From: Pedobacter cryoconitis | GTDB taxonomy: Bacteria > Bacteroidota > Bacteroidia > Sphingobacteriales > Sphingobacteriaceae | NCBI RefSeq assembly: GCF_014207135.1 | Contig: NZ_JACHCC010000011.1 | Location: forward strand, 62,001-126,000 | Direction of reading: 5' to 3' | DNA length: 64,000 nucleotides | Shown: positions 1 to 64,000 of the stretch, piece after piece | How positions within the stretch are numbered: position 1 is the stretch's first letter | How the letters are laid out: every line of letters starts with the position of its first letter | Notes under the pieces: generated by a model | What the model was told of the DNA's origin: nothing | The model's input: the letters and a program-made list of their open reading frames with translations, nothing else | The model's database searches: none | Translations under genes and position numbers: made by a program

Positions 1-1
1 T

Positions 2-862
2 GTATTGGTCAGTACCAGAGAGAATGGAACTCACCCCGGTTATCCGCTGGCTACAAAGTTTAATAGTGTAATTGTGATGGCCGGAAACGGAGAGAAAAAA
101 TATTTACTCGATGCGGTTGATAAAAATAATGTTAAGGATCTCTTAAGTTATGAGAACTTAAATCACAAGGGTCTTAAAATCGACAGAACAGCTGTTGACG
201 GAGAATGGGTATCTACGGATAATACCTTAGCCAGCAAAACCAGTGTCTTTTACAATCTTGTTCTGGATAAAGAGAATAAATTAAAAGGTACCTTATCTGT
301 TTCAAAAAACAACTATGACGCTGTTGAGACCAGAAATTCTTATCAGACAGCCACTAATGAAGAAGAGTTTCTGAAAGGATACAAGCTCAATAAACCAGGA
401 TTGGAAATCAGTAATTTCAAGATAGACAATGTAAATAATCCGGATGAAGCATTAATAGAGAGTATGGATGTCACCATTGAAGATAATATCGAAACTGCAG
501 GTAATCTTTCTTATTTCACCCCTCTATTATTTGAAAGGGTTAAACAAAATCCATTCAGTCTGGAAGAAAGGAATTTCCCTGTAGATTTTGCCCATCCAAA
601 TGAACACAGCTACCGCTTATCTATCGAATTTCCTGAAGATTACAAACTGGACCAGATCCCTAAAAATGAAAGATTCAAGTTACCTGATGATGGCGGAACA
701 TTTAGTATCCTGTACACCGTAGAGGGTAACAGGCTAAATATGGTTAGTAAAATTTCCATTCTCAAAACAACTTACAGCCCTGATGAATATTACAATTTGA
801 AAGAGCTTTATAAAAACATCGTTCGCAAACAAGCTGAACAAATTGTATTCAAAAAATCATGA
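2..862 (+). CDS. DUF3857-type exported protein, C-terminal part
   Basis: The reading frame is already open at the first bases, so the true start and N-terminal part lie before the window; the TTG at base 5 is not a convincing start. The last 150 residues look like the C-terminal beta-rich part of Bacteroidota DUF3857/transglutaminase-like proteins, with an FPEDYKLDQIPKN segment followed by a C-terminal helix (DEYYNLKELYKNIVRKQAEQ). It overlaps the next gene, a full-length member of the same family, by ATGA, so the two are probably co-translated as a tandem pair. The family is periplasmic or envelope-associated and of unknown function. Identification rests on C-terminal similarity and on the neighbour. 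Confidence 0.75.
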   Translation, partial: VLVSTRENGTHPGYPLATKFNSVIVMAGNGEKKYLLDAVDKNNVKDLLSYENLNHKGLKIDRTAVDGEWVSTDNTLASKTSVFYNLVLDKENKLKGTLSVSKNNYDAVETRNSYQTATNEEEFLKGYKLNKPGLEISNFKIDNVNNPDEALIESMDVTIEDNIETAGNLSYFTPLLFERVKQNPFSLEERNFPVDFAHPNEHSYRLSIEFPEDYKLDQIPKNERFKLPDDGGTFSILYTVEGNRLNMVSKISILKTTYSPDEYYNLKELYKNIVRKQAEQIVFKKS

Positions 863-2757
863 AATTAAATACCTGCTTATTTTTAGCCCTACTTTGCTGT
901 ACAGGTCTTGCCAGTGCACAGGAAACATATGATACTGCTGGTATTCCGGCAGAACTGCTGACTAAATCAACGGCTGTTGTCCGGATGGAAGAACAGAATT
1001 TCACAGTTAAAAACACACATAACGCTACCTATAATTATAAAATTGCCATCACCGTTCTGAATAAGAATGGGGATGGTTTTAGCTATATGTCCGAGTATTA
1101 TGATAAATTTTCCTCCATATACAATCTGAAAGCCGTCATGTATGATGCCAAAGGAATTAAAATCAGATCTTATAAAAGCTCCGACTTTAAGGATGAAAGT
1201 ATCACGTCCGAAGGCACAATGTATGATGATAACAGAAGAAAAGGCCTGGTATTCTTAAATGCCACCTATCCTTATACCATCGAATATAGTTACAGCAAGG
1301 ATTATAATGGTTATCTTTCATTTCCATCCTGGGAACCGATTGAAGCATACGATCTGGCTATAGAGAAATCATCTTATACTTTAGAGATTCCGAAGTCCAT
1401 TAATTTCAGGTATCTGAAAAGCGAACAGCTTAAAACAGATTCTACAGTAACCGATACCAAGACAACCTATAAATGGGCCTGTCAGAAGCTTCCGGCCTTT
1501 GAGCATGAACCGATGTCTGTGGGACTTAAAAATCTGGTGCCATGGGTAACTGCATCTCCGAATGAATTTGAATATGACAATTCAAAAGGTAATGTCGAAA
1601 ACTGGAAAAATCTGGGCTCATGGGTATACCAGCTTAGCAACTCCGGGCAAATCTTACCTGAAAACACGAAGGCAATTGTTAAAACATTAATTGCATCTGC
1701 GAAAACTGATAAAGAGAAAATTGCTATTCTTTATCAATATCTGCAATCCAATACCAGATATGTTGGTGTTCAACTGGGTATCGGCGGATTTAAGCCTATC
1801 ACTGCCGAGAAGGTCGCGGCAGTGAACTATGGAGACTGCAAAGCATTATCCAACTATATGAAAGCGCTTTTATCTGAAGCAGGTATTGCTTCACACCTGG
1901 TTATTATAGGTTCTGGCCTACCCTCTCTGAAGACTAAATATGCAAGTTTTGGACAAGCTAATCATATGATCTTATGTGTTCCGGCAGCAAAGGACACGAC
2001 CTGGCTGGAATGTACAAGTCAGCATACCCCTGTCGGTTATATTGGAGATGACAATGCCGCAAGAACCGTGCTTCTTGTCACGGAAGAGGGCGGAAAACTG
2101 GTAAATACACCTGTTTATACCCCCGAAGCCAATCTGCAGAGTCGCAAAACCACGGTATTATTAGCCCCTGACCGGTCTGCAGCCATTCATATCAAAACCT
2201 CTTACTGTAATGCGCAATATGAAGGTATGCTGAGAATGTTGTTAATCGAGCCTGTAGAACAGCGCAAAAAACTGATGAATAATCTGGGTATACCTAATAT
2301 GGAAATTTCATCTGCCAGCTTTCTGCAACCTGATAAAACCTCCCCAAAAATTGAGGAAGACATTGTGTTAAATAGTTCACAGATGTTAACGCAGGGAGGA
2401 GATAAGCTATTTCTGACTTTGAATTTATTAAACCGGAGAGAAAGTGTTCCGGCTAAAGTAGAGAACAGAAAAACTTCTTTTTCCGTTCCTTATGGATACA
2501 GGGACACAGACGAAATTATTTACACCTTACCAGAGGGATATAAGGCAGAATTTGTTCCTCAGGACATTTTGCTCGAATCTGAATTCGGAAAATATACGGC
2601 TAAGGCTGTGCTGAAAGACAATACTATTGTCTACACCCGGAACCAGCAGATGAACAGTAAAAAATATACCCCGGAAAAATACAAGGACCTTGTAGATTTT
2701 TACAAGAAAATCTATCTGGCGGATAAACAAAAAGTGGTACTGGCTAAAGTTAATTAG
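859..2757 (+). CDS. DUF3857 and transglutaminase-like domain protein
   Basis: A 632-residue exported protein. Residues 1-20 form a signal peptide ending in GLASA before a Gln. A DUF3857 beta-rich domain covers roughly residues 50-230. It is followed by a transglutaminase-like core with Cys327 in YGDCKALSNYM and His369 in ANHMIL. The segment TTWLECTSQ sits where the third catalytic residue is expected, with Glu rather than the usual Asp. The C-terminal beta domain and final helix match the preceding gene, which it overlaps by 4 bp. The family is known from Bacteroidota envelopes; the substrate is unknown. A peptidase or transamidase-like activity is only inferred from the Cys-His pair. Transcription probably ends at the perfect hairpin just downstream. 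Confidence 0.85.
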   Translation: MKLNTCLFLALLCCTGLASAQETYDTAGIPAELLTKSTAVVRMEEQNFTVKNTHNATYNYKIAITVLNKNGDGFSYMSEYYDKFSSIYNLKAVMYDAKGIKIRSYKSSDFKDESITSEGTMYDDNRRKGLVFLNATYPYTIEYSYSKDYNGYLSFPSWEPIEAYDLAIEKSSYTLEIPKSINFRYLKSEQLKTDSTVTDTKTTYKWACQKLPAFEHEPMSVGLKNLVPWVTASPNEFEYDNSKGNVENWKNLGSWVYQLSNSGQILPENTKAIVKTLIASAKTDKEKIAILYQYLQSNTRYVGVQLGIGGFKPITAEKVAAVNYGDCKALSNYMKALLSEAGIASHLVIIGSGLPSLKTKYASFGQANHMILCVPAAKDTTWLECTSQHTPVGYIGDDNAARTVLLVTEEGGKLVNTPVYTPEANLQSRKTTVLLAPDRSAAIHIKTSYCNAQYEGMLRMLLIEPVEQRKKLMNNLGIPNMEISSASFLQPDKTSPKIEEDIVLNSSQMLTQGGDKLFLTLNLLNRRESVPAKVENRKTSFSVPYGYRDTDEIIYTLPEGYKAEFVPQDILLESEFGKYTAKAVLKDNTIVYTRNQQMNSKKYTPEKYKDLVDFYKKIYLADKQKVVLAKVN

Positions 2758-2766
2758 TTTAACCAG

Positions 2767-2809
2767 AAACCTGCTTAAGATTCATTAAATGAATCTTAAG
2801 CAGGTTTTA
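2767..2809. terminator. Bidirectional hairpin terminator
   Basis: A perfect 20 bp inverted repeat (2767-2786 with 2788-2807) has one unpaired base at the tip. A-rich sequence lies on one side and TTTTA on the other. It sits between the convergent DUF3857 gene and M16 peptidase pair and can serve both strands. Confidence 0.85.
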
Positions 2810-2812
2810 TTC

Positions 2813-4087
2813 TTACTTCTTACCAACTACTACTTTGGTAAAATCAGCTGTATTCAAATATTTATTGGCTAAAGCTTTCAACTCTTCAGCCGTGATAGAT
2901 TTCACTGTTTTAATATAATTATCGTAATAATCATAACCCAGTCCGGAATAATAGATATTCTTAAATTTATCTGCATGGGAGAAAGCATTTTCAAGACTCC
3001 CCAGCATAGAGCCTAACATATAACTGCGTACAAGACTTAGTTCTTCTTCTGTAACCAGTTCTGTTTTAAGCAAATCAATCTCTTTCTCAATTTCATTTAA
3101 AGCACTTGTGCAAACATCTGCACCAACTTCAGTCGCGATAAAAAAGTATCCGGCATCCTTCATGGAAACAATGGCAGAGCCAATTCCATAAGTATATCCT
3201 TTATCCTCCCTGATATTTGCCATCAGTCTTGATCCGAAATAACCACCCAGCAAACAGTTCATTACCTGAAAACCAGCAAAATCTACATGCGTCCGGTTAA
3301 TACTCAGTGTTCCCATCCTGATTGCAGATTGTATCGCATCCGGCCGTTCAATAAAAATCTCCCCTTTAGGTGAAAAATCAAATGAGAATTCATTGACCTT
3401 TGAAACTGCCTGGTTGTTCCATCCTTTTCCGAATGAAGCATCCAGCAAGTCAAACTCAGCCTGCTCAAATTTCCCGGCTACGAATATGGTACAGTTTTCT
3501 GGTTTATAGGCTGCATTGAAATAACTAACCAGGTCTGCTCTTTCTATAGCCTGATAATCCTCAACTTCTATATCAGATCCATAAGTTGAAGTTCCGAAAA
3601 TAGCATGCGCAAAGTTTTTTCTGGCAATAAAATCATTCTTTTGCAGGCTGACCTTAAGGGATTGCTGCTGATTTTGTTTAAAGATATCCAGCTCCTGCTG
3701 AGGAAAAATGCTCTCATTCAGTATAGACCATAAAATTGGTAATACTTCCTGCAAGTGTTTATTTAAGGTGTATATTTTGATACTGGACTGATCTGCACCA
3801 TACTCAGTCTGCAAAAATGCACCGTAATAATCAACCTGATCAGCAATTTCTTTAGCTGTCAGTTTAGCCGTTCCATTATTGATCAGATGGTTGACGGCAA
3901 TTGCCTGAAGTGGCTTTGATTCATCCCAGTTCACATTTTCAAAAACAAATTCAATACGAACGAGTTCCTGTTTGCCAGCATTCACAGTAAATACTTTAAT
4001 CCCGTTTGCCAGTTCCTGTTGTTTGGGAGCAATAAAATTTATCTCATTCACCTGTCTTGATTCAGGTATAAGGGTTCGGTTAAGCAT
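2813..4087 (-). CDS. M16 family peptidase, non-catalytic subunit
   Basis: A 424-residue protein with the two-lobed M16 (insulinase/pitrilysin) fold. The N-terminal lobe has lost the zinc motif: AIAVNHLINNGT stands where HxxEH is expected. The C-terminal lobe keeps the M16 inhibitory/substrate-binding segment (ANIREDKGYTYGIGS, near residue 290). No signal peptide is visible. It overlaps the upstream catalytic M16 gene by 8 bp. Known bacterial M16B enzymes often work as heterodimers of one zinc subunit and one inactive subunit contributing the R/Y pair, and the pairing here fits that. The physiological substrate is unknown. Confidence 0.88.
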   Translation of the reverse strand: MLNRTLIPESRQVNEINFIAPKQQELANGIKVFTVNAGKQELVRIEFVFENVNWDESKPLQAIAVNHLINNGTAKLTAKEIADQVDYYGAFLQTEYGADQSSIKIYTLNKHLQEVLPILWSILNESIFPQQELDIFKQNQQQSLKVSLQKNDFIARKNFAHAIFGTSTYGSDIEVEDYQAIERADLVSYFNAAYKPENCTIFVAGKFEQAEFDLLDASFGKGWNNQAVSKVNEFSFDFSPKGEIFIERPDAIQSAIRMGTLSINRTHVDFAGFQVMNCLLGGYFGSRLMANIREDKGYTYGIGSAIVSMKDAGYFFIATEVGADVCTSALNEIEKEIDLLKTELVTEEELSLVRSYMLGSMLGSLENAFSHADKFKNIYYSGLGYDYYDNYIKTVKSITAEELKALANKYLNTADFTKVVVGKK

Positions 4088-5324
4088 TTTCGAGATTTAA
4101 ATAGTATAAAGTTGAACATTGCTCTCTGACGAAAGTCTTTTTAGCGGCCTTTAATATCTGTGCAGCATCAACAGCGAGATATTTATTGATCTCGGTATTT
4201 AATCCATCTGCATCCCCCAGCAGTTCATAATAAGCAAGGTTCATTGCTTTATCCAGCAGATTCATTTCAGCAAATACCATAATTGATTCTGATTTATTTT
4301 TCACTTTGGTCAATTCTGTCTGGCTCACTTCTTCTGTAGAAATCTGGTGCAATTCTGCCCAAACGGCCGTTTCTGCAGTTTCTACGGCTACACCCTCGCT
4401 CAATTTACCTTCAATTACAAATAACCCTTCATCCAGGCTACTTGTAATATAAGCATGAATATCACTAAAAAGCTGCTGTTCTTTTAATAAGCTGTTATAA
4501 AGTCTTGATGACTGTCCCTGAGAAAGTACATCGGATAAAAGATCGTAAGTCTGGTAATCGGCATCTCTGCGCGCAGGCATTTTAAATGCCATATAAAATG
4601 CATTCAAAGGGACATTAGCAATCACCGTCTCTTTACGTTCCTCGGTCTGAACTGGTTCCTGAATTAAGTTCCGGACATATTTATCTCCGGCAGGAATTGG
4701 AGCAAACCATTTTTCGGCCAGCAATTTAATTTCTTCGGTCTTTACATTTCCACCTACAACCATAATTGCATTCTGTGGATTATAATGTTTTTTAAAGAAT
4801 GCTTTCACATCTTCCATCGATGCATTTTCAATCTGCTGAAGATCCTGCCCGATAGTTGCCCAGCGATAAGAATGCTTTTTGTAAGCAAGCGGACGTAATT
4901 TCAACCATACGTCACCATAAGGTTGATTCAGATATCTTTGTTTAAATTCTTCACAAACTACATTCCTTTGTGTTTCCAGACTTTTTTCAGAAAATGCCAG
5001 GCTAAGCATACGGTCACTTTCAAGCCAGAAGGCAGTTTCTATATTGGTTGCTGGCAAAGTGATATAATAGTTGGTAATATCATTACTGGTGAAAGCATTA
5101 TTTTCTCCTCCTACTCTTTGCAGTGGTTCATCATAAACGGGAATATTGACAGATCCTCCAAACATCAGATGCTCAAACAGATGTGCAAAGCCGGTTTTAC
5201 CTTCTTCCTCATCTCTGGCTCCAACGTCATACAGGATATTTAATACAGCCATTGGGGTTGTATCATCTTCGTGTACCAGGACACGTAAGCCATTAGCTAA
5301 TGTAAAACGATTAAAATCTACCAT
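4080..5324 (-). CDS. M16 family zinc metallopeptidase, catalytic subunit
   Basis: A 414-residue M16 peptidase with the inverted zinc motif HLFEH at residues 48-52 (His48, Glu51 as general base, His52) and the downstream Glu ligand near residue 125 in NVVCEEFKQ. Residues 200-414 form the second M16 lobe. There is no signal peptide, so it may be cytoplasmic, although some relatives are periplasmic. It is the first gene of a two-gene unit with the inactive M16 subunit, overlapping by 8 bp. The start at ATG 5324 is supported by the family start (xFxLxNGLRVLVHED). The promoter should lie in the 99 bp shared with the divergent mqnC. Confidence 0.92.
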   Translation of the reverse strand: MVDFNRFTLANGLRVLVHEDDTTPMAVLNILYDVGARDEEEGKTGFAHLFEHLMFGGSVNIPVYDEPLQRVGGENNAFTSNDITNYYITLPATNIETAFWLESDRMLSLAFSEKSLETQRNVVCEEFKQRYLNQPYGDVWLKLRPLAYKKHSYRWATIGQDLQQIENASMEDVKAFFKKHYNPQNAIMVVGGNVKTEEIKLLAEKWFAPIPAGDKYVRNLIQEPVQTEERKETVIANVPLNAFYMAFKMPARRDADYQTYDLLSDVLSQGQSSRLYNSLLKEQQLFSDIHAYITSSLDEGLFVIEGKLSEGVAVETAETAVWAELHQISTEEVSQTELTKVKNKSESIMVFAEMNLLDKAMNLAYYELLGDADGLNTEINKYLAVDAAQILKAAKKTFVREQCSTLYYLNLENA

Positions 5325-5411
5325 AAAAAATATATAATTCTGTCAAATATAGGAATAATGATTTAGGCTAAATGTGATAATTTGATGAAATAAAAACAGC
5401 GGAACTTATGG

Positions 5412-5419
5412 TATATTTG
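5412..5419 (+). promoter_or_regulatory. Putative -7 element for mqnC
   Basis: TATATTTG matches the Bacteroidota -7 consensus TAnnTTTG and ends 4 bases before the mqnC ATG, so transcription could start at or next to the start codon (leaderless). A TTTG lies at 5381-5384, but the 27-base spacing to the -7 element is longer than usual. Confidence 0.4.
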
Positions 5420-5423
5420 TCGT

Positions 5424-6548
5424 ATGAATACTGCCGAATTATTACAAAGGGCCCTGCAATTCGACTTTTTAAGTAAAGAAGAGGGTGTGTTTTTGTACCA
5501 CAATGCTGCTACAGCCGAATTGGCTTTTGTAGCCAATGAGCTGAGAAAAAAACAAGTGCCCAGTGGAAAGGTTACCTGGCAAATTGATAGAAATGTAAAC
5601 ACAACCAATGTTTGTATTGCAAACTGCAAGTTTTGTAATTTCTTCAGAAGACCTGGACACGACGAGAGTTATATTACAGATATTGAGACTTATAAGGTTA
5701 AAATCGAAGAAACTTTCCGCCTCGGTGGTGATCAGTTGCTTTTACAGGGTGGACACCACCCTGATCTGGGACTGGAATTTTATGCTGATCTTTTTCGCAA
5801 ATTAAAAGAGCTTTATCCTGACCTGAAACTGCATGCTTTGGGCCCGCCCGAAATTGCTCATGTGGCTAAACTGGATAAGCTGACACATACAGAAGTTTTA
5901 AGTGCTTTAAAAGCTGCCGGTATGGATTCCCTTCCGGGTGCAGGCGCTGAAATATTGAACGACAGAGTTCGCCGCTTGATTTCCAAAGGAAAATGTGGCG
6001 GGCAGGAATGGCTGGACGTAATGCGTGCAGCACATCAGCTGGATATCACAACTTCTGCAACAATGATGTTCGGTCATGTGGAAACGATAGATGAACGTTT
6101 TGAGCACCTGGTATGGATCAGGGAAGTACAAAGTGAAAAACCTGAACATGCAAAAGGGTTTTTAGCCTTTATTCCATGGCCTTTCCAGGATGATGGCACC
6201 CTATTAAAACGTCTCAGAGGGATTACCAATGATGTTTCAGGAGATGAATACATCAGAATGCTTGCACTAAGCAGAATCATGCTGCCTAATATTAAAAATA
6301 TCCAGGCATCATGGCTGACTGTAGGTAAGAGTGTAGCTCAGTTATGTTTACATGCCGGAGCAAACGATTTCGGATCTATTATGATTGAAGAAAATGTAGT
6401 TTCTGCTGCCGGTGCACCACATCGTTTTACAGCTAAAGGAATTCAGGACGCAATCAGAGAAGCCGGATTTGAACCTCAGTTAAGGGGACAACAATATAAT
6501 TACCGTGATTTACCGGAACATCTGGAAGAACAGGTTATCAATTACTAA
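5424..6548 (+). CDS. mqnC: Cyclic dehypoxanthinyl futalosine synthase MqnC
   Basis: A 374-residue radical SAM enzyme of the futalosine pathway to menaquinone, converting dehypoxanthine futalosine to its cyclic form. The cluster-binding motif is C64xxxC68xxC71 (VCIANCKFCNF), followed by the GGDQLLLQGGHHPDLGLE segment typical of MqnC/MqnE. The C-terminal ENVVSAAGAPHRFT region is also typical. MqnC fits better than MqnE because of the short N-terminus and the FFRRPGHDESYI segment after the cluster motif. It stands alone here, with the other mqn genes presumably elsewhere. It is followed at once by a terminator. Confidence 0.93.
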   Translation: MNTAELLQRALQFDFLSKEEGVFLYHNAATAELAFVANELRKKQVPSGKVTWQIDRNVNTTNVCIANCKFCNFFRRPGHDESYITDIETYKVKIEETFRLGGDQLLLQGGHHPDLGLEFYADLFRKLKELYPDLKLHALGPPEIAHVAKLDKLTHTEVLSALKAAGMDSLPGAGAEILNDRVRRLISKGKCGGQEWLDVMRAAHQLDITTSATMMFGHVETIDERFEHLVWIREVQSEKPEHAKGFLAFIPWPFQDDGTLLKRLRGITNDVSGDEYIRMLALSRIMLPNIKNIQASWLTVGKSVAQLCLHAGANDFGSIMIEENVVSAAGAPHRFTAKGIQDAIREAGFEPQLRGQQYNYRDLPEHLEEQVINY

Positions 6549-6553
6549 TATAT

Positions 6554-6584
6554 AAAAAACCCGGGCAACAAACCCGGGTTTTTT
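6554..6584 (+). terminator. mqnC terminator
   Basis: An inverted repeat AAAAAACCCGGG/CCCGGGTTTTTT with a short loop and a T run begins 6 bases after the mqnC stop. It is a classic intrinsic terminator and, having an A run on the 5' side, could also act on the other strand. Confidence 0.85.
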
Positions 6585-6652
6585 AATGATAAACAAAGGG
6601 AAAGGTCTGCCTTCCTCTCCCTTCTTCCCCCTCACAAACCTCTCCTCAAATA

Positions 6653-7489
6653 TTATGATGTTTTAATAAATAAACTGGCAATAGCATTAACGGCTGCCAT
6701 AGTTAATGGTTCGTCAAATGCGGCAGTAGATGCATTTACAGAAAATCCAAGTCCTGGAATATTAATACCTAATTGTACTACATTATCTTCACCTGCATAA
6801 TTTGCCGCTGCAGCAGGCACCCCGCTGTCATTAGCTCCGGTAATCCATGGTCTCAATGCAGTTACTCCTCCTCCCGCTGGTGCCTGACGCATCTCACGGA
6901 TGTGCGCAGCATGTCTAGCTTCTACAGAATGAATCTGCAAAGCTGTCTGTAACACACTTGGGCTGCCCATTAAATTTGCTGCCTGACCTTTGTAGGCTCT
7001 TACGCCCGTATCTTCGAATACCTGGGCAACAGCCAGAAAAGTAGGATAATCAGTAAATACAGCATTAAAATTACCTTGTGCGGTAAAATCAAACTGCGAA
7101 GCTGTAAATGATACAGGCGTACCTCCTGATCCGGTGATCGCTCCTTTTAATAAATTAACGTGAGCCAGCTCATGATCACGGATATTAGTTAGTGCTGCCA
7201 ATGCCGGAGTTCCGGCTGGGATCAAACCTGGTGTATTTAATCCGGTCTGATAAAAGTTATATTCTATATATTCCAGTGTTAAAGCAAAATTCAGCACACC
7301 CAATACACTGGTCGTTGTTTGCCCATAGGCTTTTTTAAACATAGAACCCAAAGCCAGTGGAAGAGCTGCCAAAGCTACTTTAGAACCGAAACCGTAAAAT
7401 TGTTTCATGGCCGCTCTGCGTGGATTTAAGCGTTCATATACTTCTCCATCCACTTTTTCAATTTCTTCTAATATGTTGATGATATTCAT
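6653..7489 (-). CDS. Ferritin-like domain protein, exported
   Basis: A 278-residue protein with an N-terminal twin-Arg segment (NPRRAAMKQF, residues 22-31) before a hydrophobic stretch ending in AYGQ, consistent with export, possibly by Tat. From about residue 60 it has the helical ferritin-like domain of the desiccation-related family (Ferritin_2), with metal-ligand candidates Glu and His in LEYIEYNFY, RDHELAHVNLL, FEDTGVRAY and SVEARHAAHIREM. It lies 10 bp downstream of a second, related ferritin-like gene and is surely in the same unit. Known relatives are stress-associated and of uncertain biochemistry. A di-metal centre is an inference from the conserved Glu/His. Confidence 0.85.
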   Translation of the reverse strand: MNIINILEEIEKVDGEVYERLNPRRAAMKQFYGFGSKVALAALPLALGSMFKKAYGQTTTSVLGVLNFALTLEYIEYNFYQTGLNTPGLIPAGTPALAALTNIRDHELAHVNLLKGAITGSGGTPVSFTASQFDFTAQGNFNAVFTDYPTFLAVAQVFEDTGVRAYKGQAANLMGSPSVLQTALQIHSVEARHAAHIREMRQAPAGGGVTALRPWITGANDSGVPAAAANYAGEDNVVQLGINIPGLGFSVNASTAAFDEPLTMAAVNAIASLFIKTS

Positions 7490-7499
7490 GATTTCCTGA

Positions 7500-8213
7500 T
7501 TAAGAAGGTAAATTAGAGGCGTTAATTTGTGTTGACAGATAGGCTTTAGCTATAGATAAAACGGCAAGAGGTGATCTTGCAGCATCTAATCCATTAACAT
7601 CGATCACAGTGTTATCCGCAAAAGTTCCGTTAGATAGCAAATCACGGATCAATGCAGCATGACGAGCCTCAACTGAAACGATTTTTCCGGCGATCAATAA
7701 ATAATCTGCCGATTTAATTAATTTACCTGCCCCGTTGTAAGCTGATACACCCAAATCTTCAAAGGCTTTAGCAGCTGTCAGGACACTTGTTCTATCAGTA
7801 AAATTGATAGCCGAAAAGTTTACAGTTAAGGCTTGTATAGCATTAGTCCCTAAAGCTTTTTTGAAAAACTCACGATGTGCCAGTTCATGGTCCCTGATGT
7901 CAGTCAGCAAGGACAACTCATAAGGCGAAATATTCGTGTATGGAGATTTTACGACTGTATCATAAAATGCACCTTCTAACTGTTCGAGTGCATAAGCATA
8001 ATTTAATATACCTAAATCTCCACTACCCAAATCAACACCAGTGCTAAGCCCATTATCATTGTTGTGATCTTTTTTACAGCCGGCAGCTATTAAGGCTGCC
8101 CCAGCCACGCCTGCTCCTGCATATTGCAGAAACGATCTGCGTTGCAGTTTGGCAGTCAGAATACCGCTCTCTTTGTACAGCAATTCTGTCTCTTGTTCTT
8201 GTAAACTTTTCAT
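7500..8213 (-). CDS. Ferritin-like domain lipoprotein with Tat-type signal
   Basis: The ATG at 8213 is preferred over an upstream one at 8258 because the protein then starts MKSLQEQETELL and has a family-like length of 237 residues. A twin-Arg signal (QRRSFLQYAG) runs into a hydrophobic segment ending in the lipobox AAGC, so it is probably a Tat-exported lipoprotein. The ferritin-like helices carry Glu/His in YALEQLEGAFYD, RDHELAHREFF, FEDLGVSAYNG and SVEARHAALIRD, matching the downstream paralogue nearly motif for motif. The two genes form a tandem duplicate. The function is unknown; metal-dependent oxidative or desiccation protection is the usual guess for the family. Confidence 0.85.
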   Translation of the reverse strand: MKSLQEQETELLYKESGILTAKLQRRSFLQYAGAGVAGAALIAAGCKKDHNNDNGLSTGVDLGSGDLGILNYAYALEQLEGAFYDTVVKSPYTNISPYELSLLTDIRDHELAHREFFKKALGTNAIQALTVNFSAINFTDRTSVLTAAKAFEDLGVSAYNGAGKLIKSADYLLIAGKIVSVEARHAALIRDLLSNGTFADNTVIDVNGLDAARSPLAVLSIAKAYLSTQINASNLPS

Positions 8214-8368
8214 AAGAAATATTTTTATAATATGGTTCAACAATGTGAGGGCCCCCATGATTATACCGTGACATACGCGAGATAAAACGCTTTGGTTTTT
8301 GAGTTTTGAATAAAAATTCTTGTCTCCCCTATTTTTTTGATAATTTCACCTTATAAAAATATCGGCCC

Positions 8369-9148
8369 GTGTTCAATGTGATTATAGTAGATGATGAAGA
8401 ATTTGCGCGTTCTTCACTTTATTTTCTTTTACAGGAAAATTGTGAAAATGTACATATCTGTGGGATTGCAAAATCTGTGGATGAAGCCAGGGAATTGCTC
8501 TCTCAGCATGAGGTCGACCTTATTTTTCTGGACATCGCTATGCCTGGTAAAAATGGGTTTGAGCTCATTCCAGATGCGAAACTAAACCACGCACAGGTAG
8601 TTTTCACAACAGCCTATGATCAGTATGCGCTCAAAGCAATTAAAGCTAATGCGCTGGATTATTTACTAAAGCCTATTGATATTGATGAACTCAAGGAAAC
8701 CGTAGAAAAGGCTTCGAGATATATCAGGTTGAGTGATCTGGAATCGGAGAGAAATGAGCGTTTAAAAAACTTAGCAATTAATTTAGCCGACCGGACAGAA
8801 ATCAGGAAACTGAGTCTGCCTAATGGCCAGGGTTATACACTAATTGATCTGAATGAAATTATCCGTATCGAGGCTGACAGCAATTATTCCATCTTTCACC
8901 TGGACAACAGGGAAAAGATTACCGTATCGAGGGTTCTCAAGGATTATGAAGAAATTTTACCTGAAAACCAGTTTATCCGTATACACAAATCAAGTATTGT
9001 CAATTTAAATTATTTAAAAGAGTACAATTCCAGGAATGGTCTGGAAGTTTTATTGACAAACGGAGAGAAAATTGCTGTATCTCGCAGAAGGGCGAGTATT
9101 TTTGCAGAAAAAGTTAAACAATATACCAGCTTCACCAGTGATAAATAA
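8369..9148 (+). CDS. LytTR-family response regulator
   Basis: A 259-residue regulator with an N-terminal receiver: acidic pocket VDDEE near residues 7-11, phospho-acceptor Asp55 in FLDIAMPG and Lys in YLLKPID. The C-terminal LytTR DNA-binding domain spans about residues 145-250, with DLNEIIRIEADSNYS and the ENQFIRIHKSSIVNLNYL segment. The start is a GTG at 8369, giving MFNVIIVDD. The gene overlaps the downstream sensor kinase by about 11 bp, so the pair is a coupled two-component system with the regulator first. The target promoters are unknown; the divergent ferritin-like genes are one possible target because they share the intergenic region. Confidence 0.9.
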   Translation: MFNVIIVDDEEFARSSLYFLLQENCENVHICGIAKSVDEARELLSQHEVDLIFLDIAMPGKNGFELIPDAKLNHAQVVFTTAYDQYALKAIKANALDYLLKPIDIDELKETVEKASRYIRLSDLESERNERLKNLAINLADRTEIRKLSLPNGQGYTLIDLNEIIRIEADSNYSIFHLDNREKITVSRVLKDYEEILPENQFIRIHKSSIVNLNYLKEYNSRNGLEVLLTNGEKIAVSRRRASIFAEKVKQYTSFTSDK

Positions 9149-12086
9149 AACAAAAAAGCCGGGCATAACGGGATTTATTCTACTTATCCTTTTACTTGTT
9201 TCAGGTTTTTTTAGCTATGGTCAAACCACTTTCATTAAACATTACAGTACCAGGGATGGGCTTCCAAGTAATAATTGCTATTTTATTTTGCAGGATCAGA
9301 AGGGGTATATCTGGGTTTCTTCTGATGCTGGTGTAAGCAGGTTTGATGGAAAGGTATTTGAAACATTTTCTGTAGATGACGGCTTACCTGATAACCAGAT
9401 TATCAGAATTAATGAGGACAGGTCTGGCAGAATATGGTTTTCAGCTCTGAATGGCCAGTTAAGCTATTTCAAGGACGGTGTGATCTATAATGAAAGCAAC
9501 AATATATTACTGAAATTATTAAAATTTAACGGTGTTGTCACCTCATTCTTTGAGGATAGCAAAGGCAATATATGGTTCGGAACCAACAAAAATATGCTGG
9601 CCCGCTGGGATGGCAGATCACTGAAAAAATATACTTCAACAGATCACTCCGGCCAGTTTATCAATACTTTCGTCTATGAGGACAAAATGGGTAGAATCTG
9701 GGCATCCAGTGCACATTGTCTGCGTCTTTTTGATGGTAAAAACTTCAATAAAACATCATCTGGTATCAATCAGTTGTCTTATAAGACCGCAGAGAACCTG
9801 CCAGACAGAACTATGTTTTTCCTGGATAATAAAGGACTGAATCTCAAAAATGGGGACCAGCAGACGCTGACCATGAAAATTGACAGCGCCCTTCTCTCTG
9901 ACAATCCTGGTTATTTCTATGCTGAGAATGAGCAGGAACTCTGGATGACAACAGGTTCAGGAGTTTATCATCTGGAAGCAGGTGGAGTTCAAACACATTA
10001 TTTACCTAACCTGACGACAAACCAGGTTATCAAAGACAACAGGGAAAATATGTGGTTCACCACAACCAATGGGATTTACATGCTGCCAAAAAAATCGAAA
10101 AGGGTCTACATTATCGACAATCACAATGGCTTAAGCAGTAATACTGTTAAAAGTGTAATGAAAGATCATGATGGCAAATTATGGCTGGGAATGGATAACG
10201 GAAAGATCAACATCCTTAAAAAATCTGGTCAGCAAATCAGTAAAATCGATCTCCCTGACAAAAAGAAATTTAATGCCATTAAACAATTAAGTAGTGATTC
10301 TGACGGAAAAAATATTTTTTTCAGTTCGGATTATGGTTTAGGGATGTTGCGCAATAATACTGATCCGGGGAAGAATATCAGTTATCTTCAGGAAACTCAT
10401 AATTCCGGATTTGTCTTGAAAAACTTCAGTATAAGCAGTAAAAACCGTCTTTCGCTTGCCTTATCTTCCGGAGTGGTTATCCTGGATGACCCTTTCCATA
10501 AGTTATCGTTTGCTTCATCCGATTATAAGGACGGAAAAAACTTTTTCAGCAGCAGATCGTACCGGGTTTATTATGATAAAAATGATCAGTTGTGGTTTTC
10601 CAATGTCAACGGCCTCTCAGAATTAGCTGGTGGGAAACTGACCAAATGGTATCAGCAACATCCATTATTCACCAAAAGGATCAATGATATTGCGCAGTTG
10701 CCAGATGGAACAATTGTGCTGGCCACAGATGGTTATGGAGTTCTCATTTTAAAAAACAATCTGCTGATCAGGCAGCTGACCAGAGAAGACGGACTGGCCA
10801 ATAATATTTGCAAAAAACTATTTATTCAGCATGACCATATCTGGGTCATTACCAATAACGGGGTAAACAGGATTTCACTGAACGGAAAGAACCCTGTAGA
10901 ATCATTTGAATACACTAACAGCCTGCTGGATAATGATGTCAATGAGTTATATATTGACAAGGATACTGCTTATTTTGCAACGAATCATGGACTGGTCTTC
11001 TTCGCCAACACCCCTTTTGACAGGAATAAGGAAGTACCTAAAGTACTGATATCAGCTGTTATAAGTAACAGAAATTCATTGAAGATCAATACTGCCCCAT
11101 TTAACTTAGCACCGGCAGATAATAACATTACCTTCTATTACAGCGCCCTCGATTTCCAGGACAACAATATTTTATACAGATACAGATTAAAATCGACCAA
11201 TGGATGGACGGAAACCAAAAACAGAAGGCTGGAGTTTTCCTCTCTCGAACCAGGGCAATACAAGTTTGAACTGAGTGCAAAAACAAATAACAGTCAGTGG
11301 AGCAAGCCTGTGGGGGTCACCTTCCTTTTAAAAGCTCATTTCTGGCAATCCTGGTGGTTTATATTTTTGATACTGCTGATTGCAAGCTTCAGTTTTTATA
11401 AAATTGCTGTCATTGTAACCAAACAGCAAAAAGATAAAGAGCAGCAAAGGCTCTTGCTAAAGAACAAAATCCTGATGCTGGAACAACAGGCACTGCAAGC
11501 TATGATGAACCCTCACTTTGTATTTAACGTAATGAATTCTATACAGCATTATATCAATACCAAAGACACCTCATCTGCAAATAAGATATTGACTGGTTTT
11601 GCCAAACTGATCAGAAAAAACCTGGACATATGTACCAAAAGTTTTATTTCCCTGGAGGAAGAAATTGAATATCTTTCTCTTTATCTGGCACTGGAAAAGA
11701 AAAGATTTGGAGAAAAATTCAGTTATACGATCAATATTGCCAAAGATATCGACCAGGATGAAACGATGATTCCTTCCATGATCCTGCAGCCTTATATTGA
11801 AAATGCGATCTGGCACGGACTGATGCCTATGGAAAATGGCGGACGGATCTCTATTGAAATTCATCATCAGGAGCCTGACTCCCTGTTGATTCAGATTATC
11901 GATGACGGGATAGGTATCGAGAACTCGCTGAAGATAAAAAGAGAAAAACATGAGAGTAAAGGCATGAGCCTTACACAGGAAAGGATCAACCTGATTAATC
12001 AGATTGAGGCAAATCCTATACAAATCAGCATCAGACAGAATGGTAATTCGGGCACAACTATCTCAATTCTAGTCCCAAACAGATAG
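9138..12086 (+). CDS. Propeller-domain sensor histidine kinase, LytS type
   Basis: The open frame reaches back to 9072, but a GTG at 9138 puts the start right before a signal-peptide-like sequence (KKPGITGFILLILLL...SYGQ) and gives about 982 residues. Many two-component regulator propeller repeats follow (GLPSNNCYFILQDQKGYIWV, GLPDNQIIRINEDRSGRIWF and others). Next come a Y_Y_Y-type beta domain (LEPGQYKFELSAK), one membrane helix (WWFIFLILLIASFSFY) and a His_kinase domain with His in MMNPHFVFNVMNSIQHY. The C-terminal ATPase has N-box ENAIWHGL. Propeller sensors in Bacteroidota often detect glycans; this one signals through a separate LytTR regulator encoded just upstream. The ligand is unknown. 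Confidence 0.88.
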   Translation: MINKTKKPGITGFILLILLLVSGFFSYGQTTFIKHYSTRDGLPSNNCYFILQDQKGYIWVSSDAGVSRFDGKVFETFSVDDGLPDNQIIRINEDRSGRIWFSALNGQLSYFKDGVIYNESNNILLKLLKFNGVVTSFFEDSKGNIWFGTNKNMLARWDGRSLKKYTSTDHSGQFINTFVYEDKMGRIWASSAHCLRLFDGKNFNKTSSGINQLSYKTAENLPDRTMFFLDNKGLNLKNGDQQTLTMKIDSALLSDNPGYFYAENEQELWMTTGSGVYHLEAGGVQTHYLPNLTTNQVIKDNRENMWFTTTNGIYMLPKKSKRVYIIDNHNGLSSNTVKSVMKDHDGKLWLGMDNGKINILKKSGQQISKIDLPDKKKFNAIKQLSSDSDGKNIFFSSDYGLGMLRNNTDPGKNISYLQETHNSGFVLKNFSISSKNRLSLALSSGVVILDDPFHKLSFASSDYKDGKNFFSSRSYRVYYDKNDQLWFSNVNGLSELAGGKLTKWYQQHPLFTKRINDIAQLPDGTIVLATDGYGVLILKNNLLIRQLTREDGLANNICKKLFIQHDHIWVITNNGVNRISLNGKNPVESFEYTNSLLDNDVNELYIDKDTAYFATNHGLVFFANTPFDRNKEVPKVLISAVISNRNSLKINTAPFNLAPADNNITFYYSALDFQDNNILYRYRLKSTNGWTETKNRRLEFSSLEPGQYKFELSAKTNNSQWSKPVGVTFLLKAHFWQSWWFIFLILLIASFSFYKIAVIVTKQQKDKEQQRLLLKNKILMLEQQALQAMMNPHFVFNVMNSIQHYINTKDTSSANKILTGFAKLIRKNLDICTKSFISLEEEIEYLSLYLALEKKRFGEKFSYTINIAKDIDQDETMIPSMILQPYIENAIWHGLMPMENGGRISIEIHHQEPDSLLIQIIDDGIGIENSLKIKREKHESKGMSLTQERINLINQIEANPIQISIRQNGNSGTTISILVPNR

Positions 12087-12553
12087 CTTTTACCGTTTAC
12101 TCAATGATACCTACCACTTACTAAGTATTATTCGTTTCGATTGAAATTTGCATTAAACTTGTTATAGATATTAAAACAAACATAGTTTGTAAAACGCGTT
12201 CTTATAGAATTGGCAAAAGATATTTTTAACCTAACCTAAAACTTATCTCAATTCAGGTTTCATTTGTGTGTTAAAAAGTGGTAAAGTAAAAGCTTTACCA
12301 CTTTTTTTTTGCCCCCTAATGTTAAAAAGACCTTGTTTAAAATTCATTTGCTAATTTACAGAGACAATAATTGATCTGATCAGCAACCTCTTGAAGATCT
12401 TCAGGCAAAATTTGAAAAAATTCTTTTTTTGAAAAGCTTTTTATATTAAATTTGATTAAGCAAAAAATGATTAAAAACAGCTTTGATGCTATTTAAAAAG
12501 ATTTTTTGTATTTTTAACGTATCAACAACCTCTGGTAATTTTATTTAAGACAA
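12087..12553. other. 467 bp intergenic stretch without a recognised gene
   Basis: I see no credible coding frame and no recognised RNA. It holds a strong hairpin with T run (12273-12310) nearly 190 bp after the kinase stop, and then an AT-rich leader to the small acidic gene at 12554. The segment 12331-12350 (CCTTGTTTAAAATTCATTTG) resembles the ends of the repeat family described elsewhere in this window. The distance between the kinase stop and the hairpin leaves room for a small RNA in 12087-12310, but no promoter stands out. Confidence 0.5.
12273..12310 (+). terminator. Hairpin terminator in the long intergenic region
   Basis: AAAAAGTGGTAAAG at 12273-12286 pairs fully with CTTTACCACTTTTT at 12293-12306 across a 6-base loop, and the T run continues to 12310. 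It may end the kinase transcript or an unannotated small RNA. Confidence 0.8.
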
Positions 12554-12748
12554 ATGACAACTCCAAAAAAATCTGTTAAGAAAAGTTCATTAGATGATCA
12601 GGCACAGGACAAAGAAATGAATGATGATAATTCTTATGGCTCCGTCGAGAAAAAGAAAACTTATGACGACGACGATGATGACTTTGATATGCCATTAGAT
12701 GACCTTGATACGTTCGACGACTTTGGTGATGATGATGATGACTACTAA
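12554..12748 (+). CDS. Small Asp-rich protein of unknown function
   Basis: A 64-residue protein with a basic N-terminal third (TTPKKSVKKSS) and a strongly acidic C-terminal half containing two runs of five or more Asp around a DFDMPLDDLDTFDDFG core. I recognise no family. The charge polarity and lack of hydrophobic core suggest a disordered polypeptide, perhaps a partner of a basic protein or nucleic-acid-associated factor, but that is a guess. A terminator follows 22 bp after the stop, and a long AT-rich leader precedes it, so it is probably its own transcription unit. A His-rich frame on the opposite strand is a shadow of the Asp codons. Confidence 0.65.
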   Translation: MTTPKKSVKKSSLDDQAQDKEMNDDNSYGSVEKKKTYDDDDDDFDMPLDDLDTFDDFGDDDDDY

Positions 12749-12770
12749 ATAATCCTGTCAACCCATATAG

Positions 12771-12800
12771 AGCATCTTTAAAAAAAGATGCTTTTTTTTT
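12771..12800 (+). terminator. Terminator after the Asp-rich gene
   Basis: AGCATCTTT pairs with AAAGATGCT around an A-rich loop and is followed by a run of nine T. It separates the small gene from the GNAT gene that starts at 12817. Confidence 0.85.
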
Positions 12801-12816
12801 ATTTAAATTCAATTAA

Positions 12817-13938
12817 ATGCAGCTAGTTCCCGTTTCCAGTTCACAGACAAAAAAAGAATTTTTAAAGGTTCCACACGATATCTATCAAAATGATCAGAAC
12901 TGGATTTGCCCCCTGGACCAGGACATTGAAAAAGTCTTCGATCCGGGAAAAAACCCTTTTTTTAAACACGGTGAATGTACCAGGTGGATACTGAGAGATG
13001 AACAGGGAAAGACGATCGGAAGAATAGCTGCTTTCATCAATTCAAAAAAAGCATTTAACTATGATCAGCCAACCGGCGGCATAGGGTTTTTCGAATGCAT
13101 CAATAACCAGGAAGCCGCTTTTAAATTATTCGAAGCGGGTCAGCAATGGTTGAAAGAACGTGGAATGGAAGCCATGGACGGCCCGGTCAACTTTGGAGAA
13201 AACGATAATTTCTGGGGACTGCTGGTTGAGGGTTTCACTCCCCCATCCTATGGAATGAATTATAACCCGGTATATTACCAGGCTTTTTTCGAAAATTACG
13301 GTTTTGTAACTTCCTACCAGCAGATTACCAATCATCTGGAAGTCAGAAAACCTTTCCCTGAACGTTTTACAAAAATCGCTACCTGGGTAGCCAATAAACC
13401 TGGATATACCTTCGAGCACTTTTCTAAAAAGAATTCAGCCAAATATGTACAGGACCTGATGGAAATCTATAATGATGCCTGGAAGGACTTTGAAAATTTT
13501 GTCCCCATCAAAAAAGAGACCCTTGAAGAGAGTTTCAAACAGATGGAGGCGATAATGGATGAAAAACTAATTTGGTTCGCTTACCTGAACGGAGAACCGG
13601 CTTCTTTCGTAGTTATCATACCTGATGCTAATCAAATGATTAAGAACTTTAAGGGAAAACTGGGTTTAATAGAAAAACTGCAATTTGTTTACCGGAGATG
13701 GAAAGGTGTAAACAGAATGAGAGCGATTGTAATGGGTACAAAAACTGCTTATCAGAAACACGGACTGGAATCTGCTTTATTCATTAAACTTAAAGAATAT
13801 GTTTTGCCATTGAATCAATATGATGAACTCGAATTATCCTGGGTAGGTGATTTCAATGATAAGATGCTTGCTATTCATCAAGCGACAGGTGCCACTTTTG
13901 GGAAGCGACACCTGACGATGCGTAAAATCTTCTCTTAA
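12817..13938 (+). CDS. GNAT-like N-acetyltransferase domain protein
   Basis: A 373-residue protein of a Bacteroidota family usually annotated as N-acetyltransferase domain-containing. The N-terminal half (residues 1-180) carries a GNAT-like sheet (GKTIGRIAAFI, near residue 68) and conserved GPVNFGENDNFWGLLVEGF and YNPVYYQAFFENYGF segments. The C-terminal half repeats a GNAT-like arrangement (ESALFIKLKEYVLPLN, ELSWVGDFNDKMLAIHQATGA). Substrate and pathway are unknown. The stop codon lies at the tip of a 27 bp terminator palindrome, so the last codons form its 5' arm. The gene is convergent with the XRE regulator. Confidence 0.8.
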   Translation: MQLVPVSSSQTKKEFLKVPHDIYQNDQNWICPLDQDIEKVFDPGKNPFFKHGECTRWILRDEQGKTIGRIAAFINSKKAFNYDQPTGGIGFFECINNQEAAFKLFEAGQQWLKERGMEAMDGPVNFGENDNFWGLLVEGFTPPSYGMNYNPVYYQAFFENYGFVTSYQQITNHLEVRKPFPERFTKIATWVANKPGYTFEHFSKKNSAKYVQDLMEIYNDAWKDFENFVPIKKETLEESFKQMEAIMDEKLIWFAYLNGEPASFVVIIPDANQMIKNFKGKLGLIEKLQFVYRRWKGVNRMRAIVMGTKTAYQKHGLESALFIKLKEYVLPLNQYDELELSWVGDFNDKMLAIHQATGATFGKRHLTMRKIFS

Positions 13939-13950
13939 AGAGAAGATTTT
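13924..13950. terminator. Bidirectional terminator overlapping the GNAT stop codon
   Basis: A perfect palindrome, AAAATCTTCTCTT then one base then AAGAGAAGATTTT. The TAA stop of the GNAT gene (13936-13938) is at the tip, and the palindrome ends exactly before the TAG stop of the convergent XRE gene at 13951. Both strands have a downstream T-rich arm. Confidence 0.85.
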
Positions 13951-14280
13951 CTATTTTTCTCTGATTTCCTCGTAAAGATCAATAACCTTCTTCTGAAGTT
14001 TAATAATCTCTTCTTCTCTCAATGAGAGTTTCGCTTTTAAATTATTGATCTCTTCAAAATTTACCGACTGTGGATTCTCTCCCTCTTTAGAGATAATGTC
14101 CATAGTAGAAACTTCAAATAGATTAGCGATCTGAGCAAGCCTCGAGATATTAATATCCGTAATTCCTGTTTCGATTTTCGAAAATGCGGGAATTGAAATG
14201 TTAAGTCTTTTAGCTACTTCGCCCTGACTCCAGCCATTTTTCTGGCGAAGCTGTCTGATGTTCTTACCGATGATGTTCAT
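13951..14280 (-). CDS. XRE-family transcriptional regulator with coiled-coil tail
   Basis: A 109-residue regulator. An XRE/Cro helix-turn-helix occupies residues 5-60 (LRQKNGWSQGEVAKRLNISI then SKIETGITDINISRLAQIAN). The remainder, from about residue 70, is a charged heptad-like helix (INNLKAKLSLREEEIIKLQKK) expected to form a dimerising coiled coil. There is no effector domain. It lies 28 bp downstream of mpl on the same strand and may be co-transcribed with it. Small regulators of this HTH-plus-coiled-coil design are common in Sphingobacteriaceae; the target is unknown. Confidence 0.85.
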   Translation of the reverse strand: MNIIGKNIRQLRQKNGWSQGEVAKRLNISIPAFSKIETGITDINISRLAQIANLFEVSTMDIISKEGENPQSVNFEEINNLKAKLSLREEEIIKLQKKVIDLYEEIREK

Positions 14281-14308
14281 TGTTATAAATTTAGGTGTGT
14301 TTTGTTCT

Positions 14309-15661
14309 TTAAGTATTCAACTCACGTGCCAGTTTAATTAAATCTATACCACCAAAGTTACCAGAGCTCATTAACAATAGGTTAGTTTGGTTAAAATCTA
14401 ATTCTCTCAAGTATTGCTCAAGAGTAGAGGCATTATCAAAAAACGTAAGCTTTTCGCTATTAAATGCTGTTCGAACATCCATTTCTGTGAAAGGCTTAAT
14501 TTTTTTTTGTTGAAATGTTTTTATATCTATATATACGATAGGATTGTCTGCTTGGATCATCGTATCTGCATATTGTAGTAAAAAATTTTTATTTAAACTA
14601 CTAAATGTGTGTAATTCTATACAGGCTACTAACTTTCTTTCCTCAAACTGTGACTTTACCGCCTCAATGGTAGCTTTTAATTTTGAAGGAGAATGTGCGA
14701 AATCTTTGTACACATTAGTGCTTTTTTCCGTGTTTAACAACTCAAGCCTTTTTGCAGCTCCCTTAAACGAAGTAATCGCCTGATTAAATTTATCTTCAGA
14801 AATCCCTATTTCTTTACAAACCAATTTCGCCGCACTTAAATTCATCAGGTTATGGTCACCAAAAATTTTCAGCGGTAAATTCTCCGGTAATAAATAAGTT
14901 ATACCATTAGTAACGCAATGAGGGGGAATTTCGTATTCCTCCTTAATAATTTCCTTTGAAGTATTTTCAACCAATTTGTGTAATTCTTCATCAGTCTTAC
15001 AATAAATTAATTTACCTCCTGGCTCAATAGTATCGATGAAGAGTTCAAACTGATGTAGATAATTTTCAAAAGTGGGAAACACATTCACATGATCCCAGGC
15101 AACACCGCTGATTACCGCGATATTTGCTTTATATAAATGAAATTTTGGTCTTCTGTCTATCGGAGAGGCTAAATATTCATCTCCCTCAATAATAATTAAA
15201 GGAGCAGAATCAGTGACTTTAACCATCGTATCGAATCCTTCGAGCTGAGCGCCTACCAGATAATCGAAATCTTTTTGATAATAATTCAATACGTGCAGGA
15301 TCATTGAAGTGATAGTCGTCTTACCATGACTTCCTCCTATCACTACGCGTAGCTTATCCTTAGTCTGTTCGTAAATATATTCGGGATAAGAATAGACTTT
15401 CAAGCCCAATTCCTGCGCCCGCAATAATTCAGGATTATCTATCAGTGCGTGCATTCCCAGAATGACAGCATCCAGATCCGGAGTGATTGATGCAGGATCC
15501 CAACCCAGTTTTTCTGGTAGAATCCCATACCTGGATAATCTGCTTGCCGAGGGCTCAAATATCAAATCATCTGACCCGGTTACTTTAAATCCCTTCTTAT
15601 GCAAAGCTATCGCCAGATTGTGCATTGCACTTCCTCCAATAGCTATAAAATGTATTCGCAT
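14309..15661 (-). CDS. mpl: UDP-N-acetylmuramate:tripeptide ligase Mpl
   Basis: A 450-residue Mur-ligase-family protein that re-attaches recycled L-Ala-gamma-D-Glu-meso-DAP tripeptide to UDP-MurNAc in the cytoplasm. The N-terminal Rossmann domain (MRIHFIAIGGSAMHNLAIAL) has the Mpl-type GGSAMHNLA rather than the MurC GIGGIGMS form. The ATP loop GSHGKTT is at residues 110-116. EGDEYLASPIDRRPKF is a typical Mpl segment, and FKGAAKRLE and DFAHSPSK mark the C-terminal domain. Its length matches the family. Immediately upstream, between it and prmA, lies a copy of the intergenic hairpin repeat. Confidence 0.92.
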   Translation of the reverse strand: MRIHFIAIGGSAMHNLAIALHKKGFKVTGSDDLIFEPSASRLSRYGILPEKLGWDPASITPDLDAVILGMHALIDNPELLRAQELGLKVYSYPEYIYEQTKDKLRVVIGGSHGKTTITSMILHVLNYYQKDFDYLVGAQLEGFDTMVKVTDSAPLIIIEGDEYLASPIDRRPKFHLYKANIAVISGVAWDHVNVFPTFENYLHQFELFIDTIEPGGKLIYCKTDEELHKLVENTSKEIIKEEYEIPPHCVTNGITYLLPENLPLKIFGDHNLMNLSAAKLVCKEIGISEDKFNQAITSFKGAAKRLELLNTEKSTNVYKDFAHSPSKLKATIEAVKSQFEERKLVACIELHTFSSLNKNFLLQYADTMIQADNPIVYIDIKTFQQKKIKPFTEMDVRTAFNSEKLTFFDNASTLEQYLRELDFNQTNLLLMSSGNFGGIDLIKLARELNT

Positions 15662-15702
15662 CTCAAATATTAAAAAAAATAAAGCAAAAAATACTTTTTT
15701 TT

Positions 15703-15864
15703 AGAGCCTTTTTAGATTTAGATGCTCAAATTGTTTATAGCTTATCTTTAAGCGAAACGAGGATTATTTATTTCTGGTAGCCTTCCTACCTGAAATGAAT
15801 AAGACGATGTTGCAGCTAAAAAGAAGCATAAACAAATGAGCAGATGAATCTTTAAACAGGCTCT
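15703..15864. repeat. Intergenic hairpin repeat, copy A
   Basis: A 162 bp element between prmA and mpl. Its ends are AGAGCC (15703) and GGCTCT (15864), with nested AGATT/AATCT and GCTC/GAGC inverted segments inside. The core, from about 15729 to 15815, is shared with copy B at 36567-36799. It contains a small hairpin (GCTTA/TAAGC, 15740-15753) and a large one: 15764-15780 pairs with 15786-15802 around the loop CCTTC, 17 pairs with one T-T mismatch and one G-U. On the minus strand it follows the prmA stop by 2 bases. No coding frame is present. Confidence 0.8.
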
Positions 15865-15866
15865 TA

Positions 15867-16706
15867 TTATGCCTTTATAAATCTGGCGGCTACCCAGTCT
15901 CCAATTTTTTTATGATCGCAATAATTTATCCCCAACGCCTCACATGCATCCTTAATCATCTGTAAATCTGGTTCTTCATAAAACCCACTGAAGAAAATCT
16001 CTCCTCCGCCTTTTAATACACCGGCATATACAGGTATTTGATCCAGTAAAATATTGCGGTTAATATTGGCGAGAATAATATCATATGTCCTGGCAGGAAT
16101 AACTTCTTTTCCACCACACAATGCAGTGATATTGTGAATATTATTCAGCAGTGAATTTTCTTTTGCACTAAGGTAACATACTTCATCGTTATCGATAGCA
16201 ATTAATTCTCCTGCACCTTTTTTAGCAGCAAGAATAGCCAATATGGCAGTACCACATCCCATATCCAGGATCAGTTTACCAGAAACATCGCTTTCCAGTA
16301 TGTACTGCATCATCATGGTTGTTGTCTGATGATGCCCCGTCCCGAAAGCCATCTTGGGATCTATAACAATCTCATATTTATATTTTGGTTGGTGAGGATG
16401 AAAAGTCGCTCTTACGTAACAGGTCTCATCAATGATCAGGGGCTCGAAATTTTTCTCCCACTCTTCATTCCAGTTTTCTGCAGCAATTTCGGTTACAGTA
16501 TAATCGTAATCGAATTCACCTTCAAACTGAAGAAGGATATCCTTAAGGTTCTCTTCCCTATAGCTATCGGAATCTATAAATGCAGAAAACCCGTTTGTAG
16601 TCTCTTCAAATGTGTTGAATCCGATTTCAGCCAGTTCACTAATTAATAAGTCTTGTTGATATTCCTGAATCAGCCTAAAGCTGAAAGTAACCTGAATATA
16701 TTGCAT
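15867..16706 (-). CDS. prmA: Ribosomal protein L11 methyltransferase PrmA
   Basis: A 279-residue SAM-dependent methyltransferase that trimethylates ribosomal protein L11. The N-terminal 90 residues form the L11-recognition domain. The linker carries DPKMAFGTGHHQTT (residues 116-129), typical of PrmA. The SAM motif I is LDMGCGTAILAI (147-158), and LANINRNILL replaces the usual NPPY-type motif as in other PrmA proteins. The start codon overlaps the tpiA stop by 1 base (TAATG), so the pair is translationally coupled. The repeat copy A follows its stop. Confidence 0.93.
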   Translation of the reverse strand: MQYIQVTFSFRLIQEYQQDLLISELAEIGFNTFEETTNGFSAFIDSDSYREENLKDILLQFEGEFDYDYTVTEIAAENWNEEWEKNFEPLIIDETCYVRATFHPHQPKYKYEIVIDPKMAFGTGHHQTTTMMMQYILESDVSGKLILDMGCGTAILAILAAKKGAGELIAIDNDEVCYLSAKENSLLNNIHNITALCGGKEVIPARTYDIILANINRNILLDQIPVYAGVLKGGGEIFFSGFYEEPDLQMIKDACEALGINYCDHKKIGDWVAARFIKA

Positions 16707-17467
16707 TAAGCGTTAAATGTTTTTACAATATCCGCAAAATCACGTGATTTCAGTGAAGCTCCACCTATTAATCCACCATCAATATCTTTCTGAGCAAATA
16801 ACTCTGCCGCATTTTTGGGGTTACAGCTACCTCCGTATAATATAGATATTTCTTCAGCAGCATCTTCTCCGTATTTACCAGCAACTTCAGCGCGTATAAA
16901 TTCGTGTACTTCCTGGGCTTGTTCAGCCGTAGCAGTTAGTCCTGTACCTATCGCCCAAACTGGTTCATAAGCAATAACTACCTTTGAAAATTCTTCCTGA
17001 TTTAAATGGAAGAGACCATTCTCCAGCTGTCCTTTTAAGATTTCAAAGAAATTACCATTGTTTCTTTCGTCTAATGTCTCGCCAATGCAAAAAATAGGTG
17101 TTAATTGATTAGTTAAAGCAATATTAGTTTTTTCAGCAAGCAAAGCATCGCTTTCAGCAAAATACTGACGGCGTTCTGAATGCCCTATAATTACATATTC
17201 ACAGCCAACAGACTTGATCATTTTTGCAGAAATTTCACCGGTAAAAGCTCCGCTTTCATTTTGATGACAATTTTGAGCACCAATTTTAACAGTCTCACCA
17301 CCTAATTTCGATAAGCTGTTTAAATGGATAAATGGAGCACATATGATAGCAATCTGATCGCCTTTTTTCTCATCTCTTACGATGTTAACGATTTCTGAAA
17401 ATAATGAAATACCTTCCGCATAGTCGGTATTCATTTTCCAATTTCCTGCTACTATTTTCTTTCTCAT
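16706..17467 (-). CDS. tpiA: Triosephosphate isomerase
   Basis: A 253-residue TIM-barrel enzyme interconverting dihydroxyacetone phosphate and glyceraldehyde 3-phosphate in glycolysis. Catalytic residues are visible: Asn9 and Lys11 in GNWKMN, His96 in IIGHSERR, Glu168 in AYEPVWAIGTG. The C-terminal phosphate-binding ILYGGSCNPKN and GLIGGASL segments are intact. It is the first gene of a two-gene unit with prmA, which begins within its stop codon. Its length is normal. Confidence 0.96.
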   Translation of the reverse strand: MRKKIVAGNWKMNTDYAEGISLFSEIVNIVRDEKKGDQIAIICAPFIHLNSLSKLGGETVKIGAQNCHQNESGAFTGEISAKMIKSVGCEYVIIGHSERRQYFAESDALLAEKTNIALTNQLTPIFCIGETLDERNNGNFFEILKGQLENGLFHLNQEEFSKVVIAYEPVWAIGTGLTATAEQAQEVHEFIRAEVAGKYGEDAAEEISILYGGSCNPKNAAELFAQKDIDGGLIGGASLKSRDFADIVKTFNA

Positions 17468-17592
17468 AATTAAATCTATTATTATTTTAACTGTATTCCT
17501 ATTTTTTGATATTAAAGCAAATGATTGAAATTATAAACACCACTTCAAGTCGCGTAATTACACATATAGCTGATAAAAATACACAAACTCTC

Positions 17593-18768
17593 TTAAAAAT
17601 ATCTATAATTTGAAGTTATTTCAAAAATCGATGCCAATATATCTTTTTCTATCTGATTAAATTGAACATTTTTACGTTCAAATACTTTTTCTGCTGTTTC
17701 GAACATTTTTTCAAGACTATAAACCTCAAATCCCTGTGGTCCCCCCCAGGCAAAATCAGGAATAAAGTTCTTTGGATACCCTGCACCGAAGACATTTGCA
17801 CTAACTCCTACTACAGTACCAGTATTAAACATTGTATTTATACCGCATTTTACATGGTCAGCCATAATTAAGCCACAAAACTGAAGTCCTGTTTTCCTGA
17901 ATTCCTGACGCTCATAATCCCATAACTTAACCTCGGCATAGTTATTTTTAAGATTAGAGTTATTCGTATCGGCTCCTATATTACACCATTGCCCCATGAC
18001 CGAATTACCGAGATAACCTTCATGTCCTTTAGAAGAATAGCCCCAGATTACGGCGTTATTAATCTCTCCTCCCACTGTACTGAACGGCCCGATAGTGGTT
18101 TGCCCATAAATTTTGGTACCCATCTTCACTCTTGAGTTTTCGCCCAGGGCGAAAGAACCCCGGATATGGCTTCCTTCCCATACCTGTGAATTTCTCCCTA
18201 AATAAACCGGGCCTGTCAGGGTATTGAAAGTAGTACATTCTGCCGTCACGCCTTCCTCTACAAAGATTTCGTCTCCAAGAACGACATTAGTCGTACTCAG
18301 TTTTCCGGAGGTCCGGCCTTCTGTTAAAAGACTAAAATCAGCTCTTAACTGCAAATCATTATTTCTGAAGATATCTTCCGGAAATCTGATCCGGGTAAAG
18401 GTTCCTTTGTAATTAACAGGACGCAATCCTGATGCCTGTGATAAATCATGTATTACACCGCCATTAATTTTATAGGCGATTATGAAGTTATCCTGTAAAA
18501 GCACCTCTCCTTCCTGAAGATCACTGACAGCTGCAAAAAGATTTTGATCGGGACAAACTGAACCATTTACAAAAATATCAGCATCTCTGCGGACAGGGTA
18601 TTTGGCTGAAAGATAACCAGCTGTACAGAATCCAGTCTGGTTAGCAGAATACTTTTCCCATTTTTCGGCGATTGTTAATATACCTAAACGCAGATCGGCC
18701 ACAGGCCGGGTAAAAGTAAGCGGCCTTAGGGATAAAGCCGAATGATCATCAAATAAATTAATCTTCAT
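17593..18768 (-). CDS. GlmU-family UDP-GlcNAc diphosphorylase/acetyltransferase-like protein
   Basis: The start is taken at ATG 18768 (MKINLFDDHSALSLRPLTFT), giving 391 residues; the frame continues upstream to 18816 without family support. The N-terminal half is a nucleotidyltransferase-like domain with RPLTFTRPVADLRLGILTIAEKW. From about residue 180 a left-handed beta helix of hexapeptide repeats appears (VVLGDEIFVEEGV, GPVYLGRNSQVWEGSHIRG, IGADTNNSNLKNNYAEVKLW). This is the alternative Bacteroidota GlmU type, thought to supply UDP-GlcNAc for cell wall synthesis. The classic GlmU pyrophosphorylase loop (GxGTRMxS) is absent. Substrate assignment is from family knowledge. Confidence 0.85.
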   Translation of the reverse strand: MKINLFDDHSALSLRPLTFTRPVADLRLGILTIAEKWEKYSANQTGFCTAGYLSAKYPVRRDADIFVNGSVCPDQNLFAAVSDLQEGEVLLQDNFIIAYKINGGVIHDLSQASGLRPVNYKGTFTRIRFPEDIFRNNDLQLRADFSLLTEGRTSGKLSTTNVVLGDEIFVEEGVTAECTTFNTLTGPVYLGRNSQVWEGSHIRGSFALGENSRVKMGTKIYGQTTIGPFSTVGGEINNAVIWGYSSKGHEGYLGNSVMGQWCNIGADTNNSNLKNNYAEVKLWDYERQEFRKTGLQFCGLIMADHVKCGINTMFNTGTVVGVSANVFGAGYPKNFIPDFAWGGPQGFEVYSLEKMFETAEKVFERKNVQFNQIEKDILASIFEITSNYRYF

Positions 18769-18881
18769 CTGAATATATTGGTTTTCGTAGTAGTACTTAT
18801 TATCAAGCCATTGCAATTGGCAATATAGAAAATTGTCCGGCTTAAGGTGTTTTATATTATCTTATATAAATGGACAAAAAT

Positions 18882-18914
18882 AAAAAAAGTCCCGAAGCTT
18901 AGCATCGGGACTTT
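18882..18914 (-). terminator. rpmE2 terminator
   Basis: AAAGTCCCGA (18886-18895) pairs with TCGGGACTTT (18905-18914). Read on the minus strand, the stem is followed by a T run, 26 bp after the rpmE2 stop. Confidence 0.85.
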
Positions 18915-18939
18915 AGAATTATTTCTTCTAACTCTAGGA

Positions 18940-19188
18940 TTATTTCTTAGCGTAACGAGTTTTAAATTTATCGATACGACCTGCTGTATCTACCAATTTC
19001 ATTTTACCAGTATAGAACGGGTGAGAGGTGTGTGAAATCTCTAATTTATAAAGAGGGTACTCGTTACCATCTTCCCAAGTCACAGATTCTTTAGTCTCTA
19101 CGCAAGATTTAGTTAAGAAAGCGTATTCGTTAGACATATCTTTAAATACTACGAATCTATAGTTTGATGGGTGAAGATCTTTTTTCAT
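18940..19188 (-). CDS. rpmE2: 50S ribosomal protein L31 type B
   Basis: An 82-residue L31 starting [19 protein letters not shown]. The zinc-binding Cys residues of the classical form are missing, which defines the zinc-independent type B paralogue. The C-terminal [21 protein letters not shown] with [10 protein letters not shown] is diagnostic. In many bacteria the zinc-free form is Zur-regulated; in Bacteroidota it is often the only L31, and no Zur-type palindrome is visible upstream here. It has its own terminator, so it is monocistronic. Confidence 0.95.
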
Positions 19189-19282
19189 AATGAATATATA
19201 CTTATTTGTACTTATTTGTCGCTTATTTTGAAGGATGCAAATATCCTAATTATATTTTTTATTTACAAGGATTATTAAAAAA

Positions 19283-19570
19283 TTATGTACTATACTTTTT
19301 CCTGGTTTCTATTTTCTGCATCTGCCTTCTAATATATTCATCTGCAATTACTTCAGCAGATGGCAGTTCCGACTTACTGATCAGTAAAGATTTTAATCTT
19401 TCTTCATCTACATCGGTACGATATAAAATGTTCATCATTTTAGAGATATCGTTATCCAGTAACCAGGAGAAGGCATAAACCATCTTCTCTCTCAACTGCA
19501 CCACCGACAGCTCATCTTCCAGCTCAAAATCGTTTCCGATAAGTCTGCTGAGTGCTTTAAAATCATCCAT
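19283..19570 (-). CDS. Conserved hypothetical helical protein
   Basis: The ATG at 19570 gives 95 residues beginning MDDFKALSRLIG. An upstream GTG at 19597 would overlap mce and is less likely. The protein is predicted helical throughout, with two short helical units (LREKMVYAFSWLLDN, DEERLKSLLISKSELPSAEV) and no signal peptide, Cys or catalytic motif. It starts 8 bp after the mce stop, so it belongs to the same operon. I do not recognise a family. A role linked to methylmalonyl-CoA metabolism is suggested only by position. Confidence 0.65.
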   Translation of the reverse strand: MDDFKALSRLIGNDFELEDELSVVQLREKMVYAFSWLLDNDISKMMNILYRTDVDEERLKSLLISKSELPSAEVIADEYIRRQMQKIETRKKYST

Positions 19571-19578
19571 TAAATCTT

Positions 19579-19980
19579 TTATTTTATTTCCTGACACAGT
19601 TCAACCAACACCCCCTTAGTCCCTTTAGGATGAACAAAACAAATCAGTTTATTGTCTGCGCCAAATTTAGGTTCTTCGCTCAAAAGTACAAAACCTTCAT
19701 TTTTTAATCTTATCATCTCGGCGTAAATATCATCGACATCAAATGCAATATGATGAATCCCCTCTCCTCTTTTCGCAATAAAGGAAGCTATCGCGCTGTC
19801 TTCAGCAGCAGCAGAAAGAAGTTCAATTTTATTTTCTCCAGTAAGAAAAAAAGCTGTGTCCACCCCCTCTGAGATTACTGATTCCCGTTTATAGGCCGCT
19901 GTACCCAACAATTTTTCATAAAGCCTGCAGGACTCATCAAGGTCTTTTACAGCTATCCCTATATGTTCAATTTTATTCAT
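19579..19980 (-). CDS. mce: Methylmalonyl-CoA epimerase
   Basis: The ATG at 19980 gives 133 residues starting MNKIEHIGIAVKDLDESCRL, the normal family start; an upstream in-frame ATG at 20016 adds an unrelated extension. It is a VOC-superfamily protein with metal ligands expected at His6, the His of GIHHIAFDV and the Glu of GVLVELCQE. It interconverts (S)- and (R)-methylmalonyl-CoA in propionate and branched-chain degradation. It is the first gene of a two-gene unit with a small helical protein, and divergent from the iscS operon. Confidence 0.9.
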   Translation of the reverse strand: MNKIEHIGIAVKDLDESCRLYEKLLGTAAYKRESVISEGVDTAFFLTGENKIELLSAAAEDSAIASFIAKRGEGIHHIAFDVDDIYAEMIRLKNEGFVLLSEEPKFGADNKLICFVHPKGTKGVLVELCQEIK

Positions 19981-20070
19981 GCTGACTTTAAACGTTAAAC
20001 GAATGTAAAAATGCATGTTTTAACTATACCTTCATAGGGATTATTTATATTCTTTGGCAATCTTTTTTAG

Positions 20071-20078
20071 TACCTTTG
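20071..20078 (+). promoter_or_regulatory. Putative -7 element for iscS
   Basis: TACCTTTG matches TAnnTTTG and lies 26 bases before the iscS ATG at 20105. A TTTGG upstream is closer (14 bases) than the usual spacing, so the -33 element is uncertain. Confidence 0.4.
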
Positions 20079-20104
20079 TTTATCAAAAGAATAAATTATA
20101 TACG

Positions 20105-21316
20105 ATGGAACTTCCTATTTATCTAGATAATAACGCTACAACCCCCCTTGACCCAAGAGTGCTTGAAGCCATGTTGCCTTACTTCACCACCAAATTCGGT
20201 AATGCCGCAAGCCGTAACCACGCCTTTGGCTGGGTTGCAGAAGAAGGTGTTGATTATGCACGTGAACAAGCTGCTAAACTAATTGGCTGTACTGAGAAAG
20301 AAATTATTTTCACTTCAGGAGCAACAGAAGCAGACAACCTTGGTATTAAAGGTGTGTTTGAGATGTATCAGGATAAAGGTAATCATATTATCACCGCTAC
20401 AACTGAACATAAAGCAGTTTTAGATACATGCAAACACCTGGAGAAATTAGGTGCAAAAGTTACTTATTTACAGGTTAAAGAAGATGGTCTGATCGATCTT
20501 GCTGAATTAGAAGCAGCGATGACAGAACAAACTATCCTGGTTACGATCATGTATGGCAACAACGAAATAGGTGTAGTTCAGCCGATTAAAGAAATATCTG
20601 CTATTGCTCATAAATTTGGTGCCCTGTTTATGACTGATGCAACACAGGCTGTAGGTAAAATACCTGTAGACGTGAATGCTGACGGAATTGACCTGCTTGC
20701 TTTCAGTGCACATAAAATGTACGGACCTAAAGGTGTTGGTGTATTATATGTACGCCGTAAGAACCCAAGGGTTAAAGTAACTGCTCAAATGGACGGTGGT
20801 GGTCATGAGCGCGGAATGCGTTCAGGAACACTAAATGTTCCGGGAATCGTTGGTTTAGGTAAAGCCTGTGAATTATGCCGTCTGGAAATGGACGAAGAAG
20901 CTAAACGTCTTTCAGGTCTGCGTGATAAACTGGAAAGTGCATTATCAGTAATGGAAGAAAGTTATGTAAATGGTAATACACAACATCGTTTACCTCATGT
21001 AGCTAATATCTCTTTCAAATATGTTGAAGGTGAAGGATTGATGATGGCCATGAAAGATCTGGCTGTTTCATCTGGTTCTGCCTGTACTTCAGCTTCGCTG
21101 GAGCCATCATACGTATTAAAAAGTTTAGGTCTTTCTGATGATCTGGCACATTCTTCTATTCGTTTTGGTCTTGGACGTTTCACTACGGAAGAGGAGATTG
21201 ATTATGCAATTGAAAACACTAAAAAAGCAGTTAATCACTTAAGAGACCTGTCTCCGCTTTGGGAGATGTTTAAAGAAGGAATTGATTTAAGTAAAATTGA
21301 ATGGGCTGAGCACTAG
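20105..21316 (+). CDS. iscS: Cysteine desulfurase IscS
   Basis: The ATG at 20105 ([20 protein letters not shown]) gives 403 residues, the family length; the frame runs upstream to 20054 without support. This PLP enzyme removes sulfur from cysteine for Fe-S cluster assembly. It has His102 in TTEHKAVL, the PLP Lys204 in [10 protein letters not shown], and the persulfide Cys327 in the [17 protein letters not shown] loop, whose length is that of IscS rather than SufS. It is the first gene of a minimal iscS-iscU-iscA cluster; no iscR, hscBA or fdx is present locally. Confidence 0.93.
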
Positions 21317-21375
21317 TCTCAGGCTTCTATCTATAAATTAAAATATTTAAAATAGATCTCCCGAAAAAGAGGTCT

Positions 21376-21380
21376 GGAGG
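21376..21380 (+). promoter_or_regulatory. Shine-Dalgarno-like GGAGG before iscU
   Basis: GGAGG lies 9 bases before the iscU ATG. Most genes here have no such site. It follows a small hairpin (AGATCTC/GAGGTCT around CCGAAAAA at about 21353-21374) in the iscS-iscU gap. Confidence 0.5.
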
Positions 21381-21389
21381 AAAATAAAA

Positions 21390-21803
21390 ATGGCATATTC
21401 AGAAAAAGTAATGGAACACTATACCAACCCCCGCAACGTTGGTACTTTAGATAAGGATAGTAAATCAGTTGGTACGGGCTTAGTAGGAGCACCGGAATGT
21501 GGTGACGTTATGCGTCTTCAGATCGAAGTTGACGAAAACAATGTAATTACTGATGCTAAATTTAAAACCTTTGGCTGTGGTTCTGCAATTGCTTCTTCTT
21601 CTTTAGCAACAGAATGGTTAAAAGGAAAAACTGTAGATGAGGCAATGACTATTGACAATATGGATATTGTTGAGGAATTAGCTTTACCTCCGGTAAAAAT
21701 TCACTGTTCGGTATTAGCTGAAGATGCAATCAAATCTGCAATCAACGACTATCGTGTAAAAAATGGTATGGAGCCAATCGCTTTACCTAAATCACACCAC
21801 TAA
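21390..21803 (+). CDS. iscU: Fe-S cluster scaffold IscU
   Basis: A 137-residue scaffold on which [2Fe-2S] clusters are built with IscS. Cluster ligands are visible: Cys37 and Asp39 in GAPECGDVM, Cys63 in TFGCGSAIASS, and Cys106 in KIHCSVLA. The chaperone-binding LPPVK motif is present at residues 99-103 although hscBA is not encoded nearby. It lies 73 bp after iscS and is preceded by an unusual GGAGG site. An 8 bp inverted repeat (CTGAGATT...AATCTCAG, 21812-21853) lies between it and iscA. Confidence 0.95.
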   Translation: MAYSEKVMEHYTNPRNVGTLDKDSKSVGTGLVGAPECGDVMRLQIEVDENNVITDAKFKTFGCGSAIASSSLATEWLKGKTVDEAMTIDNMDIVEELALPPVKIHCSVLAEDAIKSAINDYRVKNGMEPIALPKSHH

Positions 21804-21903
21804 AATACTGTCTGAGATTAAAAAAACCAGTATACGGATGATTAGAATCTCAGAAAATAATTTTGAATCGGCAAGATAGTTTCAGAATTTAATAATTAAG
21901 CAT

Positions 21904-22230
21904 ATGATCACCATAACAGATAAAGCGAAAAGCAAGATTGATAATTTAATGCTGGAGTCGCAAATGGATACTACTTACTTTTTACGTGTTTCAGTAAAAG
22001 GTGGAGGTTGTTCAGGCTTATCCTACAATTTAGATTTCGATAACGAAGAGAAAACAGGAGATCAGTTTTTTGAAGATAAAGGAATCCGCATCGCCCTGGA
22101 TATGAAATCATTTTTATATCTGGCCGGTACTGAACTTGATTTCTCAGACGGACTAAATGGAAAAGGCTTTAACTTCAACAACCCTAACGCAAGCCGTTCT
22201 TGTGGATGTGGAGAGAGTTTCTCTGTTTAA
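21904..22230 (+). CDS. iscA: A-type Fe-S carrier protein IscA/HesB-like
   Basis: A 108-residue A-type carrier that receives or transfers Fe-S clusters. It has the three conserved cysteines: Cys36 in GGGCSGLSY, and Cys100 and Cys102 in SRSCGCGESFSV. The FLAGTELDFSDGLNGKGFNFNNP segment is typical of the HesB/YadR/YfhF family. It is the last gene of the isc cluster. Naming it IscA rather than ErpA or SufA rests on context. A terminator follows 19 bp after the stop. Confidence 0.9.
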   Translation: MITITDKAKSKIDNLMLESQMDTTYFLRVSVKGGGCSGLSYNLDFDNEEKTGDQFFEDKGIRIALDMKSFLYLAGTELDFSDGLNGKGFNFNNPNASRSCGCGESFSV

Positions 22231-22249
22231 TCTTATAAATTATATTTGG

Positions 22250-22275
22250 AAAGGGCACTTTATCGTGCCCTTTTT
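22250..22275 (+). terminator. isc operon terminator
   Basis: AAAGGGCAC pairs with GTGCCCTTT across a 6-base loop, followed by T residues, 19 bp after the iscA stop. Confidence 0.85.
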
Positions 22276-22379
22276 CTATTCAGAAAATTTGCACTGACCG
22301 CAATATAAAGGGATTATGAAAACGCCAATTGTGTTTTTAATGTAAAAAACTTTATTATTGCCCTCGCAAAAAAAATAAC

Positions 22380-24293
22380 ATGGTATCATTTAACGAATTC
22401 TCTACCGTTCCCAGTCTTTTAAGAAACGTAGTAGAAAACATTCACAAACCTGAAGAAACATTCTTAATACATAAAAAGAATAATGAATGGGAAAATATCT
22501 CATTTAAGCAGACGCTTGACAAAGCTGACTACGTATCTGCATTCTTTTTAGCACAGGGAATAACCAAAGGTGACAGAATGGGCCTGATGATTGAAAACGG
22601 TCCCGATTATGTGTATTATGATCAGGGGATCCAGCAGATTGGCGCAATCAATGTATCCATTTATCCTACCTTATCTGAACAGGAGGTAGAATATATTATT
22701 AATGATTCGGGCATAAAAGCTTTACTTGTTGGCAATCCTTTTCTTTATAAAAAGATCCTGAAAATATCAGATAACTGCAGGCACCTTCAATATATTATTC
22801 CTGCTTTTGCAGAATACACCAAAACGGTTATCCCTGAAGGACTGAACAAAAGTATCATCAGTTTCGGGGAGGTCTTAAAACAGGGCAAGGAACTGCTATC
22901 TACTTATCAGGTTAAAATAAAAGAAGCCAGAGCAACTGTACGTCCTTCAGATATATCTTCCCTGATCTATACTTCAGGAACTACCGGTACTCCGAAAGGA
23001 GTAATGCTCTCCCATAGTAACTTTGTGGAAAATGTAAAGGTTTGTCTGCAGCAGATCCCGGTAATTGATGAGACAGACGTATTTTTATCTTTTCTCCCTT
23101 TATCCCATGTCTTTGAAAGGACAGCTACTTATCATGTATGCTGCGCCCAGGGATGCAAAATTGCCTACGCACAAAGTCTGGAACTGCTAGCCAAAAACAT
23201 GGCTGAAATCAGACCTACGGTTATGAGCTGTGTACCTCGTTTACTGGAACGTATTCATGATAAAGCTATAAAAAGTGGTACAGCCGAAGGCGGATTAAAA
23301 GCTAAGATATTTCTTTGGGCACTGGAAACAGGGCAAAATTACCGCCAGAAAATTGAAGCTGGAAAATCAGCGGGTATCATCCTGTCTGTAGAAAAAAGCA
23401 TCGCTGAAAAATTAGTATTCAGTAAAATCAAAGAGAAAACTGGTGGAAGATTAAAATTCATGATTTCGGGCGGAGCAGCCCTTCCTAAAAATGTCGGGGA
23501 GTTTTTCGGTAATCTGGGTATTAAAATCCTGGAAGGATTCGGCTTGACGGAAACATCGCCGGTAATGGCTGTAACTGAATATGACAGACAGGTATATGGC
23601 ACTGTAGGTAGAATTATTCCTGGTATTGAGGTCGCCATTCAGAATATCGAAACCAAAGAGATGATCAGCATACAAACACATGAATCATTTCAGGAAAATT
23701 TTGAATGTGAAGAAGGAGAAATTATAGTTCGCGGACATTGTGTAATGCAAGGGTATTTTAATAAACCGGCAGAAACTGCCGAAGCTATAGATAAAAACAA
23801 CTGGTTTCATACTGGTGATATCGGTCGCTTCTACAAAGGTAATCTTCAAATTACCGACCGCTTGAAAAACATGATCGTGAATGCTTATGGAAAAAATGTT
23901 TATCCTACTCCAGTTGAAAACATTTACCTGAAAAGTCTTAAAATTGATTCACTATTTTTAATTGGAGATAAAAGAGAATATCTGACCGCTATTATCATTC
24001 CCAACAGAGAAAGTTTGCAGGAAAAGTTCAACTTACCAGATGCTTTCTTTACGAAACCGGAGATCTTTATCAATGAACCGGAGATCGTGGAGTGGATTGG
24101 ACAGGATATCAGGAAGCTATCCGGTGAATTATCAAAATTTGAACGGATTAAAAACTTCAGGATTAAAAGAAATCCATTCAGTATCGAGGATGGTGAGATT
24201 ACTCCTACCATGAAAATAAAGCGTAAAGCGGTCGAAAAGATCTATGCCGAGGCTATCAATGAATTATATACCGAATCAGTTGAGGCTGATTAA
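22380..24293 (+). CDS. Long-chain fatty acid--CoA ligase
   Basis: A 637-residue AMP-binding (ANL superfamily) enzyme. The P-loop-like motif YTSGTTGTPKGVMLSH is near residues 197-212. The A5-type motif EGFGLTETSP follows near 385. FHTGDIGRFYKGNLQITDRLKNMIVNAYGKNVYP carries the ATP-contacting Asp and hinge, and a C-terminal Lys lies in EITPTMKIKRKAVEKIYAE. This architecture matches the long-chain FadD15-like type. It is alone on its strand, with repeat-like sequences between it and lysS. Chain-length preference cannot be read from sequence. Confidence 0.9.
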   Translation: MVSFNEFSTVPSLLRNVVENIHKPEETFLIHKKNNEWENISFKQTLDKADYVSAFFLAQGITKGDRMGLMIENGPDYVYYDQGIQQIGAINVSIYPTLSEQEVEYIINDSGIKALLVGNPFLYKKILKISDNCRHLQYIIPAFAEYTKTVIPEGLNKSIISFGEVLKQGKELLSTYQVKIKEARATVRPSDISSLIYTSGTTGTPKGVMLSHSNFVENVKVCLQQIPVIDETDVFLSFLPLSHVFERTATYHVCCAQGCKIAYAQSLELLAKNMAEIRPTVMSCVPRLLERIHDKAIKSGTAEGGLKAKIFLWALETGQNYRQKIEAGKSAGIILSVEKSIAEKLVFSKIKEKTGGRLKFMISGGAALPKNVGEFFGNLGIKILEGFGLTETSPVMAVTEYDRQVYGTVGRIIPGIEVAIQNIETKEMISIQTHESFQENFECEEGEIIVRGHCVMQGYFNKPAETAEAIDKNNWFHTGDIGRFYKGNLQITDRLKNMIVNAYGKNVYPTPVENIYLKSLKIDSLFLIGDKREYLTAIIIPNRESLQEKFNLPDAFFTKPEIFINEPEIVEWIGQDIRKLSGELSKFERIKNFRIKRNPFSIEDGEITPTMKIKRKAVEKIYAEAINELYTESVEAD

Positions 24294-24294
24294 A

Positions 24295-24340
24295 AGCCTG
24301 TTTAAACAGGCTCTGGAATTTTCTAAAAAAAACAGGCTCT
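24295..24340. repeat. Short palindrome with repeated AACAGGCTCT
   Basis: A perfect 18 bp palindrome AGCCTGTTTAAACAGGCT at 24295-24312 starts just after the fatty acid ligase stop. The motif AACAGGCTCT occurs at 24305-24314 and again at 24331-24340. The same motif forms the right end of repeat copy A. It looks like collapsed ends of the same element family, and may also act as a hairpin after the ligase gene. Confidence 0.6.
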
Positions 24341-24347
24341 AATTTAC

Positions 24348-24355
24348 TATTTTTG
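24348..24355 (+). promoter_or_regulatory. Putative -7 element for lysS
   Basis: TATTTTTG matches TAnnTTTG and lies 77 bases before the lysS ATG. No TTTG is seen at the usual -33 distance; that position falls in the repeat-like sequence just upstream. Confidence 0.35.
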
Positions 24356-24432
24356 CAAGGTATCTGAATGGAAACGTTCAGATCACTCACAAATCAGAGC
24401 TTATCCGGCAACAGCCGAATATAATAACACAT

Positions 24433-26154
24433 ATGAGTACAGGATTATCAGAATTAGAAATATTGCGTAGAAATGCGCTAACCCAGTTACGTGAACTGGG
24501 CATTGATCCTTATCCACCAGAAGGATATGAAATCAATACGAATGCAGCCGATATACTGGCTAATTACGAAAACAATAAGGATGCCTATCAGCAGGTTAGT
24601 TTTGCAGGCAGAATTATGACCCGACGTATTATGGGTAGCGCAGCTTTTGTAGAAATACAGGATGCTTCAGGCCGTATCCAGGTCTATTTAAAAAGAGACG
24701 AGCTTTGTCCTGATGAAGACAAAACATTTTACAATACAGTTTTCAAGAAACTAATGGATCTTGGTGATTTCGTCGGAATTAAAGGTTATGTATTTACTAC
24801 CCAAACCGGCGAGATATCTGTACACGTTACTGAATTCAAATTACTTTCAAAATCATTAAAACCTCTTCCTATCGTAAAACGTGACGAAGACGGAAATATA
24901 TTTGATGGTTTTACTGATCCTGAATTAAGATACAGACAACGTTATGTGGATCTTACCGTAAATCCGGGCTTTAAACAGATCTTCATGACACGCTCTAAGG
25001 TAATCAACACCATGAGAGCTTATTTTGATCAGGAAGGCTGGATGGAAGTAGAAACACCGATTCTGCAACCTATTCATGGTGGCGCTGCAGCGCGTCCGTT
25101 TGAGACACATCATAATACATTGGATATGCCTCTGTATCTGAGAATTGCTAATGAGCTGTATTTAAAAAGATTAATCGTTGCTGGTTTTGACGGTGTATAT
25201 GAGTTTGGCAAAATGTTCAGAAATGAAGGAATGGACCGTACGCATAATCCTGAATTCACTTCAATGGAAATTTATGTCGCCTACAAAGATTATATCTGGA
25301 TGATGGGTATGGTAGAGGAATGTCTTGAAAAGGTAGCAATGGCTACACATGGCTCTCCTATTGTCAAAGTGGGGGAACATGAGATTAACTTTGCAGGCCC
25401 GTACGAGAAACTGACCATGTACGAATCCATCCAGAAGTACACCGGAATTGATGTTTCTGACATGACTGAAGACCAGCTTAAAGCGACCTGCAAAAGTCTT
25501 AACATTGAGATCGACGCTACTATGGGTCGTGGAAAACTAATCGATGAGTTATTCAGTGAAAAAGTTGAAGCTAATTTAATCCAGCCTACTTACATCACCG
25601 ACTATCCGATTGAAATGACTCCGCTGGCTAAGAAACACCGTAGTAAAGAAGGACTGGTAGAAAGATTCGAGCTTTTTGTAGTTGGTAAAGAAATAGCCAA
25701 TGCCTATACTGAGTTGAATGATCCGATTGATCAGAAAGAACGTTTTGAAGATCAGTTAAAACTGGCTGCAAGAGGGGATGACGAGGCTATGGCGATGGAT
25801 GATGATTTTATCCGTGCATTGGAATATGGAATGCCTCCTACTTCTGGTTTGGGTATCGGTATCGACCGTTTAGTGATGTTGATGACCAATCAGTCCACTA
25901 TTCAGGAGGTTCTTTTCTTCCCTCAGATGAGACCTGAGAAGAAAGCTAAGGTAACCAGTGATGAAGATTTTGTCAATGCAGGAATACCAGCAGAATGGGT
26001 TCAGGTGATCCGTAAAATGGGCTTTAACACCATAGAAGACCTTTCGGGTGCTAACGCCAATAAAGTATTTAATGATTTAGGCGGTATGCGTAAAAAGTTA
26101 AAGCTGGAACTGACTATGCCAACAAAAGAAGAGGTAACCGCCTGGTTCTCTTAA
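24433..26154 (+). CDS. lysS: Lysyl-tRNA synthetase, class II
   Basis: A 573-residue class IIb synthetase charging tRNA-Lys. The N-terminal OB anticodon-binding domain ([21 protein letters not shown]) spans about residues 50-150. Motif 2 is [20 protein letters not shown] and motif 3 is [14 protein letters not shown]. The protein is about 70 residues longer than the E. coli enzyme, with a C-terminal extension ([20 protein letters not shown] onward) common in Bacteroidota. It is followed by a strong terminator, so it is likely monocistronic. Confidence 0.95.
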
Positions 26155-26174
26155 CATAATCATAACAAAAAGTT

Positions 26175-26209
26175 AAAGGCTTGCTGTAAGGAATTACAAC
26201 AAGCCTTTT
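26175..26209 (+). terminator. lysS terminator
   Basis: AAAGGCTTG then TGTAA pairs with TTACA then CAAGCCTTT, with one mismatch and a short loop, followed by a T-rich tail 20 bp after the lysS stop. Confidence 0.8.
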
Positions 26210-26240
26210 CTATTTTTAACAAACAATAAAATTGAATGTT

Positions 26241-26453
26241 ATGAATAACTCTAGTCTTGAGATAACTGAAAATGAATACTGCATTAAACTAAGTAAAGAT
26301 GCTTTTGACCTGTCTCTTATACGTCAGTTGATCAAGAGAATTCAATCTGAACAATTGTTCTTCAGCAGAAAAAAAGAGTACATGGAGGATGATATTATTA
26401 GCAGAGGTGAACTCGGAACCGTTGAAAATTTTGACAGTTTATACGATAAATAA
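26241..26453 (+). CDS. Small hypothetical protein
   Basis: An ATG at 26241 gives 70 residues (MNNSSLEITENEYCIKLSKD). The frame extends to a TTG at 26232, but the ATG is more likely. It has a central amphipathic helix (DLSLIRQLIKRIQSEQLFFSRKK) and an acidic C-terminus. The size and layout recall antitoxin-type small proteins, but there is no toxin gene beside it and I recognise no family. A terminator begins directly at its stop, which supports a real transcription unit. Confidence 0.55.
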   Translation: MNNSSLEITENEYCIKLSKDAFDLSLIRQLIKRIQSEQLFFSRKKEYMEDDIISRGELGTVENFDSLYDK

Positions 26454-26480
26454 AAATAGCCACGTAAAGTGGCTATTTTT
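26452..26480 (+). terminator. Terminator after small hypothetical gene
   Basis: AAATAGCCAC pairs with GTGGCTATTT over a 5-base loop, followed by a T run. It overlaps the stop of the small gene. Confidence 0.85.
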
Positions 26481-26509
26481 ATAATACTATATGTATGTTC
26501 TTCTCTTAA

Positions 26510-27049
26510 CTACCTGTATCTTACCTGTTGTTGTTTATCCAGCATTCCCAACTGATCTTTCATTTGTTTGATCTGGTCTGCCAGTAATTTATTTTTATCA
26601 GCTTTCTTAGCTTCTGTCAGGTACATCTGAGCTTCTCTCTTATTACGTTTTCCCATTGAAATACCAGCTAAACTCAGTTTAGCCAATGCTATATTATGAT
26701 CCATCTGCATTCCCAGGGCCAAAGACTTCTTGAAATACTTCTCTGATTGCATAGGTGCTTTTCTCGATTCAATTAAACCAACCAGCAAATTGTAATAACC
26801 GTGCTGAACTCTGATCAGCTGCGTCTCATAATTGGTGATTCTGTTTAAATAACGTTCAGCCTTAGGCATATCATCTTTACGCAGGAACCATTGTGCAAGA
26901 AGCATATTCTCATTGTAGAAAAAGGTCACTACAATTAAAATACTGATCAATACAGCTAAAATTCCCCAACCCCAAAAACCGAAAATCATGAGTGCTACAG
27001 CAACTCCCAATCCCACAAAAGCTGCAATAAGTCTTACTACGTTTGGCAT
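26510..27049 (-). CDS. Membrane protein with two N-terminal helices and TPR-like tail
   Basis: A 179-residue protein. Two adjacent membrane helices occupy residues 5-46 (LIAAFVGLGVAVALMIFGFW and GILAVLISILIVVTFFY). The cytoplasmic part has helical hairpins resembling TPR units (LAQWFLRKDDMPKAERYL, GLIESRKAPMQSEKYFKKSL, LAGISMGKRNKREAQMYLTE). I do not recognise a named family. A membrane-tethered scaffold is a reasonable reading, not a demonstrated one. It stands alone, and its start region is 93 bp from an inverted-repeat remnant. Confidence 0.75.
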   Translation of the reverse strand: MPNVVRLIAAFVGLGVAVALMIFGFWGWGILAVLISILIVVTFFYNENMLLAQWFLRKDDMPKAERYLNRITNYETQLIRVQHGYYNLLVGLIESRKAPMQSEKYFKKSLALGMQMDHNIALAKLSLAGISMGKRNKREAQMYLTEAKKADKNKLLADQIKQMKDQLGMLDKQQQVRYR

Positions 27050-27141
27050 ATCTATTTTTAATTATTTCGTGCAAATATCGTGTTTATATACCAAAAATCA
27101 GATTTAAAATTATAATTTAAACAAAAAAACTATTCCTCTCC

Positions 27142-27188
27142 AGGCCCGTTTAAATTTGATTTAACAGATGAATTTTAAACAGGCGCTA
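27142..27188. repeat. Inverted-repeat remnant of the intergenic element family
   Basis: The left half GGCCCGTTTAAATTTGAT and right half GATGAATTTTAAACAGGC are imperfect inverted repeats separated by only a few bases. The right half matches the right end of repeat copy A (GATGAATCTTTAAACAGGC). It overlaps the expected -33 position of the promoter in front of the thioredoxin-like gene. Confidence 0.55.
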
Positions 27189-27196
27189 AAGATGCT

Positions 27197-27204
27197 TATC
27201 TTTG
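27197..27204 (+). promoter_or_regulatory. Putative -7 element for the thioredoxin-like/ung pair
   Basis: TATCTTTG matches TAnnTTTG. Exactly 20 bases upstream lies TTTT (27173-27176) inside the repeat remnant, instead of the consensus TTTG. Confidence 0.4.
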
Positions 27205-27276
27205 GTAAAACCTGTCTCTGATTCTCTTTACAGAGACTGCACAGGTCCCTGATTATAAAAATAGTACTGATTGATT

Positions 27277-27684
27277 ATGCCTGATATGTCTGCCCGCAGT
27301 AAACTCATGGAGTTTCCGGAAATGAAAGAAAAGTACGATCTGGAATATCCTGATTATAAACCAGATCCTGTCGTACTGCAACAATTAAAACCGCTGTTAG
27401 AAAACAAGGAAATCATTATAGTTATGGGTGTGTGGTGCAGTGACAGCAGATTGCAGGTACCACACTTTTATAAAATCCTGGATGAATCGGGTGTCGAAGA
27501 AAAAACAATTACCCTGATTTGTGTAGATGAAATGAAAAAGTCAGCCAATGGCTTAACGGAGAATTTAAGTATAGAGAAGGTACCTACGTTTATTTTAACA
27601 GCCCATCGCAAAGAAATAGGTCGTATTACGGAGTGGCCGGAAGCTACTCTGGAAATTGATATGGTTGAAATATTAAAACAATAA
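27277..27684 (+). CDS. Thioredoxin-like protein with a single active-site Cys
   Basis: An ATG at 27277 gives 135 residues; a second ATG at 27286 is equally possible. The thioredoxin fold is marked by VMGVWCSDSRLQVPHF, where the usual WCxxC has only the first Cys (WCSDS), and by the cis-proline loop KVPTFIL. It therefore looks monothiol, like several Bacteroidota thioredoxin-9-type proteins. There is no signal peptide, so it is cytoplasmic. It ends 3 bp before ung and surely shares its transcript. A disulfide or mixed-thiol role is inferred from the fold only. Confidence 0.8.
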   Translation: MPDMSARSKLMEFPEMKEKYDLEYPDYKPDPVVLQQLKPLLENKEIIIVMGVWCSDSRLQVPHFYKILDESGVEEKTITLICVDEMKKSANGLTENLSIEKVPTFILTAHRKEIGRITEWPEATLEIDMVEILKQ

Positions 27685-27687
27685 AGA

Positions 27688-28365
27688 ATGTCAGCAGCAT
27701 TAGAACCAGGCTGGTTAAACGTCCTGGAACCTGAATTTGAAAAACAATATATGAAAGACCTGAAAGCTTTTCTGTTACAGGAAAAGGAATCAGGTACACT
27801 AGTTTACCCCAAAGGGGCTGATATTTTTAATGCCTTTAACCACACCCCATTTGATCAGGTCAAAGTCGTAATCTTAGGACAGGACCCTTATCATGGAGAT
27901 GGTCAGGCACATGGATTATCCTTTTCGGTACAAAAAGGAGTAACTACTCCCCCATCGCTGAAAAACATTTATAAAGAACTCGAAACCGACATAGAAGAAT
28001 TCAAAACACCAAACCATGGTAATCTTACTGCCTGGGCAGATGAAGGCATTTTATTATTAAATGCTTCACTTACAGTCAGGGCACATGAGCCAGGATCTCA
28101 TCAGGGAAAGGGTTGGGAAGCATTTACTGATCAGGCCATCAGCCAGTTATCGAAGCAAAAAACAGGAATTGTATTTTTATTATGGGGGAAATTTGCACAG
28201 CAGAAGGCTGTATTAATTGATGAAACGAAACATACAATTCTAAAATCTGCACATCCCTCACCTTTCTCTGCCTATAATGGATTCTTTGGCAGTAAACCTT
28301 TTTCAAAGACTAACGCAATTCTGATATCCGAAGGACGTCAGCCAATTAACTGGCAGATCAGCTGA
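27688..28365 (+). CDS. ung: Uracil-DNA glycosylase
   Basis: A 225-residue family 1 UDG excising uracil from DNA. The water-activating motif is GQDPYHGDGQAHGLSFSV (catalytic Asp in GQDPYH). The uracil-recognition Asn is in LLLNASLTV, and the C-terminal motif is SAHPSPFSAY with the catalytic His and minor-groove Ser-Pro residues. It follows a monothiol thioredoxin-like gene by 3 bp. The length is normal. It converges on the Lrp-family regulator without a strong hairpin between. Confidence 0.95.
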   Translation: MSAALEPGWLNVLEPEFEKQYMKDLKAFLLQEKESGTLVYPKGADIFNAFNHTPFDQVKVVILGQDPYHGDGQAHGLSFSVQKGVTTPPSLKNIYKELETDIEEFKTPNHGNLTAWADEGILLLNASLTVRAHEPGSHQGKGWEAFTDQAISQLSKQKTGIVFLLWGKFAQQKAVLIDETKHTILKSAHPSPFSAYNGFFGSKPFSKTNAILISEGRQPINWQIS

Positions 28366-28415
28366 TCCACCTTTAATTGGCTGACTCTTTCAATGAAGGA
28401 AAAAGCTTAATCCTT

Positions 28416-28886
28416 TTAGTACTCTAATGGAACAATAGGTTCTTTCTTAGTAGTTGACATAATCATCATTGTCTGAAAGGTCTTCACCACACTGATTTTA
28501 CTGATTTTGTCCATGATTAAACGTTCGTAAGCTTTAATGTCACTTACATAAACTTTTAAAAGAAAGTCTGCCTGTCCGGTTACATGGTGACATTCTGTAA
28601 TTTCTTTAATCTGATTGACTTCATCAAGGAATATCTGGATAGTATTATTCTTATGAAAATCCAGTTGTACCTGAATAAAAGTCTTAATCCCCAGTCCTAA
28701 TTTTTCTTCATCAACCAAAGCATGATAGCTTTTGATGAAGCCCGACATCTCCAGTTTCCTAACCCTCTCCAGGGTAGGTGCCGGCGATAATCCAATTTCC
28801 TGGGAAAGAAGCAAATTGGTTATTCTACCGTTTTCCTGTAAAAGTTTAAGTATTTTGAAATCTATCTTGTCTAGTTCTGCTGCCAT
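28416..28886 (-). CDS. Lrp/AsnC-family transcriptional regulator
   Basis: A 156-residue regulator with an N-terminal winged helix (LDKIDFKILKLLQENGRI then LSQEIGLSPAPTLERVRKLE) and a C-terminal RAM ligand-binding domain (VTGQADFLLKVYVSDIKAYE). Its length is standard. It is transcribed away from the DtxR/MntR-type gene, sharing a 137 bp intergenic region that holds the paired palindromes at 28977-29003, so cross-control is possible. The amino-acid ligand and targets cannot be read from the sequence. Confidence 0.92.
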   Translation of the reverse strand: MAAELDKIDFKILKLLQENGRITNLLLSQEIGLSPAPTLERVRKLEMSGFIKSYHALVDEEKLGLGIKTFIQVQLDFHKNNTIQIFLDEVNQIKEITECHHVTGQADFLLKVYVSDIKAYERLIMDKISKISVVKTFQTMMIMSTTKKEPIVPLEY

Positions 28887-28976
28887 TTTATCGATCTTGA
28901 ACTCAAAGGTAGAATAAGAACACCTTATTTACCAAATTTAATTCTAAAAATAAACAATAAAATTATGCATTATTTT

Positions 28977-29003
28977 ATCTAAAATTTTTTAGATTTATCT
29001 AAA
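28977..29003 (+). promoter_or_regulatory. Two overlapping palindromes, likely MntR/DtxR operator
   Basis: ATCTAAAATTTTTTAGAT (28977-28994) is a perfect palindrome, and its right half is the left half of a second one, TTTAGATTTATCTAAA (28988-29003). The result is three half-sites of ATCTAAA/TTTAGAT type, 21-47 bases before the regulator start. DtxR-family operators are short palindromes of this kind (TTAGGTTAGCCTAA for DtxR), so this is probably the autoregulatory site, and perhaps also controls the Nramp gene behind it. Confidence 0.65.
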
Positions 29004-29023
29004 TCTTTAATTAGGTCAATATA

Positions 29024-29677
29024 ATGCATTCATTTACCGAAGAAAACTACCTTAAAATCATTTATCATCTGTCCCAGGCAGAAGAAGGAACTGTCCAGAC
29101 TAATGCTATTGCAAATGGAATGAAGACCAAAGCTGCATCTGTCACGGACATGCTTAAAAAGCTGTCAGACAAGAATTTAATTGATTATATTAAATATCAG
29201 GGAGTCACTCTGACTGAAAAAGGTAAAACAGCAGCCATCAAAATAGTCAGAAAACACAGGCTATGGGAAGTATTTCTGGTTGACAAGCTCAAATTCAGAT
29301 GGGACGAAGTACATGATATTGCCGAAGAACTGGAACATATTAATTCGGCAGTACTGGTAGAGCGACTGGACGATTTTCTGGGTTTCCCTAAAAGAGATCC
29401 TCATGGTGATCCGATCCCGGACCAGCATGGAAATTTTGAGGATCTGGAAAACATACACCTGACGGAGATGACCAAAGGACAAAGTGGTATAATCGTCGGC
29501 GTGAGTGAACACTCCTCTCCCTTTCTGATCCATCTGGAGAAACTGGGTCTGACTATAGGTACAGCTATAAAGATAATTGAGATTACAGCCTATGATGGTT
29601 CTGTAGAACTCATGATGAATGATCAGAAGATTAACGTAAGTAAAAAGGTAGCAGAACATATCCTTCTAAAATCATAA
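29024..29677 (+). CDS. DtxR/MntR-family metal-dependent regulator
   Basis: A 217-residue regulator. The winged helix covers residues 1-65 (FTEENYLKIIYHLSQ, NGMKTKAASVTDMLKKLSDK). The dimerisation and metal-binding domain is at 66-140 (GKTAAIKIVRKHRLWEVFLV, VHDIAEELEHINSAVLVERL, FPKRDPHGDPIPD). A C-terminal SH3/FeoA-like domain lies at about 150-217. It sits 28 bp before an Nramp-type transporter, so it most likely controls manganese or iron uptake. The paired palindromes directly upstream suggest autoregulation. Mn versus Fe specificity cannot be settled by reading. Confidence 0.9.
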   Translation: MHSFTEENYLKIIYHLSQAEEGTVQTNAIANGMKTKAASVTDMLKKLSDKNLIDYIKYQGVTLTEKGKTAAIKIVRKHRLWEVFLVDKLKFRWDEVHDIAEELEHINSAVLVERLDDFLGFPKRDPHGDPIPDQHGNFEDLENIHLTEMTKGQSGIIVGVSEHSSPFLIHLEKLGLTIGTAIKIIEITAYDGSVELMMNDQKINVSKKVAEHILLKS

Positions 29678-29705
29678 GATAAAATAATTAAAAGACCTAT
29701 TGTTA

Positions 29706-31568
29706 ATGAAGAATACAGAATCATTAAGTGAAGTACATCAGAGCGTAGATACCGGCAAAAGGACAGGGTGGAGAAGAATATTATCCTTCATTGGTCCGGC
29801 GTACCTGGTAAGTGTGGGTTATATGGACCCCGGAAACTGGGCAACTGACCTTGCTGGTGGTAGTAAATTCGGTTACCAGCTGATCTGGGTTTTGCTGATG
29901 TCAAACTTAATAGCCTTACTATTACAATCACTGAGTTCGAGATTAGGTATTGTAAGGGGACTGGATCTGGCACAGGCTTCGAGAAATGCTTATCCTAAAT
30001 GGGTAAATATCCCATTATTTGGTTTGGCGCAAACCGCTATTATTGCCTGTGACCTCGCTGAAATCATTGGAATGGCAATAGGACTGAATTTACTTTTCGG
30101 ACTCCCATTGATCTGGGGGATCAGTATTACTATTTTCGATACTGTCCTACTTCTTTTCCTGATGAATAAAGGGATGCGTAAAATGGAAGTATTTATAGTT
30201 TCTATGGTCTTTATAGTCGGGATTTCATTTTTAGTAGAGATGTTCATTGTTGAACCTTCTGTAAAAGAAATTGTAAAGGGATTAAAACCGTCGGTACTAT
30301 CAGGAGAGGCACTTTATATTGCAATAGGAATCATCGGGGCAACCGTAATGCCTCATAACTTATACCTCCATTCTTCTCTGGTCCAGACAAGGAAATTTGA
30401 AAGAGATAATAAGGGAATAAAAGAAGCTATAAAATTCAATTTCATAGATACTGCCATTGCACTTAACCTGGCATTTTTTGTAAATGCCGCCATTCTGATC
30501 CTGGCCGCTGCCGCATTTTATAAAAATGGCTTGCATGAAGTTGCCGAAATACAGGATGCCTATAAATTACTCGGGCACATCTTTGGTAATGTTGCCCCAA
30601 CTCTTTTTGCTGTAGCGCTGATTGCAGCGGGACAAAGCTCAACCATTACTGGTACACTGGCAGGACAAATCGTAATGGAGGGCCACCTGAATTTAAGAAT
30701 ACAACCCTGGATCCGCCGCTTAATTACACGTCTGCTCGCTATTATACCAGCCTTTTTCACAATTCTATATTTTGGCAATGATGCCCTGAGCGGTCTGCTG
30801 ATTCTGAGCCAGGTGGTACTGAGTCTCCAGCTTGGGTTTGCTGTCATCCCATTAATCCATTTCACCTCTGATCAAAAAGAGATGAAAGGTTTTGCAATCA
30901 AATTATGGGTCAAAATATTAGCCTGGATAAGTGCAGCAGTAATTGTTGCTCTGAACATCAAATTGGTTATAGAAGAAATTTCAGGATGGGCTTCTGCAAC
31001 ACACGGATGGTACATCTATGGATTGATTATCCCTGCAGCAGTTTTAATAGGTCTGCTCCTGGTCTATGTTTTTGTATACCCGATTCTAAGTTCCAAAGTC
31101 AGATCCAGAAAAAATGTACCACATGGAAGCGCCTTAGCCATTGACAATATCGACCAGATCCACTATACTCAGATAGGTATTACTGTTGATTTTTCCAAGA
31201 ATGACCTGAATACGATCAGGCATGCCTTAATCCAGGGAGGTAAAAAAGCAGATTATCATTTGATTCATATTGTAGAAACTGCTGCTGCACGTTATCACGG
31301 ACAGGCGACAATGGATTACGAAACCCTGAGTGATGCAGAAAACCTTGAAAAATACTGTCATAACCTCGAAAAATTGGGTTATCGTGGCATTCCACATATA
31401 GGTTTTGGCGGCGCAGCCCGGGCTATTGCTGAAATATCGGAGACTAACGGGCTACAATTGCTGGTTATGGGTGCTCACGGACATAAAGGGCTGAAAGATT
31501 TAATATTTGGTACAACTGTAGATGCCGTAAGACATAAAATTACCATCCCTGTATTAGTGGTCAGATAA
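29706..31568 (+). CDS. mntH: Nramp divalent metal transporter fused to a USP domain
   Basis: The ATG at 29706 gives 620 residues. Residues about 20-455 form an Nramp/MntH transporter with the TM1 metal motif GYMDPGNWATDLAGG and the TM6 motif ATVMPHNLYLHSSL, both with intact metal-binding residues (Asp, Asn; Met, His). After the last helix, residues about 475-620 form a universal stress protein domain (IGITVDFSKNDLNTI, LVMGAHGHKGLKDLIFGTTV) with the GxxGHxGLxxxxxG nucleotide-binding signature. The transporter imports Mn2+ or Fe2+ across the inner membrane; the USP tail probably regulates it by ATP or stress state. It shares a transcript with the DtxR-type regulator. Confidence 0.92.
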   Translation: MKNTESLSEVHQSVDTGKRTGWRRILSFIGPAYLVSVGYMDPGNWATDLAGGSKFGYQLIWVLLMSNLIALLLQSLSSRLGIVRGLDLAQASRNAYPKWVNIPLFGLAQTAIIACDLAEIIGMAIGLNLLFGLPLIWGISITIFDTVLLLFLMNKGMRKMEVFIVSMVFIVGISFLVEMFIVEPSVKEIVKGLKPSVLSGEALYIAIGIIGATVMPHNLYLHSSLVQTRKFERDNKGIKEAIKFNFIDTAIALNLAFFVNAAILILAAAAFYKNGLHEVAEIQDAYKLLGHIFGNVAPTLFAVALIAAGQSSTITGTLAGQIVMEGHLNLRIQPWIRRLITRLLAIIPAFFTILYFGNDALSGLLILSQVVLSLQLGFAVIPLIHFTSDQKEMKGFAIKLWVKILAWISAAVIVALNIKLVIEEISGWASATHGWYIYGLIIPAAVLIGLLLVYVFVYPILSSKVRSRKNVPHGSALAIDNIDQIHYTQIGITVDFSKNDLNTIRHALIQGGKKADYHLIHIVETAAARYHGQATMDYETLSDAENLEKYCHNLEKLGYRGIPHIGFGGAARAIAEISETNGLQLLVMGAHGHKGLKDLIFGTTVDAVRHKITIPVLVVR

Positions 31569-31620
31569 ATTCAGATAAACTGCCATAAATCGGCAATTCT
31601 TTCGGATATTAGCTGATTCT

Positions 31621-32070
31621 ATGACGAACGATATTCAAATAAAAAATAAAAGAGCATACTTCGATTACCACGTTGTTGAAAAATTCAATGCCGGGCTGGC
31701 CTTATTAGGGACGGAGATAAAAGCAATCAGACAGGGGAAAGCAAACATGACAGATGCATTTTGTATGTTTATAGGTAACATATTATACGTTAGAAACTTA
31801 CACATCTCTGAATATAGTCACAGCTCATTCCATCATCATGATATTAAACGTGACCGGGTTTTGCTTCTGCAAAAAAAAGAACTGAAAAAACTAAAGTTCA
31901 GAAGTGAAGAAAAAGGCTATACCATTGTCCCGCTTCGCATCTTTACCAATGAAAGAGGATTTGCAAAAATAGAAATTGCATTAGCACAGGGAAAGAAAGA
32001 CTTTGATAAAAGAGATAGCATCAAAGACCGTGAATCTAAACGTGAAATGGACCGGGCAATGAAAGGTTAA
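31621..32070 (+). CDS. smpB: SsrA-binding protein SmpB
   Basis: A 149-residue tmRNA-binding protein needed for ribosome rescue by trans-translation. It starts with IKNKRAYFDYHVVEKFNAGL and has the conserved GTEIKAIRQGKANMTDAF and the C-terminal KGKKDFDKRDSIKDRESKRE region (KKxxDKR tail that enters the mRNA channel). Its stop codon abuts the stop of convergent pcm with no spacer. The tmRNA gene itself is not in the window. Confidence 0.95.
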   Translation: MTNDIQIKNKRAYFDYHVVEKFNAGLALLGTEIKAIRQGKANMTDAFCMFIGNILYVRNLHISEYSHSSFHHHDIKRDRVLLLQKKELKKLKFRSEEKGYTIVPLRIFTNERGFAKIEIALAQGKKDFDKRDSIKDRESKREMDRAMKG

Positions 32071-32736
32071 TTACCAGGCCTGGTCCCCGACCAATGGAAC
32101 AAATCTGAAAGTATCCAGTTCGAATTTTTCATACTCCGTTTCACTGACACGAATAACTGTAACCATAATCTGCGAATGTTCATTCCCAACAGGAATAACA
32201 AGGATTCCACCAACCTTAAGTTGTTTCAATAAGATTTCAGGGACAAATGGTGCCCCGGCAGTGACGATAATCTTATGATAAGGTGCATGATCAGCAATCC
32301 CCATTGAACCATCACCAAAAAAGAAGTTAGCATTATAGCCCATTCCAGGAAGTACTCTAAGTGTATGTTTGTAAATACTTTCCTGTCTTTCAATCGTAAA
32401 TACCTCTGCACCCAACTCCATTAATATACAGGTCTGATAACCCGATCCGGTGCCTATTTCAAGTACCTTATCGCCTTTATTGATATGCAATAGTTCACTT
32501 TGATAAGCAACTGTATAAGGCTGGGAAATAGTCTGCCCATCACCTATTGGGAAAGCAATATCCTTATAAGCCTGATTCCAGAACGTTTCATCAAAGAAAA
32601 AGTGTCTTGGTACTTTGCCAATTGCCGTTAAAACACGTTCATCTGCTATGCCTCTTGATTTAAGATGCTCGACCAATTTCTTCCTCGCTCCCCTTTCCCG
32701 GTAATTATCTACAAACTTGTATGCCATTGATTTCAA
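32071..32736 (-). CDS. pcm: Protein-L-isoaspartate O-methyltransferase
   Basis: A 221-residue SAM-dependent repair enzyme for isoaspartyl residues. Key parts are the N-terminal helix (RERGARKKLVEHLKSRGI), the GDGQTISQPYTVAYQ substrate loop, the SAM motif VLEIGTGSGYQTCILMEL and the post motif HKIIVTAGAPFVPEIL. The start may be ATG 32736 or the in-frame ATG three codons later (MAYKFVDN). Its stop touches the smpB stop directly, leaving no room for a terminator between the convergent genes. Confidence 0.93.
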   Translation of the reverse strand: MKSMAYKFVDNYRERGARKKLVEHLKSRGIADERVLTAIGKVPRHFFFDETFWNQAYKDIAFPIGDGQTISQPYTVAYQSELLHINKGDKVLEIGTGSGYQTCILMELGAEVFTIERQESIYKHTLRVLPGMGYNANFFFGDGSMGIADHAPYHKIIVTAGAPFVPEILLKQLKVGGILVIPVGNEHSQIMVTVIRVSETEYEKFELDTFRFVPLVGDQAW

Positions 32737-33006
32737 AAATACTGCTTTGAAATCGATTTCTAAGGTTTTAATTCGAGGAATTTACCGTATTCCTGCAAAG
32801 ATCCCCCTCTTCAGATCTTTAGCTTCTTTTCGGACTATTAAGCAAAAGATAAAATACTTGAGTGCTTAAAGACTAAAAGGGCAATATTATTTCAACAGAA
32901 AAATGAATATTACTTAATAATTTAAAAAAAAATAGTTACCCAATTTTCCACGGATTTATTCAAAATATTATATATTTTCAATCATCCAATTGACGTATAA
33001 CTCTCT

Positions 33007-33690
33007 ATGAAACAGATACTTCTACCCTGCTGTTTATTTATGTTTCTCTCTACAAATACCTTTTCTCAGGTTAACCCAAAATATAATTTCACTATTGGAC
33101 TAATCGGATTTAGCTACCTACAATTACCCCAAATTGCTGATCAGGATCAACAGAAATATCTAACTAATTATTTCTCTGGTGCTCTATTGAAATTAAATGA
33201 CCATCAGATTAGCTATCGTTTAAGCGGAAATTTTATTCATAATAATATTAATTTTCAAAGTGATTGTACAAACTGCAACCTGGATAATGGCCGGATTACA
33301 GATTATAATATCAGCATAGGATTCGAAAAGAACCTTAATTACGCACGTATACAACCATATTTCGCTTTTGATGCAGGTTATAGATATAATCGTTTTTCAG
33401 GCATACAGAATAGTATAAACCTGCAACGGAAGATTTATGCAACAGATGCATTAGAAACTATAAAAGATGGTTTTACCGCTGCTCCGGCATTCGGAATAAA
33501 GATCAATCCGATTGATGAGATTTCTATTTTTGCTGAAGGAGGTTTTCAATACTGCATCTCCTATCTGCACACGCAGACTATCAGCCAGGATCTTTCTGCC
33601 ACACTTACACAAACGACCGGGCATAAACAAGAAATACTATTTAAGCCGATTACTATAGGCATACAGTTCCACCTTGGAAATAAGGATTAA
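33007..33690 (+). CDS. Putative outer membrane beta-barrel protein
   Basis: A 227-residue protein with a signal peptide (MKQILLPCCLFMFLSTNTFS then Q). The rest alternates polar and aromatic residues in strands typical of an 8-10 stranded barrel (FDAGYRYNRF, PAFGIKINPIDEISIFAEGG, ITIGIQFHLGNKD), with the terminal strand ending near the C-terminus. I do not recognise a named family. A CTNCNLDNG loop has two Cys that may form a disulfide. Its stop codon overlaps the convergent priA stop by 4 bp. The function is unknown. Confidence 0.75.
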   Translation: MKQILLPCCLFMFLSTNTFSQVNPKYNFTIGLIGFSYLQLPQIADQDQQKYLTNYFSGALLKLNDHQISYRLSGNFIHNNINFQSDCTNCNLDNGRITDYNISIGFEKNLNYARIQPYFAFDAGYRYNRFSGIQNSINLQRKIYATDALETIKDGFTAAPAFGIKINPIDEISIFAEGGFQYCISYLHTQTISQDLSATLTQTTGHKQEILFKPITIGIQFHLGNKD

Positions 33691-36167
33691 TAGGGGTCAA
33701 CGTCTATCTGTATGATTACACCTTTAAAGGTATTCTCGGTATTAAAATCAGTAATTGTTTGCTTAAGTACAGCTTTGACTTTTTGAATAGCTGTGGCCTT
33801 ATCTGATTTAATGATGAGTTGTTTGATATAATAATTTCTGATTCTCGAAACCAGCGGTTGTTCCGGTCCAAGAACTCTTGTTCCCAATTGTGTTCTCAGC
33901 ATAGCTGCAAACCTTGCTGAAGCCCCATTCAGTATATTTGAATCTTTATGTTTCATATTAATAAAGATCAGCCTGGTGAAAGGCGGATACTGAAACTGCT
34001 TACGCTCAGTTATTTCATCTTTATACATCTCCAGGTAATTATTATCAACTACCTGTTTAATAATCCTGTGGTCAGCATCATAAGCCTGGATACACACTTT
34101 GCCTTGCTTATCACGTCTTCCTGCTCTCCCGGCTACCTGTGCCAACAATTGGAAACTGCGTTCAAAAGCCCTGAAATCAGGATAATTTAGCAAGGTATCT
34201 GCGTTAATTACCCCAATCAATGTAACGTTATCAAAATCGAGTCCTTTAGCAACCATTTGCGTTCCGATCAGAATATCAGTTTTCTTTTCCTGGAAATCAC
34301 CGATGATCTTCTGCAAACTATTCTTGGTTCTTGTACTGTCTACATCCAGTCTGGCTATCTTAACATCAGGAAAAATGAGGCTTAATTCCTCTTCTACCCT
34401 TTCTGTTCCAAAACCCTTCTGCTCAATATGTACAGAACCACAGGCAGGACAAATGTTCATACTGCTCTCATGATATCCGCAATAGTGGCAATGTAGTTTA
34501 CCACTACTTTTATGAAAGGTAAGACTCACATCACAATTCACACATTTCGGAGCAAAACCACAAGTTTTGCAGATCATAATCGTCGCATAACCGCGTCGGT
34601 TCTGGAAAAGGATTACCTGTTCCTTTCTTTCGATTGTTGCCGCAATATCATCGATTAATACGCTGGAAAAATAGGAAACCATTTTCTTTTTCTTGGTTTC
34701 CTCAGCAATACCAACAACTTCCTGAATAGGAAGCTCTACCCCTCCGAATCTCTCATTAAGCGTAACTAAACCATATTTTTGCTGCATTGCGTTATAATAG
34801 CTTTCTATCGATGGAGTAGCTGAACCCAGTATAATTTTTGACTGATGAAGATGTGCCAGATAAACAGCAGCATCCCTTGCCTGGTATCTGGGTGCAGGCT
34901 CATTTTGTTTATAGGATGACTCATGTTCTTCATCTACGACAATCAGCTTCAGGTCTTTGAATGGTAAGAAAACTGCAGAACGGGCTCCCAGAACAACTTT
35001 ATACTTGCCATTCATAACATTATTCCAGATTTCCACACGTTCATTGTCGTTGAATTTTGAATGATAAACGCCAATAGCATCTCCGAAATAACGCTTTATT
35101 CTTTCAACAATTTGCGTAGTCAGGGCAATTTCCGGAAGCAGGAATAATACCTGGCCGCCATTTTCTATCGCCTGCTCGATCATCTTGATATAAACCTGTG
35201 TTTTACCAGAAGCTGTTATACCATGTAATAACACAACATCCTTCGTTTGGAACTCCGTTTCAATCCTCTGTAAGGCTACACTCTGAGCAGCACTTAGCTT
35301 GAAATTAAGAATCATATCATCAGACTCATCATTCAAACGGCTTACCGCTTTTTTCTTCAAAAAGAAGATCTCTTTATCCAACAATGACTTTAATGCTGCC
35401 TGACCACAATTACTATCTTCCAGTAACTGTTGTCTTGAAATCTCAATTCCTGCTTTCGATAACTTTACATACATCAACAAAGCATCCAGCTGTTTAGGTG
35501 CCCTTTCTAAAACTTCAAAAAGATGTTTGAAATTCCCCTCTTCAGTATAAAACGGATTCAGGGTAATATATGATTTTAATAATGGTTTATATTTTTCAAC
35601 GACTTCTTCAGCGATATAGATAATCTCTTTGTCCAAAAGAGACCTGATCAGGGGGAATACTGTTTTCTGTCCCAATAATTTGGAAATCTGATCTACAGTC
35701 AGCCTTTTATGTTTTTCGAGTGCAGTGAGTAATACACTTTCTTTATCAGTGACTTCAATGGTTTCCAGGGAAATCTCCTCACGCAGGATAATAATGGTCT
35801 CACTCGCCAGTTTTAGTCCGGCAGGAAGGGCTGCAGACATAACCTCACCTTCATTACACAGATAGTACGAGGTCATCCAGTTCCAGAATTCCAGTTGCTT
35901 ATTGTTGACAACCGGATGCTCATCAATCACATCGATGATATATTTAGCCTGATAAAGTTCGGGAGCTGTCTGACTGATGCTTTTGATCAGTGCCGTATAG
36001 ATTTTGTTTTTCCCAAACTGGACAATTACCCTTTTACCAACAGCAGTATGCTCATTTAAATCAAAAGGAACACGATATATATAGTTTTTCGAAAGAGAAA
36101 GAGGTAAAATCACCTCTATAAACAAAGTATCCCTCTCGGTAAAATCCATATCGTTAAATTCCTGCAT
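33687..36167 (-). CDS. priA: Primosomal replication protein N' (PriA helicase)
   Basis: An 826-residue 3'-5' helicase that restarts stalled replication forks. The N-terminal DNA-binding domain starts FIEVILPLSLSKNYIYRVPF. Walker A is GITASGKTQVYIKM and the DEAH-type box is DEEHESSYKQ. Eight zinc-binding Cys lie in CKTCGFAPKCVNC, CHYCGY and ICPACG. The C-terminal helicase motifs TQMVAKGLDFDNVTLI and QVAGRAGR are intact. The start may be ATG 36167 or the in-frame ATG six codons later. It is flanked on the minus strand by the DUF423 gene, which ends one base upstream of its start. Confidence 0.95.
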   Translation of the reverse strand: MQEFNDMDFTERDTLFIEVILPLSLSKNYIYRVPFDLNEHTAVGKRVIVQFGKNKIYTALIKSISQTAPELYQAKYIIDVIDEHPVVNNKQLEFWNWMTSYYLCNEGEVMSAALPAGLKLASETIIILREEISLETIEVTDKESVLLTALEKHKRLTVDQISKLLGQKTVFPLIRSLLDKEIIYIAEEVVEKYKPLLKSYITLNPFYTEEGNFKHLFEVLERAPKQLDALLMYVKLSKAGIEISRQQLLEDSNCGQAALKSLLDKEIFFLKKKAVSRLNDESDDMILNFKLSAAQSVALQRIETEFQTKDVVLLHGITASGKTQVYIKMIEQAIENGGQVLFLLPEIALTTQIVERIKRYFGDAIGVYHSKFNDNERVEIWNNVMNGKYKVVLGARSAVFLPFKDLKLIVVDEEHESSYKQNEPAPRYQARDAAVYLAHLHQSKIILGSATPSIESYYNAMQQKYGLVTLNERFGGVELPIQEVVGIAEETKKKKMVSYFSSVLIDDIAATIERKEQVILFQNRRGYATIMICKTCGFAPKCVNCDVSLTFHKSSGKLHCHYCGYHESSMNICPACGSVHIEQKGFGTERVEEELSLIFPDVKIARLDVDSTRTKNSLQKIIGDFQEKKTDILIGTQMVAKGLDFDNVTLIGVINADTLLNYPDFRAFERSFQLLAQVAGRAGRRDKQGKVCIQAYDADHRIIKQVVDNNYLEMYKDEITERKQFQYPPFTRLIFINMKHKDSNILNGASARFAAMLRTQLGTRVLGPEQPLVSRIRNYYIKQLIIKSDKATAIQKVKAVLKQTITDFNTENTFKGVIIQIDVDPY

Positions 36168-36554
36168 CTATCTGTTTTTTAAAGCGGCGAAAAATAGGAA
36201 AATCCAGCCTGTAACTAATAATAATCCTCCTAAAGGAGTAATCGGGCCTATCACATTTACCCAATTTAAATTTAATATCCCACGTGTTGCCAGCAGGTAA
36301 AGTGACCCTGAGAAAAACAGGATACCAACAGTAAAACTATAATATGCAAAATCAACCAGTTTAGTCCTGAATCTGGCAAATGTGGAGAGAAATAGCAACG
36401 CAAAAGTATGATAGAACTGATATTCAATTCCCTTGGTCCATATGGCCAGCTGATCAGCGGAAAGAACATTTTTCAAACTATGTGCACCAAATGCACCCAG
36501 TATTACAGCGACTGCTCCAAAAAAAGAAGCAGTTAAAATTATTCGTCTATTCAT
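36168..36554 (-). CDS. DUF423 family inner membrane protein
   Basis: A 128-residue protein with four predicted membrane helices (IILTASFFGAVAVILGAFGA, EYQFYHTFALLFLSTFA, YYSFTVGILFFSGSLYLLA, PLGGLLLVTGWIFLFFAAL). The AFGAHSLKN segment after helix 1 and GPITPLGGLLLVTGW near the end are typical of DUF423 (YgdD-like) proteins. The function is unknown. It ends one base before the priA start, so the two form one unit. Repeat copy B begins 13 bp upstream of its start. Confidence 0.88.
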   Translation of the reverse strand: MNRRIILTASFFGAVAVILGAFGAHSLKNVLSADQLAIWTKGIEYQFYHTFALLFLSTFARFRTKLVDFAYYSFTVGILFFSGSLYLLATRGILNLNWVNVIGPITPLGGLLLVTGWIFLFFAALKNR

Positions 36555-36566
36555 TCAATTTGTCTT

Positions 36567-36799
36567 AGAGTCTGTTTCAATTTAGATGGTAAAATTGTTT
36601 ATAGCTTATTTTTAAGCGAAACGAGTCCTGATTATTTCTGGTAGCCTTCCTTCCTGAAATGATCAGGACGAAGTTGCAGCCTGGCAAAATTAAGAAACCT
36701 AAACTGCATTTCGTTAATATTTAAAAACAATCCTGGTATTTCCCTACCGCATTACATTAAGCTGACGGTAATCCTAAATGGCATCTGAATCAGACACCT
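36567..36799. repeat. Intergenic hairpin repeat, copy B
   Basis: It aligns base for base with copy A at 15703 from AGAGTCTG (A has AGAGCCTT) through the core to GTTGCAGC at 36680. The large hairpin is 36626-36644 paired with 36650-36668 around the same CCTTC loop: 19 positions, two T-T mismatches, one G-U. Compared with copy A, three pairs change on both sides (T-A to A-T, A-T to G-C, T-A to C-G). Beyond 36680 the copy diverges and is longer; CATCTGAATCAGAC near 36782-36795 partly mirrors the left end. On the minus strand it follows a gene stop, as copy A does. Confidence 0.78.
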
Positions 36800-36815
36800 A
36801 TTGGGAAGAAATCTG

Positions 36816-37691
36816 TCAGCCTTTGATCAGATGGTTTTGTAAATCCGTAAGTTGCTTTTGTAAATTCTGGTTAATCTCATTTTGTTTCTGAGTTTCCATT
36901 TGTTGTTTTTGCTCCATTTCTTTAATTTTTGTATCCTTCTCAATCAGATATAGGGTCAGCTCTTCAACTTTTTTAGTCAGTAATTTATTGATATCCCCCA
37001 AATTTAATCCCTTTTCAGCGATTTCTTTCTCTGAGGGCATTTCTGGTAGTCTTGAATTTACAGCTATATAAGATTTCACTTCAGCAAGGGGCATTAAATG
37101 GTAACTCTTATCAAATACATAATCAGCCCAGGGATACATTTTCACAGTAACCGAATTCGCAACTGCATCTCCGTTTACAGCAAAAGCATAACCTTTCGTA
37201 TCTGTTGTTCCGATCCCCACATTTCCACTTGTAAATGCAAAATTACTGGCGACAAACTGCATTTTTGAATAAACATTTGCTGCCCTGTTAAATGACTGAA
37301 GACCAACTACGCCGACAGGCGATCCAAGATAAATTTCAAGTCCTTCTGCTTCATTATTCGAGACTGCAAACTTCTGCATTGGATTTGAAGTTCCAATTCC
37401 CACATTCCCTTTTGAAAAGGTAAAGTTACTTGCATCAAACTGCATTCTGGAGTAAGTATTTGTCACTCGGTTATAGGATTGCAATCCTACTAAGCCAACG
37501 GGTGAGCCAAGATAAACCTCCAGCCCTTCTGCCCCGTTGTTGGAGACTGACAGTTTTTGCATCGGCGTTGTAGTCCCAATCCCCACATTCCCCGTATTGG
37601 TATTGTTTATATTGACATTACCAACCCACTGAGCATAGGAAGAATATGTAAATGCAACCGTAATCATCAGACTTAAGTATATTTTTTTCAT
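36816..37691 (-). CDS. Tail-fibre-like secreted repeat protein
   Basis: A 291-residue protein with a signal peptide (MKKIYLSLMITVAFTYSSYA then Q). Residues about 35-95 and 95-160 are two near-identical repeats, each starting GNVGIGT..PMQK and carrying GLEVYLGSPVGLVGLQSYNR, and a third GNVGIGTT unit starts a divergent copy. The C-terminal part has the WADYVFDKSYHLMPLAEVKS segment and SRLPEMPSEKEIAEKGLNLG, typical of Bacteroidota proteins related to phage tail-fibre domains, and ends in a long coiled coil rich in Lys, Glu and Gln. It is probably surface-located and trimeric. The function is unknown. Confidence 0.82.
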   Translation of the reverse strand: MKKIYLSLMITVAFTYSSYAQWVGNVNINNTNTGNVGIGTTTPMQKLSVSNNGAEGLEVYLGSPVGLVGLQSYNRVTNTYSRMQFDASNFTFSKGNVGIGTSNPMQKFAVSNNEAEGLEIYLGSPVGVVGLQSFNRAANVYSKMQFVASNFAFTSGNVGIGTTDTKGYAFAVNGDAVANSVTVKMYPWADYVFDKSYHLMPLAEVKSYIAVNSRLPEMPSEKEIAEKGLNLGDINKLLTKKVEELTLYLIEKDTKIKEMEQKQQMETQKQNEINQNLQKQLTDLQNHLIKG

Positions 37692-37892
37692 TTTAAATAA
37701 TTAGTATAAAACAAAGCTATAGTAATAAAATAATTATGACATCATCTTGATGATTAATTAAAACAACCTATTCAATAATTTTCGCCGGCAGTTTTAAAAG
37801 AATCCAGACATAGTGCGCTTTCAAATGGATAACAACACAAGAAATAGATTCCCTTTTTAGCAGATTTCGCCTTAATTAACCTAAATTTGTAT

Positions 37893-37948
37893 GGAGCCAG
37901 TTTAGATTGATCAGGTCTTTTATTGGATGAATTTTACACCGGCTCTGA
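37893..37948. repeat. Inverted-repeat remnant before 37955 gene
   Basis: GGAGCCAGTTTAGATTGATC at 37893 is an imperfect inverted partner of GGATGAATTTTACACCGGCTCT ending at 37946. Both halves resemble the ends of the intergenic element family. The remnant ends 7 bases before the start codon of the 37955 gene and so would lie in its leader. Confidence 0.5.
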
Positions 37949-37954
37949 GACACA

Positions 37955-39538
37955 ATGAAAAAAATATATTTCACCCTATTTATCCTGATGTCAGCAATTG
38001 CCGGCATGGCTTACCTGTACTTTTCGAATCTGACCCGCGAAACTTCTTATCAGGAAACGAGTCTGTATGCGGCAACTGCAAATTCCGGCCTGATATTCTG
38101 CATTCAGAATGAAAAAAGTGTATTTGAAGTATTGAAGGGCCAGCATTTTTTCAGAAAACTACTGGGGGAAGAGAAATTTGGGCAGCTCAGTCTATTAAAA
38201 AACGAACTGATGTCAGGCCCCACAGTCAGCAATCTGATTGGCAACCACAATATCTTTATCAGCTTTGCAGCCGGAAAAAACAAAGAGATAGACTATCTGG
38301 TCAGTACACAGTTAAATGATGAATTAGAAAAGCCAAAACTAATCACTGCAATACAGTCCAAAGGAATAACGATTACTACAGAAAACGGAATTCTGAAACT
38401 GGCACTGAAAGACAGTTCCTTATTTTATCTGAATATCGAAAAGAACCTGATCCTTTTATCAAATAATAGCGAACTGATTAAAACAGCGATGGTACATGAA
38501 CCGACCGAAGAGAATCATCAGTTTGTAGCCTATATTAAATCAGGCAATAAATTCAGTAAAAACAGCCTGGGAAATTTATATGTCGATTTCAATAAAGTCC
38601 CTGCTATTTTAAAGTCAATCCTGCCAGGCAATTTAAACGGGGGCCTTTCAGTCTTTAATCATCAGAATTCGTTTGCCACATTTAATTATAATTTCAGCCG
38701 GGAAAGAGTATTTTTCAATGGTAATTCCGAAATCCATGATCCGAAAAATTACCTGAAACTGTTTACGGCACTCAGTCCACAGCAAAACAGCATTGATAAC
38801 TTACTACCAGAAAACACAGCGAACTTCAGGTTATATGCAATGGCAGATTATAATATCTGGAAAAAATCGCTGGCCAACTGGTTTCAGATTAATAAAGAGG
38901 ATCAGAAGGTCAACAGGACCATACAAGATTTCAACAAGGAATATCACCTGAATACAGCAGATATTTTCCCCGCATACTTCAAGAATCAATTTATCACTTT
39001 CCAGCTTAAATCTTCAGAAAATCTGGCTGCTGTCAACCTGACTAACGGAGACAAGGTAAAGCAGTTTTTACTGGATATGAGTGATGATTATAATCCGGAT
39101 ATCAAAAGATTCAAAAAATCGGGTCTTTTATACTGCTATTTTGGTGAACCCTTTAAACAATTCAGCAGACCATACTATGCCATCATTGACAACAATATGA
39201 TTGTCTCCAATCAGCCTGCTGCACTCAGTTCCTTTCTGGAGGCTTACCGGAGTAATAAACTACTCATCAACACCCAGGATTATATTAACATCTACAGCCA
39301 GATTTCAAAAACAGCTAATATCACTTATTATATTAACCGTAAAAACTCTGGAGACCTGGTCAGAAAAACTATTTATCTTCCTTATTATAATCATTACATC
39401 AATAAACAGGGGCTTGAAGGCTTTAGCTCATTCGTTTATCAGCTGAGTGGTGATAAAGGAGAGTTCCAAACCAATCTTTTGCTCAATACCATACCCGAAA
39501 TCAGTCCGGATACACTCGAAAATTTAACAAATAAATAA
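37955..39538 (+). CDS. Conserved hypothetical protein with N-terminal membrane anchor
   Basis: A 527-residue protein starting with one hydrophobic helix (YFTLFILMSAIAGMAYLYF, residues 4-22) with no clear cleavage site, so it is probably an inner-membrane-anchored periplasmic protein. The body is mixed alpha/beta with repeated patterns of the type FISFAAGKNKEIDYLVST and PYYAIIDNNMIVSNQPAALSSFLEAY, reminiscent of DUF3352-like proteins, but I cannot place it with certainty. It lies 47 bp before the DUF5723 outer-membrane gene and probably forms a unit with it, which suggests an envelope role. Confidence 0.75.
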   Translation: MKKIYFTLFILMSAIAGMAYLYFSNLTRETSYQETSLYAATANSGLIFCIQNEKSVFEVLKGQHFFRKLLGEEKFGQLSLLKNELMSGPTVSNLIGNHNIFISFAAGKNKEIDYLVSTQLNDELEKPKLITAIQSKGITITTENGILKLALKDSSLFYLNIEKNLILLSNNSELIKTAMVHEPTEENHQFVAYIKSGNKFSKNSLGNLYVDFNKVPAILKSILPGNLNGGLSVFNHQNSFATFNYNFSRERVFFNGNSEIHDPKNYLKLFTALSPQQNSIDNLLPENTANFRLYAMADYNIWKKSLANWFQINKEDQKVNRTIQDFNKEYHLNTADIFPAYFKNQFITFQLKSSENLAAVNLTNGDKVKQFLLDMSDDYNPDIKRFKKSGLLYCYFGEPFKQFSRPYYAIIDNNMIVSNQPAALSSFLEAYRSNKLLINTQDYINIYSQISKTANITYYINRKNSGDLVRKTIYLPYYNHYINKQGLEGFSSFVYQLSGDKGEFQTNLLLNTIPEISPDTLENLTNK

Positions 39539-39585
39539 GCAGGATCTATTTTTTAAATCCCCATATTTAGGCTTGTTTTGACCCT

Positions 39586-40998
39586 ATGGCAAAAAGATAC
39601 CTAATATTAAGCCTTTTTCTGATTTTAACTACACAACTGAAAGCACAGCAATACGGGCTATTTAATACAAAGACTTTATTTGATGCATTTGAAAATCCAG
39701 CGCAAAAAGCATTTCTACTGGATTCATCACGTCAGTATGCTTCAAACTTCCTGATACCTTACTTTGGTCTTAATGTGGCTAATAAAGGAGATTCCAACTT
39801 TGGTCTCAGGAGTTTAATCAATAATGGAACTTTTAATACCAATGGCATTCCTATAGGGAACAATGCCAGAAATCAAGTCTATCAAAACTCCAATATCTAT
39901 CTTTTTACTTTCAGGATTTTTCAATCTTATAAATATCACAAGGAACTTGGTTTTTCCTGGCAGCTCCGTACTGACAGCTACGCAGATTATACCAATGAAT
40001 CGCTGATTCTTTTTAATGATATCCAGCGATTTATTGACAGACAAAGCAACCAGGACTCCCCCTTTAACGGAAATGGAAATGTCCAGTCCTATCATCAGTT
40101 CAGTATGAATTACAGAGAGAACATTGATAAGAGATTGGCCTTTGGTGTAAAGCTAAGTCTGCTTAGCGGAATTACTTATAACAAAATAAACATAACCCAA
40201 TCGGATCTGCAATTCAACCCGGTAGCACAACAGCTTACCGTTGGTGTCGGGGGTACGTATCAGTCAAATTTCCTGCGTGCTAAAGAACTGGATACGAAAA
40301 CACTGATACCTGATTTCAAAAATCCAGGTCTGTCTGTAGGATTTGGCACAACGTATACCGCAAAAAGTGGCGTGTTCCTGATGGGAAGTATTAAGGATTT
40401 AGGTTTTATCAGATGGAATAAAAATTCCCATTCTATCTTCATTCCTGACAATGAAGGACAGGTAACAGCTGTAAACGGAGAACCGCCAAGTGTGTTCGAG
40501 AAAAACCTGGAAGATTTGTTTATCAGCCATGACCAGCAAAAAAGCTTTTATACCCCAACAAATGCCAAAGCCGATTTCCTCGTTTCCAAAAAATTCGACT
40601 TTTACACCCCTAATTTCATTGTCTCTAAAAACTTATGGAATAAAGGCGGTGACATTGCCTTTGTGAACAATTTCGCTTACAATGAGTATTCAGTCAGTCT
40701 TTCTCCCATTTATAATCTGAATGGATTTATGATGTTAGGTGCACAAGCCAAATATCAGACACCTAACTTTGAATTTTTCCTGGGGAGTGATAATGTTCTG
40801 AAATCAGCGGCCTACCAACAGCAACCTACAGTAAACAACAGCTACGCCGGTGCATCTGTCTACATGGGTGTCGGGATTAAATTTGGCTATACCGTTGAAC
40901 ACCCGCTGAACAGCAGTTATATGCCAGGGGTTGGAGATGATGCGAAAGAAACCGGATTCTTCAGTAAATTATTTAGTGTTTTCAAGAAGAAACAATAA
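39586..40998 (+). CDS. DUF5723 family outer membrane protein
   Basis: A 470-residue protein with a signal peptide (KRYLILSLFLILTTQLKAQ) and the DUF5723 start QQYGLFNTKTLFDAFENPAQKAF. The body has barrel-like strands (GVFLMGSIKDLGFIRWNKNS, GGDIAFVNNFAYNEYSVSLS, MMLGAQAKYQTPNFEFFLGS). A basic tail (LFSVFKKKQ) follows the last strand. It is a predicted outer-membrane barrel related to transport-type porins; the function is unknown. It is the second gene of a unit with the 37955 gene. Its stop abuts the convergent tsaB stop without a spacer. Confidence 0.82.
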   Translation: MAKRYLILSLFLILTTQLKAQQYGLFNTKTLFDAFENPAQKAFLLDSSRQYASNFLIPYFGLNVANKGDSNFGLRSLINNGTFNTNGIPIGNNARNQVYQNSNIYLFTFRIFQSYKYHKELGFSWQLRTDSYADYTNESLILFNDIQRFIDRQSNQDSPFNGNGNVQSYHQFSMNYRENIDKRLAFGVKLSLLSGITYNKINITQSDLQFNPVAQQLTVGVGGTYQSNFLRAKELDTKTLIPDFKNPGLSVGFGTTYTAKSGVFLMGSIKDLGFIRWNKNSHSIFIPDNEGQVTAVNGEPPSVFEKNLEDLFISHDQQKSFYTPTNAKADFLVSKKFDFYTPNFIVSKNLWNKGGDIAFVNNFAYNEYSVSLSPIYNLNGFMMLGAQAKYQTPNFEFFLGSDNVLKSAAYQQQPTVNNSYAGASVYMGVGIKFGYTVEHPLNSSYMPGVGDDAKETGFFSKLFSVFKKKQ

Positions 40999-41685
40999 TC
41001 AGACTTTCTTTTTTGCCTGAGTAATGACAAAATCCTTAAGATAATAAGGTTCAAAATAAGCTAAATCCACAAAATCACCAGTGCTAAAGGCCGAATAAGC
41101 CAAAGCACTCATATTTGATGCAGAATTAAAATTAAGATCAGAAAACAACGCATTCGGAGAAACAATGGAATCACTGCATTTCATAGCTCCATCTCCGATA
41201 AAAGTAATCAGATGATTGTTTAACTGCTCCTGGTATGAGGTTCCATCAATAATTTTAGCTTCTACCGGCAAAACCTCAGTAAGATCGCGCTGATACAGAC
41301 CTGTAAAAACCTCCATTCTGCGGGCATCAATCATCGGACAAACCAAACCTGTGTAATTACCCGCTGTGTTCAGGAAACCCTGCGCCATCATTTTTAAGGT
41401 ATCAATTCCGATCAATGGTTTATCTAAAGCAAAACAAAGTCCTTTCGCTGTAGAAACTCCAATTCTCAATCCAGTATAAGAACCAGGTCCTTTACTTACG
41501 GCAACGGCATCAAGTTCTGGATAGGCCAGACCAGCACTTTCCATTACATCTCTGATGAATAACGTCAGACTACCTGCATGGATATTCTGAGCGGCAAGTT
41601 CTTTTAATGCAATTGTTTCACCGTTTACAGCTATTGCAGCTGAACACACTTGGGTAGCAGTTTCTAATTGAAGTATTGTAGCCAT
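40999..41685 (-). CDS. tsaB: tRNA threonylcarbamoyladenosine biosynthesis protein TsaB
   Basis: The ATG at 41685 (MATILQLETATQVCSAAIAVNG) gives 228 residues; the longer frame to 41760 would overlap yidD and has no family support. TsaB is an ASKHA-fold partner of TsaD in t6A37 synthesis. Diagnostic parts are AVSKGPGSYTGLRIGVSTAKGLCFALDKPLIGIDTL and CPMIDARRMEVFTGLY. The HxxxH metal motif of TsaD is absent, as expected. It follows yidD by 25 bp at the end of the rpmH-rnpA-yidD-tsaB run. Confidence 0.92.
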   Translation of the reverse strand: MATILQLETATQVCSAAIAVNGETIALKELAAQNIHAGSLTLFIRDVMESAGLAYPELDAVAVSKGPGSYTGLRIGVSTAKGLCFALDKPLIGIDTLKMMAQGFLNTAGNYTGLVCPMIDARRMEVFTGLYQRDLTEVLPVEAKIIDGTSYQEQLNNHLITFIGDGAMKCSDSIVSPNALFSDLNFNSASNMSALAYSAFSTGDFVDLAYFEPYYLKDFVITQAKKKV

Positions 41686-41710
41686 TAAGACAAAGATAGC
41701 AGATTTAAAA

Positions 41711-41941
41711 TTATGGAACAGGATCGTGCCCATGTTTACCCCAGGGATGACAACGTCCAATACGTTTAAGTGTAAGCCAGCCTCCTTTAAAAGGGCCGTG
41801 TTTTTTAATGGCTTCTATTCCATACTGCGAACAGGTTGGCGTAAAACGACAGCTGGCTCCAAGGAGCGGCGACAAAAACCACTGATAAAATTTAATCAGG
41901 GCAAGAAAGAACCAGCCAATGATCTGTTTAATCGGTTTCAT
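41711..41941 (-). CDS. yidD: Membrane protein insertion efficiency factor YidD
   Basis: The ATG at 41941 ([20 protein letters not shown]) gives 76 residues, the usual size. It contains the YidD signature [20 protein letters not shown], two further conserved Cys-containing parts and [15 protein letters not shown] at the end. It assists YidC-dependent insertion at the inner membrane. It overlaps the rnpA end by 14 bp; rpmH, rnpA and yidD in this order is a widely conserved arrangement. yidC itself is not in this window. Confidence 0.93.
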
Positions 41942-42347
41942 GTTTCGAAGCAGATAAATCCACGGAAGGTTCAATAGTCAGCATCAGTTTTTTGAATGCA
42001 TTACCTAATTTCTTTTCAAAAAATGCATAATCGTAATGCTCCTTTCCAACAAACTGAAGGGAAAGCAGAAGTAACTGATCCGGATGATTGAGCAGAGGAT
42101 AAAGCGCAGATGCTTTATGTAACCTGTAGGCTTCACGGGTCCTGCGTTTGATCAGATTCCTGTCATGCGCACGCTTAAACCTCTTTTTGGAGACATTGAT
42201 TACCACCTGTACCGGAAAAGCACTTTTCTCAGGTACAAATAAGTACGAAACCCTGAAGGGATATAATAAAAAAGAAGAACCGTTCTTAAATAGCAGGTCT
42301 AATGATTTCCTACTACATAACCGTTCTTCTTTGGTAAAATTTTTCAT
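41928..42347 (-). CDS. rnpA: Ribonuclease P protein component
   Basis: The ATG at 42347 ([20 protein letters not shown]) gives 139 residues; the frame extends to 42464 across rpmH but has no support there. This is the protein subunit of RNase P, which with the rnpB RNA trims tRNA 5' ends. The basic RNA-binding helix is [20 protein letters not shown], a variant of the RNR motif with Leu between Asn and Ile. It lies 61 bp after rpmH and overlaps yidD by 14 bp. Confidence 0.92.
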
Positions 42348-42408
42348 GTTTTTGATCGCAGATTTGCAGAATAAAGATCTGCCAGCACTTAAAGTGCTGC
42401 AATCAAAA

Positions 42409-42567
42409 TTATGCTTTGTGACGACGTTCGTCAGAAACTGATAATTTTCTTCTTCCTTTTGCACGACGAGAAGCTAATACTCTTCTACCGTTTGCTGTAG
42501 CCATTCTTTCGCGGAAGCCGTGTTTGTTTCTTCTCTTTCTTTGCGAAGGTTGGAATGTTCTTTTCAT
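42409..42567 (-). CDS. rpmH: 50S ribosomal protein L34
   Basis: Reading the minus strand from the ATG at 42567 gives 52 residues that begin [18 protein letters not shown] and continue [20 protein letters not shown], ending in KA before TAA at 42409-42411. This is ribosomal protein L34 with its usual Arg/Lys-rich make-up. It is too short for many gene-finding filters and is the first gene of the rpmH-rnpA-yidD-tsaB run. A consensus promoter is visible 43 bases upstream of its start. Confidence 0.97.
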
Positions 42568-42609
42568 AACTGTATGATATCTTAACTATTATTTTTTAAT
42601 TGAGAGGTG

Positions 42610-42641
42610 CAAATATAATGCGATTTTTTCTTAAATGCAAA
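42610..42641 (-). promoter_or_regulatory. Consensus Bacteroidota promoter for rpmH
   Basis: On the minus strand TTTG (42638-42641) is followed after 20 bases by TATATTTG (42610-42617), matching the TTTG and TAnnTTTG consensus and spacing of primary-sigma promoters in this phylum. It leaves a leader of roughly 35-40 bases before rpmH. Confidence 0.65.
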
Positions 42642-42669
42642 TACATGCAGCCTATGTTTGCATTTTTAT

Positions 42670-43404
42670 TTATAAACCCAGGGCAGCCTTTAGTTTAACA
42701 TATCCGGTTTTACTGACAGGCAGCCAGATATCGGACTTCAGGAGCACAATATAGCTATCTTTTTCTTTGAGTTCAATTTTTGTTACCTGCCCCAGATTAA
42801 TCAGATAAGAACGATGAATCCGTATAAATTGTTCCTGATCCAGTGTTTTTTCAAAGAAACTCATCGTCTTATTCTTATAGAAAATACCATCAGTAGTGCT
42901 TAATTTCACATGATCATCATCGGCCTCGAAATAATGAATATCATTAACAGCGATAATTTTGATGACTCCGTTACTCTTTACCACTACCCTGTTATGCTGA
43001 GCAGGACTCAGCGAAGCAGTTTCCAACAGCTCAGCTGTCGCTTCAGGCTGCTTTAATTTAGAAGGGAGTCTTTGCATAGCCTGATCAAATCTTTCCAGTT
43101 CTATCGGTTTGAGTAAATAATCAACCGCATTCACTTCAAAAGCTTTAATAGCGAACTCATCAAATGCTGTTGTAAATATTACTGCCGGAGGGTTCTCAAC
43201 CAGCTCAAGCATTTCAAAACCATTAATCTTTGGCATTTGTATATCCAGAAAGATGAAATCAGGACGAAATTGCGTAATTGCTTTTATCCCTTCAAAACCA
43301 TCGCTGCACTCTGCAACGATTTCCACTTCAGGAAAATTGCTCAGGTAATGTTTCACAATATCCCTGGCTAAAGGTTCATCATCAATAAGTATCGTTCTTA
43401 TCAT
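42670..43404 (-). CDS. LytTR-family response regulator
   Basis: A 244-residue regulator with a receiver domain (acidic IDDEPLARD, phospho-acceptor Asp in FIFLDIQMPKINGFEML, Lys in YLLKPIE) and a LytTR DNA-binding domain from about residue 135 (IKIIAVNDIHYFEADDDH, EQFIRIHRSYLINLGQVTKI). Its start overlaps the stop of the LytS-type kinase by 4 bp. It is the third gene of a LiaF-like/kinase/regulator unit, so it probably reports envelope stress. The target genes are unknown. Confidence 0.92.
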   Translation of the reverse strand: MIRTILIDDEPLARDIVKHYLSNFPEVEIVAECSDGFEGIKAITQFRPDFIFLDIQMPKINGFEMLELVENPPAVIFTTAFDEFAIKAFEVNAVDYLLKPIELERFDQAMQRLPSKLKQPEATAELLETASLSPAQHNRVVVKSNGVIKIIAVNDIHYFEADDDHVKLSTTDGIFYKNKTMSFFEKTLDQEQFIRIHRSYLINLGQVTKIELKEKDSYIVLLKSDIWLPVSKTGYVKLKAALGL

Positions 43405-44444
43405 ATTCTTTGTGGTATTTTAAGCGTAGTAATATATTTATTTTCTTTTGTCGCGCTGGTCTGCAAAAGTGTACTGTCTGCAAAAAGAAGATATAATCTT
43501 CTGCGGATTGCAGATAAACCGAACCCCGTACCACCGGTAGCTTTCATATCCGGGTCATATGGATTTTCAACACTGATTTTCAATAGATTGTCTTCAACTT
43601 TAACAGAAAGAGAAATCAGAATGGCCGCCGAGGTATTATAAAGACCAAATTTTATAGCATTCTCTACAATAGGCTGCAATAACGTCCCGGGCAAAGAAAG
43701 CCCAAGAGTATCTTCATCAATATTAACATTGAGATTTAACCGGTGACTGAATCTCACTTTTTCAATATCCAGATATAACTGAATATACTCCATTTCTTCA
43801 GCTACACTCACCCACACCTCATCGTCCCGCTTCAGGGTCCCCCGTAAAAAAGAAGCAAGTTTAGTAATCATCGTCCCTGCTTCCTTAGGATTTACAATTG
43901 TCAGTGCGTATACTGAATTTAAACTATTGAATAAGAAATGTGGCTGTAGCTGATGTCTCAGCTTATTCAGTTCTGCTTCCTTTGCTAAATTCTGCGTAGT
44001 AAAAAGCCGCTCCTTCATTTCTGACTGCTCTTCGAGACGATACCATAACACATTTGCAAATGCGCACCAGGCCAGAAAAACAAATAGAACAATAATTCTG
44101 AAAATCAGAGAAAACCCCAGAAAATTCACATAAGTATGATCGTTAAAAAAAAGATGGCTCAACAGGAACCTGCTTATAAAAGCAATCAGTACTGCTAAGG
44201 CAACAGCAAGTATGATCACAAACAAGATGATCTCATCTTTAGGCTGATAAAATCTTAAAACAGTACTAATGATAATGCAGGAGAAGGCCAAAAGCGTATT
44301 GGTAATCACGCTGTCCGCAACAGATTCGGGCCAGCTGAAATTCAGCGTGTAAAAAAACAGCAGTATAAACGCTCCTGTCCAGGACAGATAGAGTAGAGCT
44401 GCCGTTTTTTGTGCCTTCCTGTTTAACAATGGGTTATCCGTCAC
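43401..44444 (-). CDS. LytS-type sensor histidine kinase
   Basis: A 347-residue kinase. Four to five membrane helices fill residues 12-140 (ALLYLSWTGAFILLFFYTL, IITNTLLAFSCIIISTVL, FVIILAVALAVLIAFISRFL, IIVLFVFLAWCAFANVLWY). The His_kinase domain has His in LRHQLQPHFLFNSLNSVYAL and N-box PIVENAIKFGLYN with GFGLSAIRRRL. There is no extracellular sensor domain, so it probably senses within the membrane or through its LiaF-like neighbour. It overlaps the LytTR regulator gene by 4 bp and follows the LiaF-like gene by 10 bp. Confidence 0.9.
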   Translation of the reverse strand: MTDNPLLNRKAQKTAALLYLSWTGAFILLFFYTLNFSWPESVADSVITNTLLAFSCIIISTVLRFYQPKDEIILFVIILAVALAVLIAFISRFLLSHLFFNDHTYVNFLGFSLIFRIIVLFVFLAWCAFANVLWYRLEEQSEMKERLFTTQNLAKEAELNKLRHQLQPHFLFNSLNSVYALTIVNPKEAGTMITKLASFLRGTLKRDDEVWVSVAEEMEYIQLYLDIEKVRFSHRLNLNVNIDEDTLGLSLPGTLLQPIVENAIKFGLYNTSAAILISLSVKVEDNLLKISVENPYDPDMKATGGTGFGLSAIRRRLYLLFADSTLLQTSATKENKYITTLKIPQRI

Positions 44445-44454
44445 GATTAATTAT

Positions 44455-45300
44455 TTAATAGTTGCTTATGCTTACTCCACCAAATAAAGCTACTCCTTTT
44501 ATCGTAATTATTTTAAGTGGCTCAACGTTAACCGGGCTAACCGTTCTTTTATCATCCAATCCGCCAAATATGGGTGACACCTGAGATTTCACCACCCATG
44601 TAGAAGGAATAATTAATTTAACACCCCCGAATATGGCAACTATATCTATGGTTACTCCATTTTCAAAATCCGCCTGGGTTAGATCCAGATCACAACCTCC
44701 AAAAATTGAAATCACATCCCCACCTTTAAAGTTCTTTGAATAGATTTGCTGTTTGCTGCCACCAAATACATTGACCGAATCTATATAGTCGTTTTCATCT
44801 TCGGATGTCCAGCCACTATGTCTATAGCCACGTTTCCAGCCGCCATAATTATAATGTTGCGCTGCAGGATCTGCAGTTTTTTCTCCGTTTTCATTGGTGT
44901 TTCCTGCCGGATCTGCCGAAAAACTATCTCCCCCAACAGCTGCAGGATCAAAAGGGTTCTTTTGAAACCGGCTATGATATTTGCTTTTTGGCTTTAAAAT
45001 TAGGAATAAACCCAGGATAATAAATCCGGCAGCAAAATAATATTGTGACAGATCTATATCAACGACATTCTGTAACGTAAAATAGGTGCCAACAAGGACC
45101 ATGACTAACCAGGCGCCACCATGAAAATTACGTTTAAACCCAATGACCAAACCTATCAATATTAATAATGTAGACCAGCTGAATACCCAATAAGGGATAT
45201 CAAGTCCAAAATTCCTTAACAAAAAAACTAATCCTATAAGCAGCAGGATCAAACCACTCCAGATTCTGTTAGAGTGACTATTATATTTATACTTTTCCAT
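44455..45300 (-). CDS. LiaF/DUF5668-like transmembrane protein
   Basis: A 281-residue protein. Four membrane helices span residues 10-105 (IWSGLILLLIGLVFLLRNFG, VFSWSTLLILIGLVIGF, AWLVMVLVGTYFTLQNVV, YYFAAGFIILGLFLIL), matching the DUF5668/LiaI-LiaF transmembrane module. A Gly/Asn-rich linker follows. The C-terminal domain has five FGG-containing strands (VNVFGGSKQQ, ISIFGGCDLDL, VAIFGGVKLIIP, SPIFGGLDDKR, VALFGGVSI), the pattern of the LiaF C-terminal beta helix. In Firmicutes LiaF restrains the LiaS kinase. Here it is the first gene before a LytS-type kinase and LytTR regulator, so an analogous restraint is plausible. Confidence 0.85.
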   Translation of the reverse strand: MEKYKYNSHSNRIWSGLILLLIGLVFLLRNFGLDIPYWVFSWSTLLILIGLVIGFKRNFHGGAWLVMVLVGTYFTLQNVVDIDLSQYYFAAGFIILGLFLILKPKSKYHSRFQKNPFDPAAVGGDSFSADPAGNTNENGEKTADPAAQHYNYGGWKRGYRHSGWTSEDENDYIDSVNVFGGSKQQIYSKNFKGGDVISIFGGCDLDLTQADFENGVTIDIVAIFGGVKLIIPSTWVVKSQVSPIFGGLDDKRTVSPVNVEPLKIITIKGVALFGGVSISNY

Positions 45301-45429
45301 AACCTTGATTTCTTTTAGTCAAAACTACCAGATAAACCCGGACTACTATATAACGATTGTCCATATAGCTGCAAAACCCCGGTGAACATCATTTTTTTAC
45401 CGGTAAAATATAATGTGTTACTTTGAAGT

Positions 45430-46290
45430 ATGAAAACGAACCTTCTGATCCTCTTTTGGGTATTCATCCCCGTCTTCTTATTCGCTCAGAATACAGATCA
45501 ATCTTATAAAATATTTGAAACAAAAACTAAGAAAACTATTAGTGTAGCAGAACTGATCAAAAAAACAAAAAATGCAGATGTATTGTTTTTTGGTGAGGAA
45601 CACAATGATTCTATTGGTCATTTGCTGGAAACACAGATTTTCAGCGGACTGCTCCAAACCTATCCCGGCACTGCCCTTTCCATGGAAATGTTCTCTACCG
45701 ATGTACAGCCAATCATGAATGAATACCTTGCCGGTGTCATCTCTGAAAAGAACTTTATCAAAGAAGCCCGTGCCTGGAACAATTACAATGATTATAAACC
45801 CCTGATTGAACTGGCAAAGCAAAACAAAGCAAATGTTATTGCCGCTAATGCTGCTACAAGGTACAGCAATGCCGTAACTTTCTCGGGCCTGAATAAATTA
45901 AATGATTTCCCTGCTGCTTCAAAAGCATTCCTCCCTCCCCTGCCTATTGACACCGCTACTGGCAGATATTACAATAAATTTATTGAAACCCTCGGGGGAC
46001 ATGATATGGGAGCGATGAAGATCTATCAGACACAGAATTTATGGGATGCAACTATGGCCTGGTCGATTGCCCAATACGCCCTTCAGAATCCGGGTAAAAA
46101 GATATTTCAGGTGAATGGAAGATTTCATAGTGATGAACATCTCGGAATTACTAACCAGCTTAGAAAATACGCCCCAAAACTAAAGTTATTAACTATATCC
46201 TGTTTCGCTGCCGAAGACATTTCAAGTCCGGACTGGGCCAAAAACCAGGCTGAACCTGGTGATTTTATCATATTGACTTCAAAAAAGTAA
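45430..46290 (+). CDS. ChaN-family lipoprotein-like haem-uptake protein
   Basis: A 286-residue protein with a signal peptide (MKTNLLILFWVFIPVFLFAQ). The Tiki/ChaN (DUF399) fold is marked by VLFFGEEHNDSIGHLLETQI near residue 52, then SMEMFSTDVQPIMNEYL and VNGRFHSDEHLGITNQL, which carry the conserved Glu and His. Known ChaN proteins bind haem in the cell envelope; the related TIKI proteases are metal-dependent. No lipobox Cys is visible, so periplasmic rather than lipid-anchored. It is convergent with mscL and separated by a terminator. Confidence 0.85.
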   Translation: MKTNLLILFWVFIPVFLFAQNTDQSYKIFETKTKKTISVAELIKKTKNADVLFFGEEHNDSIGHLLETQIFSGLLQTYPGTALSMEMFSTDVQPIMNEYLAGVISEKNFIKEARAWNNYNDYKPLIELAKQNKANVIAANAATRYSNAVTFSGLNKLNDFPAASKAFLPPLPIDTATGRYYNKFIETLGGHDMGAMKIYQTQNLWDATMAWSIAQYALQNPGKKIFQVNGRFHSDEHLGITNQLRKYAPKLKLLTISCFAAEDISSPDWAKNQAEPGDFIILTSKK

Positions 46291-46298
46291 TCCGTCGC

Positions 46299-46345
46299 AA
46301 AAAAAAAGACAGACAGCCCTGGTGAAGGGGCTTGTCTGTCCTTTT
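46299..46345. terminator. Bidirectional terminator between chaN-like gene and mscL
   Basis: GACAGACAGCCC pairs with GGGCTTGTCTGTC with one bulge. An A run precedes it and CTTTT follows. It lies between two convergent stops. Confidence 0.8.
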
Positions 46346-46356
46346 AAGTATATGAA

Positions 46357-46806
46357 TTATAAACTTTTCGTTTTTAATAAATCTCTGATTTCGCCTAATA
46401 ACACTTCTTCCTTAGTTGGAGCCGGATCAGCAGCAACTACCTCTTCCTGTTTACGTTTCAGTTTATTAATAGCTTTCACCATTAAAAAGATAATAAACGC
46501 AAGGATAACGAAATTGATAACTTCTGTTGCAAAGTTACCCCATGCCAAAACAGGACCAGCCTTTTTTGCATCTTCCAGAGAAGCAGTCGGGTTAGCTGCG
46601 ACGAAGGCCCTTACCTTATCGCTTAATGGCAAATAGTAATTAACAAAGCCCTTATCACCAATTATTAAACTGATAGGCGGCATAATTAAATCATTAACCA
46701 TGGAGGTTACAATTTTGCCAAAAGCACCTCCAATAATCACACCGACTGCTAAGTCGACTACATTTCCTTTTAAGGCAAATTCCTTAAATTCTTTTACAAA
46801 ACTCAT
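46357..46806 (-). CDS. mscL: Large-conductance mechanosensitive channel MscL
   Basis: A 149-residue channel that opens under membrane tension to release solutes. The N-terminal amphipathic helix is [17 protein letters not shown]1 the Gly/Ala-rich [29 protein letters not shown], then a periplasmic loop and TM2 ([20 protein letters not shown]). A cytoplasmic C-terminal helix bundle ends in [12 protein letters not shown]. It appears to be monocistronic, with its terminator shared with the convergent ChaN-like gene. Confidence 0.95.
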
Positions 46807-46961
46807 AATTTTAATTTTTCATGGTGTTCAACTATCAATAAAAATATAAACTTTATTATAAAAACTATCTTTTTTCTTCGAAAAACTCATTCAAACGCAA
46901 TATTAGCTCAACACTATGGGTGATATATAAACCAAATGCTTATTTTTGAAACGGGTCAAAA

Positions 46962-46969
46962 TACCTTTG
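46962..46969 (+). promoter_or_regulatory. Putative -7 element for rpoN
   Basis: TACCTTTG matches TAnnTTTG and ends 9 bases before the rpoN ATG at 46979, implying a leader of only a few bases. The nearest TTTG (46945-46948) is 13 bases away, closer than usual. Confidence 0.35.
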
Positions 46970-46978
46970 CTACAAAAC

Positions 46979-48451
46979 ATGCTAAAACAACATCTACAAC
47001 AAAAGTTACTTCAAAAGTTATCGCCTCAGCAAATTCAATTTATCAAATTGCTGCAGGTGCCTACTGTTTCCCTTGATACCAGAATAAAAGAAGAGTTAGA
47101 AGAAAATCCAGCGCTTGAAGACCCGAGTTTAATGATCGCTGATGAACCCAAAGGAGAATACGATGACCTAAACGACGCTCCTGATGACTTTGATGGAGGA
47201 TCTAAGGAAGAAAGTACTGATGAATTTAATGTAGATGATTATTTACAGGATGATGGTGGAAACGATTACAGCACTTCCTATAACAACAGTGATGATGACG
47301 AAGAAAAAAAAGAAACTCCAATAGCTATTGAAAGTACTTTTTTCGAAAGCCTGCAGGAACAGCTTGACCTTGTTCCCTTATCTGATCAGGATTTCATCAT
47401 CGGTAAACAAATCATCGGTAGCCTGGATGACGACGGATACCTGAGAAGACCCGTAACTTCCATGATTGATGACCTGGCCTTTTCACAAAATGCAATGGTC
47501 GAAGAAGAAGATGTTCTGGAAATGCTGAAAGTTATCCAGAGTTTTGATCCTCCCGGAATTGCTGCCCGTGATCTTCAGGAATGTCTGACTTTACAATTGC
47601 GCAGAAAAGATCCGAACAATCCGATTATTCAGAAAGCGATCACGATTGTAGAAAACTACCTTGATGAATTTACGAGGAAACATTATGACAAGCTGGAAAA
47701 ATCTTTAGGTTTAAGCAGTGAAGACCTCAAGGAAATCATTGCAGAAATCCTTCGTCTGAACCCAAAACCAGGAGACTCCAACCAGGTAACTACCAAACAA
47801 TTACAAGTCATTCCTGATTTCCATATTTCAAATAATGACTCAGTCCTGATTCTGACCCTGAATTCTAAAAATGCTCCTGAACTCAGAGTAAGCCGCTCTT
47901 ATATCGATATGTTCCAGCACTATGATAAAGCTGCACAGAAGGACAAAAAGCTTAAAGAAGCTGTACAATTTGTAAAACAAAAACTCGATTCAGCCAAATG
48001 GTTTATCGATGCAATTAAACAGCGCCAGCAGACATTACTAAAAACAATGAATGCGATCATGCAGTATCAATATGAATATTTATTAACCGGAGATGAGCGT
48101 AAAATGCGCCCCATGATCCTGAAAGATATTGCAGATAAAATTGACATGGATATTTCTACTGTCTCCAGGGTAGCCAACTCAAAATACGTCCAAACCGAAT
48201 TTGGGACATTCCTGCTGAAATCATTCTTCTCAGAAGCTATTCAGACAGAAAGTGGTGAAGAAGTCTCTAATAAAGAAGTCAAGAAGATTCTGGAAGATTG
48301 TATTGGTAATGAAGATAAACGTAAACCACTGGCAGATGAGAAACTAACTGAAATCCTGAAAGAACAGGGTTATAACATTGCCAGAAGGACTGTTGCGAAG
48401 TACAGGGAGCAGATGAATATCCCGGTTGCAAGATTGAGAAAAGAACTATAA
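46979..48451 (+). CDS. rpoN: RNA polymerase sigma-54 factor RpoN
   Basis: The ATG at 46979 (MLKQHLQQKLLQKLSPQQIQ) gives 490 residues; the frame upstream to 46946 has only a TTG. The Gln/Leu-rich activator-interacting region I is at residues 1-50 and the acidic region II at 50-120. The core-binding domain follows, then an HTH (DIADKIDMDISTVSRVANSK) and the RpoN box ARRTVAKYREQ near the C-terminus. Transcription by sigma-54 needs AAA+ activators; none is encoded in this window. Confidence 0.95.
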   Translation: MLKQHLQQKLLQKLSPQQIQFIKLLQVPTVSLDTRIKEELEENPALEDPSLMIADEPKGEYDDLNDAPDDFDGGSKEESTDEFNVDDYLQDDGGNDYSTSYNNSDDDEEKKETPIAIESTFFESLQEQLDLVPLSDQDFIIGKQIIGSLDDDGYLRRPVTSMIDDLAFSQNAMVEEEDVLEMLKVIQSFDPPGIAARDLQECLTLQLRRKDPNNPIIQKAITIVENYLDEFTRKHYDKLEKSLGLSSEDLKEIIAEILRLNPKPGDSNQVTTKQLQVIPDFHISNNDSVLILTLNSKNAPELRVSRSYIDMFQHYDKAAQKDKKLKEAVQFVKQKLDSAKWFIDAIKQRQQTLLKTMNAIMQYQYEYLLTGDERKMRPMILKDIADKIDMDISTVSRVANSKYVQTEFGTFLLKSFFSEAIQTESGEEVSNKEVKKILEDCIGNEDKRKPLADEKLTEILKEQGYNIARRTVAKYREQMNIPVARLRKEL

Positions 48452-48472
48452 AATATCAATACCCTATTTACA

Positions 48473-48499
48473 CAAATGGAACCTTCAGGGTTCCATTTG
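48473..48499 (+). terminator. Hairpin after rpoN
   Basis: CAAATGGAACC pairs perfectly with GGTTCCATTTG around TTCAG, 22 bp after the rpoN stop. The T tract after it is weak, so it may be a partial terminator or an mRNA end-stabilising hairpin. Confidence 0.6.
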
Positions 48500-48510
48500 C
48501 ATTTAGCTTA

Positions 48511-48529
48511 GCGCCTGTTTAAATTTAAG
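48511..48529. repeat. Single end of the intergenic repeat family
   Basis: GCGCCTGTTTAAATTTAAG resembles the left end of the element family (AGAGCCTGTTTAAATTTAG type). No clear partner half is seen nearby. It overlaps the 3' end, including the TAA stop, of the receiver gene that ends at 48525. Confidence 0.4.
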
Positions 48530-48992
48530 AAAGGAGATTTTGTCTTAAGAGGAACTCCAGTTGTTTATTCGCAACCAATAAAGCTTCAGTCAGTTCTTTA
48601 TTCTCTTTTCTCAGTGCATAAATCTCATAAGCCTTCTCAATGTTGATCCGGAGATCCTCATCCATCCATGGCTTTTGGATATATTTATAAACCTGCCCTT
48701 TGTTAATCGCGTCGATCACAGCATTTATATCTGCATAACCAGTCAGTAATATTCGGATCGGATCAGGAAAATCAGGAATGATAGACTCCAGAAATTCTAT
48801 ACCGGTTGTTACCGGCATACGCTGATCCGTAATAATCACATGAATGAGTTCAGTTTCTAATACCTTCCGTCCCTCTACCGCAGATTCTGCGGTAAAAATG
48901 TTGAATTTCCTTCTAAAGCCAGCTTTAAAAGAATTAAGATTATGAACTTCATCATCCACATAAAGCACATTAATTGGGGCGTCGGAATTCAT
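48525..48992 (-). CDS. Stand-alone response regulator receiver
   Basis: A 155-residue receiver domain with no output domain. The acidic pocket is YVDDE, the phospho-acceptor Asp is in VIITDQRMPVTTGIEF, and the Lys is in YKYIQKPW. A C-terminal helix (LRKENKELTEALLVANKQLEFL) probably forms a coiled coil. Over about 100 residues roughly 60 percent match the receiver of the hybrid at 53126 by eye. It is transcribed divergently from the E1-like/GNAT/kinase operon across 128 bp and so is probably part of the same circuit. Confidence 0.88.
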   Translation of the reverse strand: MNSDAPINVLYVDDEVHNLNSFKAGFRRKFNIFTAESAVEGRKVLETELIHVIITDQRMPVTTGIEFLESIIPDFPDPIRILLTGYADINAVIDAINKGQVYKYIQKPWMDEDLRINIEKAYEIYALRKENKELTEALLVANKQLEFLLRQNLLS

Positions 48993-49120
48993 TGTTATTT
49001 ATTGGATTTTTTTGTTAAATATATTGCTTTTATAAATTCTAAAAAACTAATTTCGGATAAAAATTATTTCTAAATAATAATTGATCAATTTTACACAAAA
49101 GCTCACACAATACTGCAAAA

Positions 49121-50287
49121 ATGGATAAGATTAATTCTAGTATTAATGCTCCCGACCATTCAATGATTTACCGTCCCGTATATTTCAGATTAATCAATCC
49201 GGATGAAGGTGAGAAGCTTAAAAACTTAATCTCAAACAATCCAAACCTGATCATTTATGATACTATTTTAAGTCAGCTGGCAGAGCTGATTAAACTGAAT
49301 AATCCACAAAAAAGACTGACTCCTGAAGAGTCAGCTGAGCTGATCAAACTCCATCTGAACACTGAAACAGATAAATATGGCGTATGGGTATATTTCCCAT
49401 GGTCAAATAAACTGGTACATACCCTGGATGAACAGGAGTTTGCCCAGGTAAGAACCAGCAGGAATGTTTATAAAATCACACCCGAAGAAATAAATATCCT
49501 TAAACATAAAAAAATAGGCGTTATCGGACTATCTGTGGGGCAAAGTATCGCTTTAACCCTCGCTATGGAACGTACCTGCGGAGAATTGCGTCTGGCCGAT
49601 TTTGATGAGATAGAGCTCAGCAATATGAACAGGATCAAAGTCAATGTACAAGATCTCGGACTGAATAAATCTATCGTTGCAGCAAGACAAATTGCTGAAT
49701 TAGACCCTTTTATCAATGTAGTTTGTTTCACAAAAGGCATTACAGCGGATAACATTGATGACTTCTTTACAGCTGGTGGCAAACTCGATATCCTCGTAGA
49801 AGAATGTGATGGTATTGACATCAAAATCCTTGCCCGTATCAAAGCTAAAGAGTTGGGTATCCCGGTAGTCATGGATACCAACGACAAAGGCATGCTCGAT
49901 GTGGAACGCTTCGATCTGGAGCCTGGAAGACCAATTTTCCATGGAAAAGTAAATGAACTGGAGGAACTGACTACCGACCAGCTGACCGAAAAATTAAATC
50001 AGCTTACCATTCCTGAAAAGATAGGTTACCTGGCAAAAATCATTGGCTATGAAAACTTATCTGAAGCCATGATGAGATCAGTCGGAGAAATGAACAAAAC
50101 GATAGTCGGGTGGCCACAACTTGCATCTGCAGTTACACTGGGTGGTGCAATGATCACTGATATAAGCAGAAGAATCCTGCTTAAACAATTTAGCTCTTCA
50201 GGTAGATATTTCGTGGATTTTGACAATCTCTTCCTGGATGAGTTTAATACGATTACTAATATAAACGGAGACAATGATACACATTAG
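49121..50287 (+). CDS. ThiF/E1-like adenylating enzyme, Rv1355c-type
   Basis: A 388-residue protein. Residues 1-125 are an N-terminal domain with DKYGVWVYFPWSNKLVHTLD and EFAQVRTSRNVYKITPEE. Residues about 125-330 form the E1/ThiF Rossmann domain. It has the nucleotide loop GVIGLSVGQSIA, the DFDEIELSNMNRI segment with the ATP-contacting Asp, Asn and Arg, a Lys in LNKSIVAARQIAELDP, and VEECDGIDIKILA in place of the usual DCTDN. The CxxC zinc pairs of ThiF/MoeB are not evident. It resembles the E1 half of Rv1355c-like proteins without their nitroreductase half. It probably adenylates a carboxylate; the substrate is unknown. It overlaps the next gene by 14 bp. Confidence 0.85.
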   Translation: MDKINSSINAPDHSMIYRPVYFRLINPDEGEKLKNLISNNPNLIIYDTILSQLAELIKLNNPQKRLTPEESAELIKLHLNTETDKYGVWVYFPWSNKLVHTLDEQEFAQVRTSRNVYKITPEEINILKHKKIGVIGLSVGQSIALTLAMERTCGELRLADFDEIELSNMNRIKVNVQDLGLNKSIVAARQIAELDPFINVVCFTKGITADNIDDFFTAGGKLDILVEECDGIDIKILARIKAKELGIPVVMDTNDKGMLDVERFDLEPGRPIFHGKVNELEELTTDQLTEKLNQLTIPEKIGYLAKIIGYENLSEAMMRSVGEMNKTIVGWPQLASAVTLGGAMITDISRRILLKQFSSSGRYFVDFDNLFLDEFNTITNINGDNDTH

Positions 50288-50981
50288 AACATTCAGAGCT
50301 CCTGATGATCCTGAGGCATGCTCGAAATTTATTGTTGGTCACAAAAGATTGCTTGAGCTCTATGGGATAACACAGATTACTTCAAACAGACAGGACTGGG
50401 TTGAAGATCCTAAAACCGTTGTCATCTTAGTTGAGGATAAAGAAACAAAATTTGTATATGGCGGGGCGAGAATTCAGATAAAGAGTGAAAAATATGACTT
50501 ACCTATCGCTTCTGCTATTGGTAAATATGACCCCAAGGTCTATGATATGATTGACATTGACCAGCAGCGTGGAGGAACTTGCGAACTATGCGGTTTATGG
50601 AATTCAAGGGAGGTTGCAGGTATGGGAATCGGAAGTCACGTACTGGCCAGAGTAGGTTCAGTGCTGGCCGCTAAACTACCTATTGTGAGCCTGTTTGTAT
50701 TATGTGCGCCAGTAACGGTCCGGATGGGGAAAAGGGTTGGTTGTGTGATCGAAACCTCGTTAGGTAACAACGGTCTTTTCTATTATCCAAAAGACGATCT
50801 GGTTGCCACCGCAATGCGTCTTAGAAATCCCGAAGATCTGAGTAATGCAGACGAGTCTGAGCGGATAAAGATCCTCTCCCTGCGTGATAACCCACATCAG
50901 GTCTTTGAAGAAAGAGGCCCCAAAGGGATGTACCAGCTAGAATATAATTTACACATTCCAAATCTCCATGACCCTGTATAA
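50274..50981 (+). CDS. GNAT-fold protein resembling N-acyl amino acid synthases
   Basis: A 235-residue protein. VYGGARIQIK, GGTCELCGLWNSREVAGMGI and GSHVLARVGSVLA form the core. Glu-Leu followed by a hydrophobic strand and then R...G.G.G resembles the GNAT motif A in the layout seen in FeeM and LuxI-type acyl transferases. A C-terminal segment (PKGMYQLEYNLHIPNL) follows. It lies between an E1-like enzyme and a sensor kinase, overlapping both by 14 bp. An acyl transfer to an amine is inferred; I cannot identify the donor or acceptor, and a plain acetyltransferase is possible. Confidence 0.68.
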   Translation: MIHIRTFRAPDDPEACSKFIVGHKRLLELYGITQITSNRQDWVEDPKTVVILVEDKETKFVYGGARIQIKSEKYDLPIASAIGKYDPKVYDMIDIDQQRGGTCELCGLWNSREVAGMGIGSHVLARVGSVLAAKLPIVSLFVLCAPVTVRMGKRVGCVIETSLGNNGLFYYPKDDLVATAMRLRNPEDLSNADESERIKILSLRDNPHQVFEERGPKGMYQLEYNLHIPNLHDPV

Positions 50982-53124
50982 AAAAATACTTTTTTTGCTT
51001 CTTGCGCTGACATTGAATACGGCATTAACTTATGCTGCAACACAAGACAGTACATTAGTTTTTAAAAATGAGGACCAGATCCTAAGAGTCGAAAATGGTA
51101 TTTCGATTTTCAAAGACCCTTCCAAAACGTTAACTATAGCTGATATTATTGGCCGTAAATTCAATTACCTTAATCAAAAGGTTCCTAATCTTGGTATAAC
51201 CTCTGATAAAATATGGGTTAAATTCACTATAGATAATCAAAGCGCAGCAGAAAACCTGATGCTTGTTATCGCTCAGCCTGCAATTGACAGCATTACCTTA
51301 TACCGGATCAATAATCATAAGCTCTATACCTCCTCAAAACTGGGAAAATTCAGACCTTTTCACGAAAGACTGGTTAATAACCCGAATTACATATTCCCGA
51401 TAAAAATTGCCAGACAAGGCAGGGAAACTTTTTATATCAGCATCAGTTCCACGGATCAGATCCAGCTTCCTATTTCTTTGGGAACGGCAAAAATCGTACT
51501 GGTCAATGATAACAATAAGAATATCCTGTTTGGGATTTATGCAGGGATTATTATCATTATGATTTTATACAATCTGTTTATATCATTCACGGTTAAGGAC
51601 CCAAGTTACATCTACTATATTTTTTATATCTTTTTCGTAGGTCTCACACAGGCAACTTTCCAGGGATATGCCTTTAAATTTCTCTGGCCGGATAGTCCGT
51701 GGCTGGCCATAAACAGCTCATTTCTGGTCCCTTTCTTTTCAGGGATAACAACTGCCTTATTTTTAAAGAGATTTTTACAGACAAAAATAGAGACCCCGAA
51801 ATTACATATTGGAATAAACCTCTTTATTCTGTTTTATTTTATTGCGCTTGGTCTGTGGATTTCCGGTCAGCATATTAATAGCATAAAATGCCTGCAAACC
51901 CTGGCTTTATTCGGATCCCTGTACTTTCTTTACGTAGCCAATGTAATCAGGAGAAAAGGCTCGCGTCCGGCACTGTTTTTCCTGGTTGCCTATACCATAT
52001 TCCTTCTTTGTGTAGTCATCTTTGTTTTAAGGAATTTCAACTTAATTGAGTACAATCTCTTTACTTCTTACATTTTAGAAATTGGTTCGGTCATACAGAT
52101 TACTTTACTTTCGTTTGCGTTGGCAGATAAAATCAATATTTACAGAAAGGACAAGGAACAATCACAGGAACAGGCCCTTCAAATATCCAAAGAGAATGAA
52201 AGGTTGATCCGCGAGCAAAACGTCGAACTCGAAATCCAGGTTAACCGACGTACCGAAGAATTACAAAATTCAAATCTCACATTAAACCTTACACTTAAAG
52301 AGTTAAAAGAAGCCCAGTCCCAATTGGTTGACGCTGAGAAAATGGCAGGTTTAGGTCAGCTAACAGCTGGTATAGCACACGAGATCAATAACCCGATCAA
52401 TTTTGTAACGTCAAATATTAAACCTCTGGGATTAGATATTAACGATCTGTACGAAGTTATCGAAAAGTATGAAAACCTCGATCCAGATCAGAATATCCAG
52501 GAACAGCTGACCTCAATAGACAAGTTCAAAAAACAGATTGATATAGACTTTATAAAAACTGAAATTAATTCATTGCTTTCCGGAATTGGCGAAGGAGCTA
52601 AACGGACAGCAGAGATTATCAGAAGCCTTAAAAACTTTAGCAGGCTGGACGAAAGCGATACCAAACCTGTTGACTTAAATGAAGGGCTGGAGTCTACCCT
52701 GGTTCTGTTAAGGAGCACTCTTCCACCCTATATTAATGTGGTCAAGGATTTTCAGCAGCTTCCCCTGGTAGAATGTCTGCCCGGAAAAATAAATCAGGTT
52801 TTTATGAATTTGATTACCAATGCTATCCATGCCCTGAAGATTAAAGAAAACCCTCAACCCGAAGAATATATTTATATTACTACCACAGCAGAAGAAAATC
52901 AGGTAAAAATCAGTATTAAGGATACTGGTACAGGAATGACAGAAGAGGTTAAACAGAAGATTTTCGAACCATTCTTCACGACCAAACAGGTTGGAGAAGG
53001 CACAGGATTAGGCCTTTCTATTGTATTTAGTATCATAGAAAAACATAAAGGCCATATCGATGTTGTAACAAAAGTAAATATAGGTACAGAATTTATTATT
53101 ACCTTGCCTCTAAACATACAATAA
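50968..53124 (+). CDS. 7TMR-DISM sensor histidine kinase
   Basis: A 718-residue kinase. A signal peptide (ILFLLLALTLNTALTYAA) leads to a 7TMR-DISM extracellular domain at about 30-180 (LGITSDKIWVKFTIDNQSAA, YISISSTDQIQLPISLG). A seven-helix membrane module follows at about 185-395 (FGIYAGIIIIMILYNLFISF and six more). A coiled coil of about 50 residues leads to the HisKA-like domain with His in GLGQLTAGIAHEINNPINFV and an HATPase with FMNLITNAIHAL, DTGTGM and GEGTGLGLSIV. The extracellular domain is a plausible small-ligand sensor. It overlaps the GNAT gene by 14 bp. Confidence 0.92.
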   Translation: MTLYKKILFLLLALTLNTALTYAATQDSTLVFKNEDQILRVENGISIFKDPSKTLTIADIIGRKFNYLNQKVPNLGITSDKIWVKFTIDNQSAAENLMLVIAQPAIDSITLYRINNHKLYTSSKLGKFRPFHERLVNNPNYIFPIKIARQGRETFYISISSTDQIQLPISLGTAKIVLVNDNNKNILFGIYAGIIIIMILYNLFISFTVKDPSYIYYIFYIFFVGLTQATFQGYAFKFLWPDSPWLAINSSFLVPFFSGITTALFLKRFLQTKIETPKLHIGINLFILFYFIALGLWISGQHINSIKCLQTLALFGSLYFLYVANVIRRKGSRPALFFLVAYTIFLLCVVIFVLRNFNLIEYNLFTSYILEIGSVIQITLLSFALADKINIYRKDKEQSQEQALQISKENERLIREQNVELEIQVNRRTEELQNSNLTLNLTLKELKEAQSQLVDAEKMAGLGQLTAGIAHEINNPINFVTSNIKPLGLDINDLYEVIEKYENLDPDQNIQEQLTSIDKFKKQIDIDFIKTEINSLLSGIGEGAKRTAEIIRSLKNFSRLDESDTKPVDLNEGLESTLVLLRSTLPPYINVVKDFQQLPLVECLPGKINQVFMNLITNAIHALKIKENPQPEEYIYITTTAEENQVKISIKDTGTGMTEEVKQKIFEPFFTTKQVGEGTGLGLSIVFSIIEKHKGHIDVVTKVNIGTEFIITLPLNIQ

Positions 53125-53125
53125 T

Positions 53126-54205
53126 ATGACTCGCTCGCCTGTTAAAGTTTTATATATTGACGATGAAGAGAATAACCTCCTCGCATTCAAAGCAAGTTTT
53201 AGGAGACAATATGAAATTTACACAGCAAATTCTGCCGCTGAAGGATTAAAAGTATTAGAAAACCTGCCAGTAGAGGTTATTATTGCCGATCAGAAGATGC
53301 CACAAACCACTGGTGTAGAATTCTTCAAGAGCATTGCACATACCTACCCAGATCCTATACGTATACTCTTAACCGGTTATACTGACATTGCGGCTTTAGC
53401 GGATGCAATCAACCACGGAGATATTTACAGATATATCACTAAACCATGGAATGACCTGGAATTACATAATTCCATCAAAAATGCACACGATGCCTACAGA
53501 TCTAAGATTGATCTGAGAAACAAGATCAAAGAACTTGAAAAGACAAATGATGAGCTGAACAGATTCATTTATAGTATTTCACATGAATTGAGAGCACCCC
53601 TGGTTTCGGTGATCGGGATCGTCAACCTTGTAAAAATGGAAGGCCTGTATAACTCCAGCGGAGAATACTGGGAATTAATAGAATCCTGCTCAAATAAACT
53701 GGATTACTATATACAGAAGACACTTCAATATTATAAAAACAATAAAAATGTATCCGATAAATCAGATATCAACTTCGAGAAGCTGGTTGATGAAATGATT
53801 GATCTGTATGCTTATAGTGACCGTGATACTCAATTTAACCTCAATATTAATCAGACCCATCCATTTATGGGTGACTCCTTCAGGATTGAGGTGATATTAG
53901 GTAACCTGATCTCTAATGCAATTAAATATCAGAAAGACAGCGGGCACCATAAAGTAGTTGATATTACTATCGAGGCTAATCTGCTCTCGGCCGAAATATC
54001 AATTACAGACAATGGGCTGGGTATCCTTAATGAACACCTTGAAAAAATATTCACTCAATTTTTCAAAGCTAAAAACAATAAGGGAAGCGGATTGGGGTTA
54101 TTTATAGTCAAAGAAGCATTAAATAAGATTGATGGAAAAATATCTGTCAGCTCTTCTTTAAACCATGGTACTACATTTAAAATAACGATACCCAATGCCA
54201 AATAA
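53126..54205 (+). CDS. Receiver-histidine kinase hybrid, cytoplasmic
   Basis: A 359-residue protein with the receiver first: YIDDEENN, phospho-acceptor Asp in VIIADQKMPQTTGVEF, Lys in YRYITKPW. A HisKA domain follows (FIYSISHELRAPLVSVIG, His near residue 153) and an HATPase domain (LGNLISNAIKYQKD, ITDNGLGIL, GSGLGLFIVKEAL). There is no membrane helix. It can accept phosphate at the receiver and, by its kinase domain, pass it on. It starts 1 base after the 7TMR-DISM kinase stop and overlaps the next receiver by 11 bp. Confidence 0.92.
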   Translation: MTRSPVKVLYIDDEENNLLAFKASFRRQYEIYTANSAAEGLKVLENLPVEVIIADQKMPQTTGVEFFKSIAHTYPDPIRILLTGYTDIAALADAINHGDIYRYITKPWNDLELHNSIKNAHDAYRSKIDLRNKIKELEKTNDELNRFIYSISHELRAPLVSVIGIVNLVKMEGLYNSSGEYWELIESCSNKLDYYIQKTLQYYKNNKNVSDKSDINFEKLVDEMIDLYAYSDRDTQFNLNINQTHPFMGDSFRIEVILGNLISNAIKYQKDSGHHKVVDITIEANLLSAEISITDNGLGILNEHLEKIFTQFFKAKNNKGSGLGLFIVKEALNKIDGKISVSSSLNHGTTFKITIPNAK

Positions 54206-54611
54206 ACCGGAGAAAAGCATAAAAGTGATGCTGATCGATGATAATATTATTGATCTGAAGATTAACTCTAAAATCATCTTTATCTCTAAATTATTCGACG
54301 AGATCATTCAGTGTCAGTCGGGAGAAGAAGCGCTCAGTTATTTCAATACACATTCTGATCAGCCTGACAAACTACCCAATTTAATTCTTCTGGACATTCA
54401 GATGCCTGAAATGGATGGTTTCGAGTTCCTGGAAAACTACAAGCGTTTCCCCTCCAAACTGAAAGAGAATTGTGTAGTTGCCATGCTCTCCTCAACACTT
54501 GATTTTGGAGATATCCATAAAGCAGAAGCTAATCCCTATGTCATTAAATTATTAAAAAAACCGCTCTATCCGGCACATCTGGAGGCGCTGTTTAAGGCAC
54601 ATTTCAAATAA
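54195..54611 (+). CDS. Stand-alone response regulator receiver
   Basis: A 138-residue receiver with VMLIDDNIIDLKINSKI, phospho-acceptor Asp in LILLDIQMPEMDGFEFL, Ser-Ser in AMLSSTLDF and Lys in LLKKPLYP. There is no output domain. Its position as the last gene of the overlapping signalling run makes it the likely end of a phosphorelay that begins with the 7TMR-DISM kinase. Such receivers in Bacteroidota often act through protein contacts. Confidence 0.92.
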   Translation: MPNKPEKSIKVMLIDDNIIDLKINSKIIFISKLFDEIIQCQSGEEALSYFNTHSDQPDKLPNLILLDIQMPEMDGFEFLENYKRFPSKLKENCVVAMLSSTLDFGDIHKAEANPYVIKLLKKPLYPAHLEALFKAHFK

Positions 54612-54680
54612 AAACAACAGGTTTTATTACTGATTTAAAAGGGCAAATACAGTTGGCATTATTAATGCCTTCTGTACCTT

Positions 54681-55055
54681 ATGAATACGCTAAGAATGCT
54701 CCTCTTCGTCTTTTGTCTGTCACTGCTATTCACTGGCTGTAAGAAAGATTCTGCCCTTGATCCTTTATCAAATGTTCTCTTCTCTAAAGCCGGAGTAATC
54801 AGAGTAGAATGTGCAGATTGCGTACTTAATTATACTGTATTGAAAGATAACTATGCAGTAGACATCATCAACAATGAAGACGTAAAGTTCAGTTATATCT
54901 CTGATTTCGAGTTAAAAACGACTATAAATGCCCAAAAACAACAAACTATCCGGCTAGTCGTATTTGATGCTTACGGCAGATTAATTTCCAATGAGCTGAG
55001 TACGCTGGATCCCGGAGAAGTTAAAACCGACAGCTTTAAAATCCAGATTAAGTAA
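54681..55055 (+). CDS. Small lipoprotein of unknown function
   Basis: A 124-residue protein with a lipoprotein signal (LRMLLFVFCLSLLFTGCKK; lipobox Cys near residue 20). The body is beta-rich (IRVECADCVLNYTVLK, TIRLVVFDAYGRLISNELS) with a Cys pair (ECADC). I recognise no family. It starts 69 bp after the last receiver gene and is followed by a strong hairpin, so it could be the tail of the signalling operon or its own unit. Confidence 0.7.
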   Translation: MNTLRMLLFVFCLSLLFTGCKKDSALDPLSNVLFSKAGVIRVECADCVLNYTVLKDNYAVDIINNEDVKFSYISDFELKTTINAQKQQTIRLVVFDAYGRLISNELSTLDPGEVKTDSFKIQIK

Positions 55056-55089
55056 TTAACACATACCAATACATCCATAATAAATCAAA

Positions 55090-55122
55090 ATGCCCCGGAA
55101 TAAATTATTTATTCCGGGGCAT
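55090..55122. terminator. Strong palindromic hairpin after the lipoprotein gene
   Basis: A perfect 16 bp stem (ATGCCCCGGAATAAAT with its complement) around one base. Neither side has a good T tract for the plus strand (A run on the left, CTGATG on the right), so it would work best as a terminator for minus-strand transcription from the aldolase gene ending at 55207. Confidence 0.65.
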
Positions 55123-55206
55123 CTGATGATGGCTATACACGTAGAATATACAATTCAAACTGTGGAATATTATCTACGGTAACATTACACACTTATTTAC
55201 AAATAG

Positions 55207-56226
55207 TTATATTTTAAATTCTCCTCTCCTTGCAGCAGTATTTGCTTTGGCAAGCTGAAGAAAAGAATCCTGTGCGGCCTTCACATTTTCTGCTTTACCC
55301 TTCCATATTTCCAATGCAGGCTGATGTAAGGCCCGCGAAAAAGAAAATGTAACCGGCCATGGCAATTCTGTTTTATAATTCAGGTTAATCGCATTCAGAT
55401 TTTTGGAAGCTGTTACAGCATCCTGCCCACCCGAAAGAAAAGCAATCCCGGCTACCGTAGCAGGAACAGCATTACGTAAACAGCTGACGGTAAATTTCGC
55501 TACTGTCTCCGGATCAGATTTTTGCGCATGAGCTGCGCCCGGCAGAATCATATTCGGTTTTAAAATTAAACCACCCAGTTCTACTTTTAAAAGATATAGC
55601 TGTTCAAATAAAGACCGCAGTACACTTTCTGTAACTTCAGCACAACGTTCTATAGTATGATTACCATCCATGATCACCTCAGGCTCCACTATCGGTACTA
55701 TACCAGCACGCTGACATGCTGCTGCATAACGTGCCAGAGCATGGGTATTACTTACTATACAGGCTGTTGTCGGCAAGGCCCCATCAATCAGAATTACAGC
55801 TCTCCATTTCGCAAACTTCAGTCCCAGATCAGCATACCCTTTTAACCTGTCTGCCAGATCATCCAGCCCCCTGGTTACCTTCTCCCCTGGAAAACCAGCC
55901 AGGTCTTCCGTTCCCTCATCCAGCTTGATTCCAGGAATAATACCTGCCTTGTTCAAAACTTCCAGAAAAGGAATGCCATCAGCTGTTTGCTGATGAACAG
56001 TTTCATCAAATAAGATCGCTCCGTTAATCTCATCTCCTATCCCCGGAGTTGTCGTCAGGACCTCTCTGTAAGCTCGTCTGTATTCTTCTGTCTGCGGTAT
56101 CCCTGCCTTCTCAAAACGTTTATTTAAAGTGGCAACACTTTCATCTATTGCAACGAGGCCCTTAAAGTCCCTTACCATTGCTTTTGCAGTATTGATTAAT
56201 TGTTGGGTGTGAGTTGTCTGTTCCAT
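55207..56226 (-). CDS. Fructose-bisphosphate aldolase, class I
   Basis: A 339-residue class I aldolase, cleaving fructose 1,6-bisphosphate to two triose phosphates. The start is DFKGLVAIDESVATLNKRFE, with the GIIPGIKLDEG segment, AKWRAVI and the Schiff-base Lys in GGLILKPNMILPGAAH. VAGIAFLSGGQDAVTASKNL near the C-terminus is typical of the eukaryote-like class I type. The class II zinc motifs are absent. It is transcribed alone and ends at the strong hairpin at 55090. Confidence 0.92.
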   Translation of the reverse strand: MEQTTHTQQLINTAKAMVRDFKGLVAIDESVATLNKRFEKAGIPQTEEYRRAYREVLTTTPGIGDEINGAILFDETVHQQTADGIPFLEVLNKAGIIPGIKLDEGTEDLAGFPGEKVTRGLDDLADRLKGYADLGLKFAKWRAVILIDGALPTTACIVSNTHALARYAAACQRAGIVPIVEPEVIMDGNHTIERCAEVTESVLRSLFEQLYLLKVELGGLILKPNMILPGAAHAQKSDPETVAKFTVSCLRNAVPATVAGIAFLSGGQDAVTASKNLNAINLNYKTELPWPVTFSFSRALHQPALEIWKGKAENVKAAQDSFLQLAKANTAARRGEFKI

Positions 56227-56440
56227 CTGATAATTAAAATAATCTTACCCAAAGAACATTCAGACAAAACCAATTGTTTGAATTACATCATCTTCTTTTT
56301 GCTGGTTATTTCTGGAAGCGCAGAGACATTTATACCTGTTTGAATTTTGCAATTATCTGTTTGATTCTTGCACACCTGGCGCTGCAATTGTGATTAAATT
56401 TACAATCAGATAAATTATACACCTTTCCTTAAATAATCAT

Positions 56441-56644
56441 ATGAAACCACAATTTAGTTATTCGTCCAATTATGGTTACCCTGTTATTCAGGGCCGCTGT
56501 AAATCTCACTCCGGTATACAAATCGATTATATCCCATTTGTTGATGAAGCCGAACTATTATCGTTATTTTCGAACATTCCCAATCTTAAACCCTACATAG
56601 ATTTAGATCAGGATCTGGATTATTATTTAAGTATTTCAGGTTAA
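56441..56644 (+). CDS. Small hypothetical protein
   Basis: A 67-residue frame from an ATG at 56441 with codon use like its neighbours. It has no signal peptide, membrane helix or motif I recognise; DEAELLSLFSNIPNLKPYID and DLDYYLSISG are the only ordered-looking parts. It lies alone in the 558 bp gap between the aldolase and the BamA-like gene. Lower confidence that it is real. Confidence 0.45.
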   Translation: MKPQFSYSSNYGYPVIQGRCKSHSGIQIDYIPFVDEAELLSLFSNIPNLKPYIDLDQDLDYYLSISG

Positions 56645-56784
56645 CAGATCCGGTAATGTTAAATAAATAACTAAATTTTAACATCTGACAGCTTACAGGT
56701 TATCTATTAAAGTTTTAGCTTTGCTTAAACCCAAAGACCCTTTTAAAATTAATATAACCGCCAGATGCTAAATTTCTTCCATTT

Positions 56785-58017
56785 ATGTTGAGTATCCGTA
56801 CTTTACTAATTGTTTTGCTAATTTCTTATAGCTCATTCTCTTTTTCAGCTATACGTACTGGTAGAGATACACTGGCTTACAGTGATACTACCAAGATAGA
56901 CTCTTCAAAAATGAGAGATATGGGGGATGTATTACGTGCCATTTTTAACAAAAAAAAGAATGCTGGTCATGTAAGTACCTCAAAAAAACTAAACATATCC
57001 ATTGTCCCGACTGTAGGTTATACTTATTCTACAGGTTTTACTGCCGGAGCGAGTTCAGTTACTACATTTTATACGCAAAAAGATCACGATAAGAATGTTT
57101 CCGTAGTCAATCTTCAGGCCTTTTATGATTCGCATGAGCAAAAAACGTTCATGACTCAGTCAAATATCTGGGCCTGGGATGATCAGTTTAAATTTGTCAC
57201 GGATCTGCGGCTGACCAAATATCCCGATGTCACTTATGGCTTGGGCAGTGCATCCAAAATGTCAAATGCTGATGATCTGGATTATGATTACCTGAGATTT
57301 TATCAGACTATTTTAAAGAAAGTGACTACAAATTTTTATGCCGGATTAGGCTACAGTCTCGACTACCATTCGAGTATTACTGAGACCAGTACCCCGGGTA
57401 ATACAATTTCAGCCTTTAAACGTTATGGTGAATCTCCGAGCTCACGCTCTTCAGGCTTCACAATGGATATGTTATACGATTCGCGCACCAATCCTGTGAA
57501 TGCGCTTGGAGGTACTTATGCCAACGTGGTGTTCCGGCAGAACCTTAAAAGTCTGGGTAGCGATTCCAAATGGAGTTCAGTACAGATTGATATCCGTAAA
57601 TATTTTAAACTGTCCAAGTACTCAAACAACGTTCTTGCTTTCTGGAGTTACACCTGGTTAACCCTGAATGGCAAACCTCCATACCTTGATTTGCCAAGCG
57701 TTGGTAATGATACTTATAACAATACTGGTCGTGGTTATGCTATTGACAGGTTCAGAGGCAGAAATATGCTCTATCTTGAAAGTGAGTACCGGTTTGGAGT
57801 TACCCGTAATGGTTTAATAGGAGGTGTGGTTTTTGCAAACGTTCAGAGTTATCCGCATAGCGTAACGACAACCAATATCAACAATTTTAATCCCGCAGCA
57901 GGAGCAGGTATCCGTATTAAGATCAATAAACATTCCAATACCAATCTGGGTATTGACTATGGTATTGGTACAGATCATTCACATGGGCTTTTTGTTAATC
58001 TGGGAGAGGTATTTTAA
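56785..58017 (+). CDS. BamA/TamA-family outer membrane barrel (surface antigen domain)
   Basis: A 410-residue protein with an N-terminal signal peptide (LLIVLLISYSSFSFSAI). A long beta-rich region follows: VPTVGYTYSTGFTAGASSVT, TMDMLYDSRTNPVNALGGTY, LYLESEYRFGVTRNGLIGG and INKHSNTNLGIDYGIGTDH. This pattern is the C-terminal 16-stranded surface-antigen (bacterial surface antigen, Omp85) domain, without POTRA domains. It is likely an outer-membrane barrel with an insertion or patatin-linked role, but the specific function is unknown. Its 3' end overlaps the convergent DUF6624 gene by 23 bp. Confidence 0.85.
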   Translation: MLSIRTLLIVLLISYSSFSFSAIRTGRDTLAYSDTTKIDSSKMRDMGDVLRAIFNKKKNAGHVSTSKKLNISIVPTVGYTYSTGFTAGASSVTTFYTQKDHDKNVSVVNLQAFYDSHEQKTFMTQSNIWAWDDQFKFVTDLRLTKYPDVTYGLGSASKMSNADDLDYDYLRFYQTILKKVTTNFYAGLGYSLDYHSSITETSTPGNTISAFKRYGESPSSRSSGFTMDMLYDSRTNPVNALGGTYANVVFRQNLKSLGSDSKWSSVQIDIRKYFKLSKYSNNVLAFWSYTWLTLNGKPPYLDLPSVGNDTYNNTGRGYAIDRFRGRNMLYLESEYRFGVTRNGLIGGVVFANVQSYPHSVTTTNINNFNPAAGAGIRIKINKHSNTNLGIDYGIGTDHSHGLFVNLGEVF

Positions 58018-58648
58018 CTATACCAAACTGCCCCAGATAGGCTGATAAACTATTCAGTCCCATTTTAGCCCGCCTCTGTTCTACATGATCCGGATCTTCC
58101 AGTGGGAACAAAAAATACTTCCCTGTTTTTCTGTCGAACCCCAGTTGTGTTCCATAACGCTGTTTTTTATCCTGACCCAGTAAGATTCTGTCTTCCATAC
58201 GGGCTAAATCCGAAGGTAATGCCCGCTGATGTCTGACGGCATCTCTTATTAATGGAAGATATTTCTCTCTAGTCTGCCGGTCTGCATGCTGTACCACAAG
58301 ATATAATGCAGCATTACCGTCCTCTCCTATGGTACGCTGACCAAGCCATCCGTATTGATCCAGAACAGATTCTACTTTAACCAGGTTAACAGAATCCATT
58401 TCGTCCATCTTTCGTGCAAGGTCATTCATTTCCTTTGAAGCCATACCATACCGGATAGAGATACCTTCCACCTGCTGCCTGTATTTCTGGTCATCCTCAT
58501 AAATAGCCTGCAGCTGCTTAGTTAATGAAGCCCGCAGTACCGTATCTGCCATAACTTCTTTATCTTTTGCACGATAAACCAAAGCATTTCGCTGTCCGCA
58601 GGAGGCAGCAGCAATCAGAAGAAATGGTACAAACAGGATTAAACGCAT
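57995..58648 (-). CDS. DUF6624-type lipoprotein
   Basis: A 217-residue protein with a lipoprotein signal (LILFVPFLLIAAASCGQ; lipobox Cys near residue 17). The body is helical with LVVQHADRQTREKYLPLIRD and DRILLGQDKKQRYGTQLGF, which match DUF6624 proteins. The function is unknown. It overlaps the BamA-like gene's end by 23 bp and follows the AhpD-like gene on the same strand by 75 bp. Confidence 0.8.
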   Translation of the reverse strand: MRLILFVPFLLIAAASCGQRNALVYRAKDKEVMADTVLRASLTKQLQAIYEDDQKYRQQVEGISIRYGMASKEMNDLARKMDEMDSVNLVKVESVLDQYGWLGQRTIGEDGNAALYLVVQHADRQTREKYLPLIRDAVRHQRALPSDLARMEDRILLGQDKKQRYGTQLGFDRKTGKYFLFPLEDPDHVEQRRAKMGLNSLSAYLGQFGIVKIPLPD

Positions 58649-58723
58649 TATTAAAGATAATAAAATAAAGGCGACAGGAAGACATTATATCTCCTGCCAG
58701 TGCCCTTATTCAATCAAAAAAGG

Positions 58724-59161
58724 TTATAAAGAGGGTTCCAGTGCAGTAGAAATACCTATTCTGTTCCAACCATTGATAACGATGATAGCCATGATGATAT
58801 CAGCCAGATAAGCCTCTCCAAAAAGACCGGCTGCATTTTTATAAGTTTCGTCAGAAACATGCCCGCTGATTTGAGTTACCTCTTCAGTAAGTGCCAGTAA
58901 AGCACGCTCCTGCTCATCAAAAAACGGAGTATCGCGCCATGCATTCAGTGCATATATTCTTTGTTCTGTTTCACCTGCTTTACGTGCATCTATCGTATGC
59001 ATGTTGATACAAAAGGCGCATCTGTTAAGCTGTGATGCCCTGATTTTAATCAGATCTTTGTGTTTTATAGTCAGACTGGTACTTTCAATATACTTGTCAA
59101 ATGCTAACATAGCTCTGTATGCAGCTGGCTGTACTTCATTTATTTTAATCCTGTTGCTCAT
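58724..59161 (-). CDS. AhpD-like carboxymuconolactone decarboxylase family protein
   Basis: A 145-residue protein of the CMD/AhpD superfamily. The redox motif is RCAFCINMHTIDARKAGE, with CxxC and the nearby His expected for alkylhydroperoxidase-type activity. A second half (HVSDETYKNAAGLFGEAYLA, IMAIIVINGWNRIGI) completes the helical fold. It probably reduces peroxides with a thiol partner, inferred from the motif only. It lies downstream of a Crp/Fnr-type regulator on the same strand, which is a plausible controller. Confidence 0.9.
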   Translation of the reverse strand: MSNRIKINEVQPAAYRAMLAFDKYIESTSLTIKHKDLIKIRASQLNRCAFCINMHTIDARKAGETEQRIYALNAWRDTPFFDEQERALLALTEEVTQISGHVSDETYKNAAGLFGEAYLADIIMAIIVINGWNRIGISTALEPSL

Positions 59162-59242
59162 ATAATTAGTTTTTGTTAAGACAAATGTGCGTAATAATAT
59201 ACCTCAAAAAAATGAACTGTGGTTAAGAAATACAAAACCTGA

Positions 59243-59821
59243 TCAAATCTTTTTCGCACGCATCCGGCTCATGAACTGGGGGGTAAACCCTAAATAGGAA
59301 GCCAGCATATATTGCGGTACACGCTGTACAAATTCAGGAAAAAGACTGGTAAAATTCCGGTAACGGGTCTCCTCATTCTGGTTAAAAATAAATCCTATCC
59401 TGCGTTGTGCCGCTACAAATGCCTTTTGCATCATGATCCTGAAATAACTCTCCAGCGCCGGTATTTCTTTAAACAGGATTACCCTGTTTTGTTCATTCAA
59501 CAGTAGCATCTGTGTCTCCTCTATGGCTTGTATATAACAAGTAGAGGGTTGATTGTTCAATAAACTATCCTGATCAGCAATCCACCAGGTCTCAATACCA
59601 AAATGTATAGTCTGCTCATTGAGTTTACTATTGATAAAAAACTGGCGCACACATCCCTTCAACACAAAGTAATTCCCCTGGCACATTTTCCCTGGTTCAA
59701 GCAGAATCTCTTTCTTTTTTAGTTTTTTGAGTTCCAGCCTTTCGCAGAGCATTTGCTCTTCCTGGGGTTTTAGTTGTACATATCTTTTGATATGATTTAA
59801 AAGCTCCTCGTACATGATCAT
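59243..59821 (-). CDS. Crp/Fnr-family transcriptional regulator
   Basis: A 192-residue regulator. The cyclic-nucleotide-binding-like domain covers residues 20-130 (KKEILLEPGKMCQGNYFVLK, then GCVRQFFINSKLNEQTIHFG). The C-terminal helix-turn-helix is VPQYMLASYLGFTPQFMSRM, near the end, shorter than in classical Crp. The conserved Arg/Glu of cAMP binding are not obvious, so another ligand or none is possible. It precedes the AhpD-like gene by 81 bp. Confidence 0.88.
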   Translation of the reverse strand: MIMYEELLNHIKRYVQLKPQEEQMLCERLELKKLKKKEILLEPGKMCQGNYFVLKGCVRQFFINSKLNEQTIHFGIETWWIADQDSLLNNQPSTCYIQAIEETQMLLLNEQNRVILFKEIPALESYFRIMMQKAFVAAQRRIGFIFNQNEETRYRNFTSLFPEFVQRVPQYMLASYLGFTPQFMSRMRAKKI

Positions 59822-59943
59822 TGGATTAAATAACCTGTCTTCAAATTACAGACAATTAAAACAGCAATTACAATTTAATGTAACATTCAGAGAATCTGAC
59901 AATCTAACCTACTGAATAACAATAAAATTTAACCTCAGACCAC

Positions 59944-60324
59944 ATGAAAAAGAATATATTTACCTCCTCAGTTTTAATCCTTTCCTTAGCTATAAGCTTA
60001 ATCTTTTCAAGCTGTAAAGGTCATGGAGACCGTCTCAAAATCACAGTTAATGAAACAGATACCAATTATGAGATGACTGCCAGCTATAATGAAGATAAAA
60101 CCCCTAAGGTTGAACAATATCTCTCACAATATGTACCTCAAACTGCTATTTTCAAACCTGGGCACCCATCCGAAATCAGAGTGACACTGGCTGACAAAAG
60201 CGAGTTTAATATCAAATCGACACCTGGAGAACTCAGGATCAACCTGGATAAAAAATTAAACACCAAAACTTCCCTTAATAACATCAAAAGAATCAGCAAA
60301 GAGCTGAAAGATATCCTCCAGTAA
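59944..60324 (+). CDS. Small lipoprotein of unknown function
   Basis: A 126-residue protein with a lipoprotein signal (SSVLILSLAISLIFSSCKG; lipobox Cys near residue 24). The body is charged and beta-rich (LKITVNETDTNYEMTASYNE, HPSEIRVTLADKSEFNIKST) with a helical end (LNNIKRISKELKDIL). I recognise no family. It starts 122 bp from the divergent Crp/Fnr gene and ends 7 bp before the convergent HPP gene. Confidence 0.72.
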   Translation: MKKNIFTSSVLILSLAISLIFSSCKGHGDRLKITVNETDTNYEMTASYNEDKTPKVEQYLSQYVPQTAIFKPGHPSEIRVTLADKSEFNIKSTPGELRINLDKKLNTKTSLNNIKRISKELKDILQ

Positions 60325-60331
60325 TCCTGGA

Positions 60332-60952
60332 CTAAGATTTAATCTGCCTGGTTTGAGGTTTTCTGTATTTTCTCTGCCAGAATTTATACCAGTTTTTGTT
60401 AGTGGGATACTGACGGTGTGGTGTTGCATTATTGCAGACCACAGCCACAAGGAACAGGATCATAACACCGGTAAATATCGGGCTAAAGGCGTAAAAATAA
60501 CCCAGTGCATTAATTTTCGCCGAACCTGTTGTCGCAATCAGTGCAGTTGCCCCTCCCGGAGGATGAAGTGTTTTGGTAATCTGCATAACCACAATAGAAA
60601 CAGAAACAGCAAGTGCTGAACTTAACCAGACTTCACCTGGAATTAACTTATGCATCGTTACGCCTACCAGGGCAGAAAGGACATGTCCCCCGATCAGGTT
60701 CCTCGGTTGGGCCAAAGGGCTGTTAATAATACCATAGATTAATACTGAAGAAGCCCCGAATGAACCGATCATAAAAAGATTATCATAAGCTGTAAAGTAC
60801 TTACTATTGATAAACCCGATGATGCCTATCCCTAAAAATGAACCAATAAATGTCCAGATATGTTCCCTGACATCAATCAGCGTTTCTTTATAAAGCACAT
60901 ACCTGGCCCTTCTCACATGTCTCCGTATCTTATTTCTCATAACAGTTAGCAA
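60332..60952 (-). CDS. HPP family membrane protein
   Basis: A 206-residue protein with four membrane helices (IWTFIGSFLGIGIIGFIN, NLFMIGSFGASSVLIYGI, VWLSSALAVSVSIVVMQI, FSPIFTGVMILFLVAVVC). The HPP motif is in ITKTLHPPGGATALIATTG, and SPLAQPRNLIGGHVLSALVG is also typical. HPP proteins are implicated in nitrite transport in plastids and cyanobacteria; the substrate here is unknown. Confidence 0.9.
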   Translation of the reverse strand: MLTVMRNKIRRHVRRARYVLYKETLIDVREHIWTFIGSFLGIGIIGFINSKYFTAYDNLFMIGSFGASSVLIYGIINSPLAQPRNLIGGHVLSALVGVTMHKLIPGEVWLSSALAVSVSIVVMQITKTLHPPGGATALIATTGSAKINALGYFYAFSPIFTGVMILFLVAVVCNNATPHRQYPTNKNWYKFWQRKYRKPQTRQIKS

Positions 60953-61130
60953 AAGTAATTCTTTGTACCCTAATATTTCGGTTTTATTAGCAGCTCAGAC
61001 TACACATCCTCTACAATTACATTAATTACCGATTAATTAAAAAATTACACAACAATTAAGCTTGCAGGAAAAATTAAAAGCTGTTTAACTGACTTATTTT
61101 CCGGATGGAATGATTTACCTTTAGCAGATT

Positions 61131-62315
61131 ATGCGTAAACGTACAGTAATAATTATCCTGATTTACCTGATTCTTGGTGCCGCCTGGCTGATTATGGGAG
61201 CCAAGTGGATCGGGCAACTTGACCGCATGACCCCTGAAAAAGATTTAAGCTGGCTTTATGCATATAAAAATATCTTTTTCCTGTTTATTTCTGCACTGAT
61301 ACTCTTTCTGCTGATAGAAATGTACCGCGTTAGCTTATCAAAAGTAGAAAAGAATTATCAGCAACTTTTTGAGGGTACACCAGCCGCTATTTATGTTTTT
61401 GATAAAAGGAATTACCGCTTCCTGAAAATGAATAAAATCATGACTAAAAAATATGGTTACAGCCATAAGGAGTTAATGGAAATGACTGTGATGGACATCC
61501 GGCCAGCTGAGGAGAGTTTCAAATTAAGAGATTACCTGTTGACGGAACATAACGAAGGTCACGAAACCGGAGTATGGCTGCACAGGAAAAAGAATGGCGA
61601 ACTTTTTCATCAGCTAATCTCTCATCACAGTACTGTTTACAATGGCATTCCCGCCTTTACTGTTATAGCAATTGATGTTGAGCATCATATCAGGGCCGAA
61701 GAAAAGATCAAGGAGTTGCTCAATATTTATGAAACTGTGACCAGCGTAACCAATGATGTGATCTGGGAATATTGCCCTTATACAGATGGGATCAAATGGA
61801 TGAGTGGCTTTTCAGAGATCTTTGGTTATACAGAATTGTTAAGAGTAAATACAGGGGACTGGATACTGGGTAAAATCCATCCTGAAGATAAAGAGCGCGT
61901 AGTCAGTTCCGTGGAGTTAGCATTTAAGGAGCTGAGAAACTCGTGGCATTGCGAATACAGACTCCAGTGTGCAGACGGAACCTATAAGGAAGTATACAAT
62001 CAGGCATTTATATTGGTGGACAAAAATGGGAAAACCGAAAAAATGGTAGGTGCGCTCAGAGATATTACCATCAGAAAGGATTACGAAAAACGATTATTAC
62101 GAAAAAATAAAATGCTGAAAGAGATCGCATGGAATAATTCACATGAGATCCGCCGGCCTTTAAGTAATATATTAGGTTTAACAGAACTCATGAATGCAGA
62201 CCCGGATACTCCCCCCTCACATGCTGAAATGCTGATGATGTTAAGTAAATCAGCTACAGAACTCGATGATATTATTATTAAAATAAACACATCCCTTAAA
62301 GACATCAAATTTTAG
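61131..62315 (+). CDS. Membrane PAS protein with HisKA helix but no ATPase domain
   Basis: A 394-residue protein. Two membrane helices lie at residues 6-24 and 48-66 (IIILIYLILGAAWLIMGAKW, FFLFISALILFLLIEMY). Two PAS domains follow, about 80-200 (NYQQLFEGTPAAIYVFDKRN) and 205-325 (WMSGFSEIFGYTEL; CEYRLQCADGTYKEVYNQAF). The C-terminus is a HisKA-like helix pair with His in AWNNSHEIRRPLSNILG, then a stop. The HATPase domain is missing, and the downstream DNA shows no remnant of it. It is likely a real short form that may dimerise with, or be phosphorylated by, another kinase. Confidence 0.85.
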   Translation: MRKRTVIIILIYLILGAAWLIMGAKWIGQLDRMTPEKDLSWLYAYKNIFFLFISALILFLLIEMYRVSLSKVEKNYQQLFEGTPAAIYVFDKRNYRFLKMNKIMTKKYGYSHKELMEMTVMDIRPAEESFKLRDYLLTEHNEGHETGVWLHRKKNGELFHQLISHHSTVYNGIPAFTVIAIDVEHHIRAEEKIKELLNIYETVTSVTNDVIWEYCPYTDGIKWMSGFSEIFGYTELLRVNTGDWILGKIHPEDKERVVSSVELAFKELRNSWHCEYRLQCADGTYKEVYNQAFILVDKNGKTEKMVGALRDITIRKDYEKRLLRKNKMLKEIAWNNSHEIRRPLSNILGLTELMNADPDTPPSHAEMLMMLSKSATELDDIIIKINTSLKDIKF

Positions 62316-62334
62316 ACAGCTCTCGTAAAGCCAT

Positions 62335-63123
62335 TTACAGACCAGAGTAATAATCATACCCCTGCTCGGCCCAGTAATCACGTGGACGCTGGTTACTGAA
62401 ATTGATCATCCCAATTCTTTTCAGGTTTTTTATTCCATATTTAACAGGAATGATTAATCTTAAGGGTGCGCCATGTTCTTCAGTTATCGGCTTATCATTC
62501 ATCTCATAAGCGAGTATAGTCTGAGGATGTAAAGCACTTTCCATATCCAGTCCTATATAATATTCTCCGTCCGGTGTTTCCATCCCGACATATCCCATCT
62601 TAGCCTGGTCGTGTAATTGATAATAATCAATAAAATCAATAAACCTCAGACCCGCCCAATGCTGTATCTGGTCCCAACCTTCCACACATTTAAAATCATA
62701 GACAATTTCAGTTTTCGGTAAGGCCTTCAGGTCTTCGATATTGATCTTCAACACCTCTCCTTTCTTTTTAACTAAGGATAACTGCCATCTGGATACATCA
62801 AAACTCTCATCCGTTAATCCAATGTCACTATTTACTCTAACCACCCTGGCGGCTCTCTCTTTTGGATAGGTTTTGACCACATGGTCATTGCTAAAGATTC
62901 TCCTGAAAAACAACTCAGTTTTATTCAGTGCCCTTCGCAATGGCTGACGTGCCCCGCCTGTAATTCCGGCCTTTTCTTCCGGCGAATTATAAAGCCATTT
63001 CCAGCCACCGAAAGCTGCCCCGCCAGCTACAAAAAAGGTAGCGAATGATATAAAATTACGCCGTTTGATTTTCTTCTCTATGCTCAGTTCAACTGGCTGA
63101 GGTTTATTTGCGGTCGTTTTCAT
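62335..63123 (-). CDS. Tat-exported molybdopterin-dependent oxidoreductase
   Basis: A 262-residue sulfite-oxidase-fold enzyme. A twin-Arg signal (KKIKRRNFISFATFFVAGGA) directs export by Tat with the cofactor bound. The Moco Cys is in YDFKCVEGWDQIQHWAGLRF near residue 140. The C-terminal part has MSPEDG-like ETPDGEYYIGLDMESALHPQ and GAPLRLIIPVKYGIKNLKRI. It resembles MsrP/YedY-type proteins, which reduce methionine sulfoxide or similar substrates. It overlaps the cytochrome b gene by 20 bp, which probably supplies electrons. The substrate is not determined. Confidence 0.9.
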   Translation of the reverse strand: MKTTANKPQPVELSIEKKIKRRNFISFATFFVAGGAAFGGWKWLYNSPEEKAGITGGARQPLRRALNKTELFFRRIFSNDHVVKTYPKERAARVVRVNSDIGLTDESFDVSRWQLSLVKKKGEVLKINIEDLKALPKTEIVYDFKCVEGWDQIQHWAGLRFIDFIDYYQLHDQAKMGYVGMETPDGEYYIGLDMESALHPQTILAYEMNDKPITEEHGAPLRLIIPVKYGIKNLKRIGMINFSNQRPRDYWAEQGYDYYSGL

Positions 63124-63868
63124 CTGATTTTTTTGTTTTATCAGTTACCTGAGGTTTCTTTACTATTTTCTTTGGCTTCGGCTGTACCTTTTTAATTGCA
63201 GGTACAGGCACAGGTTCTAATTCCTTCACTTCAAAACCAGAGATCACGGACCTGAAGTTATTCCACCCGGCAAGCACAACCTGCATCACATGGATCATAA
63301 AAAACAGGACATAACCAAGAGTCAGTACAAAATGAATAATCCTTGCAAAATGATAACCTCCACATATCCAGGTCAACCAGTATAACTGCACTGGTTTGTA
63401 GATAGCAAGACCAGTGATTACAGAACCAAAACCCATGATAATAATAGCAGTATAGGCAATCCGCTGAGCTGCATTATATTTTTTCTGCGGAGGACTGAAT
63501 TTCCTGATATGGAGATCATGTAAAAGTACCTGCCAGGCTTCTTTAAAAGAGTGGCGGTTGGGAACCAGCTGTCTCCATTCTCCAGAGATCAGTGTATACA
63601 ACAAGTAAAAGATTCCATTTAAGGTAAAAAACCACATAAACAAGAAATGGAAGGCCATTCCTTCTGCCAACCGGGCTGGGATATGCAGCAACTTATAGAA
63701 CCAGTCTGGAAAGAAATGAATAAAGGTATACCCAAATATCTCAATTTTATAGGCATCATTTGCCCAGTAAATTAACATTCCGCTCCAGATCATAACCAGG
63801 AGGATAGGAAAATTCACCCAATGAGTCCAGCGCATCGCTAAAGGATGCTTTTCATGAATCACTTTCAT
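63104..63868 (-). CDS. Cytochrome b/b6-type membrane subunit
   Basis: A 254-residue membrane protein. About five helices include HPLAMRWTHWVNFPILLVMI, GMAFHFLFMWFFTLNGIFYL, RIAYTAIIIMGFGSVITGLA and IIHFVLTLGYVLFFMIHVMQ. His residues placed to ligate haem b are in RWTHWVN, AFHFLFM, RIIHFVL and MIHVMQ. The cytoplasmic tail is Pro/Lys-rich (PVPAIKKVQPKPKKIVKKPQ). It probably passes quinol electrons to the molybdopterin enzyme that follows with a 20 bp overlap. Confidence 0.88.
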   Translation of the reverse strand: MKVIHEKHPLAMRWTHWVNFPILLVMIWSGMLIYWANDAYKIEIFGYTFIHFFPDWFYKLLHIPARLAEGMAFHFLFMWFFTLNGIFYLLYTLISGEWRQLVPNRHSFKEAWQVLLHDLHIRKFSPPQKKYNAAQRIAYTAIIIMGFGSVITGLAIYKPVQLYWLTWICGGYHFARIIHFVLTLGYVLFFMIHVMQVVLAGWNNFRSVISGFEVKELEPVPVPAIKKVQPKPKKIVKKPQVTDKTKKSDENDRK

Positions 63869-64000
63869 TTGTATCTTGTTGCTGCAATAATTTCACCGTC
63901 AGTATCATGCTGTAAAAAGGCAATCAATCCATATTTTGCAGCATCCGTATGCTGTGGAATATCCAGACTGGCTGTCCCGCTGTTCTTACCGTTAAGAGGA
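63865..64000 (-). CDS. Partial protein upstream of the cytochrome b gene, possibly DUF1223
   Basis: Only the last 44 residues lie in the window; the stop TGA (63865-63867) overlaps the cytochrome b ATG. The end, GLIAFLQHDTDGEIIAATRY, resembles the C-terminus of DUF1223 thioredoxin-like secreted proteins (xVAFVQDxxTGxILGA type). The match is short. Overlap with the next gene shows that it is the first known gene of the same operon. Confidence 0.5.
   Translation of the reverse strand, partial: PLNGKNSGTASLDIPQHTDAAKYGLIAFLQHDTDGEIIAATRYK

Follow-up and report, generated by a model that had tools for sequence, protein, structure and literature searches.

The intergenic repeat that begins at position 15,704 of the window, the whole 64,000-nucleotide stretch of Pedobacter cryoconitis DNA analysed here, is a palindromic, short non-autonomous transposon (MITE) of the class Bacteroidia. 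A preliminary description had reported a hairpin with compensated base changes between two copies, A and B, in this window. Beyond that, the repeat is a transposon, its hairpin spans the whole element, and several of its unpaired bases are conserved too. Structural selection on the fold is well supported by comparison of copies within and beyond the genus. On balance, we lean towards a model wherein the MITE is mobilised in trans and its top-strand RNA hairpin is under structural selection, a reading in which we infer both the RNA and an IS5-type mover.

Copy A (Table 1) lies between a Mur-ligase gene (14309-15661, minus strand) and prmA (15867-16706, minus strand), and no ORF of at least 90 aa is present within 15704-15863. 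The element is short (160 bp), has no transposase gene and is multicopy. In its own genome (6.0 Mb, 29 contigs), there are eight matches of nearly full length with 90-100% identity, copy A included, followed by copy B and fragments. On the proper strand, model R1 finds the element at 10 places in this genome (18 rows, of which the other 8 are the same places on the opposite strand). As in other MITEs, the element is bounded by terminal inverted repeats, here GAGCCTGTTTAAA in inverted orientation, and the sequence of copy A starts with GAG and ends with CTC. By eye, copy B matches copy A in its left end and core and has a weakly TIR-like right end; it adjoins a DUF423 gene.

Table 1. Features of the two copies of the element in the window.
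Feature	Position	Strand	Basis
Copy A, complete 160-bp element	15704..15863	+	Terminal repeats and TTA duplication fix the ends
TTA target duplication, left	15701..15703	.	Sequence; single TTA at the empty site of G006
Right TTA target duplication, immediately adjoining the stop codon of prmA (15867-15869, minus strand), which comes next	15864..15866	.	Sequence; empty site of G006
Left terminal repeat, 2 mismatches to GAGCCTGTTTAAA	15704..15716	+	
Right terminal repeat, exact GAGCCTGTTTAAA	15851..15863	-	
Inner structured unit, 101 nt, basis of the models	15733..15833	+	
Apical stem with CCTTC loop, the covarying stem of the preliminary description	15761..15805	+	
Internal loops, left side: GA (15754-15755), AAC helix, GA (15759-15760)	15754..15760	+	
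Internal loops, right side: GAT (15806-15808), GTT helix, GCA (15812-15814)	15806..15814	+	
Copy B, damaged: left end and core retained, right arm different	36567..36799	+	Comparison with copy A
Apical stem of copy B	36625..36669	+	Sequence

Target duplications and an empty site document the mobility of the element. Exact 3-bp direct repeats directly outside the ends were found in 41 of the 72 copies that have a recognisable end pair among 80 examined (~16 expected from pairing the flanks of different copies; 4 inverted). Leaving out the five orthologues of a single insertion upstream of purK, the count is 40/67 (~17 expected; 4 inverted), and where both ends are within 2 mismatches, the 3-bp duplication is found in 39/57 copies (16.6 expected). 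The duplicated triplets in the 41 copies are TTA (20), TAA (14) and seven others. The same pattern holds in a set of 34 copies drawn mostly from other families or unplaced Bacteroidota records, 3 of an original 37 having been lost at contig edges: 20 carry a duplication, against 7.5 expected, and none carries an inverted one. The size of the element is constant, at 158-164 bp in 30/34 copies. In the relative G006, no element is inserted where copy A lies, and the alignable sequence there has a single TTA, the one empty site of the analysis.

Some derivatives are shorter and have the same ends around a core that is much reduced or missing (e.g. L011, L017 and L019). In the window itself, GAGCCTGTTTAAA is matched at up to 2 mismatches 17 times, against 2.6 expected. 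Two short palindromes there consist of the terminal repeats only, one at 24294-24313, directly after the stop of the gene at 22380-24293, and the other at 37894-37945, just before the gene at 37955. Single ends were seen as well: in G000 (L020-L049), a 14-base end pattern occurs 121 times, compared with 9 for the reversed control, and at 14 of the 30 places that were read, no end in the opposing orientation lies nearby at up to 3 mismatches; L042 has a truncated one by eye.

Read along one strand, the element forms one imperfect hairpin over its full length, flush at its ends. As RNA, the inner 101 nt of copy A reach -33.1 kcal/mol, compared with -15.2 kcal/mol for shuffles (z -6.6, 0/200 as good). 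The three pairs that had been described as compensated between copies A and B are indeed so (15767/15799, T-A versus A-T; 15766/15800, A-T versus G-C; 15764/15802, T-A versus C-G), and the two copies share the CCTTC loop. At the base of this stem, 15762/15804 (G, A) and 15763/15803 (A, G) are unpaired in copy A; the equivalent positions in copy B are paired. The preliminary description had attributed the compensated changes to selection for pairing rather than for sequence, a proposal that would fall if no further copies existed or if these had lost the pairing. Further copies do exist and preserve it, and the proposal is borne out when 22 inner units are aligned with MAFFT without structural information: 15 of the 39 pairs show changes on both sides. 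The 39 pairs were derived from the fold of a single member, L006. They are formed in 94.4% of cells, and pairing falls to 37-52% when the partner is slid by one to three columns.

Two-sided changes occupy 45 cells of this free alignment, against 12.9 in shuffles (0/500 shuffles reaching it), 271 cells in 26/39 pairs of 66 model-aligned copies of the family (87 in shuffles), and 278 cells in 33/37 pairs of a further alignment of 50 model-aligned copies (80 in shuffles), comparisons that amount to no p-values because the shuffles do not keep relatedness and of which the latter two, fitted to the model, lean towards it as the 22-unit alignment does not. The 22 units (A3) come from 34, excluding the other-core type, copy B and three units from the site at the CCG-domain gene described below. 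The 66 copies (A4) are those of 98 model hits that pass a cut, which excludes opposite-strand hits of the same palindromes and loses weaker true copies too. The 50 copies (A5), of which 37 belong to other families or to unplaced records, were chosen from 56 loci, leaving out, for example, L217, which shares its record with L244, and L229, which is truncated by the end of a contig. From model R2, two of the 39 pairs were removed, being unpaired in most members.

The unpaired parts of the hairpin are conserved along with its pairing. Among 37 representatives (<90% identity), the bulge A21 is found in 36/36 letters, A25, A31 and A166 in 37/37, and G24 in 34/37. Not all loop bases are fixed (column 30 is G in 19 and A in 18; column 165 is C in 28 and T in 8), and the A/T-run helix equals the best loop bases in its invariance. 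Across the class, an internal loop with GAGGC facing AACGAAG is nearly fixed (A33 48/49, G34 48/50, A155 49/50), and the helix beside it has other, compensated sequences in some lineages (e.g. L221 and L238).

In five species of the genus (G019, G077, G006, G065 and G013), a copy is found at the same place upstream of purK, a gene assigned by Pfam in L077, and a damaged copy in G023 has the same upstream flank as these purK-leader copies. In the five species, 181/195 cells of the leader are paired, the remaining 14 being unpaired or gapped, and five pairs have changed on both sides. Variable columns amount to 18/40 in the apical part, 2/39 in the outer helix and 1/10 in the loop, a contrast in rate that is modest because the neighbouring non-coding sequence is also well conserved. 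It is the compensated changes that carry the argument for the fold of this leader. The matching flanking triplets of the purK copy have been lost in four of the five species. The stretch upstream of this copy is a putative promoter by virtue of a Bacteroidota -7 motif. In the left arm of the unit, the conserved stretch TATTTTTG resembles the -7 promoter motif of Bacteroidota, TAnnTTTG; pairing with the opposite A-run may explain its conservation equally well.

Two other orthologous sites were observed. The one just after the stop of a CCG-domain gene (L077:9875-9977, L078:9790-9890 and L082:2212-2312) retains the core and has different but compensated outer helices, and its terminal repeats are not recognisable. 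The other consists of the right arm only, which five species retain with no left arm to match it (L077 2064-2098, L078 2201-2247, L079 14277-14311, L080 15183-15214 and L081 1117-1149).

The element is intergenic and present several times per carrier genome, with none of 80 copies inside a called ORF of at least 80 aa. Calling neighbouring genes by a simple ORF rule, we found 33 divergent, 40 co-directional and 4 convergent gaps among the 77 copies with both neighbours called, compared with 19, 42 and 15 expected by intergenic length. Counting orthologues once (n=70), the numbers are 28, 38-39 and 3-4, compared with 18, 38 and 14 (p 0.0006-0.0013). Co-directional gaps hold the element with the genes in 17 cases and against them in 23. 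The placement after a minus-strand stop codon that had been noted earlier holds for both copies in the window and not as a general rule, since both neighbours are opposite to the element in 23/77 copies.

Could the two-sided changes have arisen without any selection for folding? Template switching from one arm of a palindrome to the other, or quasi-palindrome correction, is a known mutational process in bacteria, and it would suit an element that is near-palindromic and changes most in its apical stem, nearest the centre. Such arm-to-arm correction should, however, erase mismatches and bulges first, and several of these are nearly invariant both in the 37 representatives and class-wide, with compensated helices on both sides of the conserved mismatches. 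Mismatches retained between covarying helices therefore point to selection for shape, and the conserved loops already weaken the correction account, which we consider improbable. More improbable by far is an ordinary, immobile host structure such as a transcription terminator or riboswitch. The strong fold, the position of both window copies just after a stop codon and the copy fixed before purK would all be in keeping with one, but terminal repeats, target duplications and an empty site would not, and the empty site refutes it for copy A. Convergent gaps, moreover, hold only 3-4 of the 70 independent copies where 14 are expected. By eye, the T-run of an intrinsic terminator is absent behind the stem at copy A, and Rfam 15 at its curated threshold gave 0 matches in the window and 0 in 20 loci with copies, all matches lying below threshold.

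If the fold is selected, the selected molecule may be RNA or DNA. As DNA, an extruded or single-stranded hairpin could be part of the transposition substrate, recognised by a transposase or host factor, with any RNA fold a by-product. That the element is mobile, constant in length and folded flush from end to end favours this account, as do the lack of an orientation bias in co-directional gaps and the fact that G-T and A-C cells are both rarer than in shuffles. Against it, the conserved unpaired bases are mostly purines on the top strand. The top strand also folds better than its complement in 51/64 representatives, without having more G-U pairs, though the loops that cause most of the difference are shared by descent. 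G-U cells outnumber A-C cells by 58 to 33 (binomial p 0.011), a difference of 25, where column shuffles give a similar 18.8 +/- 4.7. Nor does mobility alone explain the fold of the purK copy, because compensation continues there despite the lost triplets. Taking these comparisons together, RNA seems more likely than DNA to be the selected molecule, and we regard selection on DNA as unlikely.

In the RNA reading that we prefer, the top-strand RNA would arise when neighbouring genes are transcribed through the element, the folded form would be what selection preserves, and the folded RNA would act as a stable structured UTR module, one copy apparently having been kept as the purK leader in a group of species. 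Candidate roles are UTR stability or processing, or help in mobilisation, any of which the hairpin may serve. A narrower version of the last role is that the ~161-nt hairpin with its GAGGC/AACGAAG loop, in the form of RNA or of a folded single strand, is required as cofactor or substrate for the mobilisation of a class-wide MITE of which one lineage keeps a purK leader; we put this forward tentatively, as a possible but doubtful interpretation.

The element would be moved in trans by a cut-and-paste transposase, probably an IS5-like one; its ends and 3-bp duplication fit IS5-type transposases. A similar element is present in G163 (L126/L292), a broken IS5-type one that encodes a DUF4096 domain, ends in GAGCTTGTCTAAAGTTTT and is flanked by an AGA duplication. 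It is like the MITE in its ends (GAGCTTGTCTAAA compared with GAGCCTGTTTAAA) and in the length of its duplication, and unlike it in that a broken transposase is present, at least two end positions differ, and the MITE interior was not seen there. Searches by end pairs for an insertion sequence with the exact ends found none in G000 (among the matches listed, 100 of 121 places), none in 12 carrier genomes (30/31 places read with flanks) and none in 20 carrier genomes (among the matches listed). Searches through the transposase domain likewise found none in 8 genomes by PF01609 and none in 20 genomes by DUF4096 (4/20 with a match), the only similar element in either case being the broken one of G163. 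A larger transposon had been suggested by copies lying 12-14 kb apart in five genomes; we dropped the idea because the frames between the copies in L077 look by eye like ordinary chromosome genes (purK and the CCG-domain gene by Pfam). An integron attC site was also rejected by eye, as its R boxes do not fit.

The element is widely but sparsely distributed. BLAST found it in 17/99 genomes of the genus. Model R1 found it in 24/301 genomes of the family and 7/25 genera, probably 6 because the match in G272 (L115) looks like a chance palindrome, and model R2 found it in 35/399 sampled genomes of the family (6/25 genera) and in 22/395 genomes of the class, its own genome included (14/196 genera). 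By all of these counts, most sampled genomes are without the element. A 22-base string from the core has exact matches in 23 stretches of the GTDB collection, whose titles all name Bacteroidota or a group inside it, and its carriers include Flavobacterium, Galbibacter, Chitinophagaceae, Niabella, Sphingobacterium, Olivibacter and Pedobacter. One query element compared with plasmids and phages gave 0 matches. A single match to a viral contig looks like coding sequence rather than the element.

Hairpin-forming repeats are familiar from other bacteria. REPIN/RAYT palindromes consist of inverted end pairs that form a hairpin, occur as single ends too, and are not expected to have target duplications. 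Our element is like them in its hairpin-forming inverted ends and its single ends, and differs in having target duplications. ERIC, Correia, QMITE2 and similar bacterial MITEs are described in the available text of a review as short, non-autonomous, intergenic and multicopy, forming a stable stem-loop when transcribed (PMC10969869), and the element resembles them in all these respects; the hosts differ. According to the same text, some MITEs influence mRNA processing, through RNase III for Correia and RNase E for ERIC, and the strings Bacteroid-, Flavobacteri- and Pedobacter have 0 occurrences in it (PMC10969869). Within the Bacteroidota, MITECca01 of Cardinium is likewise a MITE, ~240 bp long, derived from IS982 and described as unique to one strain, for which the available text reports no conserved fold (PMC9769881). 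We found no paper on the element among open-licence PMC papers, in a search that included sequence strings. Hairpin-forming MITEs, then, are already known, and what appears to distinguish this one is that its interior combines covarying helices with internal loops that are conserved throughout a class.

Bacterial MITEs have mostly been treated as passive leftovers of insertion sequences. Here, an interior architecture is kept class-wide while its letters turn over, making it directly testable whether such elements owe some of their persistence to a hairpin RNA or to folded DNA, and at the orthologous purK leader the effect of the fold could be tested on a gene of the host. Because Rfam lacks this repeat family, it can also mislead the annotation of UTRs and small RNAs in Bacteroidota.

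One genome from another family of the class, G576, has 107 matches to a 16-base end pattern, among the largest numbers seen in the matches listed, with several copies at one end-to-end spacing; this pattern is a recent burst. Among its lone-end places, seven of 20 match the element over 18-26 bp only (L276, L277, L279, L280, L281, L284 and L286), L274 matches over its 16-bp end, and at four the contig ends inside the element or shortly beyond it (L268, L269, L271 and L273). Another, L283, is a half element broken at the apex, and the remainder contain copies that are complete, shortened or damaged. Half elements that break off at the hairpin centre or close to it were seen both there (L283/L288, G576:C91:14170) and in a Sphingobacterium arenae record (L258), and look like the products of a cut through the apex of the palindrome.
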